Below are positions 1-61,440 of a DNA stretch of 61,440 nucleotides, one piece after another. Position 1 is the stretch's first letter. Each line of letters starts with the position of its first letter. The notes beneath the pieces were generated by a model, which made no database searches, was not told the DNA's origin, and saw nothing but the letters and a program-made list of their open reading frames with translations. This stretch comes from Acidimicrobiia bacterium (lineage in GTDB: Bacteria > Actinomycetota > Acidimicrobiia > Spongiisociales > UBA11373): contig JBBDMM010000013.1 in NCBI GenBank assembly GCA_040878325.1, positions 1-61,440 on the forward strand, given 5' to 3'. The position numbers and the translations under genes are program-made.

Positions 1-57
<57 letters not shown>

Positions 58-127
58 TCGTAGGGGCCATTGTACGGGGGGGACGAAAGATAAGGCAATG
101 TGAGCCCTCGCCACTGATAACGCCGCT

Positions 128-898
128 TCAGTCGAACTGCACCGACCGCTTGGAAAGGCCGAACCAGAAGCCATCGACGACGCTCCGACCCTCCGGTGAC
201 GAGGCGGCGGCGGCCCCGAGGGCCACGAACAGAGGGGCGAAGTGCTCGGTCCGCGGGTGGGCAATCCGTGCCGCCGGCGCGGTCCGGTCGAAATCGATCA
301 GGGCGTCGACATCCCCTCGCTCGATAGCCCCGGCCAACCAGTCGTCGAACTCCCGCGACCACCCCGGCGGATCCGAATCGGCGCCGAGGTGCCAGTTCAT
401 CTCTCGAAGATTGTGGGTGGCGAAACCGCTGCCGACGATCAGCACACCCTGGTCGCGGAGCGGGGCGAGCCGGGCACCGACATCGAAGAGGACCTTTGGG
501 TCCAATGTGGGCATCGAGATCTGTAGGACCGGAATGTCGGCGTCGGGGTACATCTCCACCAGCGGGACATAGGCGCCATGGTCGAGACCGCGCGCCGGAT
601 CTTGCGCCACCGTCATGCCGGCGGATTCGAGGAGCCGGCTCACCTCAGCGGCGAGGCCAGGCGCTCCCGGCGCGGGGTATTGCACCCGGTAGTAGTGGTC
701 GGGGAAACCCCAGAAGTCATACACCAGCGGCACCGGGGTGGTGGCACCGAGGGTGACGGGCGCCGACTCCCAGTGGGCGGACACCATGATCACCGAGGCG
801 GGCCGGGGCATCGCCGCCGACCAGCGGGCCAACTCCGCCGTCCACATCGGGTCGTCGGCGAGCGGGGGCGCGCCGTGGCTGAGGTAGGTGACGGGCAT
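128..898 (-). CDS. LigB-family extradiol dioxygenase (4,5-DOPA dioxygenase / YgiD type)
   Basis: A protein of 256 residues of the class III extradiol ring-cleavage family, usual length for the stand-alone YgiD/DODA type. Family motifs visible in order are SHGAPPL near the N-terminus, SAHWES, YDFWGFP, LDHGAYVPL and GSGFATHNLRE; their histidines are the expected metal ligands. Such enzymes open catechol-type rings using one metal ion and O2; the substrate here cannot be told. The ATG at 898 puts the conserved SHG at residues 7-9. An in-frame GTG at 919 with GGAGG 13 bases upstream is an alternative start adding seven residues. It is divergent from the ATPase gene at 1196. Confidence 0.85.
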   Translation of the reverse strand: MPVTYLSHGAPPLADDPMWTAELARWSAAMPRPASVIMVSAHWESAPVTLGATTPVPLVYDFWGFPDHYYRVQYPAPGAPGLAAEVSRLLESAGMTVAQDPARGLDHGAYVPLVEMYPDADIPVLQISMPTLDPKVLFDVGARLAPLRDQGVLIVGSGFATHNLREMNWHLGADSDPPGWSREFDDWLAGAIERGDVDALIDFDRTAPAARIAHPRTEHFAPLFVALGAAAASSPEGRSVVDGFWFGLSKRSVQFD

Positions 899-1069
899 TC
901 GAACGTCGTTGAATTCCACGTCCCCAACAACGCCTCCAAGGTCCCCGATTCTTCCCGCCGTGCATGAACCACACCGCGGCACGCCCCCGCAGCGATCGAG
1001 TGGGCGGCGGCAGTGACTGGCACCCACGCGCTGGAGCGGCAGAGCGTGCTCCGGCACCGAAAGCCTCAC

Positions 1070-1092
1070 TTTGACCACAAGGTTCGGTCAAA
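1070..1092. promoter_or_regulatory. inverted repeat TTTGACC-N9-GGTCAAA, operator-like
   Basis: A perfect 7-bp inverted repeat with a 9-base spacer lies in the 297-bp divergent gap (899-1195) between the LigB dioxygenase and the RsbW-like ATPase. Its size and location fit a dimeric regulator site. No other structure stands out in that gap apart from the GGAGGA ribosome site at 1176-1181. No regulator gene is adjacent, so the ligand protein is unknown. Confidence 0.4.
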
Positions 1093-1195
1093 ATGGGTTG
1101 CCCTCGCCCGCAGCCGGGTAAGAGGGGGTGGTGCTCAGCCGACTTTCAAGAGGTCAGCACTTAGAACCAAGATACGGAGGAGGCGGCCCCCGGCC

Positions 1196-1582
1196 ATGCC
1201 GGTGACTACAGAGAAGTGGACATTGCCGGTGAACGTCACGGCCCCAGCCATGGCCCGGTCTGCCGCGTCACCCTTCGCTCAGACACTCGGCCCCGATCGC
1301 AAGAGCGACTTCCTCCTGCTAGTGAGCGAACTCGTCACCAACAGTGTCCGCCACGCCGGACCCATCCCCGTTGATTCGATCGACTTGGTCGTCCACATCG
1401 ACGACAAACGGGCACGGGTCGAGGTGCACGACCCGGGCCCGGCGTTCGAGTTGGCTTTCCGGCAGCCCCAGCCCAGGGACCGGTCGGGGTGGGGCCTATT
1501 CCTCGTCGACACGGTCGCTCAACGCTGGGGCGTGGAGCAGCGGGCGACCACCAACGTCGCCTGGTTCGAGATGGATCTCTAG
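1196..1582 (+). CDS. RsbW-like ATP-binding protein (anti-sigma kinase family), intact ATPase motifs
   Basis: A 128-residue GHKL ATPase fold of the HATPase_c_2/RsbW type. The N-box is seen as SELVTNSVRHA, the G1 box as HDPGPAFE and the G2 box as GWGLFLVDTVAQRWG, so nucleotide and Mg binding should be possible. Proteins of this class bind an alternative sigma factor or phosphorylate an STAS antagonist. It is convergent with the SigB/SigF-type gene that ends at 1683, and an RsbV/RsbU pair lies 2 kb away, making it a good candidate for the active anti-sigma factor of the locus. The ATG at 1196 follows GGAGGA and starts just before the conserved fold. Many actinobacterial paralogues are orphan regulators, so partnership is inferred. 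Confidence 0.85.
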   Translation: MPVTTEKWTLPVNVTAPAMARSAASPFAQTLGPDRKSDFLLLVSELVTNSVRHAGPIPVDSIDLVVHIDDKRARVEVHDPGPAFELAFRQPQPRDRSGWGLFLVDTVAQRWGVEQRATTNVAWFEMDL

Positions 1583-1682
1583 GCCTCGCTTCGCTCGGCC
1601 CGCGATTCGCAATTCGACAGAACGGGTGACCGCGCTCGATGCGGGTCAGCTCGAATCTTGCGGAAGGCGGAAGGCGGAAGGC
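1583..1682. repeat. STOP-adjacent box plus 7-bp arrays (GCRATTC x2; GGAAGGC x3)
   Basis: The whole gap between two convergent stop codons is repeat-like. The box GCCTCGCTTCGCTCGGCC begins at the base after the TAG of the upstream gene (1583-1603 including its tail). Two heptads follow, GCGATTC at 1602-1608 and GCAATTC at 1609-1615. A different array, GGAAGGC three times, fills 1662-1682 and touches the sigma-factor stop codon. It belongs to the window-wide heptad family. Confidence 0.75.
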
Positions 1683-2426
1683 TCAGTCTTCGCCGAGTTG
1701 CGCCCGGGATCGGATCGCCTCGAAGGACCGCGTCAGCAGACGCGAGACGTGCATCTGCGACATCCCCAACTCGGCGGCGATCTCGGTCTGAGTCAGGTCA
1801 TCGAAGAAGCGGAGGTAGAGAATTCGCCGCTGCCGCTCGGGCAGGGCAGCGATAGCCTCGGCCACCGTCCCGAGGCGTTCGGCCAGGCCCAGATCGTCGT
1901 CCGGCGAGGCGAGGTCGTCGATTCGGGCGCGTGATCCCTCCTCGTCCCCTACGGGAGCGTCCAGGGACGCCAGCGTGTAGGTGCGACCGGCATCAAGCGC
2001 CTCGATCACCTCCTCCTCGGACATGTCGGCGGCCTCGGCGAGCTCGGACACCTTCGGAGACCTGCCCAGGCGCTGGCTGAGCTCCTGCTCGAGCTGACCA
2101 ATCAGCAGACTGGCCTGTTTGAGCCCGCGTGGAATACGCATCGCCCAGGCCTTGTCGCGCAGGTGCCGTTTCAGTTCGCCGATGATCGTTGCGGTGGCGT
2201 AGGTGGAGAACTGGACCCCACGAGTGGGGTCGAACCGCTCGATCGTCTTGAGCAGCCCGATATAGGCCACCTGCTCCAGGTCGTCGATGGGCTCACCCTT
2301 ACCGGCAAACCGCTTGGCCAGATAGGACACCAGCCGTTGGTGCTCGCGCACCACCTCCTCGCGGGCGGACTCGTCACCCGCGGCGATGCGCTCCATGAGA
2401 AGGCTCACCCTCTCGCGATCACTCAC
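1683..2426 (-). CDS. SigB/SigF-type general stress RNA polymerase sigma factor
   Basis: A 247-residue group-3 sigma-70 protein with regions 2, 3 and 4. Region 2 is clear (EPIDDLEQVAYIGLLK, GVQFSTYATATIIGELKRHL), region 3 includes RIPRGLKQ, and region 4 ends in the helix-turn-helix LTQTEIAAELGMSQMHVSRL. This is the SigB/SigF/FliA arrangement controlled by partner switching, not an ECF factor. I chose the GTG at 2426 because AGGAG lies about 10 bases upstream and because residues encoded further upstream are low-complexity and cross the palindromic promoter at 2561-2589. The surrounding CsbD, STAS, ATPase and SpoIIE-type phosphatase genes support a general stress role. The promoter suggests autoregulation. 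Confidence 0.9.
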   Translation of the reverse strand: MSDRERVSLLMERIAAGDESAREEVVREHQRLVSYLAKRFAGKGEPIDDLEQVAYIGLLKTIERFDPTRGVQFSTYATATIIGELKRHLRDKAWAMRIPRGLKQASLLIGQLEQELSQRLGRSPKVSELAEAADMSEEEVIEALDAGRTYTLASLDAPVGDEEGSRARIDDLASPDDDLGLAERLGTVAEAIAALPERQRRILYLRFFDDLTQTEIAAELGMSQMHVSRLLTRSFEAIRSRAQLGED

Positions 2427-2560
2427 TGCTGCTGGCGCTCCTGATATTGGGGTGCCAACGAGGCTAACCGCAGGGCCGGCAAGTGCCGACCCTGTACCAA
2501 TTGGCTTCTCGAACTTCCCGAACCGAGCGGCATTCCCTCCTCCGGGGCCGGCGGTGCCGG

Positions 2561-2589
2561 GGTTTACCCGGCGCCCCACCGGGTAAACC
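2561..2589. promoter_or_regulatory. palindromic, two-way SigB/SigF-type promoter
   Basis: GGTTTACCCGG (2561-2571) and CCGGGTAAACC (2579-2589) form a perfect 11-bp inverted repeat around a 7-base centre. Reading rightward gives GTTT (2562-2565), 15 bases, GGGTA (2581-2585), matching the known GTTT-N(14-17)-GGGTA pattern of SigB/SigF promoters. Because the site is palindromic the same promoter is read leftward. The rightward start would fall near 2593, about 26 bases before csbD. The leftward start would give a leader of about 130 bases for the sigma gene. Confidence 0.75.
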
Positions 2590-2618
2590 GCAGGCACCCA
2601 ATAGAGGAGATTCGTCTC

Positions 2619-2849
2619 ATGGATTCGAAGCGAATGCAGCTGGAAGGCAACTGGAAGCAGGCCAAGGGCCGTGTGAAGGAGGCCTGGGGCTCACTGACCG
2701 ACAACGAGGTCGACGAGGCCGAGGGGAACTGGGATCAGTTGGTCGGAAAGATCCAGAAGAAGACGGGCGAGACGATCGACGCCATCGAGCGCAAGCTCGG
2801 GGAGATCGCCGACTCCTTCAGTGACAAGGCCGACCGCAAGGCATCCTGA
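2619..2849 (+). CDS. CsbD family stress protein
   Basis: A 76-residue, charged, helical protein matching the CsbD family along its length: MQLEGNWKQAKGRVKEAWG followed by LTDNEVDEAEGNWDQLVGKIQ. CsbD in Bacillus is a classic SigB-controlled general stress protein of unknown mechanism. A GAGGAGA ribosome site lies about 8 bases before the ATG. The gene sits directly behind the rightward GTTT/GGGTA promoter and 76 bases before the dodecin gene, with a strong terminator after the latter, so the two probably form one stress transcript. Confidence 0.93.
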   Translation: MDSKRMQLEGNWKQAKGRVKEAWGSLTDNEVDEAEGNWDQLVGKIQKKTGETIDAIERKLGEIADSFSDKADRKAS

Positions 2850-2925
2850 GTCCCTTCCTGGCCTGGAGCGCCCGGATACCACCCACCCTCGCGATAGGCT
2901 TCGAAGCCACGCCGAGAGGAGCCTC

Positions 2926-3126
2926 ATGTCGGTAGCCAAGGTCATCGAGATCACGGCCCAGTCGTCCGACGGCTTCGAGGCGGCGATCGCCGAAGGGATC
3001 GCCAAGGCCTCGGAGTCGGTGAAGAACATCCGCCACGCCTGGGTGAAGGACCACGAGGTCCACATCTCCGACGGCAAGGTCACGACATGGCGGGTGAGCC
3101 TCAAGATCACGTTCCTCGTGGAGTAA
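2926..3126 (+). CDS. dodecin family flavin-binding protein
   Basis: A 66-residue protein matching dodecin: VAKVIEITAQSSDGFEAAI, then a short helix, then VKDHEVHISDGKVTTWRVSL and the C-terminal ITFLVE. Dodecins form dodecamers that store or buffer flavin and CoA. The tryptophan in TTWRVSL matches the conserved flavin-stacking residue. The ATG at 2926 follows GAGAGGA and gives the standard length. It is downstream of csbD on the same strand and ahead of the terminator at 3179. Confidence 0.92.
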   Translation: MSVAKVIEITAQSSDGFEAAIAEGIAKASESVKNIRHAWVKDHEVHISDGKVTTWRVSLKITFLVE

Positions 3127-3178
3127 AACCAAAGGCCCCTAGGGGGCGAGCCTGATTCGCGCACCCCCTACGCCTCTA

Positions 3179-3215
3179 CAGACGACCGGCGGACTCGCCG
3201 GTCGTCTGTTTGTTT
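3179..3215 (+). terminator. intrinsic terminator of csbD-dodecin unit
   Basis: A perfect 13-bp stem (CAGACGACCGGCG at 3179-3191 with CGCCGGTCGTCTG at 3196-3208), a GACT loop, and a T-rich tail TTTGTTT. It lies 53 bases after the dodecin stop codon and is one of the best Rho-independent terminators in the window. Confidence 0.88.
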
Positions 3216-3264
3216 GCCGGAAGAGATCCGAGGGAACGCCCCCCTTCTGGAAAGGGGGTCCCCA

Positions 3265-3465
3265 GTGGACATTGCCAGCGAAACGACGATCTTGCGAGGC
3301 ACGAAGGCCAACATCGGCGGGCGCCGGCCGAAGACGGATCTCGACGCCCGGGCCTGTGCCGAGGACGGGTGCCCCACCCGCCTGAGCCGGTACAACATGC
3401 GCCCCCGTTGCTATGCGCACCGAGCCACCAGTTTCCCGCGGACAAGAGGGCGGGCGGTCGAATGA
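3265..3465 (+). CDS. small zinc-ribbon-like actinobacterial protein of unknown function
   Basis: A 66-residue basic protein with the metal-ligand pattern C-x4-C (ACAEDGC) followed 14 residues later by C-x2-H (RCYAHR), in the context TRLSRYNMRPRC. I recall similar short C..C..C..H proteins in Actinobacteria but know no function. The GTG at 3265 has AAAGGGGG six bases upstream; an ATG at 3214 lacks a ribosome site. The SD forms the right arm of a hairpin, CCCCCTT (3240-3246) with AAGGGGG (3252-3258), which could hide it. The gene stands between the stress-operon terminator and the STAS gene that ends at 3491. Confidence 0.6.
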   Translation: MDIASETTILRGTKANIGGRRPKTDLDARACAEDGCPTRLSRYNMRPRCYAHRATSFPRTRGRAVE

Positions 3466-3490
3466 TCCAGCCGGTAGCCGGCCGGGCCGA

Positions 3491-3835
3491 TCAGCTCGCG
3501 TCGCGGGCTGATTCGACCGAGTCGAACACCGGGAACGACTCGTCGAGCTTGGTGAGCGCCAGCAGGCGTCCCGCCGGGCCGTTGTCGGAAACGAGGAGGA
3601 CGGCGGCGCCATCGGACTCGAGGCGGTTGCGGCCATCGATGAGCGTGCCAAGCCCCATGGAGTCCATGAACGAAACGAGGAGCAGGTCGATGATCACCTT
3701 GCCACTGTGGCCGGCGATCTCGTCGAATGCCCGCTTCAGCTCGGTGGCGCCGTTGATGTCGACTTCGCCCGAAACAGCAAGGACGACATCGCTGTCGACT
3801 CGGTCGATGCGGACCGCGCTCGGCCGGTTCTCCAA
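3491..3835 (-). CDS. STAS-domain anti-sigma factor antagonist (RsbV-like)
   Basis: A 114-residue single STAS domain. AVSGEVDINGATEL matches the N-terminal strand-helix, and SFMDSMGLGTLIDGRN contains the family phosphorylation motif D-S-x-G-L, so the acceptor serine is present. Unphosphorylated RsbV-type proteins bind RsbW-type kinases and release the sigma factor. The start is a TTG at 3835 preceded by GGAGGAGA; no ATG or GTG gives this length. It is divergent from the degenerate RsbW-like gene at 3878, with TATACT facing it at 3873-3878 as a possible -10. Confidence 0.88.
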   Translation of the reverse strand: MENRPSAVRIDRVDSDVVLAVSGEVDINGATELKRAFDEIAGHSGKVIIDLLLVSFMDSMGLGTLIDGRNRLESDGAAVLLVSDNGPAGRLLALTKLDESFPVFDSVESARDAS

Positions 3836-3877
3836 GATTCTCTCCTCCGTGATTCGTTCAACGCCTAGCCTTAGTAT

Positions 3878-4285
3878 ATGGCTCGCCCGATGACTACCTC
3901 CCGCCGCGACCCCACCCAGATTGCGATCCCCGCGGACCCGGATCGCCTCGATGTCCTCAGACTGGTCGTGCGGAATGCGTGTGCCCGACGGGGTGCGTCC
4001 GTCGACGAGATCGACGATGCGGCGCTCGCCGTGCATGAAGCGAGCCTCGCCCTGATCGATGCGGGCGCCAGCCGGCTCGAGCTGGAGCTCGGCGGCGATG
4101 AAGGCGAGCTGACGGTGACCATCGGGTCCCCTGCCCCGATCGCGCTCCAACGGGAGGAAGGAATGTCGTTCCGCATCATCGAGGCCGTCGCCGCCGGCGT
4201 CGAGGTGTCCAATGGCGACGGTGGCACTTCGATCACCCTACGACTGCGCGTGGGTGGCGAGCCGGACCCGTCCGCGACCGAGTAG
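3878..4285 (+). CDS. degenerate RsbW-like GHKL protein
   Basis: A 135-residue protein aligning with RsbW-type ATPases from LAVHEASLALIDAG (N-box) to MSFRIIEAVAAGVEV (G2 region) and TSITLRLRV. The N-box asparagine is replaced, the G1 Asp-x-Gly is replaced by GSPAP, and the G2 glycine pattern is lost, so kinase activity looks unlikely. It is 12 bases upstream of the RsbU-like phosphatase gene and divergent from rsbV, which is the normal place for rsbW. It may be a binding-only partner. There is no clear ribosome site before the ATG at 3878; a second ATG follows at 3890. Confidence 0.72.
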   Translation: MARPMTTSRRDPTQIAIPADPDRLDVLRLVVRNACARRGASVDEIDDAALAVHEASLALIDAGASRLELELGGDEGELTVTIGSPAPIALQREEGMSFRIIEAVAAGVEVSNGDGGTSITLRLRVGGEPDPSATE

Positions 4286-4297
4286 CGTCGGCAGCCG

Positions 4298-5632
4298 ATG
4301 ACCGACCCGACGCGACCTTCTCGGGACCCCCTCGAGCTGGTGCCCACTCGGTCCGGCCTCCTTCGGACCCTGGCCGGCCACTTGCTTGAGAGCCGGCTCG
4401 ACGTCGAAGAGACCATCGAAACGGCCGCCGGCGCGGTGATCGGCACTCTCGCCGACTCGTGCACGGTGTTTCTGTTCGAGTACGGGGGTTTCGCGGTGCT
4501 ACGCGCCGCACGCCATCGCGACCCAGCCCTCGAGGCCGCCATCGATCACCTCGCCGAGGCGTACCGACCCGATCCATCGGCCTCAGACGGCTCGCCGGTA
4601 GCCGCAGCACTCGCCGGCCGCGAGATTCGGGCGGATTGGCGTGCCATCCAACCCGCCGACGAGATGACTCGCACGGCCGTAGACGCGCTCAAATCGAAGG
4701 CGTGGCTCGCGCTGCCGCTGCGCGACACGGACGGGCAGATTCTCGGCGCCTTCCGCTTCTCCCGGGGGCGGGAAGAGCCGGCTTTCGACGATGCCGACAC
4801 CGCCGTCGCCCGCGAGATCGCCCAAATGTGCGGGACGGCGATCGCCCGGACCCAGACCGCGCATGCCGACCGGGTGGCAGTCGAACGGTTGTCCCGGGAC
4901 CTCGCCCCCAAGGCATTGCCCGAGATTCCCGGACTCGAGTTGCAGGTTCGGTATCACTCGGGCACGAGCGCGGTAGGAGTGGGTGGGGATTGGTGCGATG
5001 CCCTCCGTATCGGAGACCGGGTCGTGATCGCAGTCGGTGACGCGGCCGGCCACGGTATCGGCGCCGCCGTCACCATGAATGAGGTCGCGGGCGCCCTGCG
5101 TGCATTTGCCTTCGTCGAGTCCGCGGCGGGCATAGTCCGCCAACTCAACCGATATGTCACGGGCCGCCACAGCGCGGAGATGATCACGGCGTGCGTCGTA
5201 GACCTGGACCCGCAATCCAGGAAGGCACGAATCGCCAATGCGGGGCACATGCCCCCGATCCTTGCGGCAAAGCGCACCACCAAGTATCTGGACAAGGGGA
5301 GGACCGCACCTCTGGGGAGCGGCAAGGCGAGCATCCGATTCCGTCCAGCCAAACTCCGGCTGGATCCCGGTGATCGCCTGTTCCTCTACACCGACGGGCT
5401 GGTCGAGCGGCGGGGTGAAGTGATCGACATCGGCATCGACCGGCTGGTTCGCACGGTGGTGGACGCTCCCGATGACCTCAGTCGAGCGTGTGACTACATC
5501 CTCGACCGCATGGCCCCGACTGAAGGGTTCACCGACGATGTCGCCCTATTCGGGATAAAACTGAGCCCGACTGCGGGGCCGGCGCCGGCACCGGGTTTGA
5601 GACTGTGGCCCGGTGGGAAGAAGGATGGGTAA
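4298..5632 (+). CDS. GAF domain-containing PP2C/SpoIIE phosphatase (RsbU-like)
   Basis: A 444-residue protein. A GAF domain covers roughly residues 25-190; a SpoIIE/PP2C catalytic domain covers about 205-430. Catalytic motifs are GGDWCD (metal-binding Asp; Cys where Tyr is usual), GDAAGHG, NAGHMPP, LFLYTDGLVE and TDDVALF. Such enzymes remove phosphate from the STAS serine when their sensor domain is stimulated, which activates the sigma factor. With the STAS gene, two RsbW-like genes and the sigma gene nearby it completes a partner-switching module. It starts 12 bases after the preceding gene and is followed by the short membrane protein at 5648. Confidence 0.9.
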   Translation: MTDPTRPSRDPLELVPTRSGLLRTLAGHLLESRLDVEETIETAAGAVIGTLADSCTVFLFEYGGFAVLRAARHRDPALEAAIDHLAEAYRPDPSASDGSPVAAALAGREIRADWRAIQPADEMTRTAVDALKSKAWLALPLRDTDGQILGAFRFSRGREEPAFDDADTAVAREIAQMCGTAIARTQTAHADRVAVERLSRDLAPKALPEIPGLELQVRYHSGTSAVGVGGDWCDALRIGDRVVIAVGDAAGHGIGAAVTMNEVAGALRAFAFVESAAGIVRQLNRYVTGRHSAEMITACVVDLDPQSRKARIANAGHMPPILAAKRTTKYLDKGRTAPLGSGKASIRFRPAKLRLDPGDRLFLYTDGLVERRGEVIDIGIDRLVRTVVDAPDDLSRACDYILDRMAPTEGFTDDVALFGIKLSPTAGPAPAPGLRLWPGGKKDG

Positions 5633-5647
5633 CCCAACGGAGGCACC

Positions 5648-5806
5648 ATGATTTTCAACACCCGGAACCTGTTCTTTGCCGCACTTGGCGCGGCTGCCAT
5701 GTACTTCCTCGATCCGACCGCTGGCACGGCCCGGCGCGAATCGATGAAGCGGAAGGCCCACTCGGCTTACGAAGAGGGCGCCGACAAGATTCGGTCGGTG
5801 GCCTGA
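5648..5806 (+). CDS. small YtxH-like membrane-anchored protein
   Basis: A 52-residue ORF beginning at an ATG with GGAGG five bases upstream, 15 bases after the RsbU-like gene. Residues 8-22 are hydrophobic (LFFAALGAAAMYFLDP) and run into a basic segment, TAGTARRESMKRKA. The pattern of one membrane helix, LDP, G and an RR/K-rich tail recurs in small YtxH-type stress proteins. It overlaps nothing and ends two bases before the convergent UPF0182 gene. The function is unknown; co-expression with the stress module is inferred from spacing. Confidence 0.65.
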   Translation: MIFNTRNLFFAALGAAAMYFLDPTAGTARRESMKRKAHSAYEEGADKIRSVA

Positions 5807-5808
5807 CC

Positions 5809-8727
5809 TCAGGCTCCGGACAGGGCCTCTTCCAGCAGCGCCCTCGCCTGGTCGATCAATCTCTTAGCCTCGGCCACCTCGGCCTGGTAGGTGGCGAGGT
5901 TGGCGTCGCGGAGGGCCTGATCCGCCCGGGCGAACGCTGCGTCCGCCCTGGTAAGCAACTCGGTCACCGCCTCGGTGAGATCCGCCGGAAGCTCCCCCGG
6001 ATCGTCCGGGTCGTCGGGATCCGGATCCACCACCGGGCCATCCCCGAAGACCGCAGCCAGGGCCTGGGCAAGCGTGTCCCGCATGGCGATTCGGTTTCCG
6101 AACACCACGATCGCCTTCTTGAACTCAGGCAGGGCGACCCCGGACGAACCGGCTTCCGAGCGTGCACTCAGATAGACGGGCTGCACGTAGACGACCGATT
6201 CCTCAATGGGCACGACCAGCATGTTCCCGAGGATCACCTCGGAACCCTCCTGGCCGAGAAGGGTGAACTCGCGTGAGATGTCGGGGTTCTGATTGATGCG
6301 GGCTCCCACCTGCCCGGGGCCGTCGACGAAGGAGTCGCGGGGAAGCTGGAAATCGATCAGTTCGCCGTATTCCTCGGCATCGGACTTCGCCACCAGGAAC
6401 GACACCATGTTCGGCCGGGTCGCCGCGGTGAACGGCTGCAGCATCAAGTACGCCAGATCGTCCTCGCCGGGGAGCTCCATCAACAGGTAATAGGGCACCA
6501 TCGGCCGGTCGTCCGCCGGGAAGGTCTCCCGGGTGTTCTCGGAGGCGGTGGTGGACGGGTCGCGGGCCACCTCCCACGGGTCACCGTTGTTGAAGAACAC
6601 CCGCGGATCGGTCACGTGGTAGCGGGTGTAGATGTCCGACTGGACCCGGAACAGATCTTCGGGGTACCGCAGGTGGTCGAGGAGCCCGGCCGGCATCTCG
6701 TCACGGGTCGAGAAGAGCTCGGGGAATATGTCGCGGTACGCCCGGATCATCGGATCGCTCTCGTCGACCACGAAGAATCGAATCGTGCCGTCATACGCGT
6801 CGACCGTGGCCTTGACCGAGTTGCGGATGTAGTTGAACTCCGATGGCAGGCCCGACCGCACGTTGAGACGCCCGGTGGCCTCGATGCCGCCCGACGTCGA
6901 GTCGGTGTCACTCGCCGGCGTGGAGTACGGGTAGCGGTTGGTGACGGTGTACATGTCTTGCACCCACACCAATCGGCCATCGAGCAGCACCAGGTACGGG
7001 TCGTTGTCGGCGTGGAGAAATGGCGCGGCCTTGTTGAGCAGGTCGCGGAGGTTGCGCACCAAAAGAACCTTGCTGTCGGAGCGCACCTGTGACGAGATCA
7101 GCGTGTTGACATCGGCGAATCGCAGCGCAAAGGCCGCCCGGCGGAGCAGACCCCCCACCTCGATTCCTCCGCTGCCGTCGTAGTGATTGAAGGCGACCGT
7201 GTCGGTACCGGACTCGACCGGGAAGTCCACCTCCTGCTCGTCGGTCCCCACGATGACGAACGACCCCGACGGCAGCCCCTCGCCGAAGTACACCCTGCCC
7301 TGATCGACGGCGAGCTCGGCAGGGACCTCATCGCTCGGATTGATGTCTTTGACAAAGAAATCGGGCTGCCCGTCCACGGTCACGGCGTTCGCGGGGCTGA
7401 CGACCACTCCGAACCCGTGGGTGTAGACGAGGTGACGGTTGACCCAGCCCTCGCCGGGGAGGCTGCTCTGCTCGAGCTCCCGGGTGGAAAGCATCACCTG
7501 GGTGAGGTCGCCGTCCAGGAGATACCGGTCGACGTCCACGTCGACGAACTGATAAAAGGGTCGCAGCTCTTGCAGCTGGCGATAGGTGGTCAACAGCACG
7601 GTGGGATCCCAGAGGCGAACATTCGAAATCGTCTGCCCGTTGGCGGCGATATCGGCGGCGTCGAGATCCTCGGCGGCCTCGAAGTCGCGAGTCTCCACCG
7701 CGTCGAGACCGTACGCGGCACGGGTGAACTCGATGTTGCGAGATACGAAAGGCAGTTCCCGGTCGATCTCGTTCGGCTGGACCGAGAACCTCTGGGTGGC
7801 CGCCGGCCAGATTCCGCCCAGCGCCACCGAGACCACCAGCCATCCGAACACCGCTACGGCCGGCAACGCCCAGCCCTTGAGCCGGATGTTCACCAACAGC
7901 AGCGCCGCAAAGAAAAGCGAGATCCACATCAACAGGCTCAACGCCGGCAACTGGGCGTTGACGTCCGTATACGTGGCTCCGAACACCGCCCCCCGGTCGC
8001 TGTAGAGGAGGTCGAACCGGTCGAGCCAGTACCCGACCGCCTTGAGGATCGCCATGAGCGCGAGGAGCACCGAAAGGTGGACTTTCACCCCGGAGGCGAC
8101 CTTCTGCCGGCCGGGGGTCACCTGGATGCCGCCGTTGAGGTAGTGGAGGGCGGCCACAACGAGGGTGGTGATCAGCACGAACTGAAACGACCATCCGAAG
8201 AGATCCCGGTAGAACGGCACGTCGAACACGTAGAAGCCGACGTCGCGACCGAAGACGGGGTCGGTCACCCCGAAGTCCTGCCCGTTGCGGTAGAGCAGCC
8301 AGTGCTCCCACCAGGCCCCGGCGCCGAGGCCGATCAGGATCCCGAAGAACCCCGCCACCGCAAGGCGAAAGCGGAACACGCGCTCGGAAACCCATCCCTG
8401 AAATCGCTCGATCAGCTCCTCGTCGGGACTGCCCGCCGAGAGCGACAAAGCCGGGGCGAGACGATCGGCGATGATCAGGTTGAGGAACATGAGTACGAAG
8501 GCGACCGCGGTGGCGATGACCACGAGCATCACCCGGCTGAATACCAACGTTCTCCATGCCGCCCCGAATCCGACCGAGTCGAACCACAGATAGTCGGTCC
8601 AGAAGGTGGCGATGCCTCGCAGAGACATCAGGAGCACGACCACGACGCCGAAGACGATGAACAGCCAGCGACGACCGCGCGAAGGCGAGCGCCGGAAGGG
8701 TATCGGGGAGGGTCCGCGTTCGATCAC
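5809..8727 (-). CDS. UPF0182 family large membrane protein
   Basis: A 972-residue protein with the UPF0182 architecture: about seven membrane helices in the first 310 residues (for example WLFIVFGVVVVLLMSL and VMLVVIATAVAFVLMFLNLI) and a long extracytoplasmic part. The family signature TDYLWFDSVGF lies near residue 45 and LPLR-type segments follow. The C-terminus carries an acidic, proline-rich linker (DPDPDDPDDPGE) and a final helical segment. The family is widespread in Actinobacteria; its function is not established. It starts at a GTG at 8727 and lies downstream of the nested palindrome 8742-8833. Confidence 0.93.
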   Translation of the reverse strand: MIERGPSPIPFRRSPSRGRRWLFIVFGVVVVLLMSLRGIATFWTDYLWFDSVGFGAAWRTLVFSRVMLVVIATAVAFVLMFLNLIIADRLAPALSLSAGSPDEELIERFQGWVSERVFRFRLAVAGFFGILIGLGAGAWWEHWLLYRNGQDFGVTDPVFGRDVGFYVFDVPFYRDLFGWSFQFVLITTLVVAALHYLNGGIQVTPGRQKVASGVKVHLSVLLALMAILKAVGYWLDRFDLLYSDRGAVFGATYTDVNAQLPALSLLMWISLFFAALLLVNIRLKGWALPAVAVFGWLVVSVALGGIWPAATQRFSVQPNEIDRELPFVSRNIEFTRAAYGLDAVETRDFEAAEDLDAADIAANGQTISNVRLWDPTVLLTTYRQLQELRPFYQFVDVDVDRYLLDGDLTQVMLSTRELEQSSLPGEGWVNRHLVYTHGFGVVVSPANAVTVDGQPDFFVKDINPSDEVPAELAVDQGRVYFGEGLPSGSFVIVGTDEQEVDFPVESGTDTVAFNHYDGSGGIEVGGLLRRAAFALRFADVNTLISSQVRSDSKVLLVRNLRDLLNKAAPFLHADNDPYLVLLDGRLVWVQDMYTVTNRYPYSTPASDTDSTSGGIEATGRLNVRSGLPSEFNYIRNSVKATVDAYDGTIRFFVVDESDPMIRAYRDIFPELFSTRDEMPAGLLDHLRYPEDLFRVQSDIYTRYHVTDPRVFFNNGDPWEVARDPSTTASENTRETFPADDRPMVPYYLLMELPGEDDLAYLMLQPFTAATRPNMVSFLVAKSDAEEYGELIDFQLPRDSFVDGPGQVGARINQNPDISREFTLLGQEGSEVILGNMLVVPIEESVVYVQPVYLSARSEAGSSGVALPEFKKAIVVFGNRIAMRDTLAQALAAVFGDGPVVDPDPDDPDDPGELPADLTEAVTELLTRADAAFARADQALRDANLATYQAEVAEAKRLIDQARALLEEALSGA

Positions 8728-8741
8728 TGGCGGCAGTCTAC

Positions 8742-8833
8742 GGGGGTGAGCGAATAGGTCGCTGGCATCATCATGGTTCCGGCTTGTGGCAAGCCGGAAC
8801 CTGATCCCGGGACGAGCCTATTCGCTTACCCCC
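8742..8833. repeat. nested palindrome, 92 bp
   Basis: An outer inverted repeat pairs GGGGGTGAGCGAATAGG (8742-8758) with CCTATTCGCTTACCCCC (8817-8833), with one mismatch in 17. Inside it a perfect 12-bp hairpin pairs GGTTCCGGCTTG (8775-8786) with CAAGCCGGAACC (8790-8801) around a TGG loop. It fills most of the 192-bp gap between the DivIVA-like gene and UPF0182. There is no T-tract, so it is not a standard terminator. It could be a leader structure, a recombination site or a small palindromic element. Confidence 0.65.
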
Positions 8834-8919
8834 GACGGGGGCGCGTCGTCCAAGGCTGCCGGCATTCGGCAAGCGGCAGGGGCGGCAGCCGGTCGCGGCT
8901 CCGACGAGGCGCGCCGGGG

Positions 8920-10518
8920 TCAATCGGCGACGGTCACCGTGCAAACACAATCAAGGTTGGCCGGGGGGATGAGGTAGCCCTCGGGAGCACCCGATTGCGG
9001 ATCCCAGCGAAGCCGGTCGCTACCTGCACACCGCTCGCACGGCCGACCCGACGGCCGGCCCTCCACCTCGGTCCACCCACCGACGGCCACCGCGGCCAGG
9101 AAACTGTCGTGATAGGCCGCAAACACCACCATGCGCACCCAGCGTTCGGCCTCGTCGCCGCGCCAAGCCCGGAAAACCCGGCTGACGGTAGCGGCGACCT
9201 CGCTGGGGCCTCCCTCGCTGCGTACCGCCTCCTGTAGTTGACCGGTCAGGTCCTGGGCCATCGCCTCTACGAGCTCGCCCGGGCGCGGCCCGGGGCGCGA
9301 CCGGACCCGCGAGACTCCGGCGATCGCCTCGGCGCCGCTCGAGCCCGCGGTACCCGCCTTCTGAATGGCGGTCCCCAGCGCGGCCGCCAACTCGCCGGCG
9401 ATCCGGTCTCGATCCGGCGACCACCCCGATCGCTGCAAGGCGTCGATTGCCTCGCTCTGGAGATCGACGATCCGCCGCTTCACATCGCGCAGGCCCTCGT
9501 TGTGGACCGGGAGCACGAGGCGGTCCCGCACTGCGATCGGATCGCGAGGGACCCCGACCGGATCGTGGTCGGCGGTGGTCCGCAACGCCTCGAAGAGCGT
9601 CCCGACATCGTCACCTGGCGCCCGCTGATTGCCGCGGGGCGGAATCGGCGGGCCGTTCATCTGCTCGACCTCGGCGGCCAATGCATCGCTGAGATCGGAG
9701 CCTCCCGAATCGAGGGCACCGAACCCCGCCTCTGCGGTATCCCGACGCGGTTCGGCGGGCAGGACCGCCACCCCTTCGATCGATCGCTCTGCGTGCAGGC
9801 GCTCTACCTCTTCGATCCGCTGGTGTCGGTCCCGGTCATCGGCGGAGGGAAATACGGACTCGTCGTCGTCGTCGGCACCGCTCGCCCGGTCGATGATCGT
9901 CTGAGCCAGGGTGCGGGCCTGATTGAGGAGGCGATCCGCCTCATACCGCGCGTTGCGGATGACGTCGTCGGACTCTCTGCGGGTGAGCGCGAGCCGTTGG
10001 TGGGAATCCCGCTCCGCGTCGGCTCGGATCGACAACGCCTGCTCGCCGGCTTCGGCGATGATCTCGCCACCCGTCTCCTGAGCCGACGAAATGAGTGTGG
10101 TGCCCCCATCCCAGGCATCCCGTCTCAACTCGAATGCCTGCCGCTCCCCCTCCGCAACGATGCCGGCGGCCTCCTCGACTGCTGCCTGAAGCCGGGAGAC
10201 TGCCTCTGCCGCCGCCTCGGCCGCCACCCGCTCGGAGTCCTCGCGAGCACGGCTTCGCATCCCTTCGGCGGCCTCCTTGGCGGCTTCGAGGATCCGCGAC
10301 ACCTCGCTGCCCACGGCCTCGACGTCTCTCGCCAGCGCCTCGGGCCCGCCGGAGCCGGCGACATCCTTTAGAAGGTCCTTGTGTCGACGCTCTAGCGTCC
10401 CCCATCGCTCCACCGCCTCGGCGATCAGGGCTTCCACGGCCTTCTTCTCGTATCCCCGCCTTGCCGTGGGTAGATCGCGAGTCGAAAAAGTGTCGGGCCC
10501 CAGGGGCTCATCGGCCAT
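8920..10518 (-). CDS. DivIVA-like coiled-coil protein with a Mu F-like C-terminal cysteine motif
   Basis: A 532-residue protein. Residues 8-35 (FSTRDLPTARRGYEKKAVEA) look like the DivIVA/Wag31 N-terminus. Residues 40-210 are Ala/Glu-rich coiled coil. A disordered, acidic stretch follows at about 215-320, then a helical domain, and the end reads PCERCAGSDRLRW...IPPANLDCVC. That last C-x2-C ... P-x-C-x-C arrangement resembles the C-terminus of phage Mu F-type minor head proteins. DivIVA proteins mark poles or septa; the fused tail is unexplained. It starts at the ATG at 10518 and is followed by nothing co-directional for 190 bases. Confidence 0.6.
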   Translation of the reverse strand: MADEPLGPDTFSTRDLPTARRGYEKKAVEALIAEAVERWGTLERRHKDLLKDVAGSGGPEALARDVEAVGSEVSRILEAAKEAAEGMRSRAREDSERVAAEAAAEAVSRLQAAVEEAAGIVAEGERQAFELRRDAWDGGTTLISSAQETGGEIIAEAGEQALSIRADAERDSHQRLALTRRESDDVIRNARYEADRLLNQARTLAQTIIDRASGADDDDESVFPSADDRDRHQRIEEVERLHAERSIEGVAVLPAEPRRDTAEAGFGALDSGGSDLSDALAAEVEQMNGPPIPPRGNQRAPGDDVGTLFEALRTTADHDPVGVPRDPIAVRDRLVLPVHNEGLRDVKRRIVDLQSEAIDALQRSGWSPDRDRIAGELAAALGTAIQKAGTAGSSGAEAIAGVSRVRSRPGPRPGELVEAMAQDLTGQLQEAVRSEGGPSEVAATVSRVFRAWRGDEAERWVRMVVFAAYHDSFLAAVAVGGWTEVEGRPSGRPCERCAGSDRLRWDPQSGAPEGYLIPPANLDCVCTVTVAD

Positions 10519-10565
10519 GGAGCAGACGATAACGCCCGGCGACTCGCCGCCGCGGGCACCCGCGC

Positions 10566-11657
10566 TCAGCCGGTAGCAACCAGATCCGGGAGAGGCTCCA
10601 GAGCCCGGAGGTAGTCGAGGGCCTCCTGGAGAGTCGCCACCGGCACGATGGCGATCCCGTCGCCGGCGGCAGTGAGGGCATCCGGGTAGTTGTCGACCGG
10701 CACGAAAACGATCTCGGCGCCGATCGCCCGCGCCGCGAAGACCTTCTGGCGCACCCCACCGATAGGCCCGACGGTCTCGTCGAACCGGATGGTCCCGGTG
10801 CCGGCGATCCGGTGACCCCCGGTCAGGTCCTCTTCAGTCAAGAGATCGATGAGCGCCAGCGCATACATCATGCCCGCCGATGGGCCGCCGATGTTGCGCG
10901 CGTCGACATCCACGTCGATGGGGAGGTCCATCGCCAGATTGATCGTGTCGAACACGACTCCGATCATCGGGGCGCCGGGAATCTGGGTGTGTTCGACCAG
11001 CGTCACCGAAAGCTCGATGGGCTCGTCGGCGCGGGTCCCGGTGAGGGTGATCGTGTCGCCGATGGCGTGGCTCCGAATCACCGCGCTGGCCTCCTCGGCC
11101 GTGGCGACCACCTGGCCGGCGACGGTGGTGAATCGGTCGCCCACTTCGATCACACCCTCACCCGGTGTCCCTTCGACCACCTGCAGCACTTCGATGCCGT
11201 CTCCGACGAACGCGACCTCGTATCCAAGCCGAGTGAGGGCGACATAGATCGCGGTATCGATTGACTCGTTCATCGCCTGAAGATTCGTCCGCCGCACCTG
11301 CTCCTCGGTGACCCCGGGCGGGCGAATGACCTGCCGCTCCAGCAGGTCGACCCGGTCGTCGAGATACCGGGCCTCGAACCACTCGAAGGGGTTCACCTCG
11401 CGGAGAGTGACCGTGAGCAGATAGAGGTCACCGGTGGTCGGATGGATGGCCACCTCTTCACCAAAGGTCACCAGATCGGCGACCTCTTCGGTGGGCCCCG
11501 GAGCCATTGCGAAGTACGGCAGCTTGACCGGCCAGAAAACCAGCACCACCAACCCCACCGCGAGAAATGCTGCCACCAGCACATACGGCCACTTGGTCGA
11601 ACGGCCCCGCGGCGCGAACGACGGAGGAGGGGTGAGGAAGGGGTCGCTGTCGATCAT
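10566..11657 (-). CDS. membrane-anchored PDZ and Lon-type (S16) protease, YlbL family
   Basis: A 363-residue protein with one N-terminal membrane helix (about residues 25-45, YVLVAAFLAVGLVVLVFW), an extracytoplasmic PDZ domain (about 135-215, including GEGVIEVGDRFTTVAGQ), and a C-terminal Lon-type proteolytic domain. The catalytic serine lies in GGPSAGMMYALALID and the catalytic lysine in GGVRQKVFAA. In Gram-positives this family degrades extracellular or envelope proteins. I chose the ATG at 11657; an upstream ATG would translate through the heptad array. No good ribosome site is visible, so a leaderless message is possible. Confidence 0.88.
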   Translation of the reverse strand: MIDSDPFLTPPPSFAPRGRSTKWPYVLVAAFLAVGLVVLVFWPVKLPYFAMAPGPTEEVADLVTFGEEVAIHPTTGDLYLLTVTLREVNPFEWFEARYLDDRVDLLERQVIRPPGVTEEQVRRTNLQAMNESIDTAIYVALTRLGYEVAFVGDGIEVLQVVEGTPGEGVIEVGDRFTTVAGQVVATAEEASAVIRSHAIGDTITLTGTRADEPIELSVTLVEHTQIPGAPMIGVVFDTINLAMDLPIDVDVDARNIGGPSAGMMYALALIDLLTEEDLTGGHRIAGTGTIRFDETVGPIGGVRQKVFAARAIGAEIVFVPVDNYPDALTAAGDGIAIVPVATLQEALDYLRALEPLPDLVATG

Positions 11658-11710
11658 GGCGGAGTAGACGCGATGGTACAGAGGGTGGGGGGTAGGAATG
11701 GCCTCCAGCA

Positions 11711-11781
11711 AAGAATCAAGAATCAAGAATCAAGAGTCGGGAAGGAAGGCGATCTTGAATCTTGGCTCTTGACTCTTCCTC
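11711..11781. repeat. 7-bp array, AAGAATC type, with inverted CTTGAYT arm
   Basis: AAGAATC occurs three times in a row followed by AAGAGTC (11711-11738). After a 15-base centre, CTTGAAT, CTTGGCT, CTTGACT and CTTCCTC follow in phase (11754-11781). The two arms are roughly complementary and could fold into a long imperfect stem. The array lies between the PDZ-Lon start and the bioY stop codon at 11787. Confidence 0.72.
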
Positions 11782-11786
11782 GGCCT

Positions 11787-12353
11787 CTAGCGTCCCGCCA
11801 TCCTCCATGCGGTGGGGAGGGCTACCCCGGCGAGGACCACCTTGGCAAGGTCGCCGACCACGAAGGGGACCATGCCGAGCTCCATCGCCCGGGTGACTCC
11901 GATGTTCAGCTCGTTGGCAAGCCACGGAACGCCGAACAGATAGATCACCACCGTGCCTGCGAGGAAGGCAGGGATGGCGGTGACCACCGAGCGATCCTGC
12001 TGGCGCTCGGCGAGATGGCCGACCACGGCCGCCGCCACCACGAACCCGAGCAGATAGCCGCCAGTGGCTCCGGTGGCCGCCTGCCAACCGCCCTGCGCCT
12101 CGGCATAGAACGGAAGACCGACGGCGCCGAGGGCGACATAGAGGGCCATGGATGCCGCACCTGCCCTCCACCCGAGAGCCGCCCCGGCGAGAAGCACCGA
12201 AAACGTCTGCCCGGTGATGGGGACCGGAGTGAACCAGAGGGGAATCACCACCTGCGCCATCAGGGCGGTCATCAAGGCAAATCCGACAACGAGGGAGGCG
12301 GTGATGGTGCGGGTTCGGGGCAGGACTCGAGCGGAGATGGTGGCGGTGGTCAT
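11787..12353 (-). CDS. bioY: BioY biotin transporter S-component
   Basis: A 188-residue membrane protein with about six helices and the BioY signatures IPLWFTPVPITGQTFSVLLAG near the N-terminus and GVPWLANELNIG near the C-terminus. BioY is the substrate-binding part of ECF-type biotin uptake and can act alone. No bioM/bioN or birA lies beside it here. The ATG at 12353 has no ribosome site, but TAGTTA ends 10 bases upstream, suggesting a leaderless or very short leader. Confidence 0.92.
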   Translation of the reverse strand: MTTATISARVLPRTRTITASLVVGFALMTALMAQVVIPLWFTPVPITGQTFSVLLAGAALGWRAGAASMALYVALGAVGLPFYAEAQGGWQAATGATGGYLLGFVVAAAVVGHLAERQQDRSVVTAIPAFLAGTVVIYLFGVPWLANELNIGVTRAMELGMVPFVVGDLAKVVLAGVALPTAWRMAGR

Positions 12354-12408
12354 GACGAGAGGTTAACTATCACGACCGCCCGAAGGCCGCCGCGACCCGG
12401 CCCGTCGC

Positions 12409-12448
12409 AAACGAGAGGAGCCGCCCTCAAGGGCGGCTCCTCTCGTTT
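12409..12448. terminator. bidirectional intrinsic terminator after livK
   Basis: A perfect stem of 19 bp: AAACGAGAGGAGCCGCCCT (12409-12427) pairs with AGGGCGGCTCCTCTCGTTT (12430-12448). The A and T flanks provide a short U-run in either direction. It lies 15 bases beyond the stop codon of the substrate-binding protein gene, so it should end the liv operon transcript and insulate bioY. Confidence 0.88.
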
Positions 12449-12462
12449 CACTCACTCGCCGA

Positions 12463-13854
12463 TCACCCCACGAAGCAGGGGCCAGCGAACTCGTATGCAG
12501 CCGCGATCTCACTGATCGTGGCGTCCGTCACTGCCATCAGGCCGTCCGACGAAGTCGGGTCGACCCGGTTGACGATCGTCGAACGAACCACATGGTCGTT
12601 CGGATCACCGGTGTAGTCGCGATCCGGAAGCGCGCCGTCGTAGCTCACTCCGTCCAACTCGGCCGCGATCGCGGCCAGGTTGGCACGCGTCAGGTCGTTG
12701 GAGGCGATCGCCTGCTCGAGCAGCGCCTTGATCGGGTACTGCCACACCCAGCCGGCGACATACGCGCCGTGCGGGCTGCGGTCGTTGGCATCCGCGGCAG
12801 CACGCATGTCGGCATGCGCCGTGGAGTCAGTGTCCCAACCGCCCCAAGGGGTGGTCCCCCAGTACGTCGCCTGAAGCAGAGGCACCAGGTCGGCGTTCCC
12901 AGTCAGGGCCACGTTCCAGGTCGGCGAGGCGCCGAGAATCTGGAACGTCTGGAACCCGCCCTGGAACAGACCGCCGGCGATCTGCGCCATCTCGGTGGGG
13001 CCGGTCACCACGACGATCAGGTTCGGCTGAGTGCCGAGCAGGGTCGTCACGGCCTCGGTCACGTCACCACCGGCCGATACCGGGATCTGCAGGAGGTCGG
13101 AGACCGGATCGCCCAGTCCGAGCTGGGCTGCGGCGATCTTGGCACCCGCACCGTAGTCGCCTCCGTAGTCGCCGGGGAACGCCACGAGCGCCCAGGTGAT
13201 CTCGGCGCCGAGCGCATCGACCATGGCGCTCATGCCGTTCATCGCCTCGAAGCAATATGGCGCACCGGATTCGAGGATCAGACCGGAGTCCACATCGGCG
13301 AAGGCCCACCCCGACCACCAGGTCGCCGGTGCCGCCACCATGTTGTTCTCCACGAAGATCGGCAGGGCCGCCTGGGTCTGCGGAGTGCCGAGCGACTGCG
13401 CCAGCGCGGCTACCCGCCCTGACAACGCCGTCGCCCCCTCAACCGTCTGTGCGCCGTCGTAATGGGCATCGAAGGTGTTCTCCGCCGTGATGACGACGTC
13501 CCAACCGTCGAGTCCGCCGCTGGCATTGACCGCTTTCCAGTAGTCCTCCTGCGCCTGCGTGAGCGGGACGCCCAGCGGAGCAAAGGGACCGTCGACCAGG
13601 TCGGAGATCACACCCAGATAGATGCACCCGTTGCCCTCATTTTCCGCATCCGGACAAGGAGCCGGGGTGACCCCGATGTCGAACGCCGTCTCCGGAGGCG
13701 GTGTCGTAGTCGGGGGCGAAGTCGTCGTTGCCCCCGCGGTGGTGGTAGTGGCCGGAGCGGCCGTCGTCGTGGTGGCGTCGTCGTCACCACACGCCGTCGC
13801 CACAAGGGCAAACGCCATGAGAAGGCTCGCAAGCACGAGCCATCGTTTTCTCAT
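12463..13854 (-). CDS. LivK-type ABC transporter substrate-binding lipoprotein
   Basis: A 463-residue periplasmic-binding-protein (type I, Peripla_BP_6) lipoprotein. Residues 1-22 are a lipoprotein signal with lipobox VATAC, followed by a long Thr/Ala/Pro linker of the TTTTAAPATT type. The mature part contains LGVISDLVDGPFAPLG and TAENTFDA. It ends the liv cluster. The ATG at 13854 follows GAGGAAC. The gap of 130 bp from livM suggests that it can also be expressed on its own. The acyl-CoA synthetase in the same operon makes a carboxylic-acid ligand as plausible as an amino acid. Confidence 0.85.
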   Translation of the reverse strand: MRKRWLVLASLLMAFALVATACGDDDATTTTAAPATTTTAGATTTSPPTTTPPPETAFDIGVTPAPCPDAENEGNGCIYLGVISDLVDGPFAPLGVPLTQAQEDYWKAVNASGGLDGWDVVITAENTFDAHYDGAQTVEGATALSGRVAALAQSLGTPQTQAALPIFVENNMVAAPATWWSGWAFADVDSGLILESGAPYCFEAMNGMSAMVDALGAEITWALVAFPGDYGGDYGAGAKIAAAQLGLGDPVSDLLQIPVSAGGDVTEAVTTLLGTQPNLIVVVTGPTEMAQIAGGLFQGGFQTFQILGASPTWNVALTGNADLVPLLQATYWGTTPWGGWDTDSTAHADMRAAADANDRSPHGAYVAGWVWQYPIKALLEQAIASNDLTRANLAAIAAELDGVSYDGALPDRDYTGDPNDHVVRSTIVNRVDPTSSDGLMAVTDATISEIAAAYEFAGPCFVG

Positions 13855-13984
13855 TCTCTGTTCCTCCCAAGGATTGCTGTTTCGCTGAAGAGTCCCGCCC
13901 CCCATGGGCAGTTGAGGCAGCAGCCTATCGGATCGGGCCGAAACCGGCGGGCCAAACAGGCCCTTTCACCCATTAACTACCGGA

Positions 13985-15187
13985 TCAGTAGCTGAAGGGC
14001 CACGCTTTCCAGTAGTTCCGTACCCGAATCCAGATCCCGTAGAGGCCGAGCGGCTCGAAGATCAAGAAACCGACGATGAGCCCGCCGAACATGATCTGCT
14101 CGAACTGGGAGGCGGTCACGAACCCGCCCGCGGGCGAGGTCGAGATGAAGCCGAATAACCACAAGCCCGCCATCCATCTGACGATCCGGGGCAGGAAGGT
14201 GATGAAGAACGCGCCCATGATCGAGCCGGCGATGGTGGCCGCGCCCCCGATCAGGATCATGGCGATATAGCGGATCGAGAGCAGAAGATTGAACGAAGCC
14301 GGCTCCAATCGCCCGATCGCCGAGTAGAGAAGTGCCCCGGCGATCCCGGCGTAGAAGGACGAGACCACGAAGGCGATCATCTTGTAGCGGGCGAGGTTGA
14401 TGCCCATCATTTCGGCCGCGATGTCACGGTCGCGCACGCCGGCCAGCGCCCGGCCGATCCGGGACCGGGCAAGGTTCTTCGCCACGAGAGCCATGACGAC
14501 CAGAAGGATCAAGCCCAGAAAGAACAACTTCTGGGGCTTCGTCATGAAAATGCCGAACACCTCGCCCGGCTGGTCGAATCGGAACCCGAAGAGCTTCGGA
14601 ATGCCGGTCTCTCGCCCGATGCCGACACCGCCGGTCAAGGTCTCGGACTCGCGGAAGAAGTGCTCCCCGAGAAAAACCAGGCCGAGGGTAACGAAAGCCA
14701 GATAGAGCCCTCGCAGCCGGAATGCCACCGGCGAGATGATCAGCCCGGCAAGGGCGGCGACGATCCCGGCCGCCGGCAACCACAAGGCCATGTCCAGCCC
14801 ATACCCCACCAGAACCGTCTTCTCGACGTTCTGGCCGGTGGCAAGATCGAAGACCTGTCGGGTCACCTCGGTGCCACCGAGCACGGCGGCGGTGAAGGCC
14901 CCCAGTCCGAGGAAGAAGGCGTGACCGAGCGACACCTGGCCGGCGTACCCGGTCACGATGTTGAGGCCGATCGCGCCGATCGATGCGAACAACGCGCTCA
15001 CCCCGAGGATCAGCAGATCGCCCCTCATCGAGAAATCGATCAGCCCGGGGATCAGAGGGATGGTGCCGCCGAGACCGAGGACCACCGCCACCACGAGCAA
15101 GACGACCATCCAGAACCGCTGGACGTTGTTGCGGAAGATCGCACTGTCCGCGCGGTAGTCGCCGATGAGCCCGGGCCGGTTCCTCAT
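13985..15187 (-). CDS. LivM-type branched-chain ABC transporter permease
   Basis: A 400-residue inner-membrane permease with about ten helices. Family motifs include GLNIVTGYAGQVSLGHAFFLGLGAF, split here as GLNIVTGYAGQVSLG then HAFFLGLGAF, and the late RSRIGRALAGVRDRDIAAEMMGIN cytoplasmic loop that contacts the ATPases (RALAGVRDRDIAAEMMGIN). The ATG at 15187 overlaps the livH stop codon in ATGA, which fixes the start; a longer open frame upstream is a shadow of livH. It forms the translocation pore with LivH. Confidence 0.92.
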   Translation of the reverse strand: MRNRPGLIGDYRADSAIFRNNVQRFWMVVLLVVAVVLGLGGTIPLIPGLIDFSMRGDLLILGVSALFASIGAIGLNIVTGYAGQVSLGHAFFLGLGAFTAAVLGGTEVTRQVFDLATGQNVEKTVLVGYGLDMALWLPAAGIVAALAGLIISPVAFRLRGLYLAFVTLGLVFLGEHFFRESETLTGGVGIGRETGIPKLFGFRFDQPGEVFGIFMTKPQKLFFLGLILLVVMALVAKNLARSRIGRALAGVRDRDIAAEMMGINLARYKMIAFVVSSFYAGIAGALLYSAIGRLEPASFNLLLSIRYIAMILIGGAATIAGSIMGAFFITFLPRIVRWMAGLWLFGFISTSPAGGFVTASQFEQIMFGGLIVGFLIFEPLGLYGIWIRVRNYWKAWPFSY

Positions 15188-16080
15188 ACCCGCTCGACCT
15201 CCCTGGTGCCGAAGAGCCCATAGGGCCGGACGAGCAGGACGAGAAACATCACCAGGTACGGGACCACCTGGGCAAAGTTCCTGCCGAGGAACTCCGCATG
15301 GATCGGTTGATAGGTGGTCGTCATTGCTTCGGCGATTCCCACGATCAGCGCGCCCACGAGCGCACCGGCGATCGAATCGAGCCCGCCGATCACCACCACC
15401 GGCAACGCCTTGAGGGCGACCACCCCGGCCGACCGATCGAGCCCCGGCGGGGTGGTCCCGATGAGTACCCCGCCGACCATCGCCAGCACCGACGCGATTG
15501 CCCACGAGGCGGCAAACACCGCGGTCACCGACACCCCTTGAGTGAGGGCTACCTCCTGGTCGAAGGCCGCGGCCCGCATCGCCAGTCCGAAGCGGGAGTA
15601 CTTGAAGAAGGCAAGGAGGACGGCGACGAGGATTGCCGCCGCCACGATCGCCGCCACCTGCCGATGGGCGATGTTGAGCGATCCGAGTTGAAAGAACTTC
15701 AGGCCCCAGGGGTCGCCCACCTGACGGGTCTCCACCCCGAGGAGGTCCAGGGCGACCACGGTGATGACGGTGTTCAGCCCGATCGTCATGATGGCGACGG
15801 CGAACACCGGTTTCCCCACCATGGGCCGCAGTGCGGTTCGCTCCACCAGCACCCCGGTGAGCGCAGCGAGACCGGCGGCCATCAGCACCGCCACCCAGAA
15901 CGGCCAACCGATGATCGTGGCGAAGTACACCACCCAGTAGGCGCCGAGGAGCATCAGCGCGGGTTGGGCGAAGTTGAGAACCTGCGTCGACTTGTAGATG
16001 ATTACAAAGCCGAGCGCGATCAAACCGTAAATCGCCGCGAGCGACGTCCCGTTGATCAGCGCCTGCAGGAACTGGGTCAT
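15184..16080 (-). CDS. LivH-type branched-chain ABC transporter permease
   Basis: A 298-residue permease with about eight helices: GTSLAAIYGLIALGFVIIYK at the N-terminus, VERTALRPM and RFGLAMRAAAFDQEVALTQG as the EAA-like loop. It overlaps the acyl-CoA synthetase by ATGA upstream and livM by ATGA downstream, so it is translationally coupled on both sides. Confidence 0.92.
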   Translation of the reverse strand: MTQFLQALINGTSLAAIYGLIALGFVIIYKSTQVLNFAQPALMLLGAYWVVYFATIIGWPFWVAVLMAAGLAALTGVLVERTALRPMVGKPVFAVAIMTIGLNTVITVVALDLLGVETRQVGDPWGLKFFQLGSLNIAHRQVAAIVAAAILVAVLLAFFKYSRFGLAMRAAAFDQEVALTQGVSVTAVFAASWAIASVLAMVGGVLIGTTPPGLDRSAGVVALKALPVVVIGGLDSIAGALVGALIVGIAEAMTTTYQPIHAEFLGRNFAQVVPYLVMFLVLLVRPYGLFGTREVERV

Positions 16081-17927
16081 CGATACATCGACTCGATGTC
16101 GTCGGCGAACCGCTCCTCGATGATCGACCGCTTGACCTTCTGAGTCGCGGTCAACTCGCCGTCCTCATGATCGAGTTCTTTCGTGAGCAGGCGGAAGTGC
16201 TTGATCTGCTCGACGCGGGCGAACTTCTCGTTCGTCTTGTCCACGGCCTTCTGGATCAGCGACCGCACTTCGGGTTTCTCGGACAAGTCTCGGTAGGTGG
16301 TGTGCGGGATGCGTCGCCGCTGAGCCCACTCGCTCACCACGTCGAGGTCGATGCCAATGAGGGCGGTCAGGTACTTGCGCCGATCGCCGATGACGATCGC
16401 CTCCTTGACGAAGGGCGACGTCTTCAGAGTGTTCTCGATCTCGGAGGGCGACACGTTCTTGCCGCCGCTCGTGATGATGATGTCCTTGATCCGATCGACG
16501 ATTCGGACATGCGTGCCATCGACCCACTCGCCAACGTCGCCGGTGTGCAGCCAGCCATCGTCGTCGATCGTTCGCGCAGTGGCGTCGGGCATATTCCAGT
16601 AGCCGGCAAACACCGCCGGATGGCGAGTCAGGATCTCACCCGTCTCAGCATCGAGCTTGAGTTCACACCCCATGTACGGCTCACCGACGGTGCCCAGCAC
16701 TGTGCGCCCCGGACGGTTGGTGGTGGCGACGCCACAGTTCTCGGTCATCCCGTACGCCTCGTAGATCGGCACGCCGATCGACATGAAGAACTCGAGTATC
16801 TCGGGTGCGATCGGCGCCGCCGCGGAGACGGCGTAGCGAATCCGACGCAGGCCGACGCGCTCGCGGAGCGACCGATACAGGAATACGTCGCCGAGTCGGG
16901 CGAGCACCCTGGTGGCGATCGTGTGCCGCCCGTGCCGACGGACCAGGGTCCGCCCGATGTACCGGGCAACTCTCAGCCAGATGACCGCATTGAACTTCTT
17001 GAGGCGCGAGGCAGAGGCGAGGCGCACCTGGATGGCAGCGTGGATGCGTTCCCAGATGCGGGGCACGCCCTGGACGATGGTCGGCTGCACGTCGCGCATG
17101 TCGGGGACCAGCGTGTCGAGCGATTCGCCGAAATGGATCGGGACACCCGCCCCGGTGCTGAACACCACCGAGAACAGCTTCTCGTAGATGTGGCACAAGG
17201 GCAGATAGGAGACGATCAGATCGTCCGGCCCCGGGCGTGGCCGCACGATCCCGTGGTCGCCGGCGATCTCGGCCGTGGCGAATTCCAGGTTGCCGATCGT
17301 GATCATCGACCCCTTGGGTGGCCCGGTCGTACCCGAGGTGTACACCAGATACGCGAGATCGGTTGGCTCCGTCGCCGCCATCCGATTCGCCACCGCCTCC
17401 GGATGGGTTTCCCGGTGCTCGACACCGCTCTGCATGAACGCATCCCATGAAATGAGACGCGAATCGTCGTAGGCGTCGACACCACGATGCTCGAGGTAGA
17501 CGATCGTCTCGATGTGGGGAAGGTCAGACGTCGGGATCGCCAATACCTTGTCGGCCTGCTCCTCGTCCTCGACCACCAGGATTCGCGCGCCAGAGTTGTT
17601 GAGGAGGTACTCGACTTCGGACACCGGATTCGTCGGATACAGGCCCATGCACACCGCCCGAGCCGCCAAGGAACCGAGATCGGTGAACACCCACTCGGGC
17701 CGATTGTCCGAGTGGATCGCCACCCGGTCTCCCGGCTCGATCCCGGCGGCAACGAGGGCATGGGCGAAGGTATCGACCTGGTCCCAATATTCGGCCCAGG
17801 TGATCTCGCGCCAGATGCCCCGGCTCTTCGCCCGCAGCGCGACCAGGTCGGACGTGGCAGCCGCGCGGTCCCGCACCCGCGAAGCCGGCGAGGCGATGGC
17901 GGCAGAGCGATCGGCGGTGGTCGTCAT
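16077..17927 (-). CDS. AMP-forming long-chain acyl-CoA synthetase (FadD15-like)
   Basis: A 616-residue ANL-superfamily ligase. It has the P-loop-like YTSGTTGPPKGSM, the AMP-binding YEAYGMTENCG, DGWLHTGDVGEW, and the C-terminal hinge RIKDIIITSGGKNVSPSEIE. These enzymes activate a carboxylic acid to acyl-AMP and then acyl-CoA. Length and insertions match the long-chain type. It is embedded in the liv operon with ATGA overlaps to livG and livH, so import and activation of the same acid is the simplest reading. The substrate is not determined by the sequence. Confidence 0.9.
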   Translation of the reverse strand: MTTTADRSAAIASPASRVRDRAAATSDLVALRAKSRGIWREITWAEYWDQVDTFAHALVAAGIEPGDRVAIHSDNRPEWVFTDLGSLAARAVCMGLYPTNPVSEVEYLLNNSGARILVVEDEEQADKVLAIPTSDLPHIETIVYLEHRGVDAYDDSRLISWDAFMQSGVEHRETHPEAVANRMAATEPTDLAYLVYTSGTTGPPKGSMITIGNLEFATAEIAGDHGIVRPRPGPDDLIVSYLPLCHIYEKLFSVVFSTGAGVPIHFGESLDTLVPDMRDVQPTIVQGVPRIWERIHAAIQVRLASASRLKKFNAVIWLRVARYIGRTLVRRHGRHTIATRVLARLGDVFLYRSLRERVGLRRIRYAVSAAAPIAPEILEFFMSIGVPIYEAYGMTENCGVATTNRPGRTVLGTVGEPYMGCELKLDAETGEILTRHPAVFAGYWNMPDATARTIDDDGWLHTGDVGEWVDGTHVRIVDRIKDIIITSGGKNVSPSEIENTLKTSPFVKEAIVIGDRRKYLTALIGIDLDVVSEWAQRRRIPHTTYRDLSEKPEVRSLIQKAVDKTNEKFARVEQIKHFRLLTKELDHEDGELTATQKVKRSIIEERFADDIESMYR

Positions 17928-18763
17928 TTGTCTCCTCCGGTGTCGACAATCGAGTGTTCCTGTCCCAGGTAGGCCCTGATCACATCCGGGTTGGCCTGGA
18001 TCTCACTTGGGCGGCCCACGGCGATGGGCTTGCCGAAGTCGACCGCAAGCACCTTGTCGGCCAGGTCCATGACCACTCGCATATCGTGGTCGATGAGGAC
18101 GATCCCGATGCCCAACTCCCGCTTGATGTCGGTGATGAAGCGGGCCATGTCCTCGGTCTCCTCGAGGTTCATGCCGGCGGCCGGCTCGTCCAACAGGAGC
18201 AGCTTGGGCTCCATCGCCAGGGCTCGACCGAGTTCGATGCGCTTCTGTATCCCGTACGGGAGCATCAGGACGTAGGACTTCCGATGCTGCTGGATGTCGA
18301 GGAACTCGATGATCCCCTCGACGACCTCTCGATTGCGTGCCTCCTCGCGCGACGCCCGGCCGAATCTGATGGCGGCAGCAAACGTCCCGTAGCGCACGTG
18401 CTGGTGGCGGCCGAGCATCAGGTTGTCCAACACCGTCAGTTGTGGGAACAACTCGATGTTCTGGAAGGTCCGGGCGACACCGAGATCTGCGATGCGGTCC
18501 GGCCGCATGGTGAGGAGATCCCGGCCGAGGAATCGAATCGATCCCTCCTGCGGCCGGTACACCCCCGAGATGCAGTTGAAGATCGACGTCTTCCCGGCCC
18601 CGTTCGGGCCAATGATCGCGAACAGCTCCCCGTTGCGCACCGACAGCGAGACCCCGTCGATCGCTTTGACGCCGGCGAACGCCAGGTGAACGTTGTCGAT
18701 CTCGAGGATTACTTCGTTGCCGTCGGCCGCGGGGAGAAACTCGTGGAGGAGCCGCGCTCTCAT
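17924..18763 (-). CDS. LivG-type ABC transporter ATP-binding protein
   Basis: A 279-residue ATPase. Walker A is GPNGAGKTS, the Q-loop region reads VARTFQNIELFPQ, the signature is LPYGIQKRIELGRALA (a usual LivG variant), Walker B LLLLDEPAAGMN, and the switch is LIDHDMRVV. I used the ATG at 18763 because it forms an ATGA overlap with livF, as at the other junctions; a GTG at 18772 is possible. It pairs with LivF on the LivHM permease. Confidence 0.92.
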   Translation of the reverse strand: MRARLLHEFLPAADGNEVILEIDNVHLAFAGVKAIDGVSLSVRNGELFAIIGPNGAGKTSIFNCISGVYRPQEGSIRFLGRDLLTMRPDRIADLGVARTFQNIELFPQLTVLDNLMLGRHQHVRYGTFAAAIRFGRASREEARNREVVEGIIEFLDIQQHRKSYVLMLPYGIQKRIELGRALAMEPKLLLLDEPAAGMNLEETEDMARFITDIKRELGIGIVLIDHDMRVVMDLADKVLAVDFGKPIAVGRPSEIQANPDVIRAYLGQEHSIVDTGGDK

Positions 18764-19542
18764 GACAGCCACCGCTTCTTGCGCCGGTAGTGCTTCACTT
18801 CCGCGAAGGACTTCACGTCCTCGCCGTGCAGTCCGAGGTAGAACTCCCTCACGTCTTCATCTTCGAGGAGTTCGGCTGCCGGCTTATCCATGACGACCTT
18901 GCCGGTTTCGAGGATGTAGCCGTGGTCGGCGATCGACAGTGCCATCGTGGCATTCTGCTCCACGAGCAGCACGCCTGTCCCTTGTCGGTTGATCTCAACG
19001 ATGATGTCGCGGATCTGTTGAACGAGCAGGGGGGCGAGCCCAAGGCTTGGCTCATCGAGAAGCAGGAACCGGGGGCTGGCCATGAGTGCCCGCCCGATCG
19101 CCAGCATCTGTTGCTGGCCACCGCTCAAATAGCCGGCCGTGAACTTCGGTCGCTCCTGCAGCGTCGGGAAGAGGTCGAACACCCGCGCAAGGTTCGCGTC
19201 CGCCTGCTTGCGGGCGGTATGCGCCCCGAGGCGCAGGTTCTCCTCAACGGTCATCTCGGCCAAGACCCTGCGGCCCTCGAGGGCTTGCCCGATGCCGATC
19301 TTGACGATCTTGGCCGCAGAAAAATGGTCGATCCGCTGACCGTCGAGGCTGATCTCCCCCTTGGTGAGATCGCCGTTGTGGACGTCGAGCAAGCCGCTGA
19401 TCGCTCGCAGGGTGGTCGTCTTGCCGGCGCCGTTGGCACCGAGCAGCGCGACGATCTTGCCATCGGGTACCTCGAGCGAAAGACCGCGCAGCACGAGGAT
19501 CACATCGCTGTAGACGACCTCGACGTTCTTAAGCGCCAGCAC
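18760..19542 (-). CDS. LivF-type ABC transporter ATP-binding protein, first gene of liv operon
   Basis: A 260-residue ATPase with Walker A GANGAGKTTTLRAISG, the LivF-type Q-loop IGQALEGRRVLAEMTVEENL, signature LSGGQQQMLAIGRAL, Walker B FLLLDEPSLGLAP and switch LVEQNA. The C-terminus has a basic extension KHYRRKKRWLS. It heads a run of five genes linked by 4-base overlaps (livF-livG-fadD-livH-livM) and then livK. The 98-bp gap upstream to moaE should hold the operon promoter; I see no clear consensus. Confidence 0.92.
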   Translation of the reverse strand: MLALKNVEVVYSDVILVLRGLSLEVPDGKIVALLGANGAGKTTTLRAISGLLDVHNGDLTKGEISLDGQRIDHFSAAKIVKIGIGQALEGRRVLAEMTVEENLRLGAHTARKQADANLARVFDLFPTLQERPKFTAGYLSGGQQQMLAIGRALMASPRFLLLDEPSLGLAPLLVQQIRDIIVEINRQGTGVLLVEQNATMALSIADHGYILETGKVVMDKPAAELLEDEDVREFYLGLHGEDVKSFAEVKHYRRKKRWLS

Positions 19543-19640
19543 GATGTGTCGGTCCTCCGGCCGTTGGCGCAGAGAGGCTAGTGATTGGTCGGCCGCCTCG
19601 CCGGGGAGACGAGAGGTCTACGGTCTACCACCCCAGCGAA

Positions 19641-20087
19641 CTACCCGCTCCCCTCTTGTACCCACTCCGCTCCGCCTGGCCAGTATTCCTTTTTCCAGAT
19701 GGGGGCTCGGGACTTGAGTTCGTCGATCACGTGGCGAGCGGCGGCAAATGCCTCGGGTCGATGTGGCGCAGAAACCGCCACTCCCACCGAATCCTCGCCA
19801 ACCTGGACGGTCCCCACCCGATGGGCTGCCGCAATCGAACCGAATGCCCATTGCGCCCGGGTCTCGGTGATGATCTCGAGGATCTTGGCCTCGACCACCT
19901 CGCGGTAGGCCTCGTACTCGAGGTGGGTCACCCCCTCGCGTCGGTCGGAATGGTCACGGACGGAGCCGAGAAACAGCACGATCGCCCCCGCATCGGGCCG
20001 ACGCACCGCGTCGAGCAGCGCGGACGGGTCGAGCGGCGATTCCGTCACCGAGACCAGATCGTGATGGGTTAGGTCGCCTGCGTCCAT
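19641..20087 (-). CDS. moaE: MoaE, molybdopterin synthase catalytic subunit
   Basis: A 148-residue MoaE protein. FLGSVRDHSDRREGVTHLEYEAY matches the N-terminal active region (VRDH...LEYEAY), HRVGTVQVGEDSVGVAVSAPHR the core, and LKSRAPIWKKEYWPGG the C-terminus with the catalytic KK. MoaE holds the substrate precursor Z while MoaD supplies sulphur. No moaD or other cofactor gene is adjacent. The ATG at 20087 follows GGAGGT by eight bases; earlier ATGs would overlap the htrA start. Confidence 0.92.
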   Translation of the reverse strand: MDAGDLTHHDLVSVTESPLDPSALLDAVRRPDAGAIVLFLGSVRDHSDRREGVTHLEYEAYREVVEAKILEIITETRAQWAFGSIAAAHRVGTVQVGEDSVGVAVSAPHRPEAFAAARHVIDELKSRAPIWKKEYWPGGAEWVQEGSG

Positions 20088-20100
20088 AGAATCGACCTCC

Positions 20101-21399
20101 ATGGCCGACACTACCCCTCCAACGGGTGCCCGCCCCGAGGACGGCCTCCCCCCATCGGAACTCGCTCCGCCACCTCCGTGGTCGAAGGATCTCGGGTTCG
20201 ATCCGCAGCCGACCGAGGGCCAGCCAGTTGACGAGTGGCTCGCCGGAGACCCCTACCCGACGGTGGCGGTCGAGGTGCTTCGGCCCATCGCACTGCCGAC
20301 CCGACGACGGTGGTTGGCTCGCACCGGGCGGACCGCCGCGCTGGTGGCGGTCGCGGCGTTCGCCGGCGCGGCCGCCGCCCTGGGGGTTTCCTTCGTGCTC
20401 GACGAGGAACCGACGCCACCCGGGGTGACCGTCGTCGAGCGGGTGGAGACGCGGGTGGTGACCCCGGACGAGGGCCTTTCGGTGGTCGCCGCCGTCGCCC
20501 GCCAGGTACTCCCATCGATCGTCTCGGTCGAGGTGAGCTTGGAGACCGGCGACGCCTTCGTGATCAGCGGTAGGGGCTCCGGGGTCGTCTACGACACCGC
20601 GGGCCATCTGGTGACCAACGCCCATGTGGTCGCTGACGGTCAACAGTTCCGGGCGGTCTTCGCCGATGGCCGCACCTATGTCGCGATTCTTGTCGGTGCG
20701 GATCCACTCACGGATGTGGCCGTCCTCCGGATCGATGCCTTCGGACTGACCCCGATCGCCATCGGGTCGGCACAGGATTCCTCCATCGGCGACCTGGCAA
20801 TCGCCATCGGCAACCCGCTGGGGCTGGAAGGCGGGCCCTCGGTGACGACCGGGGTGCTCTCGGCCTTCGATCGCCGGATCGTGACGGGGGTCGAGAGCGA
20901 GCTGTTCGGGATGCTGCAGACCGACGCTCCCATCACCCGGGGATCGAGCGGTGGCGCGCTGGTGGACGATGCTGGCCGTCTTCTGGGCATCACTACGGCA
21001 TTCGGAGTGAGCGATGTGGGCCAGGAGGGCCTCGGATTCGCGGTTCCGGTGGAACTGGTGGTCCGGGTCGCCGACGACCTCATCGCCGATGGAGTGGCTT
21101 CTCACACCTTCCTGGGCATCAGCGGTTCGACCCGGTTCGAGGTTCTCGCGGACGGAGCCCTGGCCCCGGCGGGGGTGAGGGTCGCCCAGGTGATCGACGG
21201 CACCGCGGCGGATCTCGGCGGCATCGAGGGCGGCGACATCATCCTCTCGGTCGACGGCGAAGCGGTCTCCACCCTTGATGGCTTGGTGATCCGGCTCAGA
21301 GTCTTCCGGGTCGGCGACTCGGTGACGATCGCCATCCTGCGCGGATCCGAACCCCTCGAGCTGCCGGTGACGCTGCTCGAACGCCCGGCGGACCTGTGA
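20101..21399 (+). CDS. HtrA/DegP-like trypsin-type serine protease with PDZ domain
   Basis: A 432-residue membrane-anchored protease. A proline-rich cytoplasmic region precedes one membrane helix at about residues 78-100 (AALVAVAAFAGAAAALGVSF). The catalytic triad is His in TNAHVV, Asp in DVAVLRID and Ser in GSSGGAL (Ser where Asn is usual before the nucleophile context). A C-terminal PDZ domain contains LGGIEGGDIILSVDGEAV. HtrA proteins handle misfolded envelope proteins. It is divergent from moaE with only 13 bases between starts and no clear ribosome site, and overlaps the next gene by GTGA. Confidence 0.9.
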   Translation: MADTTPPTGARPEDGLPPSELAPPPPWSKDLGFDPQPTEGQPVDEWLAGDPYPTVAVEVLRPIALPTRRRWLARTGRTAALVAVAAFAGAAAALGVSFVLDEEPTPPGVTVVERVETRVVTPDEGLSVVAAVARQVLPSIVSVEVSLETGDAFVISGRGSGVVYDTAGHLVTNAHVVADGQQFRAVFADGRTYVAILVGADPLTDVAVLRIDAFGLTPIAIGSAQDSSIGDLAIAIGNPLGLEGGPSVTTGVLSAFDRRIVTGVESELFGMLQTDAPITRGSSGGALVDDAGRLLGITTAFGVSDVGQEGLGFAVPVELVVRVADDLIADGVASHTFLGISGSTRFEVLADGALAPAGVRVAQVIDGTAADLGGIEGGDIILSVDGEAVSTLDGLVIRLRVFRVGDSVTIAILRGSEPLELPVTLLERPADL

Positions 21400-22463
21400 C
21401 CGACAACATATTCGACCGCCTCGCCGACCTGCTTCGATCGAGCGGCCCCGTCAACTGGCGCCTGGCCAGGGAGATCTCCGAGAGCATCGCCGGACCGGCC
21501 GAGCCCATCGATCCATGGCTCGAGGAGGAGTATCGGGACCTGGCTGCGACGGCGGCGCGGATGGTCGACCTGGGTTCGCCGCTCGACCCCTCCCTGGGGG
21601 AAACCGAGGCGCGGATCGTCGATCGCCGCGGCTGGGCGCATGCGAACATCGAGTCCCTCGCATATCTCGCGGAGCCGCTCGCCGACAAGCTTGCCTCCGA
21701 TGCCGGCTCGCCGCTTCAGCCACTCGGCCCGGCTCTCCTCGGAATGCAGATGGGCGCCACGATTGGATTCAGTGCCCAGACCGTCCTCGGTCAGTTCGAC
21801 CTCGGTCTGCCGGGCAACTTCCCCACCGGACCGACATTTGTCGTTCCCAACATCGAAGCCTTCGCGGACGATTCGGCTCTGGATGCCCGCGAGACACGGC
21901 TGTGGGTCGCCCTCCACGAGGTGACCCACCACGCCGCTTTCGCGGTGCCGTGGCTCCGAGAGCACGTGATGATGCTCGCCCACACCTTCGTCGAAAGCCT
22001 GGAGTTCGACAGCGAAGGGATCGAGCGGCGGATCGAGGCAATGCAGGACCCGGAGGTGCTGCAGAGAATGATGAGCGAACCGACCGGCCTCGCCGGCCTG
22101 CTGTCACCCGACGACGACGGCGAAGCGATCGGCCGGATGCGCGGCGTCCTCGCCGTGGTCGAGGGATATGCGGATCACCTCGTGAGAAAGACCGCAGGCA
22201 CGATGATCCCCGGCGCGTCCCGCCTGCGCGATGCCATCGATTTGCGGCGGGCCGAGGCATCCCAGGGTGAACAGTTGCTCCACCAGGCGGTTGCCCTGAA
22301 CCTGCGGCACGCCGACTATCGGCGGGGTGACGAGTTCTGCGCCGAGGTGGTGAGACGGTGGGGAGAAGACGCCCTGGATCGAATCTGGGAAGGGCCCGAG
22401 ATGGTCCCCACCGAAGGCGACCTCACCGACCCGGTGGGTTGGGCAGCCCGGGTCCTGCTCTAG
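21396..22463 (+). CDS. DUF2342 zincin-like metalloprotease
   Basis: A 355-residue protein of the DUF2342 family, often annotated as F420-biosynthesis-associated. The zinc motif is HEVTHHAAF (HExxH), with a downstream VVEGYADH carrying the expected third ligand glutamate region. The family occurs throughout Actinobacteria; its substrate is unknown and the F420 link is only by phylogenetic profile. It starts at a GTG overlapping the htrA stop codon (GTGA), which suggests co-expression with the envelope protease. Confidence 0.88.
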   Translation: MTDNIFDRLADLLRSSGPVNWRLAREISESIAGPAEPIDPWLEEEYRDLAATAARMVDLGSPLDPSLGETEARIVDRRGWAHANIESLAYLAEPLADKLASDAGSPLQPLGPALLGMQMGATIGFSAQTVLGQFDLGLPGNFPTGPTFVVPNIEAFADDSALDARETRLWVALHEVTHHAAFAVPWLREHVMMLAHTFVESLEFDSEGIERRIEAMQDPEVLQRMMSEPTGLAGLLSPDDDGEAIGRMRGVLAVVEGYADHLVRKTAGTMIPGASRLRDAIDLRRAEASQGEQLLHQAVALNLRHADYRRGDEFCAEVVRRWGEDALDRIWEGPEMVPTEGDLTDPVGWAARVLL

Positions 22464-22499
22464 AAATCAGCAAGCGGGCGACCGAGCCGAATTGCGACC

Positions 22500-24078
22500 T
22501 CAGGCCGTCTCCGCCAATGCCGCGACCGAAGCCGACGGCAACTCGAGTACGAACTGGGTCTCGTCGCCGACACGGGCGTAATTCAGTTCGCCGCCCATGA
22601 GGCGTGCCAGGCGCTGCGATACGGCGAGCCCGAGACCGATCGAGCCGGGCTGACGGGCCGACGACTCGCCGCCGCTGAAGAAGGCATCGAACATGCGGGC
22701 CACGGTGCGGTCGGGAATCTCACTTCCGCGGTCGGCGACCACGATCCGCACCCTGCCCCCTCGCGATTCGGCCCGCACCTCGACCGGCGCGCTCCCGTAC
22801 CGAATCGCGTTCCCGACGAGATTCCTGACGACCTGACGTACTCGCGCCGCATCCGCCAGAACCAGCAGGCCCGGTGGCACACCGACCAAGACCCCGCTCG
22901 GACCACCGCCAGTGACCGAGGTGACAGCGACCTCGACGGTCGACCGGACATCGAACACATCCCGCTTAACCACCAGTTCCTGATTGTCGAGCCGCGCCGC
23001 CGTCAGCAGGTCATCCACGATCCCGGCGATGTCGCGCGCCTGGCCGGCGGCCAGGCTCAACAATTCAGCCTGTTCTCCAGCGTCGTCTCCAGTTTGGAGC
23101 AACTCGAGAAATCCGATTACGGCGGTAAGAGGTGTCCTGAGCTCGTGGCTGACCGCGCCAATCAGCTCCGACTTCGACCTCACCAGGGCCTCCAACTCCT
23201 CGAGGTTGCGGCGCTGGTCGGTTACGTCCTGTAACTCACCTTCGAAGAACACGATCTTGCCGTGCTCGTCGGTGACGGGGCGGGTGTGGTCGCGAAGCCA
23301 GATGGTGGATCCGTCGGGTCGTCGGAACCGGATGTCGGTGGTGACGGCATCAAGCCGATCTCCAATCGCGTTGCGTAGACGGTTGAAGTCCTCGCGATCG
23401 AAGAAAAACTCCTGGGCGAGACGGCCGATGCTGCTCTCGGGGAACGCCGACCAGATCGGCGAGCGCTGGGTTCCCGTCAAGGAGCTCACCCGCAAGACCG
23501 GTCCGATAGAGGCCGACCGGTACCCGATCGAACAGTTGACGGTACGAAGCATGCTCAGCGCGCAGCCGACCCACGATGTGGTGGAGGAGAAGCCACGTCA
23601 CGAACGCACCGGGCAGAAGGATCCCGGCAGTCGCCAACCCAGCCCAGCCACCGCTCGCGACGACCAAAGTGACGGTGTGAGCCGAAAACGTCGCGAGGGC
23701 GGCGAGCATCGTCCATCGCGACGGCTCGACGATGGTGAAGAGCGGGAGGGCGAACATCACCGCGGCCGCCACCACGGCGATGACCGAGTCGGCAGGTCCG
23801 AACGGCGCAGCCACCGCCACCCCGACCGCGATTGCGACGGTCAACAGTTCGATGTCGGTCCTCTTGAGAAGCACCTCGACCAAGAGCAACGACCCGATCA
23901 CCAGACCGAGCACGACCCATGCCAGAAGTGCGTTGTCCCCGGTGATCAGTGCGAGGATCGCGATGAGCGCGGTCATGACGGGAACCGCCACAGCGCCCAG
24001 CACCACCGCCCGGCGCAAGAGCGGAGCGGAGCCGGTGGTTACGACCGGGGACCGGAGGGGCCCGGTCGAAGAAGGCAT
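22500..24078 (-). pseudogene. PAS sensor histidine kinase interrupted by a one-base frameshift
   Basis: Two minus-strand frames together make one kinase of about 525 residues. The 5' part (start at the ATG 24078) has five or six membrane helices and the first half of a PAS domain, ending ...LLDGNPALADLVGVP. The 3' part continues ESSIGRLAQEFFFDRED, then the HisKA motif GAVSHELRTPLTAVIGF, and N, G1 and G2 boxes (NLVGNAIRYG, ADRGSEIP, SIGLGLAVS). Removing one base from the GGGG run at 23439-23442 (plus strand) joins them exactly. All catalytic motifs are intact, so sequencing error or a very recent mutation is likelier than old decay. No response regulator is adjacent. Confidence 0.82.
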
Positions 24079-24193
24079 GGGGTTGCTATCGGAAGCGCCC
24101 AGCGCCCCCTTGAGGAAGGTGGGTGCCGACGAATCCTGCCCCCGCTCCGATCGGTACCATCGCCGACACCCGTCGAGGAAAGGCTTCAGACCC

Positions 24194-24652
24194 ATGGCTG
24201 CTGAGATCGGCTCTCCGGCTCCCGACTTCTCCCTGCGCAACTTCGACGGAGAGTTCGTCTCCCTCGGCGATCTGAAGGGACGGAAGTCCCTCATCGTCTT
24301 CATTCCTTTCCCGTTCACGGGGACCTGCGAGGGTGAACTGTGCGCCATTCGTGACCGGCTGGCCGACCTCGAGAACCTCGACGCCAATGTCATTGCCATC
24401 ACGACGGATACGGTCTTCGCCCACAAGGTGTGGGCCGAGCAGAACAACTTCGGGTTCCCCGTCCTATCGGACTTCTGGCCTCACGGGGCGGTGACCACGG
24501 CCTATGGGACTTTCGACGAGCGGGTGGGGGCGGCCAACCGCAGCAGCTACGTCCTCGACGAAGAAGGCATCGTCCGCGCGATCATCGCCACCGAGACCCG
24601 CAAAGTGGCCCGCGAGTTCGAGGACTACGTAGAGGCGCTGGCTTCTTTCTGA
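24194..24652 (+). CDS. peroxiredoxin (AhpE/PrxQ-like)
   Basis: A 152-residue thioredoxin-fold peroxiredoxin. The peroxidatic cysteine is in FPFTGTCEGELC, and a second cysteine follows five residues later (C-x4-C), the spacing seen for the resolving cysteine of PrxQ/Bcp enzymes rather than the single-cysteine AhpE type its sequence otherwise resembles. It reduces peroxides using thiol reductants. The ATG at 24194 gives the family length. It is divergent from the frameshifted kinase and 42 bases ahead of the DinB-like gene. Confidence 0.9.
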   Translation: MAAEIGSPAPDFSLRNFDGEFVSLGDLKGRKSLIVFIPFPFTGTCEGELCAIRDRLADLENLDANVIAITTDTVFAHKVWAEQNNFGFPVLSDFWPHGAVTTAYGTFDERVGAANRSSYVLDEEGIVRAIIATETRKVAREFEDYVEALASF

Positions 24653-24694
24653 CAAAGACCCTGCGACCCGGACCGACCATAGGATCTGCCGATC

Positions 24695-25204
24695 ATGGGT
24701 TCTGATCTTCTCTCGACCCTCGACTTCGGCAGGCGTGAACAGCCCGCCGCAGACACCGAACTGCGCGTGCAGCTCACTGAATGGCTCGGCTACCAACGGC
24801 ACGAGTTCAACCGGAAACTCCGCGACCTGACGCCCACTGGGCTCGTTGCCTGGTCGATACCGCCGGTCGAACTCTCGGTCCTCGGCCTGCTCAGGCACCT
24901 GACCCAGATGGAGCACGTGTTCCTGTCGTGGGGGCTTGCCGGCGGAACCCGGTTGGACCACTACGGGGACGACGACTACGCGGGTGGATCGGTGGAGACC
25001 ATCGACACCGACCTCAAGCTCTACCTGGACGAAGTGGAGAAGGCCGACATTGCGATAGGCGCCATGTCCGATCTGGACGCGGTCGGCGCGGGCCACGGAC
25101 GGCCGCTCGGTGCCGTGCTGATCAAGATGATCGACGAGTACGCCCTGCACAGCGGCCAGGCCCACATGCTGAGGTACGCCGCCCTCGGCAAGATCATCCG
25201 CTGA
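24695..25204 (+). CDS. DinB-like DUF664 family protein
   Basis: A 169-residue four-helix DinB/DUF664 protein. Potential metal-binding histidines are seen in LLRHLTQMEHVFL and DEYALHSGQAHMLRYA, at the positions used by DinB and mycothiol-dependent enzymes. In Actinobacteria these often act as thiol S-transferases or metal-dependent hydrolases; the substrate is unknown. It directly follows the peroxiredoxin gene, which hints at a thiol-stress role. Confidence 0.88.
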   Translation: MGSDLLSTLDFGRREQPAADTELRVQLTEWLGYQRHEFNRKLRDLTPTGLVAWSIPPVELSVLGLLRHLTQMEHVFLSWGLAGGTRLDHYGDDDYAGGSVETIDTDLKLYLDEVEKADIAIGAMSDLDAVGAGHGRPLGAVLIKMIDEYALHSGQAHMLRYAALGKIIR

Positions 25205-25260
25205 GCAGGGTCTCGATCGCGGGACCGTTTCTTGTCATACCGGGGCGATACGTTTGAGCC

Positions 25261-26371
25261 ATGTTGGAAACCCTTCAAGCACCTGCGACCGATACGCCGT
25301 TGCTTTCGGACGATGAACTTCTCGCCGCTTTCGAGCAGGGATGGATCGAACACCGGCGCATCGAAGCCCGCAACGCCGCGTTGTTGGCCGAGATCGATCG
25401 ACGGCGCGCCTACCAGCCATACGGCTACCTGTCGACCACCGCCTATGTTGCCCATGCCACCTCTGAGTCCCAGCAGGCAGCCGCCGGTGAGGTCCGGGTC
25501 GCCCGGGGCCCTCACCGAGATGCCCGCAACCGCAGCCGCCTTCACCGAGGGTGATATCGACCGGACCCGGGTCCGTCGCCTGATCAAAGCCTGGGAGACC
25601 GCTCCGCAACCGTTCGCCCGTGCCGAATCGATGCTGGTAGACAAGGCCCGCAGCCTCGACGCGGCAGGTTTCACCATCGCCGTCGAAATGTGGCGACGGG
25701 GAACCGAACCCGAGATCGCCGCCGAAGAAGAACGCCAACGATTCGCCCGCCGACGCCTGACGATCCGGGAACGCTTCGATGGGATGATCGAACTCGAAGC
25801 CCTCCTCGACGTCGTCTCCGGCGAAACCATCCGCACCGCCATCGAATCTCTCGCCAGTCCCGCCAACCGCAGCAGCTACGACGAGCGGACCCCCACCCAG
25901 AACCGCGCCGACGCCCTTTCGGAGATCTGCCGCAACCACCTCGACACCGGCACCGCCCCCACCCAGGGGGGCCGCAAACCCCACCTCAACATCCTCGTCG
26001 ACCTTGACACCCTCCACGGACCCACCCGCCGCTCCGAAATCGGCCACGGAAGACTCCTCGGACCAGCGGGCATCGAGTTCCTCGCCTGCGACTCCACCGT
26101 CTGCCGCGTCGTCGGCGACGGCCCCGGTCACATTCTCGACATGGGAAGAAGCGTCCGCACCGCAACCCCCGCCCAACTACAGGCACTCGCCATCCGCGAC
26201 GGCGGCTGCGTCATCCCCGGATGCGGACGCCCACCTGCTTGGTGCGACGCCCACCACCTCATCGCATGGATCGAAGGCGGCTTCACCAACATCGACGAAA
26301 TGTGCCTCCTCTGCCGACCACACCACCTCGCCCTCCACCTCGGCGCGATTCAGTTACCCCAGTTGGAGTGA
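25261..26371 (+). pseudogene. 13E12-family DUF222/HNH endonuclease, frameshifted
   Basis: The N-terminal frame begins at the ATG 25261 and carries DUF222-type sequence up to AAGEVRVAR; the remainder, ALTEMPATAAAFTEGDIDR through the C-terminal HNH, is in another frame. One extra G in GGGG at 25505-25508 explains the switch. The nuclease motif is GGCVIPGCGRPPAWCDAHHL ... LCRPHHLALH, with its zinc cysteines and histidines intact. The joined protein is about 369 residues, short for the 13E12 family. Members are multi-copy, often repeated elements in Actinobacteria. Its 3' half is extremely C-rich at third positions. Real loss and base-call error are both possible. Confidence 0.82.
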
Positions 26372-26391
26372 CCGCGGCCGGCGGTCACTCC
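26365..26391. terminator. hairpin over the HNH stop codon
   Basis: GGAGTGACCGC (26365-26375) pairs perfectly with GCGGTCACTCC (26381-26391) around GGCCG. The stop codon TGA lies inside the left arm. There is no T-run, so termination strength is uncertain. Between it and regX3 (26392-26492) I see nothing further. Confidence 0.5.
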
Positions 26392-26492
26392 CTACGGTTC
26401 AGAAATATCAGAAACCACCCGCCGACCTCTGCTGATTGATGCCGTCTGGCGACATTCGCCGCACCCTCAGGAACGGCACCGTGCTCCGACAC

Positions 26493-27161
26493 CTACCCCG
26501 TCAGCCGATACCCCACCCCTCGCACTGTTTCGATCCGGGGGGCGCCTTCGGAGGATTCGAGGCGGCGGCGGAGCCTTCTGATGTGCTGGTCGAGGGTGCG
26601 GGTCTCCCCGACCCAGGTGTAGCCCCACACCCGGTCGAGGAACTCGTCGCGAGGCACCACCCTGCCCGGTTGGTCCATCAGGAGTTCCAGCACCTCGAAC
26701 TCTTTCTTGGGGAGGTCGTGCTCGCCGTCCGGCAACCGCAGGCGCAGCGAGGCGCGGTCGAGTGTGGCCGTGCCGACCGAAATGGTGTCCGAGCCCGCGA
26801 TGGGTGACGATCTCCTCGCGGCTGCCCTCACCCGGGCCAACAGCTCTCGCAGCGAGTAGGGCTTCGTCACATAGTCGTCGGCCCCCAACTCGAGGGCGGT
26901 CACGATGTCGCTCTCATGGTCCTTGGCGGAAACCACCACCACCGGGACCACGGAGTCGCGCCTGATGGCCTTGAGCACGTCGAGGCCCGACATCCCCGGG
27001 AGCATGAGGTCGAGGAGCACGAAGTCGGGCTTGATCTTCCGAAAGGCGTCGAGCCCCTCCCGGCCGTCCATAGCGACCGTGACCTCATGGCCCTCACGAC
27101 CGAAGGCGATCTGTAGGGCCTCCACGAACGACGGCTCATCCTCGACTATCAGGATCTTCAC
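26493..27161 (-). CDS. regX3: OmpR-family response regulator (RegX3-like)
   Basis: A 222-residue response regulator. The receiver domain has the acidic pair EDE, the phospho-Asp in FVLLDLMLPG, and the conserved Lys in YVTKPYS. The winged-helix DNA-binding domain has DLPKKEFEVLELL and TLDQHIRRLRRRLE, the RegX3/PhoB type. The start is the GTG at 27161, overlapping the kinase stop codon (GTGA) with GGAGG eight bases upstream. The location beside pst genes supports a phosphate-starvation role and makes it the likely reader of the PHO-box repeat at 28481. Confidence 0.88.
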   Translation of the reverse strand: MKILIVEDEPSFVEALQIAFGREGHEVTVAMDGREGLDAFRKIKPDFVLLDLMLPGMSGLDVLKAIRRDSVVPVVVVSAKDHESDIVTALELGADDYVTKPYSLRELLARVRAAARRSSPIAGSDTISVGTATLDRASLRLRLPDGEHDLPKKEFEVLELLMDQPGRVVPRDEFLDRVWGYTWVGETRTLDQHIRRLRRRLESSEGAPRIETVRGVGYRLTG

Positions 27162-28390
27162 GCCGGCTGCCTCCATCGCGGCAGCGTCACCGTGAAGGTC
27201 GACCCGACCCCTTCAGTGGAGTCCACCGAAACCTCGCCTCGGTGGTTACGGGCGATGTGCCGCACGATCGACAGGCCCAGGCCGGTCCCTCCCGTCTCGC
27301 GGCTCCGGGCTCGATCCACCCGGTAGAAGCGCTCGAAGACCCTTTCGACATGTGCCTCGGGGATCCCGATCCCCCGGTCGGCCACCTCGATCACGATCAC
27401 GCCGTCCCGAGCCTCGGCCCCGATGGTCACCCTCGGGGAGCTGTTCGCGTCATCGGCGAACGAGTACTTGATCGCATTGTCGACGAGGTTCGACACCATC
27501 GTCCGCAACTGACGGGCATCGCCGGCAACCCGCAAAGTCGGGTCGACTGGCACCACCACCAGCTCGACCTGACGAGCCCGCGCCACTTCATCCAACTCCT
27601 CGACGACATCGCCAAGCAAGGCGGCAACCGCCACCGGATCGTCGTGAGCCGCGAGCGCCTCGGCTTGAGACAGGTCGAGGATGTCACCGACGAGGGTTGA
27701 GAGCCTGGTCGACTCGGCCTGGAGCCGCTCCGCCAACCGAACCGAGCCGGGGTCGGCGGACACACCGGCCGCCAGGGTCTCGGCAAGGACAGAGAGCGCC
27801 CCCAGGGGGGTCTTCAACTCGTGACCCACATTGGCGATGAAGTCGCGTCGCATCGCATCGACCCTCCGCTGTTCACTCACGTCCGACACGAACGCCACGC
27901 ACCCGGCGCTCTCGACTCCGAAGTCGAGGGGGATGGCGGTGACCTCCAGAGCCGTCCGCACCGGGCTGTACAGATCGAGTTCCATCTCGACCGCGGACCG
28001 CTCTCGCATCGCCCGCTCGATCGCCTCGCGAATCCTGACCTCGGCAACCGCCTGACCCAGACGCGCCCCGAAGTAGCGGGCCGCGGCGGGGTTGGCGGTG
28101 ACAATTACGCCGTGGTCATCGGTGATCACGATGCCGAGGGGCGCCGTCTGGATCGACCCGGCCAGCTGGGCTCGCTCCCGTTGCGCCTGCGCCGTCGATC
28201 GCTCCAGCCGACTGAGTCCAGCATCGAGCGCCTCCACCCGATGCCGCCGCCGGCTGGGAGAACCCGCCCCGATCCGCCGAATCGCGTCGTCCAGGGCCCG
28301 TCCGAGGCCCCTGCCCCGGAGCAACGCCCACAGAGCCAGAAGCAACCCAAGCGCGGCCACCACAGCCAGCACGATCGTGAGCGTGTCCAC
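27158..28390 (-). CDS. senX3: PAS-containing phosphate sensor histidine kinase (SenX3-like)
   Basis: A 410-residue kinase. One N-terminal membrane helix (TIVLAVVAALGLLLALWALL) is followed by a PAS domain at about residues 75-170, the HisKA motif FIANVGHELKTPLGALSVLA, and N, G1, F and G2 boxes (NLVDNAIKYS, ADRGIGIP, FERFYRVD, GTGLGLSIV). This is the SenX3/PhoR plan with no extracellular sensor, in which PhoU and Pst report phosphate. The GTG at 28390 is the first start that begins just before the membrane helix. It is coupled to regX3. Confidence 0.88.
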   Translation of the reverse strand: MDTLTIVLAVVAALGLLLALWALLRGRGLGRALDDAIRRIGAGSPSRRRHRVEALDAGLSRLERSTAQAQRERAQLAGSIQTAPLGIVITDDHGVIVTANPAAARYFGARLGQAVAEVRIREAIERAMRERSAVEMELDLYSPVRTALEVTAIPLDFGVESAGCVAFVSDVSEQRRVDAMRRDFIANVGHELKTPLGALSVLAETLAAGVSADPGSVRLAERLQAESTRLSTLVGDILDLSQAEALAAHDDPVAVAALLGDVVEELDEVARARQVELVVVPVDPTLRVAGDARQLRTMVSNLVDNAIKYSFADDANSSPRVTIGAEARDGVIVIEVADRGIGIPEAHVERVFERFYRVDRARSRETGGTGLGLSIVRHIARNHRGEVSVDSTEGVGSTFTVTLPRWRQPA

Positions 28391-28407
28391 AGGGCCGAGG
28401 ATAAGGG

Positions 28408-28449
28408 GCCTCGCGTTCGCTCGGCCGCGATTGGCGGCTTCGCCGCCCA
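28408..28449. repeat. box GCCTCGCGTTCGCTCGGCC with one GCGATTG heptad and a small hairpin
   Basis: The box occurs at 28408-28428 with one change from the common form and is followed by a single GCGATTG (28427-28433). A hairpin GGCGGCTTCGCCGCC follows at 28434-28448. Here it lies between divergent genes, not after a stop codon, so the box is not tied to gene ends only. Confidence 0.6.
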
Positions 28450-28480
28450 TCGCGGGAGGCCGCCAGAGGCCGCCGACACT

Positions 28481-28502
28481 CTTCACTTCCAGTTCACATT
28501 CA
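28481..28502 (+). promoter_or_regulatory. PHO-box-like 11-bp direct repeat upstream of pstS
   Basis: CTTCACTTCCA (28481-28491) is followed at once by GTTCACATTCA (28492-28502). Two 11-bp units each containing TTCAC match the architecture of actinobacterial PhoP/RegX3 boxes (GTTCACC-type direct repeats). The site is 83 bases before the pstS start and 91 bases from senX3, so it may control both directions. A GC-rich hairpin (GCCCCG with CGGGGC, 28504-28525) follows. Confidence 0.68.
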
Positions 28503-28584
28503 CGCCCCGTCGGCGTCACCGGGGCTCTTTACGGTCGTTTCCGGCACCGACCGCGTCGGCCCATCAACCAGGAGGAACACCAGA

Positions 28585-29610
28585 ATGAATCGCAGGAGCG
28601 GAAGGGTGGTTGTGGCGCTGATCGCGTTGTCCCTGGTGGGGGCGGCATGCGGTGGCGGCAACGGCGATGGCGGCGACATCACCCGAATTGCCATCTCCGG
28701 CTCGTCGACCGTCGAACCCATTTCAGCGCGGGTGGCGCAGGCATTCACTGACATTCCCGAGAACTCGAGCGTCGCCATCGCGGTCGACGGCCCGGGTACT
28801 TCGGATGGCTTCGTGCTGTTCTGCAACGGAGAGACCGACATCTCGGATGCCTCCCGGGCGATCAAGCAGGAGGAGTTCGACACCTGCATCGCCAACGGGG
28901 TGGAGCCGATCGAGATCAAGGTGGCGATCGACGGGCTCTCCGTGATCACCTCGGTCAACAACGACGCCGTCTCGTGCCTCGACTTCGGCGACCTCTACGC
29001 ACTGCTTGGTGCCGAATCCGTCGGATTCGACAATTGGTCCGATGCAGACACCCTCGCCGCCGAGCTGGCCGCGGCCGGGCTGGGGGGATCACACGCCCCG
29101 TACCCGGATGCGCCGATCGTGATCACCGCGCCGGGTGAGGAGTCGGGGACCTTCGACTCCTTCATCGAGATCGTCCTCGAAGGCACCGCCGACGCTCGCG
29201 GCACCGAGGCCGAGCCGCGGCTCGACTACCAGGCGTCGCCCAACGACGACGTGATCATCGACGGGATCAGCCGAAACGACACCTCGCTCGGATGGGTCGG
29301 GTACGCGTTTTACGTCAATAACGCCAGCTCCGTGAAGGCCCTCGATGTCGACGGTGGCGACGGGTGTGTGACCCCCAGCCCCGAGACGATCGCCAGCGGC
29401 GAGTACCCGATCTCCCGACCGCTGTTCATCTATGTGAACGGGGCCGAGCTCGCCGAGAAGCCCCGGTTGGCCGACTTCGTCGACTTCTACCTGGGTGAGG
29501 CCGGCAACGTGGCCACCGACGGGGCAGGCTATGTCCGCCTCACCGATGAGGAGCGCGCCATGTGGAAGGCCAACTGGGACGCCCGCACGGTCGGCAAGGT
29601 CGACGGCTGA
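28585..29610 (+). CDS. pstS: PstS phosphate-binding lipoprotein
   Basis: A 341-residue phosphate-binding protein with lipobox GAAC at residues 19-22. Phosphate-ligand loops are visible as SGSSTVEPIS, DISDASRAI and APGEESGTFDSFIE. It delivers phosphate to the PstCA permease. It starts the pstSCAB-phoU cluster, behind the PHO-box-like repeat, and is separated from pstC by a strong stem-loop. The sequence belongs to the group with a partly interrupted C-terminal domain, typical of Actinobacteria. Confidence 0.93.
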   Translation: MNRRSGRVVVALIALSLVGAACGGGNGDGGDITRIAISGSSTVEPISARVAQAFTDIPENSSVAIAVDGPGTSDGFVLFCNGETDISDASRAIKQEEFDTCIANGVEPIEIKVAIDGLSVITSVNNDAVSCLDFGDLYALLGAESVGFDNWSDADTLAAELAAAGLGGSHAPYPDAPIVITAPGEESGTFDSFIEIVLEGTADARGTEAEPRLDYQASPNDDVIIDGISRNDTSLGWVGYAFYVNNASSVKALDVDGGDGCVTPSPETIASGEYPISRPLFIYVNGAELAEKPRLADFVDFYLGEAGNVATDGAGYVRLTDEERAMWKANWDARTVGKVDG

Positions 29611-29653
29611 GCAGAGGGCGTAGCTCCTCCCGCCTCTCTCCCGGGCGGGATGA

Positions 29654-29696
29654 GTGGGTGGTGGGCCGGATCAGGATCCTCCGGCCCACCACCCAC
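29654..29696 (+). promoter_or_regulatory. pstS-pstC intercistronic stem-loop
   Basis: A perfect 17-bp stem pairs GTGGGTGGTGGGCCGGA (29654-29670) with TCCGGCCCACCACCCAC (29680-29696) around a 9-base loop. It sits 43 bases after the pstS stop and 20 bases before pstC. There is no T-run. Stem-loops here commonly protect the binding-protein message so that PstS is made in excess; that role is inferred. Confidence 0.75.
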
Positions 29697-29716
29697 CCCT
29701 CGAGCAGTCCGGATCG

Positions 29717-30646
29717 ATGATTACTCAGGACGACATCAGCATCGCACTCGCCGGCAGCCCGGTGCGCCGGCGCCGCGAGCGCCGCATCCGACGCCTCTTC
29801 CTGGGGGCTGCAGCCGCGTCGGTGCTGATCAGCGTGGCGATCGTGGCATCCCTCTTCGGTGAGGCTTGGACCTTCATCAGCAACGTCGGCTTCACACCGC
29901 TGGCCGACATCGGCTGGTTCCCGCGGCGCGGCCTGTACGACATCCGCACGCTCCTCGTGGGGACCCTGCTTGTGGCGGGCATCGCCATGGTGGTGGCCGG
30001 ACCGCTGGGTATGGGCACCGCGGTCTACCTGAGCGAGTACGCCTCGCCCCGCACCCGGAGGTGGCTCAAGCCGGCCGTCGAGATGCTGGCGGGAATCCCC
30101 AGTGTTGTCCTGGGCTATTTCGCCCTGACCTTCATCTCGCCGTCGTTGCTCCGCCCGATCTTCGGAGAGGGCCTCTCCGGTTTCAACATGCTGGCCGCCG
30201 GACTTGGCGTGGGAATCCTCACGATCCCGCTGGTCGCTTCGGTTACCGAGGATTCGCTCCGCGCGGTCCCGCTCGCCCTGCGGGAGGCCGCCTACGGCCT
30301 CGGCGCCACCAAGATGTCGACGAGTATCCGCGTCGTGATCCCCGCCGCGGTCTCAGGAATCGTGGCCTCCATGATCATCGCTTTCTCCCGGGCGATCGGA
30401 GAGACCATGGTGGTAGCGATCGCCGCCGGCGCAACCGGCGGCTCGCTGTTCACCGTCGATCCACTCGGTGGTGGCCAGACGATGACTGCGGCTATGGCGT
30501 CTCTCGCGATCGGATCCGACCGGGTCCGCGGTGACGACTATGCCTTCCAGAGCCTGTTCTTCCTCGGCCTGGTCCTGTTTCTCGCCACCCTCATCCTCAA
30601 CGTGGTCGCCGAGCGCTTCGTCCGCAGAGTGAGGCGGCAGTACTGA
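29717..30646 (+). CDS. pstC: PstC phosphate ABC transporter permease
   Basis: A 309-residue permease with six main helices. The conserved loop REAAYGLGATKMSTSIRVVIP carries the EAA contact to PstB, and GPLGMGTAVYLSEYA and EMLAGIPSVVLGYFAL are PstC signatures. The ATG at 29717 comes just after the intercistronic stem-loop. Its stop codon shares one base with the pstA start (TGATG). Confidence 0.93.
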   Translation: MITQDDISIALAGSPVRRRRERRIRRLFLGAAAASVLISVAIVASLFGEAWTFISNVGFTPLADIGWFPRRGLYDIRTLLVGTLLVAGIAMVVAGPLGMGTAVYLSEYASPRTRRWLKPAVEMLAGIPSVVLGYFALTFISPSLLRPIFGEGLSGFNMLAAGLGVGILTIPLVASVTEDSLRAVPLALREAAYGLGATKMSTSIRVVIPAAVSGIVASMIIAFSRAIGETMVVAIAAGATGGSLFTVDPLGGGQTMTAAMASLAIGSDRVRGDDYAFQSLFFLGLVLFLATLILNVVAERFVRRVRRQY

Positions 30647-31596
30647 TGAACGCTTCGGCAATCGCCACCGCTCCGGAAGCCGTCGTTCGGGCGCTGACCA
30701 CCCGCCGCCGTGATCTTCGGGGCGGGGCATTCCGACTGGTCTTGCTGGGGTCCCTGCTGGTGGCCATTGGTGTCCTGGTCACGCTGCTGGTCGATATCGG
30801 GGCGAGAAGCGCATCGGTCTGGGGAGACCGCGGGATCGTGGATCTGATCAGCACCGAGATGTCAGCAGACCCCGAGCGCGCCGGCATCTGGCAGGCCTTT
30901 TACGGATCCCTCGTGCTGATGGTGTTCACGGCCGCGCTGGCCTTTCCTCTCGGCATCGGAGCCGCCATTTACCTGGAGGAGTACGCCCTGGACACCCGCT
31001 TCACCCGAATCGTCAACGCCAACATTCGCAACCTCGCCGGGGTTCCATCGATCGTCTATGGCCTGCTGGGACTGGCCATCTTCGTGAAGATCCTCGGCGG
31101 GTTGACGGGGCCGAACGTAGAGGGACGGAGCATCATCTCGGGCGGCCTGACCCTCGGAATCCTGGTGCTGCCCATCGTCATCATCACCACGGCCGAGGCC
31201 CTCCGCGCGGTACCGGTGGCGATCCGCGAGGGAGCGGTAGGTGTGGGGGCAACCCAGTGGCAGGCGATTCGACACCACGTTCTCCCCGTGGCCGCTCCAG
31301 GCATCCTCACCGGCACCATCCTCTCCCTCGGCCGCGCCTTCGGCGAGGCGGCACCGTTGCTCCTGGTCGGCGGGATCACCACCTTCTTCAGCTCGGGAGG
31401 GGCGGGGTTCGTCGAGACACTCCAGGGAAGGTTCAGCGCCATGCCGGTGCTGGTGTTCTCGTGGGCCCGGCTCCCCCAGGCGGAGTTCAAGGCACTGACG
31501 GCGGCGCTCATCGTGGTGATGCTCGTGGTGCTGCTGCTCATCAATGCGACTGCGATCTACCTGCGCAACCGATTCGAGAAGGGCGTGAAGACGTGA
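30646..31596 (+). CDS. pstA: PstA phosphate ABC transporter permease
   Basis: A 316-residue permease with about six helices. [38 protein letters not shown] and [21 protein letters not shown] are PstA signatures, the last being the EAA loop. It pairs with PstC to form the channel. Coupled upstream by a one-base overlap and downstream by GTGA with pstB. Confidence 0.93.
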
Positions 31597-32438
31597 CGAC
31601 TCCCGACAAGCGGCCCCAGAGCCGGCGGTTCGAAGTGGCGGCCAGCCCGAAGTCGTCAAACGGTGGTGCGCTCTTCGCCCTCGAAGACCTGGCGGTCTCG
31701 TATGGCGCCTTTCAGGCGATCGCGGGAGTCACGATGAACGTCCGGCCGAACGAGATCACCGCGTTCATCGGGCCGTCGGGCTGCGGGAAGACCACCCTCT
31801 TGCGGTGTTTCAACCGTATGAACGACCTGATCGAGTCGGCAACGGTGAGCGGCTCGGTCAAGTATCACGGAGTGGATCTCTACGGGCCGAGGGTCGACCC
31901 GGTCGAGGTGCGCCGCCGGATCGGCATGGTGTTCCAGAAGGCGAATCCGTTTCCGAAGTCCATCTACGACAACATCACCTTCGGACCCCGCATCGCAGGC
32001 TATTCGGGCGACCTCGACGACCTGGTTGAAGAGTCCCTCATCCGAGCCGCCCTCTGGGACGAGGTCAAAGACAAGCTCGACGAGTTCGCTCCCGCGCTCT
32101 CGGGCGGCCAGCAACAGCGGCTCTGTATCGCCCGAGCCATCGCCACCAACCCCGATGTCGTGCTGATGGACGAGCCGTGCTCGGCGCTCGACCCGATCGC
32201 CACCCACAAGATCGAGGAGTTGATGCTGACCCTCAAGCAGGACTACACGATCGTGATCGTCACCCACAACATGCAGCAGGCGGCGAGGGTGTCGGATCGA
32301 ACCGCCTTCTTCACCGTCGACGTCGGCGAGGAAGGGCAGCGAACCGGCCGCCTCGTGGAGTTCGACGACACCGGAGTCATCTTCACCAATCCCCGGGAAC
32401 AGGCAACCGAGGACTACATAACCGGCCGGTTCGGCTGA
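31593..32438 (+). CDS. pstB: PstB phosphate ABC transporter ATPase
   Basis: A 281-residue ATPase. Walker A is [19 protein letters not shown], the Q-loop [17 protein letters not shown], signature [14 protein letters not shown], Walker [14 protein letters not shown], switch THNMQQA. All are the PstB versions. About 25 extra residues precede the ABC fold. The GTG start at 31593 overlaps the pstA stop codon. It energises phosphate import through PstCA. Confidence 0.94.
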
Positions 32439-32488
32439 TGAATTCGAGTGCGGCGAGCAACCCCTGGCGTACCCTCTGAGAGGACACG

Positions 32489-33178
32489 ATGCAACATCCC
32501 CACGACGACACCCGGCACCATTTCAACGAGACTCTCGACGCCATCCTCCGGGGGACGGTCGAGCTGGGCGCCCTCGTCCACGAGAACATGCTTCGAACCA
32601 CTGAAGCAGTGCTCGAGAACCAGCTCGAACTGGCCAACCAGGTGCTCGCTGCCGACGACGAGATCGATGAGAAGTATGTCGCGCTCGAGCATCGCGTTTT
32701 CGAGGTGATGGCTCGCCAGCAGCCCGTGGCCGGCGACCTGCGGTTCCTGGTGTCGATGACGCGGGTTCTCTACGAGATCGAGCGAAGTGGCGACCTCGCC
32801 GTCAACGTGGCCAAGGGCCTGATCCGGCGCGAGGGCTACACCCTCCCGCCCGCCATCCACAGCCTGATCGCCCGCCTGTCGCGCGAGGCGGCCGCACTGT
32901 TCCGCCAGGGGCTCGACGCCCTGGCCGACCTGGATTCCGAGGCGGGCGTGCGCCTGGATGCAGAGGATGATGCAGTCGACGACCTGGTGGGCGAGTTGTA
33001 CTCGGCCATAGCCCAGGGATCAGGCGACATGGGCTTCGATCTCGCGGTCGAGCTTTCTCGGGTGGGCCGCTACATGGAGCGGATCGCCGACCATGGCGTG
33101 AACATCGCCGAGCACGTGACCTTCATCGTCACCGGCTCGTTCCCCGAGGAATCCGCAACCACTTCCGACGAGGGCTGA
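32489..33178 (+). CDS. phoU: PhoU phosphate signalling protein
   Basis: A 229-residue, all-helical two-repeat PhoU. Both metal-binding repeats are seen, VARQQPVAGDLRFLVSMTR-like (ARQQPVAGDLRFLVSMTR) with EIERSGDLAVNVAK, and in the second half SRVGRYMERIADHGVNIAE. PhoU links the Pst transporter to the SenX3-type kinase and holds it off when phosphate is plentiful. It closes the pst cluster, 50 bases after pstB, and converges on the RseB-like gene. Confidence 0.92.
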   Translation: MQHPHDDTRHHFNETLDAILRGTVELGALVHENMLRTTEAVLENQLELANQVLAADDEIDEKYVALEHRVFEVMARQQPVAGDLRFLVSMTRVLYEIERSGDLAVNVAKGLIRREGYTLPPAIHSLIARLSREAAALFRQGLDALADLDSEAGVRLDAEDDAVDDLVGELYSAIAQGSGDMGFDLAVELSRVGRYMERIADHGVNIAEHVTFIVTGSFPEESATTSDEG

Positions 33179-33199
33179 CACCCACGCTGGCGGCGCTTC

Positions 33200-34138
33200 T
33201 CAGTCGAACCAGCGTCGCCAGAGTCGCACGAAGAAGCCCCGCTCGCCCGGTTCGGGCAGTTCGGCCAGCACGGCCACCAGGTGGTCAGGGGGAAGGTCGC
33301 CAACCAGCACATACGACCGATCCGGGCTGCTCCAGTGCACCCAGACGGTGGTCGGGCTCACGATCCGGCGATACACCCCACCGTCGACACTGAACCGGGT
33401 CGCCTGCCGGAACTCCACCGGTATCGCCCCCCGCTTCGCCTCGAATACCGAGAAGGAGAACAACCCGTCGGTGTAATACGACTGGACACCACCCAGCGGA
33501 GCCGAATACGAGTCGGCCCGGCGATATCCGGCGGCGGTGGCCGGCAAGTGGGCGGACTCGCCGGCCGACTGCATGACGCTGCGCGCATCGAAGTCGGTCG
33601 GCATCGGCGGGTGATCATCCCTCGAGCCGACCGAGAACTCGACGAGGGTGGCGAGCCTGTAAAGGCGTCCCTCTCCGTCGAAGATCTCGGTCACCAACGG
33701 AATCGTGCTCTCGTCGTCGATGACGAGCCGCGCTCGCACCCGCTGGTTCTCCAGGATCGTCACCGCCGTTGCCGGCCGGCCCAAACGGTTCGTGGCGACA
33801 GGCTCTCCGAGCGTGTACCGATCGCTCAGCGTCCACGACGACCATTCAGCCACCTCGAGCGCGTACCACCCCGAGTCCGAGCCGACTGCGACCAGGGATC
33901 CGGAGAGCATGAGGTCGCGATGGGGTCCATGCACCATGGACATTCCGGCGGACCTCTCCACCTCGTAGGTTGCCGCAGCCGAGTCCGCCCCCCAATAGCA
34001 CATCACTACCCCGACCGCGTGGAACTCGCCCGAGCCGGCGTTCGCCATCAAATCCTCGAGGGAGTCGTCGGCGGCGGCGCCTAGCGGCAGCGACACGGCC
34101 ACCGCCACGATCAGGGTGGTCAGTCCCCGGCGGCTCAC
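33200..34138 (-). CDS. RseB/MucB-like extracytoplasmic sigma-factor regulator
   Basis: A 312-residue secreted or lipid-free exported protein with an N-terminal signal (LTTLIVAVAVSLPLGAAADD) and a two-part fold expected for MucB/RseB: an N-terminal domain with VTILENQRVRARLVIDDES and a smaller C-terminal domain with FSFSVFEAKRG. RseB-type proteins bind the periplasmic part of the anti-sigma factor and protect it from cleavage. Position as third gene after the ECF sigma and anti-sigma genes, with GTGA overlap, supports that role. Similarity to RseB is modest. Confidence 0.72.
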   Translation of the reverse strand: MSRRGLTTLIVAVAVSLPLGAAADDSLEDLMANAGSGEFHAVGVVMCYWGADSAAATYEVERSAGMSMVHGPHRDLMLSGSLVAVGSDSGWYALEVAEWSSWTLSDRYTLGEPVATNRLGRPATAVTILENQRVRARLVIDDESTIPLVTEIFDGEGRLYRLATLVEFSVGSRDDHPPMPTDFDARSVMQSAGESAHLPATAAGYRRADSYSAPLGGVQSYYTDGLFSFSVFEAKRGAIPVEFRQATRFSVDGGVYRRIVSPTTVWVHWSSPDRSYVLVGDLPPDHLVAVLAELPEPGERGFFVRLWRRWFD

Positions 34139-34518
34139 GGGTCACCCGCCGGGCCGCGGAGTGTGGAGATGCCGGGATCGACGACGAGCCGGGCGGTGTG
34201 CTGGTCGCGGAGCGTGTCGAAATCGAAAGCAGCCTCGGGCTCGTCGGGAACAAATGCCAGGCCGAGAGCGATCACCGCCGCGGCGACACCCGATAGCGCC
34301 CAAGCCACCGAGGGACGCCAAGCTCTGGCGGGGCGCCGACCGATCCGAGGAGGTTCGAGCATCGGCAGCGAGCGGACCGCATCGCGGGCTTCCTCGAGAG
34401 TCCGGAGCCCATCCCGGCATCTCGAGCACCCCTCGAGATGCTCGAGCACGAGGCGTCGGTCGGCGGGCGAGGCTTCGCCGTCCAGGTAGGCCGACAGGAG
34501 GTCGCCGGGGTGGCTCAC
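34135..34518 (-). CDS. zinc-finger anti-sigma factor, membrane-anchored
   Basis: A 127-residue protein with the ZAS pattern: His3, then HLEGCSRC (H-x3-C-x2-C) at about residues 27-34, followed by a membrane helix at about 70-90 (AWALSGVAAAVIALGLAFV) and a short outer tail. ZAS proteins clamp ECF sigma factors at the membrane. It overlaps the sigma gene by GTGA upstream and the RseB-like gene by GTGA downstream. Confidence 0.88.
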   Translation of the reverse strand: MSHPGDLLSAYLDGEASPADRRLVLEHLEGCSRCRDGLRTLEEARDAVRSLPMLEPPRIGRRPARAWRPSVAWALSGVAAAVIALGLAFVPDEPEAAFDFDTLRDQHTARLVVDPGISTLRGPAGDP

Positions 34519-35015
34519 GTCAGCAACTCCTTCAGCATCTTGCGCCCTCGGTGGATTCGACTGCGCACCGTGCCGACAGGTATCGCGGCCGCCTCGGCGA
34601 TCTCTTCATAAGTGAGTCCCACGACGTCACGCAGGACGACGGCCTCGCGGAAATCGTATGGCAACTGCAGCAAGGCGCGCTGGACGTCCTCACCGAGCCT
34701 GACCCGAGCCAGTTCCTCGTCCGGGGACGGTGATGGCGCCAGGCCTCCCGGATCGTCATCCGGGAGGGGCACGCTCGGCCGGCGTTTGCGCCGCCTGACA
34801 TCGTCGAGGAACGCGTTGCGGGTGATCCGCCACAGCCACCCGTCGAATGATCCCGGGCGATAGCCCTCGAGACCCTTGCGGACGCGGAGAAGAACCTCCT
34901 GGACGAGGTCGCCGGCATCGTCGCGGTTGCCCGTGAGGCGGTACGCGAAGTTGTAGATCTTGCGCCCATGATCGCGTGCTACCTCTTCCCAGGAGGGGAC
35001 GGCGTCGTCAGCCAT
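34515..35015 (-). CDS. ECF RNA polymerase sigma factor (SigE/RpoE-like)
   Basis: A 166-residue ECF sigma factor. Region 2 has YRLTGNRDDAGDLVQEVLLR and SFDGWLWRITRNAFLDDVRR; region 4 has LPYDFREAVVLRDVVGLTYEE and the recognition helix IPVGTVRSRIHRGRKML. It is cotranscribed with its anti-sigma factor and an RseB-like regulator, the normal envelope-stress arrangement. An HtrA-type protease, a usual target of such systems, lies 14 kb away in this window. Confidence 0.92.
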   Translation of the reverse strand: MADDAVPSWEEVARDHGRKIYNFAYRLTGNRDDAGDLVQEVLLRVRKGLEGYRPGSFDGWLWRITRNAFLDDVRRRKRRPSVPLPDDDPGGLAPSPSPDEELARVRLGEDVQRALLQLPYDFREAVVLRDVVGLTYEEIAEAAAIPVGTVRSRIHRGRKMLKELLT

Positions 35016-35087
35016 CCGCCATTCCCGCTAACGCCAGGAGCCCGGGCCGAGTTCCTCGGCCGGCAGCGCGCAATCCGGTGGAGGGCA

Positions 35088-36002
35088 CTAGCGGAGTGCG
35101 AGTGCGTCGATGAACCCCTGCAAGCGTTCCCGCGTGACGAATCGAACCCGCCCGTCACGCCGCTCACGGTCATAGATCTCGAACGGGGCGTACTTCTCGG
35201 AGAACAGCAAGCCACGATCACTACCTGAACCGCCGAAGTCGACCACGAACTTTCTGATGGCCGACTCATCGAGCTCCGGATGGGCGCCCGCCGAGTGGGG
35301 AACGACCCGCACGAAGGTCGTCTGACCGGCCCGGCGAGCCCGGAAGGTGTCGGGACCGGCCGGCTCGATCATGTACCCGCCTGCACGCATCAGGCCGACC
35401 GCGACATCGGGGCCGGTTGCCACCGTCGGGTCGATGCCCTGGGTGCGCAAGGCGGCGGCGGCCGCGGCGGGAAGCCGGACTTCCGTGGAGAACGGGGGAA
35501 GTTCCTCGCCCCTGGTGGGGACCGCGACTCCGGGGACGGTCTGGGGCAGGGAGGAGATGTGGTCGAACACGTCGAGATCGCGGGCGCCGTGCGGCATCAG
35601 CTCGGGAAGCATCGGCGGAGGGAGTTCCCCGGGGGTGTCGAGCGACACGGTCGCCGCCACCGACCAGTCGCCGCCGCGGCGGCCGAGCGCCACGACTTCG
35701 TCGACATCATCGATTGGCAGTGAGTGCCGCTTCTCCCGTACGACTTCGACGGCCTCTCGGCCGAGGAGCTCGGAGAACACCTCGTCGGGCTCGTCGGGTA
35801 ACGGGACGTCGAAGTGGACCCGGGCCGACTGTTGACTGACGTGAAACTCCGCCACCGTTGGCCGCAGACGGTCGGATTCGACCGTCTGCGTCCCCGGTGA
35901 GCTCGCCGCGGTCACCGACCCGACCGAGGAACGTGAACGAGAAACCAGCAGGATCACGATGCCCAGGGCGACGACACCTACACCGACGATGACCCACACC
36001 AT
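35088..36002 (-). CDS. membrane-anchored protein with possible Mrr-like nuclease-fold C-terminus
   Basis: A 304-residue unknown. One N-terminal helix (WVIVGVGVVALGIVILLV) is followed by a long soluble region with no family I recognise (about residues 50-195). The last 80 residues include TFVRVVPHSAG, KFVVDFGGSGSDRGLLFSEK and VRFVTRERLQGFIDALAL, an order resembling the Mrr/PD-(D/E)xK fold in which a strand-helix ends in a Lys and a final helix. The catalytic residues are not clear, so nuclease activity is not claimed. It lies 72 bases upstream of the ECF sigma gene on the same strand; a small hairpin (GCCGAG-TTC-CTCGGC) sits between. Confidence 0.6.
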   Translation of the reverse strand: MVWVIVGVGVVALGIVILLVSRSRSSVGSVTAASSPGTQTVESDRLRPTVAEFHVSQQSARVHFDVPLPDEPDEVFSELLGREAVEVVREKRHSLPIDDVDEVVALGRRGGDWSVAATVSLDTPGELPPPMLPELMPHGARDLDVFDHISSLPQTVPGVAVPTRGEELPPFSTEVRLPAAAAAALRTQGIDPTVATGPDVAVGLMRAGGYMIEPAGPDTFRARRAGQTTFVRVVPHSAGAHPELDESAIRKFVVDFGGSGSDRGLLFSEKYAPFEIYDRERRDGRVRFVTRERLQGFIDALALR

Positions 36003-36139
36003 GTGTCCACTCCCTGGTCGAGTCGGGCCATTCTACGGTGGCCCAGCCGCTCGGCCCGAAATGCGCAATGAGCGCATCGCTTGAGGCCACCCGCTCGTCA
36101 GGTGCTCCGGGGGGAGCCGAGGGGCGGGAGGCGGACGAC

Positions 36140-36421
36140 CTACGACGCCCGGCGCGCCGCGGCGATCTGGCGGTCGCGGCGGACACGGCGCCGCTCACGC
36201 TCTGACATGCCACCCCAGATGCCGAACTTCTCGCCCGTGACGATGGCGAACTCGAGGCATTCGGCGCGTACCTGGCATTCCCTGCAGATTGCCTTGGCTG
36301 ACCGGGTGGACGCCCCCCGCTCGGGAAAGAACAGGTCGGCGTTCGCCCCCTTGCAGTTGGCCTCGTCCTGCCACTCCATGTCGGCCCCGGCCGATAACGC
36401 CGCTCTCAAGTCTTCGAGCAT
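36140..36421 (-). CDS. WhiB-family iron-sulphur transcriptional regulator
   Basis: A 93-residue WhiB protein. The four cluster cysteines are Cys23 in EANCKGA and the CRECQVRAEC trio, followed by the turn GIWGGMSERERRRVRR and a basic tail for DNA contact. WhiB proteins bind a 4Fe-4S cluster and sigma-A region 4. The length and motifs fit the WhiB1/WhiB2 group. It has its own promoter with a palindromic spacer. Confidence 0.93.
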   Translation of the reverse strand: MLEDLRAALSAGADMEWQDEANCKGANADLFFPERGASTRSAKAICRECQVRAECLEFAIVTGEKFGIWGGMSERERRRVRRDRQIAAARRAS

Positions 36422-36456
36422 TTGCCACCCGCTTCTGGGGGAATTACACGCTTGTC

Positions 36457-36485
36457 ATTATTGCGCGCGCACCGCGCGCAGTCAA
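36457..36485 (-). promoter_or_regulatory. whiB promoter with palindromic spacer
   Basis: On the minus strand TTGACT (36485-36480) is followed after exactly 17 bases by AATAAT (36462-36457). The spacer forms an inverted repeat, TGCGCGC-N5-GCGCGCA (36462-36480). The arrangement gives a housekeeping promoter whose spacer could be a repressor or autoregulator site. The transcript would have a leader of about 30 bases before the WhiB ATG, with GGGTGG as ribosome site. The rest of 36486-36603 is GC-rich and shows only weak hairpins. Confidence 0.62.
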
Positions 36486-36603
36486 AGCCGGAAAGTGGCA
36501 ACGCGCTAAGTGGCGCGCGAGATGCCCGCCGCGCGAGGAGTCGCGGGCCGCAAGGGGGGCGGCTTTCGGCCCGAGGGTGAAATCGCGGTGCCGCAGGTGC
36601 GCC

Positions 36604-37365
36604 CTACACCTGGGACGCATACCGCCGGTTGCGCAGCTTGGCCTTGAAGTAGTCCCGGTTCATGACGGCGATGAAGTCGATCGAGATCGACTTGGGACAA
36701 GCGTCCTCGCACTCGCCATGGTTGGTGCAGGACCCAAAGAAGGACTCCATCGTGTCGACCATCGCCTCGACGCGCCGCCACCGCTCGGGCTGGCCCTGGG
36801 GCAAGAGATTCAGGTGGGCGATCTTGGCGGAGGTGAACAACTGGGCGGCGCTGTTGGGACAAGCCGCCACACACGCGCCACAGCCGATGCACACCGCGGC
36901 GTCCATCGCGGTCTCGGCGACGTCCTTGGGAATCGGGATCAGGTTGGCCTCGGGGGCGCTACCGGTGTCGACACCGATGTATCCGCCCGCTTCGATGATC
37001 CGGTCCAGCGCCGAGCGGTCGACCACCAGATCCTTGAGCACCGGAAACGCCGAAGCACGCCAGGGTTCGATGACGATCAAGTCGCCATCGGTGAACTTGC
37101 GCATGTGAAGCTGGCACGCGGCCGTGCCCCGCTCGGGGCCGTGGGCCCGACCATTGATCATCATCCCGCACGAGCCACAGATCCCCTCGCGGCAATCGTG
37201 CTCGAAAGCGATCGGCTCTTGCCCCTCGAGGGTCAGCCGGTCATTGACCACGTCGAGCATCTCGAGGAACGAGGCGTCCGGGCTGATCTCCCGTGCCCGG
37301 TACTCCTCGAACTCACCCGGATGACCGGGCCCCTTCTGCCGCCAGACTCTGAGCGTGAGGTCCAT
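36604..37365 (-). CDS. sdhB: succinate dehydrogenase/fumarate reductase iron-sulphur subunit
   Basis: A 253-residue SdhB. The 2Fe-2S ligands are in [16 protein letters not shown] plus a later Cys (GTAACQ); the 4Fe-4S motif is [12 protein letters not shown] and the 3Fe-4S cluster uses [15 protein letters not shown]. It passes electrons from the flavoprotein to the quinone site. It follows sdhA without a gap (one base), at the end of the sdhCAB operon, and is the B. subtilis/actinobacterial type. Confidence 0.94.
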
Positions 37366-39288
37366 CTACTTGTAGCTCCTGGTCTTCAACTCGACGCTCT
37401 CGAACTCCAGCGGTTCCCGAACCACCTCGGCCGGGTGATCGCGGCCCTGCCATTCCCAGGCGGACACGAACGCGTAGTTCTCATCGTCGCGAAGCGCCTC
37501 GCCCTCCGGGGTCTGGTGCTCCACCCGGAAGTGGCCCCCGCAGGATTCCTCGCGGTAAAGGGCGTCTCGGCACATCAGTTCGGCCAACTCGAAATAGTCG
37601 GCGACCCTCCCCGCCCTCTCGAGAGACTGGTTGATCGACTCTTCCTCACCGAGGATCCTGACATCAGCCTCGAACTCGGCCCGGAGGGCGGGTATCTCGC
37701 CGATCGCCTTCTCGAGCCCTGCCGCACTGCGCCCCATCCCGCAGTGCTCCCACACGATCTTGCCCAGCTCGCGATGGAACCAGTCGACGGTCCGCGAACC
37801 CTTGGTGGACATGAGCCGCCTCGTGTGATCCCGGACCTCGTTCGCTGCTTCCGTGAAGGCCGGATGATCGCTTGGGGGCGCCGCTTGCCCGAGCATCCCC
37901 GACAGGTAGGCGGCGAGGGTGTTGGGAAGGATGAAGTAGCCGTCGGCCAACCCCTGCATGAGGGCACTCGCCCCGAGGCGGTTGGCGCCGTGGTCCGAGA
38001 AGTTGGCCTCGCCGATGGCGTACAAACCGGGAATGGTGGTCATCAGGTCGTAATCGACCCACAGCCCTCCCATCGTGTAATGCGGGGCGGGGTAGATCCT
38101 CATCGGCGTCCGGTACGGATCCTCGCCGGTGATCCGTTCGTACATCTCGAAGAGGTTGCCGTAGCGCTCGTCGATCGCCGCCCGACCGAGCCGCTCGATC
38201 GCGTTGGCAAAGTCGAGGAACACGCCGTTGTGGAGTGGGCCGACGCCCTTGCCCGAGTCGACGGCGCGCTTGGCCGCACGAGATGCGACGTCCCGCGGCA
38301 CCAGGTTGCCGAATGCCGGGTACTGCCGTTCGAGGAAGTAGTCGCGCTCCGACTCGGGGATTTCGCCCGCGGCGCGACCGTCGGTGCCGGAAGCGGGAAC
38401 CCAGATCCGGCCGTCGTTACGGAGCGACTCGGACATGAGGGTGAGCTTCGACTGGAACTCGTCGCTTTGAGGAATGCAGGTGGGGTGAATCTGGGTGAAG
38501 CAAGGATTGGCGAACAGCGCCCCCTTGCGGTGGGCCCTCCAGATCGCCGTCACATTGCAGGCCTTGGCATTGGTCGAGAGGAAGTACGCGTTGCTGTAGC
38601 CGCCAGTCGCCAGGACCACGGCATGCGCCGAGTGCGCGGTGATCTCACCGGAGACGAGGTCACGCACCACGATGCCCGCCGCGCGGCCGTCGACCACCAC
38701 CACGTCGAGCATCTCGGTCCGGTTGAACATCTGCACCGTGCCGGCCTTGATCTGGCGGGCAAGCGCCTGGAAGGCGCCAAGGAGGAGCTGCTGTCCCGTC
38801 TGGCCTCTCGAATAGAAGGTGCGGGCCACCTGGACGCCGCCAAACGAACGATTGGCGAGGAGGCCCCCGTACTCGCGGGCGAACGGCACCCCCTGTGCGG
38901 TCGCTTGGTCGATGATCTCGTTGGCGACCTCCGCCAGCCGGTACACGTTCGCTTCACGGCTGCGGTAATCGCCGCCCTTGATCGTGTCGTAGAACAACCG
39001 GTAGACACTGTCGCCGTCACTCCGATAGTTCTTGGCGGCGTTGATGCCACCCTGGGCCGAGATGCTATGAGCGCGGCGGGGGCTGTCGTGATAGGTGAAG
39101 GCCTTCACCTGGTACCCCTGCTCGCCCAGGGTGGCGGCGGCCGACGCGCCCGCGAGGCCAGTGCCCACCACGATCACCTCGAAGCGGCGTCGGTTGGGAG
39201 GGGCGACCAGCGGCATCTCGAAGCGATGATTCGCCCACTTGTCCTCCAGGCGCCCTGCGGGAATCTTGGCGTCGAGTTGCACCGTCAC
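37366..39288 (-). CDS. sdhA: succinate dehydrogenase/fumarate reductase flavoprotein subunit
   Basis: A 640-residue SdhA. The FAD-binding [18 protein letters not shown] is near residue 42, the covalent FAD histidine is in [15 protein letters not shown], and the active-site region includes QIHPTCIP and [17 protein letters not shown]. It oxidises succinate to fumarate in the TCA cycle. The start is a GTG at 39288, right after the sdhC stop. This long form goes with the single-cytochrome SdhC of the type encoded upstream. Confidence 0.94.
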
Positions 39289-39289
39289 C

Positions 39290-40012
39290 TCACAGCTCCA
39301 GCAGCCCGAGTTGGACCGCGATCGGGAAGGAGAGGTTGCCGAGGACGATGAACCCGGTGAGCGCCAGTGCGATGTACCTCCGCCACCGGTTGAAGCCCGG
39401 GTGGTTCAGTCCGAGGCTCTGGAACATGCTCCAGGTGCCGTGGTAGAGGTGGAAACCGAGGGCGATGTTGGCCACTGCGTAGATCACCGCCGACACCGGC
39501 CGCTGCATACTGAGGATGAGATTGTCGTAGACCTCACCCCGGGCGAACCCATCCACTGCAGCCGGCTGCACCCCCCAGGTGAGGTCGGCTAGATGAAAGA
39601 AGATGAACAGCAGAACGATGGTGCCCGTCCACCGCATCGTCCGCGAGGCGTAGCTGGCGACCGCGTAGTCACGGTCCCGATACGCCCCTCCCCGGGCCTT
39701 CCAGTTGGTGTAGGTGAGTGAGTACGCCGCGTGCACGTGAAGCACGAAGGCGAGGAGCAGACCGCCCCTCATCAGCCACAACAGGCTGGTGCGCGGAACG
39801 AGGTGGCCGCCGAGGTCACGCAGGGCTTCGGCATAGGAGTTGATCTCGTCTTCGCCGAGATACACCTTCAAGTTGCCGACCAGATGAGCGATGAGGTAGG
39901 CGATCAGGACGATGCCGGTGACCGCCATCACCCACTTCTTGCCGATGGCCGACCGGTAGAAGCGGATTGGAAGCGGCGGGGTCCGGGGTGGCTTCGCGGT
40001 CGTCGTACTCAC
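39290..40012 (-). CDS. sdhC: succinate dehydrogenase cytochrome b558 subunit
   Basis: A 240-residue five-helix cytochrome b558 subunit. Candidate haem histidines lie in [40 protein letters not shown] and [18 protein letters not shown]. It anchors SdhAB in the membrane and reduces quinone. I placed the start at the GTG 40012, giving VSTTTAKPP before the first helix; the longer open frame is not conserved in composition. There is no sdhD, as expected for this type. Confidence 0.88.
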
Positions 40013-40102
40013 GGCTATCGCATTCTCGCGCGCTGAATCGACGGTGGCGAAGCCGATTGGCAGTCCTGCCGCCTCGCTCCCGCACCGATCTACCCTCCGA
40101 CG

Positions 40103-40975
40103 ATGCGCACACCCCCCAGACTGATGCCCGCGGTGGTCACCGCGTTCGATCACAAGGGCGAGCTGGACCTCGACGCCCACGGCCACAACGTCTCCCTGCT
40201 GACCTCCCGCGGCGTCCAAGGATTCGTCCTCGGCGGTTCCACCGGCGAAGGCCCGTACCTCGAATTGGGCGAGCGAACCCGGTTGGCCGCAGCCGCCCGG
40301 GCCGCCGCGCCCGACTCCTTCCTGATGGTGGGGTTGGCCGCAGAGTCGCTGCGATCGGCCCTGGCGCTGGCCGAGGAGGCTGCCCACGGTGGCGCCGACG
40401 CGGTCCTTGCCCTCACCCCCACCACCCTGGTGCGTCATCGACCCGATCTGGCCGAGGGGTTCTTCCGCGATCTGGCGGCGCGTTCTGCCCTTCCGATCTA
40501 CCTCTATTCGGTCCCGCCGGTCACCGGCGTGGAGGTCGCGCCTGAATCCGCCATTCGCCTCGCCGCCGAGGCAAATATCGTCGGCATGAAGGATTCAGGG
40601 GGGCATCCCGGCAGGATCTCGACGATCGCCCGGGAAGCGGGTTCGGAGTTCTCCGTTTTCTGCGGAGCCTCGGCCGCGATCGCCCTCAGCGTCACCGGCG
40701 GGGCGTTCGGCGCGATCACCGCCAGCGCCAACTATGCCCCTGCTCTGGCAGCACTTGTCGTCGAGAACGCTCGGCTCGGGTCCTCGATGGCCGAACAGGA
40801 TGCGCTGCGAGTGCTTGCTGCATCCGTCGAGCGGCACGGAGTCGCCGGAGTCAAGTACGCCGCATCCCGGGTGGGTCTGGTGACGGGCCCGCCGCGACGA
40901 CCGCTTCTCGAGCCGGACACCGCGGCGCGCCACGAGATCGATCGGGCGTTGGCCGCAGCCGCATTGACCGGCTGA
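40103..40975 (+). CDS. DapA/NanA-type class I aldolase (dihydrodipicolinate synthase family)
   Basis: A 290-residue DHDPS-family protein. The GGSTGEGPYL motif near residue 43, the active tyrosine in LYSVPPVTG and the Schiff-base lysine in GMKDSGG are all present. The family covers lysine-pathway DapA, sialic-acid and keto-deoxy-sugar aldolases. DapA usually has PxRTG-type contacts that are not evident here (YSVPPVTG instead of YNVPGRT), so another 2-keto acid substrate is more likely. It is divergent from sdhC. Confidence 0.82.
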   Translation: MRTPPRLMPAVVTAFDHKGELDLDAHGHNVSLLTSRGVQGFVLGGSTGEGPYLELGERTRLAAAARAAAPDSFLMVGLAAESLRSALALAEEAAHGGADAVLALTPTTLVRHRPDLAEGFFRDLAARSALPIYLYSVPPVTGVEVAPESAIRLAAEANIVGMKDSGGHPGRISTIAREAGSEFSVFCGASAAIALSVTGGAFGAITASANYAPALAALVVENARLGSSMAEQDALRVLAASVERHGVAGVKYAASRVGLVTGPPRRPLLEPDTAARHEIDRALAAAALTG

Positions 40976-41028
40976 CGACCCCGAGCCGGCGGGTATCCTC
41001 CCGCTCCAGGACGGAGAAAGGACCCCCG

Positions 41029-41415
41029 TTGGCTAAGTTCCTCAGCAACGACTGGCTCGACGCTCTCAACGAGACGGTGAACGCCCACCAGGGTTTCCGC
41101 ACCGCAATCGCCAACACCGAGCTGACCCTCCAATTCGAGGTCCCGGACGCGCCCGACGGTGTGGAGAAGCGTTACTACCTGGAGATCCAGAATGGCGGCT
41201 TGACCGCAGCCGCCGGTGATGCCGAATCCCCCGATGCCACGATCACCAACAACTACGAGACCTCCGTGGCGCTGTCCAAGGGCGACTTGAACACCCAGAT
41301 GGCGTTCATGTCCGGCAAGCTCAAAGTGAGCGGCAACATGGCAAAGATCATGATGAACCAGGGGATGTTCAACGCATTCGCCGATGCCGCCTCGGGAGTG
41401 TCGGTCGAGTACTGA
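41029..41415 (+). CDS. SCP2 sterol-carrier-like lipid-binding domain protein
   Basis: A 128-residue single SCP2 domain. TLQFEVPDAPDGVEKRYYLEIQNGG, the DATITNNYETSVALSKGDLNTQMAFM stretch (DATITNNYETSVALSKG) and GKLKVSGNMAKIMM match the family. SCP2 domains bind lipids or acyl-CoA. The start is a TTG at 41029 with GGAGAAAGG eight bases upstream. It is 53 bases after the aldolase and probably in one transcript ended by the terminator at 41542. Confidence 0.85.
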   Translation: MAKFLSNDWLDALNETVNAHQGFRTAIANTELTLQFEVPDAPDGVEKRYYLEIQNGGLTAAAGDAESPDATITNNYETSVALSKGDLNTQMAFMSGKLKVSGNMAKIMMNQGMFNAFADAASGVSVEY

Positions 41416-41419
41416 GAGG

Positions 41420-41459
41420 GCCTCGCTGCGCTCGGCCCGCAATTGGCAATTCGCAATTT
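41420..41459. repeat. STOP-adjacent box plus GCAATTN x3
   Basis: The box GCCTCGCTGCGCTCGGCC starts five bases after the TGA of the SCP2 gene (41420-41440 with its CGC tail). GCAATTG, GCAATTC and GCAATTT follow in phase (41439-41459). A separate small hairpin, GGCCGACC-GGA-GGTCGGCC, comes next at 41460-41478. Confidence 0.75.
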
Positions 41460-41541
41460 GGCCGACCGGAGGTCGGCCCAAGTCGGCCGTAGGCCGCCCG
41501 GCGATCTTGGCGATCGTCCAAGAGAACCAAGTTGGAAACGC

Positions 41542-41569
41542 GTGAGGGGCGCCCTGGGGCGCCCCTCAC
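41542..41569. terminator. terminator between convergent SCP2 and HU genes
   Basis: GTGAGGGGCGCCC (41542-41554) pairs perfectly with GGGCGCCCCTCAC (41557-41569). It lies 21 bases from the HU stop codon and serves two convergent genes. No long T-run is present. Confidence 0.65.
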
Positions 41570-41589
41570 CTCGTTCCGATTGGACTCGG

Positions 41590-41865
41590 TCAGTGGTTGA
41601 CCTGATCCTTCAGATTCTTCGCGGCCTTGAAGCCAGGAGCCTTGCTCGCCGCGATCTGGAGCGACTCGCCGGTCCGCGGGTTGCGACCGGTGCGAGCCGG
41701 ACGATTCCGGACCTCGAACTTGCCGAAACCTGACACCTGCACCTCGTCGCCCTTGGCGAGCGCCTTGGAGATCGCCTCGAATACGGCGTCCACCGCCGCG
41801 GCGCCCATCGCCTTCGAGCCTCCAAACGACGTACCTACGGCGTCGCCGAGCTCTTTCTTGTTCAT
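41590..41865 (-). CDS. HU-family DNA-binding protein
   Basis: A 91-residue HU protein without the Lys/Ala-rich tail seen in mycobacterial HupB. MNKKELGDAVGTSF, EVQVSGFGKFEVRNRPARTGRNPRTGE (the DNA-binding arm RPARTGRNPRTGE) and SKAPGFKAAKNLKD are typical. It compacts and bends DNA. AGAGGAGGAATTCC precedes the ATG at 41865. Its promoter carries a TCACATCGATGTGA palindrome. Confidence 0.94.
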   Translation of the reverse strand: MNKKELGDAVGTSFGGSKAMGAAAVDAVFEAISKALAKGDEVQVSGFGKFEVRNRPARTGRNPRTGESLQIAASKAPGFKAAKNLKDQVNH

Positions 41866-41888
41866 TGGAATTCCTCCTCTAAAGGGAA

Positions 41889-41910
41889 TCACATCGATGT
41901 GACTGTATAC
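41889..41910 (-). promoter_or_regulatory. HU promoter -10 with overlapping 14-bp palindrome
   Basis: TATACA reads on the minus strand at 41909-41904, a plausible -10. A perfect palindrome TCACATCGATGTGA (41889-41902) follows where the transcription start should be, 24 bases upstream of the HU ATG. Its placement would suit a repressor. Upstream, no convincing -35 is seen. Confidence 0.5.
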
Positions 41911-42043
41911 CCGATCCACGACAGAATGCCACATTTCAAACCGGAAAGTGTTGATTTGCTTGCGGAACCGTGGCGAGGGCGGCGGCTGCGCCGCCCACTT
42001 CGGCGATTGGCGAGTCCGGCGAGGCGTATCGGCTCTCGTGGCC

Positions 42044-42973
42044 TCAAAGAGCCTCGAGTTCAGCCACCTTTTCCTTCACCGCTGCGGCCGCCGACCTGAG
42101 CTCGGCCAGTTCTTGGCCGGTCAGCGGCAATTCGACGATCTTGGTGACGCCACCGGCCCCGATCTGAGCAGGAACGCCGAGATATACGTCCGCTACGCCA
42201 TACTCGCCCGTAGTCCAGGCACAAACCGGCATGGTCTCGTTGGAGTCGAGAAGAACCGCCTTCACCATCTTCGCCGCTGCCGATGACGGGGCGTAATAGG
42301 CGCTTCCGGTCTTGAGGAGGGCCACGATTTCCGCTCCGCCGTCGCGGGTCCTGGCGACGAGATCGTCGATGGCCGAGGCGTCCAACACCTCGGTGAGGGG
42401 CTTGCCCCCGACCCGACACTGGGAGGGCACGGGCACCATCGTCTCACCGTGGCTCCCCAGAGTCAGCGCCTCCACCGACAGAATGTCCGCCCCGGTGTGC
42501 TCAGCGATGAAGTGGGCGAACCGGGCACTGTCGAGATTGCCTGCCTGGCCGATCACCTGCGAACGAGGGAAACCCGATACGTCGGCGGCCAGGGTCGTCA
42601 TCTGGTCCAAAGGGTTGGTGACGACGATCAGTACGGCATCTGGCGACGCCGTCGCCACCTGTTCGACGACCTCCCGGATGATCTTGGCGTTCACTCCGAG
42701 CAGGTCCATCCGGCTCATGCCCGGCTTGCGAGGGAGTCCGGCCGTGATCACCACCACGTCGCTGCCGGCGGTGTCGGCGTAGTCGTTGGTCCCGGTGACC
42801 TTGGTGCGATACCCCTCGAGCGGCCTGGACTGATTCATATCCAGCGCCAATCCCTGAGGCAGTCCCTCGACGATGTCGGTCATCACCACTTCGGCGGTGA
42901 CATCGGCCTCGGCGATGCGCTGGGCAGTCGTCGAACCGTACTTGCCCGCACCCACCACGGTCACCTTGGTCAT
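42044..42973 (-). CDS. mdh: malate dehydrogenase, LDH-like type
   Basis: A 309-residue NAD-dependent dehydrogenase. The Rossmann glycines are in VTVVGAGKYGSTTA, with VVVITAGLPRKPGMSRMDLL, QAGNLDSARF and the catalytic His in TLGSHGETMVP. GLPRKPGMSR and the tetrameric LDH-like form indicate malate rather than lactate specificity. The ATG at 42973 follows GGAGGG. It ends the folD-icd-arsC-mdh run and shares its 3' flank with a degenerate box/hairpin region (41961-42043: GGCGGC hairpin and CGCCAATCGCC). Confidence 0.92.
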   Translation of the reverse strand: MTKVTVVGAGKYGSTTAQRIAEADVTAEVVMTDIVEGLPQGLALDMNQSRPLEGYRTKVTGTNDYADTAGSDVVVITAGLPRKPGMSRMDLLGVNAKIIREVVEQVATASPDAVLIVVTNPLDQMTTLAADVSGFPRSQVIGQAGNLDSARFAHFIAEHTGADILSVEALTLGSHGETMVPVPSQCRVGGKPLTEVLDASAIDDLVARTRDGGAEIVALLKTGSAYYAPSSAAAKMVKAVLLDSNETMPVCAWTTGEYGVADVYLGVPAQIGAGGVTKIVELPLTGQELAELRSAAAAVKEKVAELEAL

Positions 42974-43056
42974 TGTGCCCTCCACTGGCTGAATTCGAGG
43001 TGAGCGTAACCGCGGCCTGTACGCGGTCCGCAGAGGCAAATGGCCATGCGCCGGCC

Positions 43057-43476
43057 TCAGCCGGTCGCCACCAGCCCCAACGACGCCATCAGCGCTCGCA
43101 CCCGGCCCTCGATGTCCTCGCTGATCGACCTGACCACCTCGATTGGCTGGCCAGCCGGGTCGGCCAACTCCCAATCCTCATATCGTGGGCCGGGGACAAC
43201 GGGGCACTCGTCGCCGCATCCCATCGTGACAACCACATCGGCAGCCGCGATCTCATCCAGTGTCCACGCCCGGGGGCTGTTGCCGGCGATGTCGATCCCC
43301 GCGTCAGCCATCACCTCGACCGCCACCGGGTTGATCGAGACGGCGGGTTCCGAACCACCGGACAGCACCACGACCTGGTCGCGAGCCAGGTGACCCAGCC
43401 ACCCGGCAGCCATCTGTGACCGTCCCGCGTTGTGAACACATAGGAACAACACGGTCGGCTGGCTGCCGGAACTCAC
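43057..43476 (-). CDS. ArsC-type arsenate reductase / LMW phosphatase family
   Basis: A 139-residue protein with the P-loop [11 protein letters not shown] (C-x5-R-S) and the downstream [14 protein letters not shown] carrying two more cysteines, the pattern of thioredoxin/mycothiol-linked arsenate reductases. It reduces arsenate to arsenite. No ars efflux gene is present here; it overlaps icd by GTGA instead. The GTG at 43476 fits the family N-terminus [14 protein letters not shown]. Confidence 0.87.
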
Positions 43477-44675
43477 AGCCGCTCGATCACCGCGTCGGCG
43501 AACCCGCTGGTGCTCACCTCGGTGGGTGCCTGCATCATCCGGGCGAAGTCGTAGGTGACCACCCCGTCGCCGATCGCCGCCTCGATACCGTGCTCGATGC
43601 GGTCGGCGGCATCCCCCCAACCGATGTAGCGCAGCATGAGCGCGCCCGACAGGATCACCGAACCGGGGTTCACCTTGTCCTGACCGGCGTATTTCGGCGC
43701 GGTGCCGTGGGTGGCCTCGAACACGGCGTGTCCGGTGTCGTAGTTGATGTTGGCCCCCGGGGCGATGCCGATGCCGCCCACCTGGGCGGCGAGGGCATCA
43801 CTGATGTAGTCCCCGTTGAGGTTCATCGTGGCAATGACGTCGTAGTCGTCGCCCCGAGTGAGGATCTGCTGGAGGAAGGCGTCTGCGATCGAGTCCTTGA
43901 TCAACATCCGCTCACCAGGCGTGCCGCCGCACTCCTCCCAGGAGACGGTCCGGTCGCCGAATTCGTCCTTCGCCACCTCGTAGCCCCAACCTCGAAAGGC
44001 GCCCTCGGTGAACTTCATGATGTTCCCCTTGTGAACCAGCGTCACCGATCTCCGCTTATTGGCCAGGGCGTACCGGATCGCCGCTCGTACCAGGCGCTTG
44101 GTACCCGTCTCGGAAATCGGCTTGATCCCGATGCCGCTGTCGGGGCGGATCTGCCAGCCCATTTCGGCCTCCAGGAACTCGAGGAGCCGAACCGCCTCGG
44201 GGGTCCCGGCGGCCACCTCCAAACCCGCATACACGTCCTCGGTGTTCTCGCGGAAGATCACCATGTCGATCTTCTCAGGATGGAGGACCGGCGAGGGGAC
44301 ACCCCGATACCAGCGGACGGGCCGCACGCATGCGTACAGGTCCATGATCTGGCGGATGGCGACGTTGAGGCTGCGGATCCCGCCTCCGATCGGGGTCGTG
44401 AGCGGCCCCTTGATCCCCACCAGGTGATCGCGCAGGGAGTCGATCGTGGATTGGGGAAGCCACTCACCGGTCTCGTCGAAGCCCTTCTGCCCGGCGAGAA
44501 CCTCCACCCACTCGATCCGGCGCTTCCCCGAGTACGCCCGCTCCACCGCCGCATCGAAGACCCGACTGGCGGCCCCCCAGATGTCAGGGCCGATCCCATC
44601 CCCTTCGATGAACGGGATCATCGGCTCGTCCGGGACTGCCAGGCCGTCGGTTCCAATGGTGATCTTCGAAGGCAT
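43473..44675 (-). CDS. icd: NADP-dependent isocitrate dehydrogenase
   Basis: A 400-residue homodimeric ICDH of the E. coli type. [42 protein letters not shown] (YRGVPSPV and VIFRENTED), [21 protein letters not shown] and [27 protein letters not shown]-type motifs ([13 protein letters not shown]) are visible. It makes 2-oxoglutarate. The ATG at 44675 has GAGGAG close upstream. It overlaps arsC and follows folD by 72 bases. Confidence 0.93.
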
Positions 44676-44747
44676 TTGCTCCTCGCGTGACGGCGACCGG
44701 TTGATTATCGCGGCTCCCCGGCGGGTGCCCGCCACCAGCACGGCGCG

Positions 44748-45602
44748 CTAGCGAACAGATCCCTCGGCCAGGGCCACCGTGTTGAACAGCAGGCCGGCGA
44801 TCGTCATCGGGCCGACGCCTCCAGGGACCGGGGTGACCCCTGCCGCCACCTCCACCACCTCGTCATAGACACAATCACCCACCAGGCCACCATCGACCCG
44901 GGTGGTGCCGGCATCCACCACGAACGCGCCCGGTTTGACGTGCCGCCCGCTGATCAGGCCGGGTCGCCCGGCGGCGACGAATAGCAGGTCGGCCCGGGCG
45001 GTCACCTCGTCCAGATCGGATGTGGCGGTGTGGGCCAGGGTGACTGTCGCGTCTCTCCCTTTGAGACCAAGCATCACGGCCAGGGGTCGGCCCACGAGCG
45101 TCGATCGCCCTACGACCACGGCCCGGGCGCCGCGGGTCTCGATCCCGTAGTGATCGAGCAGGCGGAGGATCCCGGTAGGGGTGGCGGGCCGCGGTCCCGG
45201 CACATTGCTGACCATGCGACCGAGGTTCACCGGATGGAGACCATCGGCGTCCTTGTCGGGATCCATCCCACCGAGGACCGGAGCGGGATCGAGATGGCCC
45301 GAAAGCGGCAGCTGGACGATGTAGCCATCGACCTCGGCATCGCCGTTGAGCCGTTCGACGGCCTCCTCCACCTCCCGCTGGGAGGCGCTCGCCGGTAGCC
45401 GCAGGTCGAAGGAGCGCATCCCGGCAGCCTCCGCCGCCTGGTGCTTGTTGCGCACATAGACCGCCGACGCCGGGTCGTCACCGACCAGGAGGGTCGCCAG
45501 ACCCACCCTCTTCCCTTCGGCGGCCAAAGCCCCCACCCTGCCGGCGATCTCGGCGCGCCACACCGCAGCCGCTTCGGTTCCGGAAAGTACGCGCGCGGTC
45601 AT
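44748..45602 (-). CDS. folD: bifunctional methylene-THF dehydrogenase/cyclohydrolase
   Basis: A 284-residue FolD. VRNKHQAAEAAGM contains the catalytic lysine, VQLPLSGHLDP the substrate loop, VVGRSTLVGRPLAVML the NADP motif and PGGVGPMTIAGLLFNT the C-terminus. It interconverts methylene- and formyl-tetrahydrofolate. The ATG at 45602 begins the conserved MTARVLSG; the upstream extension would be made of heptad-repeat sequence. No strong ribosome site. Confidence 0.93.
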   Translation of the reverse strand: MTARVLSGTEAAAVWRAEIAGRVGALAAEGKRVGLATLLVGDDPASAVYVRNKHQAAEAAGMRSFDLRLPASASQREVEEAVERLNGDAEVDGYIVQLPLSGHLDPAPVLGGMDPDKDADGLHPVNLGRMVSNVPGPRPATPTGILRLLDHYGIETRGARAVVVGRSTLVGRPLAVMLGLKGRDATVTLAHTATSDLDEVTARADLLFVAAGRPGLISGRHVKPGAFVVDAGTTRVDGGLVGDCVYDEVVEVAAGVTPVPGGVGPMTIAGLLFNTVALAEGSVR

Positions 45603-45627
45603 TGGCGGGAGTGTATGGCGCAAGCGG

Positions 45628-45780
45628 CCACCCGCCTCCCGCCACCCGCCTCCCGCAAGAACCAAGAATCAAGACCCAAGAGCCAAGTCAAGGTAGAGAC
45701 TTGCCGCTAGAAGGGTTCAAGCTCGCAACGTTGCGACCAATGCGTTGCGCATTGCGCATCGCGGTCCGAGCGGAGAGGCC
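45628..45780. repeat. eight in-phase heptads of two families, plus TGCGCAT array and box
   Basis: CCACCCG, CCTCCCG, CCACCCG, CCTCCCG, CAAGAAC, CAAGAAT, CAAGACC and CAAGAGC run without a break (45628-45683); the 7-base phase is kept across the change of sequence at 45656. Further on, TGCGCAT repeats twice with flanking variants (45739-45766). Next to the udk stop codon a divergent box lies in minus orientation (45761-45780). All of it is between folD and udk. Confidence 0.78.
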
Positions 45781-45786
45781 CCCAGC

Positions 45787-46437
45787 TCAACTCTGGCGCA
45801 GTACGTCGCGGATCATCGAGATCACGGTCCCCACCGCTCCGAGGTTGTAGCCCTCGGGAATCACGATGTCGGCATATCGCTTCGACGGCTCCACGAACTG
45901 GAGGTGCATCGGGCGCACCGTCTCGAGGTACTGCGCTCGGACCGACTCGAAAGTACGGCCCCGCTCGTTGATGTCTCGGGCGAGACGGCGCACGATCCGC
46001 AGGTCGGCATCGGTGTCGACATACACCTTCAGGTCCATCAGGTCGCGTAGGTCGGGCTCGTAGAGGACCACGATGCCCTCGACCACCACCACCGGCTTCG
46101 GCTCCACCGCAACGGTCTCCAGCGCCCGGTTGTGCACGGTGAAGTCGTACACCGGACGCTGAATCGCGTTTCCCTCGAGCAGGCTCTTCAGGTGGCCCAC
46201 CAGCAGGTCGGTCTCCAGCGAATCGGGGTGGTCGTAGTTGACCTTCGCCCGCTCCTCGAGTGGCAGGTGGGTGAGGTCGCGGTAGTACGCGTCGTGCTGG
46301 ATGAGGGTGACGCTGTCCTCACCGATCGACCCGACGATCGACTCGGCGATCGTCGTCTTGCCCGATCCCGACCCGCCGGCGATCCCGATGATCAAGGGCC
46401 CGGCCGTCGGCCACGACCGCAGCGGAAGAGGAGGCAT
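45787..46437 (-). CDS. udk: uridine kinase
   Basis: A 216-residue P-loop kinase with GIAGGSGSGKTTIAESI, the substrate segment YYRDLTHLPLEERAKVNYDHP and RLARDINERGRT lid, all characteristic of uridine/cytidine kinase. It phosphorylates uridine for pyrimidine salvage. The ATG at 46437 allows a short proline-rich N-terminus; the fold begins at about residue 14. Divergent from the CNNM gene across a hairpin GGCCCAGA/TCTGGGCC (46457-46488). Confidence 0.92.
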   Translation of the reverse strand: MPPLPLRSWPTAGPLIIGIAGGSGSGKTTIAESIVGSIGEDSVTLIQHDAYYRDLTHLPLEERAKVNYDHPDSLETDLLVGHLKSLLEGNAIQRPVYDFTVHNRALETVAVEPKPVVVVEGIVVLYEPDLRDLMDLKVYVDTDADLRIVRRLARDINERGRTFESVRAQYLETVRPMHLQFVEPSKRYADIVIPEGYNLGAVGTVISMIRDVLRQS

Positions 46438-46510
46438 GGGCAGACAATACCTGCGTGGCCCAGACCGCCACCAGGTGCGTTCTGGGCCTCATTTCTGCTG
46501 GACTAGGCGA

Positions 46511-47755
46511 ATGGGACCACCGTTCGCCGAGAGCCTGCCACTCGTCTTCCTGCTCGGAGCCCTCATCGTGATTGCGGTGTTCCTCGCGGCCACGGAGGCC
46601 GCGCTGCTCCGGGTGTCGTCGGTCAAGGCAAGGGTTCTCGCGGATGAGGGCGACAAACGGGCGGCGCGAGTAGTCGCCCTCATCGACGATCTCCCCCGCG
46701 TGCTGAATTCGGTGCTCCTGGTGGTGTTGCTCACCCAGATCGGGGCAGCGACGTTGGCGGGGGTGATCGCCGATCGGCACTTCGGCAGCCTCGGGGTGAC
46801 ACTGGCTTCGATCGGCCTCACGTTTGTGATGTTCGTGTACTCGGAGGCGATTCCGAAGACGATCGCGGTCCGCCGGCCTCTCTTCGTCGCCCGCCTCGTG
46901 GCCGGTCCGGTTCTGTTCCTCATCAGACCGCTGGGGCCGGTGGTGAGCGCCTTGATCTGGTTCGCCGACCTCCAGGCTCCAGGACGGGGAGTCACCACCT
47001 CGGCCTCGGTCACCGAGGCGGAGCTCCGGCGCATGGCCGCGGACGCTCAGGAGGCGGGAGAGATCGAAACGTCGGACTTCGAGCTGATCGAGCGGGCATT
47101 TCGGGTCGGAGACGCCACGATCGCCGAGGTCGTCGTCCCCCGGACCGCAGTGGTGGCGGTAGCGGCGACGGAATCGATGGCGAGTGCGCTCGACATCGCT
47201 CTGGAGTCCGGCCACCGCAGGCTCCCCGTGTACGAGACAACCATCGATGAGATCACCGGAGTGGTGCGGCTCCGAGACCTTGCTGCGGCTGTTGCCGACG
47301 GCATCGGCGGAAGCATCGCATCGCTCCAGCAGGCGCCTCTGTTCATACCGGAGACCCGTCGGGTGGTGGATGTCCTCCGCGACATGCAGGAGCAGGGGAA
47401 CACCATCGCGGTGGTCGTCGACGAACACGGCGGGACGGCGGGCATCGTCACCGTCGAGGACATCGTCGAGGAACTAGTCGGGGCAATCGCCGACAGCGAG
47501 GGGGCGATGCCCGAGATCCGCGCCATCGGCCCCGGCCGCTGGGTGGTGCGAGGTTCGGCCGACATCGATGATCTCGAACTCGCATTGGGCACCAAGCTGC
47601 CCCGGGGTGATTACCACACCGTGGCCGGGCTCATCTTGGCGACGACCGGCCGCATCCCGCATGCTGGCGAGGAGTTGACGGTCGGGGACCACCACCTGCG
47701 GGTGGCCGAGGCGAGCCGCCGCCGCGTTCGGCTGGTCGAGGTCCGAGAAAAGTAG
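46511..47755 (+). CDS. CNNM/HlyC-CorC membrane protein with CBS pair
   Basis: A 414-residue protein. An N-terminal CNNM membrane domain (three to four helices, residues 5-150, with SEAIPKTIAVRRP) is followed by two CBS domains (about 190-310, with VPRTAVVAVAATES and VVVDEHGGTAGIVTVEDIVEELVG split as VVVDEHGGTAGIVT) and a CorC/HlyC C-terminal domain (about 325-405). The family handles Mg or other divalent cation export and antagonises uptake. No cation transporter is adjacent. The ATG at 46511 fits the first helix. Confidence 0.88.
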   Translation: MGPPFAESLPLVFLLGALIVIAVFLAATEAALLRVSSVKARVLADEGDKRAARVVALIDDLPRVLNSVLLVVLLTQIGAATLAGVIADRHFGSLGVTLASIGLTFVMFVYSEAIPKTIAVRRPLFVARLVAGPVLFLIRPLGPVVSALIWFADLQAPGRGVTTSASVTEAELRRMAADAQEAGEIETSDFELIERAFRVGDATIAEVVVPRTAVVAVAATESMASALDIALESGHRRLPVYETTIDEITGVVRLRDLAAAVADGIGGSIASLQQAPLFIPETRRVVDVLRDMQEQGNTIAVVVDEHGGTAGIVTVEDIVEELVGAIADSEGAMPEIRAIGPGRWVVRGSADIDDLELALGTKLPRGDYHTVAGLILATTGRIPHAGEELTVGDHHLRVAEASRRRVRLVEVREK

Positions 47756-47778
47756 CGGACGGGGCCAGCGGACTGGAG

Positions 47779-48651
47779 TCAGATCCTGCCGGCGACTGCC
47801 TCGCCGATCATGGTGGGGTCGTCGACCACGGTTACCCCGGCGCTCTCCAGCGCCTCCTGCTTGGCGGCGGCGGTTCCGCTCGAACCGCTGATGATCGCCC
47901 CAGCGTGACCCATCTTCTTTCCGACGGGGGCGGTGAACCCGGCGATGTAGCCGATGACCGGCTTCGACACGTGATCGCGGATGAACTCTGCGGCCTGCTC
48001 CTCGGCGCTACCCCCGATCTCCCCGATCATGACGATCGCCCGGGTCTCGGGGTCCGCCTCGAATCGGGCGAGGACGTCGACGAAGGTAGTCCCCGGCACC
48101 GGGTCGCCCCCGATACCCACACACGTCGACTGCCCCAGGCCGCGCATCGTGAGTTCATGGATCGCCTGATAAGTGAGCGTGCCCGATCGCGACACCACCC
48201 CGATCGGTCCCGGCATGGTGATCTCGCCGGGCGTGATACCGCAGTTGGCCTTGCCGGGGGAAATGAGCCCGGGACAGTTGGGGCCGATGAGGGGAGTCCG
48301 ACTGGTCTGTTGGATGTAGTTGTACAACCGGGCCTCATCTTGGGCAGGAATGCCCTCGGTGATCGCGACGATCAGTTCGATCCCTTCCGCCGCAGCAGCC
48401 TCGAGGATGCCGTCGGCGGCAAAGGCCGGAGGAACGAAAGTCATCGCGGTGTTGGCGCCGGTGGCGGCGACCGCCTCGGACATCGTGTCGAAGATGGGGA
48501 CGCCGGCCAGGTCGGTTCCACCCTTGCCGGGAGTCACCCCCGCCACGAGGTTGGTGCCATATGCCTTGTTCCTGAAACCGTGGAAACGGCCCTGGGAGCC
48601 GGTGAGGCCCTGGACGACCAGGCGGGTGGATTCGTCGATGTAGATGGACAT
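47779..48651 (-). CDS. sucD: succinyl-CoA synthetase alpha subunit
   Basis: A 290-residue Suc[20 protein letters not shown] is the CoA-binding start, [10 protein letters not shown] and the phosphohistidine motif [14 protein letters not shown] are present. With SucC it makes ATP or GTP from succinyl-CoA. The ATG at 48651 begins MSIYIDES; the frame continues upstream only through repeat DNA. The only ribosome-site candidate is GAGG in the repeat box, five bases before the ATG. This is unusual for a subunit that normally follows sucC directly. Confidence 0.94.
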
Positions 48652-48655
48652 CAGA

Positions 48656-48765
48656 GCCTCGCTTCGCTCGGCGGCGATTGGCGATTGGCGATTGGCAATT
48701 GGCAATAAGCGGGTCCCGCTTCGCTCGATTGCGAATCGCGAATCGCTGATCGCAGTTCGCAAGAA
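48656..48765. repeat. two boxes and two heptad arrays between sucC and sucD
   Basis: A box (48656-48672) lies four bases upstream of sucD. GCGATTG three times, GCAATTG and GCAATAA follow (48674-48708, five heptads). A second, partial box is at 48709-48727 and a second array of GCGAATC twice, GCTGATC, GCAGTTC and GCAAGAA at 48731-48765. It separates two genes that normally overlap or touch. Confidence 0.78.
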
Positions 48766-48799
48766 CACCAAGGACCCTCTCGGGTCGGAGGACGGAGAC

Positions 48800-49948
48800 T
48801 CATCGGCCGCCTCCGGCCAGGGCTACGGCTTTTTCGGCGGCTTCGCGCATGGTGGCGGCGGGGACGATCATGTCCGAGGCGACGCCGGCGAGCATCTCTC
48901 TCGCTTCCTTGGCATTGGTCCCGTCGAGGCGTACCACCAGCGGCCACGGCAGGTCGAGAGTGCCCGCCGCTTCGATGATCCCGCCGGTGACCTGATCACA
49001 ACGAGTGATCCCCCCGAAGATATTGATGAGCACCACCCGCACCGACGGATCGTGGGTGAGCACCTCGAGGGCATTCTTCATCGTCTCCTCGCCCGCTCCT
49101 CCTCCAACGTCGAGGAAGTTGGCGGCCTTGCCGCCGACAAGCGAAACGAGGTCCAGGGTCGACATGACCAGACCTGCTCCGTTGCCGATGATTCCCACCG
49201 AGCCTTCCAGCTTGATGAAGTTGAGGCCCTGGGCGCGGGCCATCGCCTCGATCGGATCGACGGTGAACGCCTCGCTGAACACGGCGAACTCGGGATGACG
49301 GAAGAAGGCGTTGGAATCGAGAGTGACCTTTGCGTCCAAGGCCACTATCTCGCCGTCGCCGGTAAGGATCAGCGGATTGACCTCGACCAGGTCGCAGTCG
49401 AGCGAAACGAATGCCTCGTACAACGACTGCAGCGCCGCCGCCGACTTGCGTGCGGTGGCGCGATCGAACCCGGCCCGATAGACCAGCTCCGAGGCCTGCC
49501 AGTTGGTCAGCCCCACCACCGGGTCGATGTGCATCACTACGACTGCCTCGGGCTCCTCCGCCGCCACCGCTTCGATGTCCATGCCCCCTCGCGCCGACAC
49601 CATCGCGAGGTGCTTGCGGGCGGCTCGGTCCAAGGTGAATGACGCGTAGTACTCGGCGGCGATGTCCGAGGCTTTCTCGACCCACAGGCGATGAACGACG
49701 TGACCCTTGATGTCCAGACCAAGGATCTCCTCGGCCCGCGCTTCCGCTTCGTCTGGCCCCTCGGCCAGCTTGATCCCGCCCGCCTTGCCCCTGCCTCCCA
49801 CCTGCACCTGGGCCTTCACCACCACTCGCCCGCCGAGCTTCTCAGCAGCAGCGCGAGCCTCGGCAGGCGTGGTTGCCACCATTCCCTCGGGCACGTTCAC
49901 CCCGAGACGGGCGAAAAGCTCCTTGCCTTGATATTCGAAGAGATCCAC
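48800..49948 (-). CDS. sucC: succinyl-CoA synthetase beta subunit
   Basis: A 382-residue ATP-grasp Suc[34 protein letters not shown] and the phosphohistidine-side [13 protein letters not shown] motif are typical, and [14 protein letters not shown] is conserved. It binds nucleotide and works with SucD. It starts 10 bases after the B12-binding domain gene, so the two are probably cotranscribed. The 148-bp gap to sucD is full of repeats. Confidence 0.94.
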
Positions 49949-49958
49949 CGGCGCCCTC

Positions 49959-50354
49959 TCAGGTCGAGTCGGGAATGTGCTCGTTCACCCAAGTCACGAC
50001 CGTGGCGAGCGGGGTGCCCGGCGTGAAGATCTCCGCCAGGCCGGCCTTCTTCAGGGCGACGATGTCCTCGCCGGGGATGATCCCACCGCCAAAGACAACG
50101 ATGTCCCGGGCATCGCGTTCGGCGAGGAGTTCAACCACTCTCGGGAAGAGGGTCATGTGGGCGCCCGAAAGTACCGACAGCCCGATCCCGGCGACGTCCT
50201 CCTGGAGGGCGGTCTCCACGATCTGTTCGGGTGTCTGGTGGAGGCCCGAATAGATCACCTCGCAGCCGGCGTCACGCAGCGCCCGGGCGATGACCTTCGC
50301 TCCCCGGTCGTGCCCGTCGAGGCCCGGTTTGGCGATGAGGATGCGACGGGGCAT
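49959..50354 (-). CDS. stand-alone cobalamin-binding domain protein (methylmalonyl-CoA mutase C-terminal type)
   Basis: A 131-residue B12-binding domain with the DGHDRG motif whose histidine coordinates cobalt, followed by [14 protein letters not shown] and [14 protein letters not shown]. It is the usual length of the small subunit of two-part acyl-CoA mutases. The partner carrying the catalytic barrel is not in the window. Placement ahead of sucCD suggests a flow from methylmalonyl-CoA to succinyl-CoA to succinate. Confidence 0.9.
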
Positions 50355-50405
50355 AAGGCGCGTGAGGTTAGCCCGAGCAGGAAGGAGCCCCCATGGAGCG
50401 GGGAT

Positions 50406-50477
50406 TCAAGAGCCAAGAGCCAAGAGCCAAGAGCCAAGATGATTTCCTGTCTTGATTCTTGATTCTTGATTCTTGAC
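50406..50477. repeat. heptad hairpin: CCAAGAG array and TCTTGAT array in inverted order
   Basis: TCAAGAG, CCAAGAG three times and CCAAGAT (50406-50440) face TCTTGAT three times and TCTTGAC (50450-50477) across the 9-base loop GATTTCCTG. Each facing pair of heptads matches in five Watson-Crick pairs and one G-T pair of seven. The structure ends seven bases before the mgtC stop codon and could act as a terminator or message stabiliser. Confidence 0.78.
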
Positions 50478-50483
50478 TCTCTC

Positions 50484-51131
50484 TCACCCATCCACCCTGG
50501 TGACCTTCTCGACTCCCTCGAGGCCGCGCAGCCCGACCATCACCGCGTCGGCGTGTGCCGGCTCGACCGTCACCTGAATGCTCGCCCGGTCGACCGCGAT
50601 CTCATGGATGAACACCTCACCTCCCGGTCCAGCGAGACTCCGAGCCGCGGCCGATGCGTCCGCCACATGCCTCGGGTCATTCATGCGCATGACGATCACC
50701 GTCGTCGCCACCCCCCGACGGCCGCGAACCAGCCACTGGGTGAGCCCGACGACATAGAGGACCACCACGGCGACCCCGGTGGCGAGGACCGCCACCTCCC
50801 ACTCGCCGATGCCGGAGGCCATCCCCACCGCCGCGGCCGACCACAGGCCGGCAGCCGTCGTCAGCCCCCGCACCGTGAAACCATGACGGAAGATGGCGCC
50901 CGCACCGAGAAAGCCGATGCCGCTGACCACCTGCGCGGCGACCCGGGCGGGATCCGAGCCATCGAATGCCTCGACGCTGAGGAGGCTGAAGACCCCGGCT
51001 CCGAGGCCAACGAGCATGTGGGTGCGAATGCCGGCGGCCTTCTGCGCCACCTCGCGCTCGAAGCCGATGACTCCGGAAAGGGCCGCGGCTGCGATCAGGC
51101 GTGCTGCCGCCTCGCCCAGTTCGAGCGTCAT
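50484..51131 (-). CDS. MgtC/SapB family membrane protein
   Basis: A 215-residue protein with five predicted helices in the first 145 residues; SGVIGFEREVAQKAAGIRTHMLVGLG is split here as IGFEREVAQKAAGIRTHM and GIGFLGAGAIFRHG, both family hallmarks. The C-terminal 70 residues form an ACT-like soluble domain. Family members help cells in low magnesium or acid. It is coupled to pcrA by ATGA. Confidence 0.9.
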   Translation of the reverse strand: MTLELGEAAARLIAAAALSGVIGFEREVAQKAAGIRTHMLVGLGAGVFSLLSVEAFDGSDPARVAAQVVSGIGFLGAGAIFRHGFTVRGLTTAAGLWSAAAVGMASGIGEWEVAVLATGVAVVVLYVVGLTQWLVRGRRGVATTVIVMRMNDPRHVADASAAARSLAGPGGEVFIHEIAVDRASIQVTVEPAHADAVMVGLRGLEGVEKVTRVDG

Positions 51132-53311
51132 GCCGGCTCCAGGGGTGCCCAGGCCAGCAGGAGCCTCTTCTCCCCGGCTTCATCGAACCGGACGGTCGCC
51201 TCGGCCCGGTCGCCGAAGCCATCGACGGCGAGCACGGTGCCGAGGCCCCATTGCCGGTGACGAATCCGATCGCCGCGGCTCACGTCCTCGCCACCGAGAG
51301 TCGGCCGCGGAGCGGTCGCCTCCCGATCGGCCCGCCTGACCCGCTTGTCCGCTTCGGCCATCAGTTTCGCCGGGATCTCCCCGAGGAATCGGCTCGGCGA
51401 GTTGTAGTTCGTCGCCCCAAAGAGGTTCCTGGTGGTGGCGTGGGTGAGGAACAGGCGGCGCTGAGCCCGGGTGATGCCGACGTACGCGAGGCGGCGCTCT
51501 TCCTCGAGCTGCACCGGGTCGCCGAGGCTTCGCATGTGGGGAAACACTCCCTCTTCGAGCCCGGCGATGAACACCGCCGGGAATTCCAGGCCCTTGGCGT
51601 TGTGGAGGGTCATCATTGTGACAGCCCCCGACTCTGCCAGTGCGTCGACGTCGGATACCAGGGCGATCGACTCCAGGAAGAGCTCGAGGCGGCGCATGCC
51701 ATCCATCTCATCCCAACGCTCGTCGCCGAGGTCGACCATCGGGCCGGAATCCTCGAATTCGGTGGCCACCGACAACAGCTCCTTCAGGTTCTCTGCCCGG
51801 CTGAGCGCCTCGATCGACCCCTCGCGCTCCAGCTCGTCGAGGTAGCCGGTGTCGGCCAGAACGGCCTGCAGCGCCGCGCGGGGACCTTCCGCCGCCGCCC
51901 CGACGAGCATGTTCATCACCGCTACGAACTCGGCGATGCTGTTGGCCGCCCGCGCGGTGAGGCGGGCATTGGAACCCGCCCGTGTCAGGGCCTCGTAGAA
52001 CGAAGTGCCGTCGGACTCCGCCATTCGATCGATGTGGCCCACGGTCGTGTCGCCAATCCCCCGCTTGGGCACATTGATGATCCGCTTCATCGCGACCGGG
52101 TCCGCCGGGTTCACGATCGCCTTGAGGTACGCCATCACATCCTTGACCTCGCGGCGGTCGTAGAACTTCGGCCCGCCGATCACTTGATACGGAACCCCGT
52201 AGCGGACCAACACCTCTTCGAGAACCCGGGACTGGGCATGCGTGCGATAGAAGATCGCGGCGTCCGCAAGCCGCAGCCCTTCGTCTTCCAGCGTCCCCAG
52301 ATGCTCCGCGATGAACGCCGCCTCGTCGTGCTCATCCTCGGCCCGGTAGAGGGTGACCGGCTCTCCGGTGCCGAGATCCGTCCACAGGTGCTTGGGTTTG
52401 CGCCCCGAGTTGTTGCCGATCACCGAATTGGCCGCGTCGAGGATCGTCTGCGTCGACCGATAGTTGCGGTCGAGCACCACGACCTGCGCATCGGGATAGT
52501 CGCGCTCGAACTCGAGGATGTTGCGTATGTCGGCGCCGCGAAATGCGTAGATACTCTGGTCCGAGTCTCCTACCACACAGAGATTGCGATGCTTGCCGGC
52601 AAGGAGCTGCACGAGCCGGTACTGGGCGCGGTTCGTGTCCTGGTATTCGTCGACGAGGATGTACCGAAACCGGTCCTGGTAATGCTCGAGCACCTTGGGG
52701 AATGCCCCGAACAGCTCGACCGTGATCATCAGCAGGTCGTCGAAGTCCATCGCGGAGGCTTCGAGCAGCCTCCGTTGGTACATCCGGTAGACCTCGGCGA
52801 CCTTCTGGTGGTATGGCCCTGATCCCTGCTCGGCGAACGACTCGAAATCGACCAACTCGTTCTTTGCGTTGCTGATTACCGCCCGAATCCCCTTGGGAGG
52901 GAACCGTTTCGGATCCAGGTCGAGGTCACGCACGCACCATTCCACCAGCCGTCGGGAGTCGAGTTCGTCGTAGATCGTGAACGCCGACTTGTATCCGAGC
53001 ACGGCGGCGTCCCGGCGGAGAATCCGGACGCACGCAGAGTGAAACGTCGACACCCACATTCCCCGAGACACGCCACCGACCAAGCGGGCGACCCGCTCCT
53101 TCATCTCGTTGGCTGCCTTGTTGGTGAAGGTGATGGCGAGCACCGAGTAAGGCGACACCCCGAGGTCCTTGATCAGGTGGGCGACTCGATGGGTGAGGAC
53201 GCGCGTCTTGCCCGATCCAGCCCCGGCCACCACCAGGACCGGACCCTCCGTGGTGGCCACCGCCTCCCGCTGCGACGGGTTGAGGCCCTCGAAAAGATCG
53301 GACTCGGGCAT
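51128..53311 (-). CDS. pcrA: PcrA/UvrD superfamily 1A DNA helicase
   Basis: A 727-residue helicase. Motif I is AGAGSGKTRVLTHRV, motif II VDEYQDTNRAQYRLV, motif III VVGDSDQSIYAFRGAD, motif V TMMTLHNAKGLEFP and motif VI EERRLAYVGITRAQRRL. The C-terminal TUDOR-like tail (LGGEDVSRGDRIRHRQWGLGTV) is the PcrA type. It unwinds DNA in repair and displaces RecA. I chose the ATG at 53311; the longer open frame runs into repeat DNA. Confidence 0.94.
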   Translation of the reverse strand: MPESDLFEGLNPSQREAVATTEGPVLVVAGAGSGKTRVLTHRVAHLIKDLGVSPYSVLAITFTNKAANEMKERVARLVGGVSRGMWVSTFHSACVRILRRDAAVLGYKSAFTIYDELDSRRLVEWCVRDLDLDPKRFPPKGIRAVISNAKNELVDFESFAEQGSGPYHQKVAEVYRMYQRRLLEASAMDFDDLLMITVELFGAFPKVLEHYQDRFRYILVDEYQDTNRAQYRLVQLLAGKHRNLCVVGDSDQSIYAFRGADIRNILEFERDYPDAQVVVLDRNYRSTQTILDAANSVIGNNSGRKPKHLWTDLGTGEPVTLYRAEDEHDEAAFIAEHLGTLEDEGLRLADAAIFYRTHAQSRVLEEVLVRYGVPYQVIGGPKFYDRREVKDVMAYLKAIVNPADPVAMKRIINVPKRGIGDTTVGHIDRMAESDGTSFYEALTRAGSNARLTARAANSIAEFVAVMNMLVGAAAEGPRAALQAVLADTGYLDELEREGSIEALSRAENLKELLSVATEFEDSGPMVDLGDERWDEMDGMRRLELFLESIALVSDVDALAESGAVTMMTLHNAKGLEFPAVFIAGLEEGVFPHMRSLGDPVQLEEERRLAYVGITRAQRRLFLTHATTRNLFGATNYNSPSRFLGEIPAKLMAEADKRVRRADREATAPRPTLGGEDVSRGDRIRHRQWGLGTVLAVDGFGDRAEATVRFDEAGEKRLLLAWAPLEPA

Positions 53312-53361
53312 GGCCGAAGTGTAGGACGCACCTCCCCCGAGAATGCCAGCCATGTGATTAG

Positions 53362-53473
53362 GCCTCGCTTCGCTCGGCCCGCAATTGGCGATTGGCGATT
53401 GGCAAGACGGCCTCGCCTCGCTCGGCCCGCAATGCGCGAGGCGCCATGCGCTATGGCCGAGCGCAGCGAGGCC
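53362..53473. repeat. three boxes with GCRATTG and GCGCNNN heptads
   Basis: A box at 53362-53382 leads into GCAATTG, GCGATTG, GCGATTG and GCAAGAC (53381-53408). A second box at 53410-53430 leads to GCGCGAG, GCGCCAT and GCGCTAT (53434-53454). A third, inverted box (53455-53473) touches the stop codon of the CheA-like gene. Together they fill the pcrA-CheA gap. Confidence 0.78.
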
Positions 53474-55510
53474 CTATCCGATCAGGTCGTGGATCACTGC
53501 GGCGAGGGCGCCCTTGCGCACGTCGTCCTTGTCGAGATATGCGTTGGCGCCAGCCTTGAGGGCGCGGCTCTGATCCTCGGCAGTGGCAGCCCCGGAGAGC
53601 ATCACGATCGGCGCCTCGATCCCGAGGGCCCGAACGCGCCCGGCCAGGGTGGCACCATCCATGGTCGGAAGCACGTAGTCCATGACGATCGCATCGAACT
53701 CCTGCTCGGCCAGCACCGACAGGGCCTCAGTCGGACTGCCGGCGAGGTCGACTTCGAAGCCCGCAGACCCCAGCGCCCCGCCCACCACCTGGCGGGCGCC
53801 CCGCGAGTCGTCGATGACCAGGACGCGGCGACGAGGGCCGGCGGTCTTGCGCACGGCGCGCGCCCGCTCGGCGAGGCGGCTCGGGTCGACCAGCACCACG
53901 ACGTCGCCGCCGCCCAGCATGGCGGCACCGGTCAGATGGGGCACTCCATCGAGAACAGGGCCTAGTTCCCGGGCGGCCACCTGTCGGCGTCCGAGTTCGG
54001 CGACGACCATGAACCCCACGGGACCCACCGGGCTCGAGACGACAAGGACCTTGGTGACCTCGGAGGTCTCGCGGAGGCCGACGGCCTCGGCGAATGTGGT
54101 CACGGGAACCGTCGAGCCCTGCCACGTCATCTCGGTGCGTTGCGGAGTCTCGACCAACTCGACAGCATCCATGGGGATCCGGTCGAGAACCGCAAGCTCC
54201 GGAATCCCCCACGTCTGCCCGGCGGCCACGATGAGCACGGCATCCTGCAGAGCCCGGCTGGTCGGCACGGTGATGGACACCCGGGTGCCCCGGCCGGGCT
54301 CCGTCTCGAGGGTCAGGCTCCCATGAAGGGCCTCGACCGCCTCCGCGACCACGGCGAGCCCCTGGCCGTCTCCAACCAGTTCGCTCGGCTGACTCGTCGA
54401 GAAGTTGGGAGCGAACAGCAACGACCGGAGTGCCTCGGTGTCGGCGATGTCCCCCTCCGGCAGCAGGCCGCGCCGTACCGCGGCGCGCTGCACCTTGTGC
54501 CAGTCGACACCCCGCCCATCGTCCTCGACGACGATCGAAAGGCGATGGTTTGCCGCCTCAGCCCTGAGGGAAATCGTCGCGGTCGGAGGCTTGCCCGCGG
54601 CTTGGCGCTCTTCCGGAGACTCCACCCCATGCTCGACCGCGTTGACCAACAGGTGGCGGAGGGCATCCGAGAGCCGCTCGAGCACCTGCCGGTCTGCGGT
54701 GTGCTGGTCCCCGACGAGCTCGAGCCGGATCTCCTTGCCGGCTTTGCGCGACACGTACCTGACGAGTTGGGGGAAAGTATTCGTGATCTCGTTGAGCGGC
54801 GCCGCCGCCAGATCGACAGCCCTGGTCTGCAGGTCGATCACGGCCTTCTCTGCTCCGGACACCATCGAGCCGAGACGGATGAGTGCGTCCTCGAGGGCTG
54901 CTGGATCATCGAGGCTCCGGGTGACGCTCCCCACCCCGGCGACGAGCGCCTCGGCGTCGACCCGTAGGGAACACACCTCGTTGATGAGCCTGAAGAGCTC
55001 GGCGGCGTTGACACGGGTGTTCTCGGCGAATGCCCAGGAGTCGAGGCTGCCCAGCAGGCCTCCCAGATCGCCGTAATCGTTGCTCGAGCCTCCGTCGGGG
55101 GCGAGTTCGGCGATGGCGAGGCGATCGATGGCCAGGAGGCGGCGCAGGTCGCGCATTCCGGTGGCGAGGCCGGGGGTGCCCGTCGATGGATCGGCGAGGA
55201 CCGCTTCCTCGAGTTCGCGGGCCAGACGCTCCAGAGGATTGGCGATCGTCACGTCCGCCTCGATCTCACCCTCCCGCAGCGAGCGCCACACGTCTTCGAG
55301 CAGCTTGCCTGCGTCGGATACCGCGCTGTAACCCATCATCCGGGCCGTGCCCTTGATGGTGTGCCCCTCGCGCACCATGTCGGCGTAGAGGCTCTCACCG
55401 GGCTCGCCCGCGACAAGGCTGGTCGCGCCGGCGATGAGGCGTGCGGACCGTTCCTCAATCTCCCCGGCGAACAGCCTCTGCAGTTCGAGATCGTCGTTGA
55501 ACGCGGCCAA
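53474..55510 (-). CDS. CheA-like hybrid histidine kinase (Hpt-HATPase-CheW-receiver)
   Basis: A 678-residue protein. An N-terminal Hpt domain has the phospho-His in GHTIKGTARMMGY (about residue 50). A dimerisation and GHKL kinase region follows (about 230-420; LLVNAVEHGVES, VEDDGRGVD, LFAPNFSTS, GDGQGLAVVAEAVE), then a CheW-like domain (about 425-545) and a C-terminal receiver (VLVIDDSRGARQV, phospho-Asp in IVMDYVLPTMDG, Lys in YLDKDD). The P2 docking domain is missing and no cheW, mcp or flagellar gene is nearby, so it resembles FrzE/PilL-type hybrid kinases. TTG start at 55510, with GAGGTGA upstream. Confidence 0.85.
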   Translation of the reverse strand: MAAFNDDLELQRLFAGEIEERSARLIAGATSLVAGEPGESLYADMVREGHTIKGTARMMGYSAVSDAGKLLEDVWRSLREGEIEADVTIANPLERLARELEEAVLADPSTGTPGLATGMRDLRRLLAIDRLAIAELAPDGGSSNDYGDLGGLLGSLDSWAFAENTRVNAAELFRLINEVCSLRVDAEALVAGVGSVTRSLDDPAALEDALIRLGSMVSGAEKAVIDLQTRAVDLAAAPLNEITNTFPQLVRYVSRKAGKEIRLELVGDQHTADRQVLERLSDALRHLLVNAVEHGVESPEERQAAGKPPTATISLRAEAANHRLSIVVEDDGRGVDWHKVQRAAVRRGLLPEGDIADTEALRSLLFAPNFSTSQPSELVGDGQGLAVVAEAVEALHGSLTLETEPGRGTRVSITVPTSRALQDAVLIVAAGQTWGIPELAVLDRIPMDAVELVETPQRTEMTWQGSTVPVTTFAEAVGLRETSEVTKVLVVSSPVGPVGFMVVAELGRRQVAARELGPVLDGVPHLTGAAMLGGGDVVVLVDPSRLAERARAVRKTAGPRRRVLVIDDSRGARQVVGGALGSAGFEVDLAGSPTEALSVLAEQEFDAIVMDYVLPTMDGATLAGRVRALGIEAPIVMLSGAATAEDQSRALKAGANAYLDKDDVRKGALAAVIHDLIG

Positions 55511-55603
55511 AAGGTCACCTCGAGGGGGATTCGAATGCCTATTTGCTATCGACTCCGTGGCCTCGGCCCTTGAGCGGCCGCATCGAAATTCCCTCGCGTT
55601 CTA

Positions 55604-55635
55604 CCAATTGCCAAGTGGGCCGAACGCAGTGAGGC
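55604..55635. repeat. decayed box with one heptad after the guaA stop codon
   Basis: In minus orientation GCCTCACTGCGTTCGGCCCAC begins six bases after the guaA stop codon (55635-55615) and is followed by a GCAATTG-like unit (CCAATTGCC, 55604-55612). It differs from the common box at three places and looks like an older copy. Confidence 0.5.
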
Positions 55636-55640
55636 TTCTG

Positions 55641-57182
55641 CTACTCCCACTCGATGGTGGCGGGGGGCTTCGAGGTGACGTCGTAGGCGACGCGGTTGAT
55701 GCCCTCGACCTCATTCACCACCCGCGCCGAGATCCGCTCCAGCACCTCGTAGGGGAGCCGGACCCAATCGGCGGTCATGGCATCCTCGGACGAGACCGCC
55801 CGCACGACCAGCGGGTAGGCATAGGTGCGGGTGTCGCCCTGCACCCCCACCGTTTGCAGCGCAGGGAGGATCCCGAACGCCTGCCACACCTGCCGTTCGA
55901 GGCCGGCCCGGCGGATCTCCTCGGTGATGATGGCATCGGCCTTGCGGAGAATCTCGAGGCGCTCCCGGGTCACCTCACCGATGATTCGCACTGCCAGACC
56001 GGGCCCGGGGAACGGTTGGCGCCACACGACCGACTCCGGCAATCCAAGTTCCTCGCCGATGGCCCGGACCTCATCCTTGAATAGGTCCCGGAGGGGTTCC
56101 ACCAGCTCGAAGTCCATGTCATCGGGAAGGCCGCCCACGTTGTGATGGCTCTTGATCTTCGCCGCATCCTTGGTGCCCGACTCGATGACATCGGGGTAAA
56201 GCGTCCCCTGGACGAGGAAATGGGCCTCCGAGTGCTCCCGGGCGAACTCTTCGAACACCCGGATGAAGGTCTCGCCAATGATGCGCCGCTTCGACTCGGG
56301 GTCGGTGACCCCCTCGAGCGCTCCGAGGAACCGGTCGACGGCGTCGACCACCACGAGTTCGGCGTGGAGGCTGCTGTTGAAGGCATCGGCCACCTGTTCG
56401 ACCTCACCGGAGCGCAGGAGGCCGTGATCGACGAGGACACAGGTGAGGCGGTCACCGATTGCCCGGCGCACGACTGCGGCGGCCACCGCCGAGTCGACGC
56501 CGCCCGAAAGAGCGCAGATCGCGTGCTCATCGCCGATTTGCCGGCGGACGGCAGAAACCGCCTGCTCGATGATGCCAACGTTGGTCCAGGTGGGTCGGGC
56601 GCCACACACCTCGTAGAGGAACCGTTTGAGGATCTCCTGACCTCGCGGGGTGTGCCCGACCTCAGGGTGAAACTGGACGCCGCACATGCGTCGGTCGAGA
56701 TCCTCCATGGCCGCCACGGGGGACGATGCGGTGGACGCGGTGACGGTGAAGCCCGGCGGCGGCTTGACCACCGAGTCACGATGGCTCATCCAAACCTGCT
56801 GCCGATCCGGGAGCCCGCCCAGCAGTACGCCTTGCCCGGAGGTAGCCAGGTCGGTGCGGCCGAATTCGGCCTCCTGAGTTCGCTCGACGTCACCGCCGAG
56901 GGCATGGGCGAGCACCTGATGCCCGTAACAGATGCCCAGAATCGGGATTCCCAACTCGAGAATCCCGTGGTCGATGTCGTATGCGTCGGCGGCGTACACC
57001 GAGGCAGGCCCGCCCGAAAGGATGATCCCGGCAGGAGCCCGCGCCGCCACCTCTTCCGCACTGATGTCGCGGGGGACGATCTCGGAAAAGACATGCGCCT
57101 CACGGATGCGACGCGCGATGAGTTGGGCGTATTGCGCCCCGAAGTCCACCACCAGCACCCGATCGAATTCGGTGCCAGTCAC
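55641..57182 (-). CDS. guaA: GMP synthase (glutamine-hydrolysing)
   Basis: A 513-residue GuaA. The glutaminase part has the catalytic Cys in [13 protein letters not shown] and the HPEVGHT motif. The ATP-pyrophosphatase loop is [13 protein letters not shown]. The C-terminal dimerisation domain ends [17 protein letters not shown]. It converts XMP to GMP. The GTG at 57182 overlaps the guaB3 stop codon (GTGA), so the two last purine steps are translationally coupled. Confidence 0.95.
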
Positions 57183-58336
57183 CCCATGCCGACCCGCTGG
57201 TCACGCTGCAGGGACTTGCCCTCGGTCCGCAGCGACGGCGCCACCATGACCTCCGCCTTCTGGAACTCCTTGAGGTCGGCGTAGCCGGTGGTCGCCATCG
57301 ACACCCGGAGCGCCCCGAAAAGGTTGCGGCGGCCGTCGTTTTCGTGAGCCGGGCCCACCAGAATCTCCTCCAGCGTGCCGAGTTCGCCGACCTCGACCCG
57401 GGCCCCGCGCGGCAGGGACGGATGGAATGTGGCCATTCCCCAGTGCATGCCGTGGCCGGGCGCCTCGGAGGCTGCGGCGATGGGGGAACCGAGCATCACG
57501 GCGTCGGCGCCACAGGCGATTGCCTTGGCGATGTCGCCGCCGGTGCGCATCCCCCCGTCGGCGATCACGTGCACGTATCGCCCGACCTCGTCGAGATACC
57601 GGATGCGGGCTCCAGCGGCATCGGCGATCGCCGTCGCCTGCGGCACGCCGACCCCCAGCACTCCCCGGGTGGTGCAGGCGGCGCCCGGTCCGACGCCGAC
57701 GAGCACCCCGATCGCTCCGGTGCGCATCAGGTGGAGAGCGGTCGAGAAGGACGCGCAACCGCCGACGATCACCGGCAGATCGAACCCGGCGATGAACTCT
57801 TTCAGGTTGAGCGGCTCGGCCCGGGTGGACACATGCTCGGCGGAGACGACGGTCCCCTGGATCACCAGGATGTCGAGCCCTGCCTTGACGGTGAGGGGGG
57901 CGTACTCGGCGACCCTCTGCGGCGTGAGGCTGGCGGCGGTGGTGACTCCCTCACGCTTCATCTCGGTGATGCGCTGCCCGATCAAGTCGGGGTTCACCGG
58001 CTCGAGATAGATCTCCTGCATCCGGCGGGTGGCCTTCTCCGAGGAGAGCGAAGCGATCTCCTCGAACATCTCCTCAGGATCCTCGTAACGGGTCCACAAC
58101 CCTTCGAGGTTCAGTACGCCGAGGCCACCCAACTTGCCGATGGTGACCGCGGTCGCCGGGCTGACCGCCGAGTCCATGGCCGAGGCGAGCATCGGGAGAG
58201 GGAAGGTGAAAGCGTCCACCTCCCAGGTGATGTCGACATCATCGGGATCGCGGGTGCGCCGGCTGGGGACGATGGCGATGTCATCGAATCCCCAGGCCCG
58301 CCTCCCCGTCTTGCCGATCCCGATGTCGATGTCCAC
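57179..58336 (-). CDS. guaB3: GuaB3-family IMP dehydrogenase-related protein
   Basis: A 385-residue protein of the GuaB3 family, shorter than GuaB2 and without CBS domains. [19 protein letters not shown] contains the catalytic cysteine; [18 protein letters not shown] is the family C-terminus. It is the actinobacterial type encoded next to guaB2 or guaA; enzymatic activity varies among members. The start is the GTG at 58336 ([20 protein letters not shown]); the upstream frame is heptad repeat. Confidence 0.9.
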
Positions 58337-58354
58337 GGAAACGAGAGTAGTCAG

Positions 58355-58389
58355 AGAGTCAAGAGTCAAGAGTCAAGAGTCAAGAGCCA
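58355..58389. repeat. AGAGTCA x4 plus AGAGCCA
   Basis: Five heptads in phase occupy 58355-58389: four AGAGTCA and one AGAGCCA. This is the CAAGARY family in another frame. The array lies between the guaB3 start and the trpS stop codon, 10 bases from the latter. Confidence 0.8.
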
Positions 58390-58399
58390 GGGCCGACGG

Positions 58400-59377
58400 C
58401 TACCCCAGCCCAACCCTTGCTCGCACCTTTTGCTGCAGCGCCTCGGCTCTTTCCCGGGCGGTGGCGGCACCTTCGCGAACCGCCCGCTCGACTTCGGCGT
58501 CGTCGAGGGTGGCGAACGCCTGGCGGATCGGGGCAAGACCCTCGATGACGGCTTCGGCTACTGCCGTCTTGAACTTGCCGTAGCCGCTCGACCCGTACTC
58601 GTCCTCGATGGACGCCGGCGTGCGCTCGGTGAACAGCGACATGATCTCGATGAGGTTGGAGATACCCGGCTTCTCGTCCCAATCGAACCTCACCTCCGAG
58701 CCCGAATCGGTGACGGCGGCCTTGAGGCGGGCAGTGATGGTGTCGGGGTCGTCGAGAACCAGGATGCGACTGCGTGGATCCGGGTCTGACTTCGACATCT
58801 TCGCCGTCGGATCCTGCAGCGACATCACCCGGGCGCCGTGCTCAGGGATGATCGGCTCCGGGATCGGGAACTCGTCACCGAACCGGAAGTTGAAGCGTTC
58901 TGCCAGGTCGCGGCTCAACTCGAGGTGCTGCTTCTGGTCGTCACCCACGGGCACGGCGTCTGCCCGATACAGCAGGATGTCCGCGGCCATCAGCACCGGG
59001 TAGGCGAACAGGCCGAACAGGGCCCCTGCGGTCTCGGACTTGTCCTTGTACTGGGTCATTCGCCCCAGCTGGCCCATCCCGGTGATGGTGCCCAGGATCC
59101 ATGCAAGCTCGAGGTGGTGGGGCACCTCGCTCTGGTAATAGAAGAGTGATCGGGTCGGATCGACGCCGCAGGCGATCAGCACCTTCGCCGCCTCGCGCCG
59201 CTCCCGGGCGAACTGCTCGACGTCGTAGCCGACGGTCATGGCGTGGAGGTCGACGATGCAGTACACGCAGTCGTACTCGTCCTGCAACCGCACCCAATTC
59301 TGCAGGGCGCCGAGGTAGTTGCCGACATGCACATTCCCCGTCGGCTGAAGCCCGGAAAAGACAGTCTTCTTGCTCAC
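58400..59377 (-). CDS. trpS: tryptophanyl-tRNA synthetase
   Basis: A 325-residue class I synthetase. The HIGH-type motif is PTGNVHVGNYLGAL, the KMSKS motif is AKMSKSDPDPRS, and DLHAMTV lines the tryptophan site. It charges tRNA-Trp. The GTG at 59377 starts VSKKTVFSGLQPTG; the upstream open frame is heptad-repeat DNA. No ribosome site is evident. Confidence 0.94.
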   Translation of the reverse strand: MSKKTVFSGLQPTGNVHVGNYLGALQNWVRLQDEYDCVYCIVDLHAMTVGYDVEQFARERREAAKVLIACGVDPTRSLFYYQSEVPHHLELAWILGTITGMGQLGRMTQYKDKSETAGALFGLFAYPVLMAADILLYRADAVPVGDDQKQHLELSRDLAERFNFRFGDEFPIPEPIIPEHGARVMSLQDPTAKMSKSDPDPRSRILVLDDPDTITARLKAAVTDSGSEVRFDWDEKPGISNLIEIMSLFTERTPASIEDEYGSSGYGKFKTAVAEAVIEGLAPIRQAFATLDDAEVERAVREGAATARERAEALQQKVRARVGLG

Positions 59378-59393
59378 GGCACGTAGGTTAGGA

Positions 59394-59451
59394 GGTGGCA
59401 GGTGGCAGGCGGCAGGCGGTTCCCCTGCGACCTGCTCCCTGCGACCTGCGG
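59394..59451. repeat. GGYGGCA x3 and CCTGCNN x4 arrays
   Basis: GGTGGCA, GGTGGCA and GGCGGCA run at 59394-59414. After a short gap CCTGCGA, CCTGCTC, CCTGCGA and CCTGCGG run at 59424-59451. The two arrays are roughly complementary in GGCAGG/CCTGC and could form a hairpin. They lie in the 136-bp divergent gap upstream of trpS. Confidence 0.75.
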
Positions 59452-59513
59452 CCTTAGGAAGGAGGAAACGGGGCCGCGCACCCACCCGCCGCACGGGGTG
59501 CGATCATCTGGGG

Positions 59514-60593
59514 ATGAGTGAGTTCGATGGTGCGCGGGGCGCTGTCTCCGAGCGGGGGCTGGTGGGTGTTGCGTCCGAGCACCTCACCGGAGAAGTGGCG
59601 ATGCATCTGCCGTTCGAATCGCTGGGTGCCTTCAAGACCGCGCTGAAGCGGTTCTTTTCGAATGCGCCGTGGACCGATGAAGACGCCAGGGGCTTGTCCG
59701 ATCTGGTCACGCCCCATCTCGACACGGGATGGTGGGAGCACGAACTCGGTGAGGAACTCACCCTCCGTCACGGGGTTCGGGAAGGCCGCTACCGGATCGA
59801 GGTGACCGGCGCCGGCGGCACCTCTACCTCGATCTTCGATCGGGCATTCTCGGGGCCGGTGGTTCCGGAACAGACCCCTCACCCGCGCAAGGTCATGTTC
59901 CATGTCGGCGGTGATCCCGCCCCTGGCGTATGGCACCGCCGGGGGGAAGAAGTCGACGACCCCCGGGTGGCCACGCTCTTGGAGGACCCCGAAGTCACCG
60001 ACGTGATGGTGGCCGGCGACTTCGTCACGATCGGCCTGTCGGCCCGAGCCTCGTGGGAGGACCGCCTCGAGGACCTCCTGGCCACGGTGACGGGGCTGTT
60101 CTGGAGGGGGCAGTCCACCACCCCCCCGGCGCGCACCCGGGACGAGTTGTTGGACGAGGCGGGACACCTCAAGTCGAGTCGGCCGGAGCATCTCCACCTG
60201 ATGGACCCCGACTCGCCGGAGCAGCGCGAAATTCTGATCGAGGCGCTGGGATCCACCGATCCACGGACCCGGCGGGCCGCGGTGGTGACCCTGGCATTGT
60301 CTGGCGAGCAGCCGGTGGCCGAGGCGGCAGTGGTCACCGGCTTCGCCGATCGATCGCTGATGGTCCGGCGAGCGGCAGTCGACGCCGCGGCCGACCTCGA
60401 GGACGAGGCCTTCCGACCCCTCTTCGAGGAGGCACTCTTCGACTCTGATCCATGGATCAGATGGCGGGCGGTGCGGGCGATCGGTGTTATCGGCGTCGAC
60501 CCGAGCGTCGAGGGTCTGATGCTGGCGGCCGTCGACGAGGACTTCCGCGTTCGATTCGAGGCTGCGGCGGCCCTCCAAGGGAGCCGGGCGTGA
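59514..60593 (+). CDS. Nfu_N-like domain fused to HEAT repeats, function unknown
   Basis: A 359-residue protein. Residues 1-115 are unassigned. Residues about 120-205 look like the Nfu N-terminal domain: TPHPRKVMFHVGG, DPRVATLLEDPEVTDVMVAGDF and a conserved tryptophan before the last helix. Residues 225-355 are HEAT-like repeats (DPRTRRAAVVTLALSG, DRSLMVRRAAVDAAADL, DPWIRWRAVRAIGVIG). There is no C-terminal NifU cysteine pair, so it is not a normal cluster scaffold; a binding or delivery role is possible. It overlaps DUF554 by GTGA. ATG at 59514. Confidence 0.72.
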   Translation: MSEFDGARGAVSERGLVGVASEHLTGEVAMHLPFESLGAFKTALKRFFSNAPWTDEDARGLSDLVTPHLDTGWWEHELGEELTLRHGVREGRYRIEVTGAGGTSTSIFDRAFSGPVVPEQTPHPRKVMFHVGGDPAPGVWHRRGEEVDDPRVATLLEDPEVTDVMVAGDFVTIGLSARASWEDRLEDLLATVTGLFWRGQSTTPPARTRDELLDEAGHLKSSRPEHLHLMDPDSPEQREILIEALGSTDPRTRRAAVVTLALSGEQPVAEAAVVTGFADRSLMVRRAAVDAAADLEDEAFRPLFEEALFDSDPWIRWRAVRAIGVIGVDPSVEGLMLAAVDEDFRVRFEAAAALQGSRA

Positions 60594-61324
60594 GCTTCCC
60601 ATTCGGGACCGCCCTGAACGTCTTGACGGTGGTCGTCGGCACGGTCATTGGCGCGATGGCGGGTGCCCGTATCCCGGTCCGCATTCGGGAAACCGTGATG
60701 ATCACCCTCGGCTTGCTGACCGCGGCGATCGGGGTCCGTGAGTTGCTCCCGACCGAGGAGTTCCCACTCGTGCTCGGTGCGGTGCTGCTCGGCGCCGTCA
60801 TCGGCGAGTTTCTGCGGATCGAGGCGGGCCTCCACTTCCTCGGTGATGCGCTGCAGCGGCGCTTCGGTGGTGGCGACCAGCCGCTCGAGATCGCCGTGCC
60901 CGCAACCACGGTGCCTGCCCCGCACCGGGCCAGGTTCAGCGAGGGATTCGTGATCGCCTCGCTCGTCTTCTGCGTAGGGCCCCTCACCATCGTCGGATCG
61001 ATCCAGGACGGTCTGGGCGACCACGAACTGCTCATCGTCAAGGCGGGGCTCGATGGGTTCGCCGCCATCGCCTTCGCCGCCATCTATGGGTGGGGTGTGA
61101 TCCTTTCGGCCATCACCGTGGTGGTGATTCAGGGTGGGATCGCACTGGCCTCGGGCTCGCTCGAGAGCCTGTTCACCGACCCGATGCTCGATGCCCTCGG
61201 AGCCGCCGGCGGGGTGCTCCTCCTCGGGATCGCACTGCGCCTGCTGGATCTCCGCCAGGTGCGAGTGGCGAACATGCTGCCAGCCATTGTGCTGGCTCCG
61301 CTGTTTGTGAAGTGGTGGGGTTGA
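60590..61324 (+). CDS. DUF554 family membrane protein
   Basis: A 244-residue membrane protein with about six helices. FGTALNVLTVVVGTVIGAMAG at the N-terminus is the DUF554 signature (GTxxNxxxVxxGxxxG), and SLVFCVGPLTIVGSIQDG and a late LRLLDLRQVRVANMLPA are also typical. Its function is unknown, with transport proposed for the family. GTG start overlapping the HEAT-gene stop. Confidence 0.9.
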   Translation: MSFPFGTALNVLTVVVGTVIGAMAGARIPVRIRETVMITLGLLTAAIGVRELLPTEEFPLVLGAVLLGAVIGEFLRIEAGLHFLGDALQRRFGGGDQPLEIAVPATTVPAPHRARFSEGFVIASLVFCVGPLTIVGSIQDGLGDHELLIVKAGLDGFAAIAFAAIYGWGVILSAITVVVIQGGIALASGSLESLFTDPMLDALGAAGGVLLLGIALRLLDLRQVRVANMLPAIVLAPLFVKWWG

Positions 61325-61385
61325 GACAGCCCCGGCCACGGCCCCAGCCCCAGCCAAACCGTGGCGGCCAGCGTTCGCCAGGTGA

Positions 61386-61440
61386 CCCAAGGCCGATGGC
61401 GCCCGCCCGGCCAGCCGGAGACTGGCCCAAGGCCGATGGC
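61386..61440. repeat. 15-bp direct repeat at the window end
   Basis: CCCAAGGCCGATGGC occurs at 61386-61400 and again at 61426-61440, 40 bp apart; the second copy reaches the window edge. The preceding bases (61325-61360) are G/C-rich with short AGCCCC repeats. This may be the start of another repeat region after DUF554. Confidence 0.6.

Follow-up and report, generated by a model that had tools for sequence, protein, structure and literature searches.

Heptad arrays with a common GCAAGA end in intergenic DNA of an Actinomycetota genus, viewed from two touching arrays between udk and folD

Introduction

The heptads GGGAATC and GGGGA(C/T)T of Xanthomonas and Nostoc are variable at some positions of the unit and occur genome-wide in intergenic regions, most commonly as arrays of four units, which lie at a mean of 28 nt from one neighbouring gene versus 160 nt, frequently form facing inverted pairs and occupy the same spacers with different sequence across species; the portions of that study available to us describe one unit type per genome, explained by G-quadruplex potential (PMC4692102). 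Among the work cited there are the short tandemly repeated repetitive (STRR) heptanucleotides of heterocystous cyanobacteria, including three tandem heptanucleotides in Calothrix, and the heptameric excess of prokaryotic simple sequence repeats, which was attributed to polymerase slippage (Mrazek 2007; both as cited in PMC4692102). In the marine Beggiatoaceae, TAACTGA direct repeats are mostly intergenic and patchy in their phylogenetic distribution, and the available part of their description gives a single unit, with other heptads in some spacers and related heptads being rare (PMC4679880).

The locus described here carries two heptad arrays that touch. A preliminary description of it had proposed that the heptad phase is kept across the switch of repeat family, and had seen in this the trace of a single process that adds 7-bp units while the unit itself can change. 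Here we compare the junction with array ends across the genome that carries it and in related genomes.

Results

The window, as we call the whole stretch of 61,440 nucleotides analyzed, comes from a 2.21-Mb genome of the Actinomycetota (G000), where it is contig 13; one further member of the genus (G001) was available for comparison. The spacer of interest is bounded upstream by udk (uridine kinase, 45787..46437, minus strand; NCBIfam NF004018/TIGR00235 above cut-off) and downstream by folD (methylenetetrahydrofolate dehydrogenase/cyclohydrolase, 44751..45602, minus strand; NCBIfam matches). On the plus strand, positions 45628-45655 read CCACCCG CCTCCCG CCACCCG CCTCCCG, that is (CCWCCCG)4, or CNCCCGC when the unit is anchored at the array end, and positions 45656-45683 read CAAGAAC CAAGAAT CAAGACC CAAGAGC, followed by CAAG at 45684-45687. 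There are zero bases between the arrays (45655|45656), and Tandem Repeats Finder returned the same two, at 45627-45656 and 45656-45687 with one base in common, which together with direct reading confirms the earlier statement that (CCWCCCG)4 touches a four-unit CAAGA array with no base lost or gained. That description had given the second consensus as CAAGARY and its end as 45683; the four units stand, while the consensus has to be widened to CAAGANY because the third unit is CAAGACC, and the array, correct as far as it was given, really ends four bases later, so that array and partial unit occupy 45656..45687 of the plus strand.

The hexamer that straddles the join, GCAAGA (45655..45660, plus strand), takes in the 3' terminus of the C-rich array and the start of the second one and is the top array-end hexamer in both G000 and G001. 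A small inverted pair, CAAGTC ... GACTTG (45684..45703, plus strand), closes the CAAGANY array and is paired in the predicted fold; it is a weak equivalent, in this spacer, of the facing arrays present at other loci. In the same predicted RNA fold of the spacer, which has a z of -4.8 against shuffles on the plus strand and -2.7 on the minus strand, GGCGGGAGTG (45603..45645, plus strand) pairs with the C-rich array. The repeat search also found a third, weaker heptad array in this spacer, GCGTTGC GCATTGC GCATCGC G (45742..45763, plus strand). Rfam gave no match over the arrays, its sole match being a tRNA at the window edge, and a known structured RNA family was ruled out for them on this ground.

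Period 7 is in clear excess in G000. The sample of 1.17 of its 2.21 Mb, partly picked for matches, held 300 period-7 arrays, compared with 34-49 at periods 6, 9 and 12, eight at period 5 and five at period 8, and no period-7 array arose when 200 kb was shuffled under a Markov model. The units are of at least ten types (among them GCGATTG, GCAATTC, GCGATGC, GCGATAC, GCGGAAG, GCGGGAG, ACTGGAG, GCTGGAG, CCCGCTA and CAAGANY), and their placement is intergenic: 265 of 293 arrays lay outside predicted genes, although the genes predicted by a simple script written for this work cover 88.5% of the sampled DNA. G002, G009 and G011 also carry heptad arrays, built of other units, and G003, G007 and G012 have hardly any. 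Other genera of the family have heptad arrays of different units in the spacer upstream of folD, namely G010 (L227), G011 (L226) and G009 (L228).

When public genomes were searched for the junction pattern, allowing 0-13 bases between its two parts, 44 stretches were returned, mostly lone matches in unrelated phyla, with a cluster contributed by the metagenome-assembled genome JAUYIV01, which match positions identify as G001; the viral sequence collection contained no array with a GCAAGA end. In an Acidobacteria MAG (L053:7536-7570), a C-rich array runs into CAAGANC units in a window-like junction in another phylum. G020, a distant genome that belongs to a different family of the same order, has about 100 matches to CAAGACC arrays, some of them very long (L278 and L292 are examples). 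The backward control pattern gave 19-25 matches each in G016, G023 and G037, so that these genomes would carry AGAAC-type heptads, the period of 7 being constant and the units varying by lineage. G/C runs of 15-45, some adjoining short N gaps, were seen in L111:11659-11738, L109:18135-18157 and L122:4623-4667; they are probably assembly joins and were excluded from the mixed-array counts.

For several C-rich units (CTTCCGC, CTCCCGC, TACCCGC and CTCCAGC), GCAAGA is a fixed array end. It stands in fixed register in 67 of 76 such arrays of G000, about 11 being expected at a chance of 1/7 when the AAGA scored is the first one lying no more than 20 nt from the array end. Broken down by unit, AAGA was in register in 32/35 arrays of CNYCCGC, 9/10 of TNCCCGC and 26/31 of CNCCAGY, and in G001, another species of the genus, the count was 19/24. 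Behind 64 of the 67 in-register arrays of G000 there is a single CAAGA and no further array; the share of such single tags in G001 is biased, since nearly all of its 40 sampled contigs were picked from match lists for these patterns and thus for carrying CAAGA arrays. Past the AAGA, conservation is essentially absent in G000 (at most 0.25 bit), and the DNA beyond the motif is unrelated between loci.

A scan that made no choice of unit, in which every hexamer in intergenic DNA was ranked for its occurrence after period-7 runs, placed GCAAGA first in both species (36/131 sites and 52-fold in G000; 19/58 and 27-fold in G001). Conversely, 58% and 66% of the intergenic GCAAGA sites of G000 and G001 are preceded by a repeated 7-mer, versus 10% and 19% for permuted hexamers, and 138 of 149 CAAGANY arrays terminate in CAAGA. 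In G002, which belongs to another genus, AAGA is the top tetramer at array ends, on small counts (7/271). Within the window, further instances are a (CTTCCGC)3 array that ends in GCAAGA at 1656..1682 on the minus strand, a [GATTGGC]n array with the same end at 53381..53407 on the plus strand and a GNATYGC-type array followed by GCAAGA at 48728..48764 on the plus strand (repeat search and motif position); the arrays themselves lie at 1660-1682, 53381-53403 and 48728-48761, respectively. The join in the window is thus one more ordinary end of an array, GCAAGA at 45655-45660, with a CAAGA heptad that has been arrayed too. Not all units use this motif, since a second group, GCAATTC and GCGATAC, ends at GACAGA/GAAGGA and not at GCAAGA; the end that closes these arrays in G000 reads GACAGA(A/G/T)CGCG or GAAGGA (L112, L132, L156 and L111).

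The argument that two arrays of separate origin would share phase only about one time in seven is invalid, because any array can be read in seven rotations and a lone junction, whose unit frame rotates freely, carries no phase information. A test free of rotation compares unit matches in the shared frame with those in all rotated frames, and was applied to 36 mixed junctions at which the arrays touch. Of 7 positions, 1.49 matched on average in the shared frame versus 1.51 in the other frames, and the shared frame was the best one in 6/36 junctions, close to the 1/7 expected; the units of the window junction itself gave 1.8 matches in frame versus a mean of 1.9 out of frame. Because the shared frame had no advantage over these 36 junctions, phase is not kept in general between touching families, and the proposal that it is preserved over a family switch is not supported.

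Touching as such is enriched, with gaps of -2 to +1 in 27/124 mixed neighbours within 60 bp of each other, where about 7 are predicted from the other gaps. Where a CCCG array leads into a CAAGANY array, in G000 and G001 taken together, the exact register of the window recurs in 14/28 joins, 4 being expected; the remaining joins are mostly 1-2 nt longer, and the forms CCCGTCAAGA and CCCGTCGAAGA are common in G001. This pairing is far from random, yet not strictly periodic, and its register recurs because the GCAAGA boundary is conserved at most C-rich ends, with no CAAGANY array behind. The preliminary idea of a single 7-bp process with a changeable unit therefore keeps the recurring join register on its side and loses the carriage of phase across families. 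The narrower notion that the unit may change while the period stays 7 fared better, given that the spacers upstream of folD differ in unit between genera and that some arrays change by small in-frame steps, from CTTTCGC to CAATCGC in L125, from AGTCGCC through AGTCGCA to AGACCCA in L292 (G020) and from GATTCCC through GAATTCC to GTATGGC in an uncultured viral contig (L294:3079-3153).

Arrays turn over between the two species, whose median protein identity is 77%. Among 45 orthologous spacers, arrays were present in both genomes in 17, in G001 only in 7, in G000 only in 1 and in neither in 20, and the unit at one place often differs between the species. In the orthologous spacers L168/L164 and L197/L099, both species carry the CAAGANY array and G001 alone has a CCCG array as well, which meets it in phase in L168 and after one more base in L197. 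From this comparison, the CAAGANY array seems to have come first at some orthologous spacers, and C-rich arrays may also be added beside an existing CAAGA, so that either array could have arisen first at the window locus.

The arrays that carry the GCAAGA tag face inward in their spacers: in 63/71 cases a gene lies closer to the array side than to the tag side, with median distances of 17-18 nt on the outer, array side and 96-98 nt on the tag side. Facing arrays of one family within a spacer form 50 neighbouring pairs in G000 and 39 in G001, and the repeat search found two such CAAGANY / RNTCTTG pairs in the window, at 50407..50480, where they form an imperfect hairpin, and at 11711..11777. 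Facing arms outside the udk-folD spacer are imperfectly complementary (z -1.7), and a stable RNA or DNA hairpin as their sole purpose was rejected on account of this imperfect pairing and of a placement that is independent of transcription. In L167, L182, L190 and L204 of G001, facing CAAGANY arrays surround a near-identical centre, CTTCTCTGG, with unit variants that differ per side, and look like copies of one element.

Four units are the preferred length. Array lengths in G000 peak at 30 bp, a length of four units and two further bases, five-unit arrays being few, and the peak is broader in G001. The units of 310/371 arrays in G000 have neither GGG nor CCC, and among these GGG/CCC-free arrays 85 measure 29-31 bp, 29 measure 26-28 bp, 28 measure 32-34 bp and 7 measure 36-38 bp. 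We rejected a G-quadruplex explanation, since most units lack G- or C-tracts and the four-unit peak persists among them, so that G-quadruplex formation is not its cause in G000. A terminator- or REP-like palindrome, GGGCCGAGCGAAGCGAGGCCC, adjoins GCAATTC and GATTGGC arrays at 53360-53380 of the window and in many other spacers of G000, and GCGATAC arrays, like those of GCAATTC, often lie beside it; its core 13-mer is the commonest non-periodic 13-mer of the sample, with 31 copies.

Discussion

The touching arrays are probably best read as a C-rich array of the udk-folD spacer that ends at the genus-typical GCAAGA, the boundary heptad CAAGANY being arrayed as well, so that both arrays abut one motif. 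The window arrays touch, and do so in a register seen at many loci, because they abut the same short motif. Array length would change in 7-bp steps through replication slippage or unequal exchange, and arrays may spread among spacers by recombination or copying. The motif GCAAGA would be the edge that stays fixed, either as the place where the process begins or halts or as a requirement of some bound factor.

A role at gene ends, in which arrays and GCAAGA would be binding sites or RNA hairpins selected there, for instance for termination or 3'-end protection, seems to us unlikely. It would account for the short distance from arrays to genes (outer-side median 17 nt), often directly past stop codons and beside GGGCCGAGCGAAGCGAGGCCC palindromes, for the frequency of facing inverted arrays and for the preferred four-unit length. 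However, placement is alike beside start codons and in divergent spacers, the arms of facing arrays complement each other imperfectly (z -1.7), and the 25 array-bearing orthologous spacers divide into 17 shared and 7 + 1 private ones, a gain and loss between species that speaks against such a function.

We give a low probability to the suggestion that a dedicated, putative process recognizes GCAAGA or is arrested there and builds up 7-bp units 5' of it, so that the heptad arrays of this lineage would be made by an anchored mechanism instead of free slippage. We also consider it improbable that the motif is a site of action at which a putative nuclease or a polymerase pause makes 7-nt staggered duplications just 5' of it. 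That CTTCCGC, TACCCGC, CTCCAGC and GATTGGC units all stop at GCAAGA with unrelated DNA after it, and that the arrays are oriented one way relative to the motif, is what such an action would leave behind; but the units are not arbitrary 7-mers, and because a limited set of them recurs genome-wide, copying between loci would be needed as well. Neither an enzyme nor a factor was found. The RAYT-type Y1 transposase domain PF01797 was absent from all 14 genomes of the family, the control genomes being positive, and reverse transcriptase (PF00078, RVT_1) was found in neither G000 nor G001; REP/REPIN mobilization by RAYT and reverse-transcriptase templating of the repeats were rejected on these grounds.

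A single process that adds 7-bp units, with the unit changing along the way and the phase carried over the switch, is likewise doubtful. The period does stay at 7 over many units, the same folD spacer has different unit families in G011, G010 and G009, and stepwise in-frame changes occur in L125, L292 and L294 (GATTCCC to GAATTCC, for instance). Nevertheless, the shared frame is not favoured at the touching mixed junctions, the units of the window have almost nothing in common in frame, and the register is already fixed at loci that have a single GCAAGA and no second array. Coincidence, in which two independent arrays arose adjacent to each other, is scarcely credible, for although a lone junction with rotatable units says nothing of phase, touching is enriched among mixed neighbours and the CCCG-CAAGA register recurs.

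Why a repeat length of seven is favoured in some bacteria is an old question, which is narrowed here, under the preferred reading of GCAAGA as a shared boundary, to what acts at that motif, in a genus where many heptads stop at one six-base sequence and on the same side. The present case also carries a caution for similar loci, as a single junction of tandem arrays has no phase, its frame being rotatable. The preference for four units without G-tracts argues that the G-quadruplex explanation given for Xanthomonas and Nostoc is not general.

The cyanobacterial STRRs resemble the present arrays, as far as the accessible account of them goes, in that several heptanucleotide families share the intergenic DNA of one genome, and differ from those of G000 in their units and in the phylum. 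We know of no common end motif for them. The heptamers surveyed by Mrazek (2007), as reported in the citing source, share the preferred period of 7 and the explanation by slippage; slippage alone, however, accounts neither for one fixed motif at the array end nor for a sharp four-unit preference. The TAACTGA repeats of the Beggiatoaceae are likewise heptad direct repeats, mostly intergenic and patchy, with other heptads in some spacers, but, in contrast to those of G000, are not described in the available part of their report as facing arrays with a common boundary (PMC4679880). With the repeats of Xanthomonas and Nostoc, the arrays have in common the dispersed intergenic 7-bp units, variable at some positions, the four-unit mode, the proximity to one gene, the facing pairs and the occupation of the same spacers by differing sequences across species, as far as the consulted sections of that paper describe them; unlike there, at least ten unit types occur here, most of them without GGG or CCC, and arrays of G000 and G001 share the GCAAGA end, an end motif not being mentioned in those sections (PMC4692102). 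The closest known systems are thus the STRRs of cyanobacteria and the GGGAATC repeats of Xanthomonas, and what is new in the present genus is the many unit types, their common end motif and a four-unit preference that is free of G-tracts.
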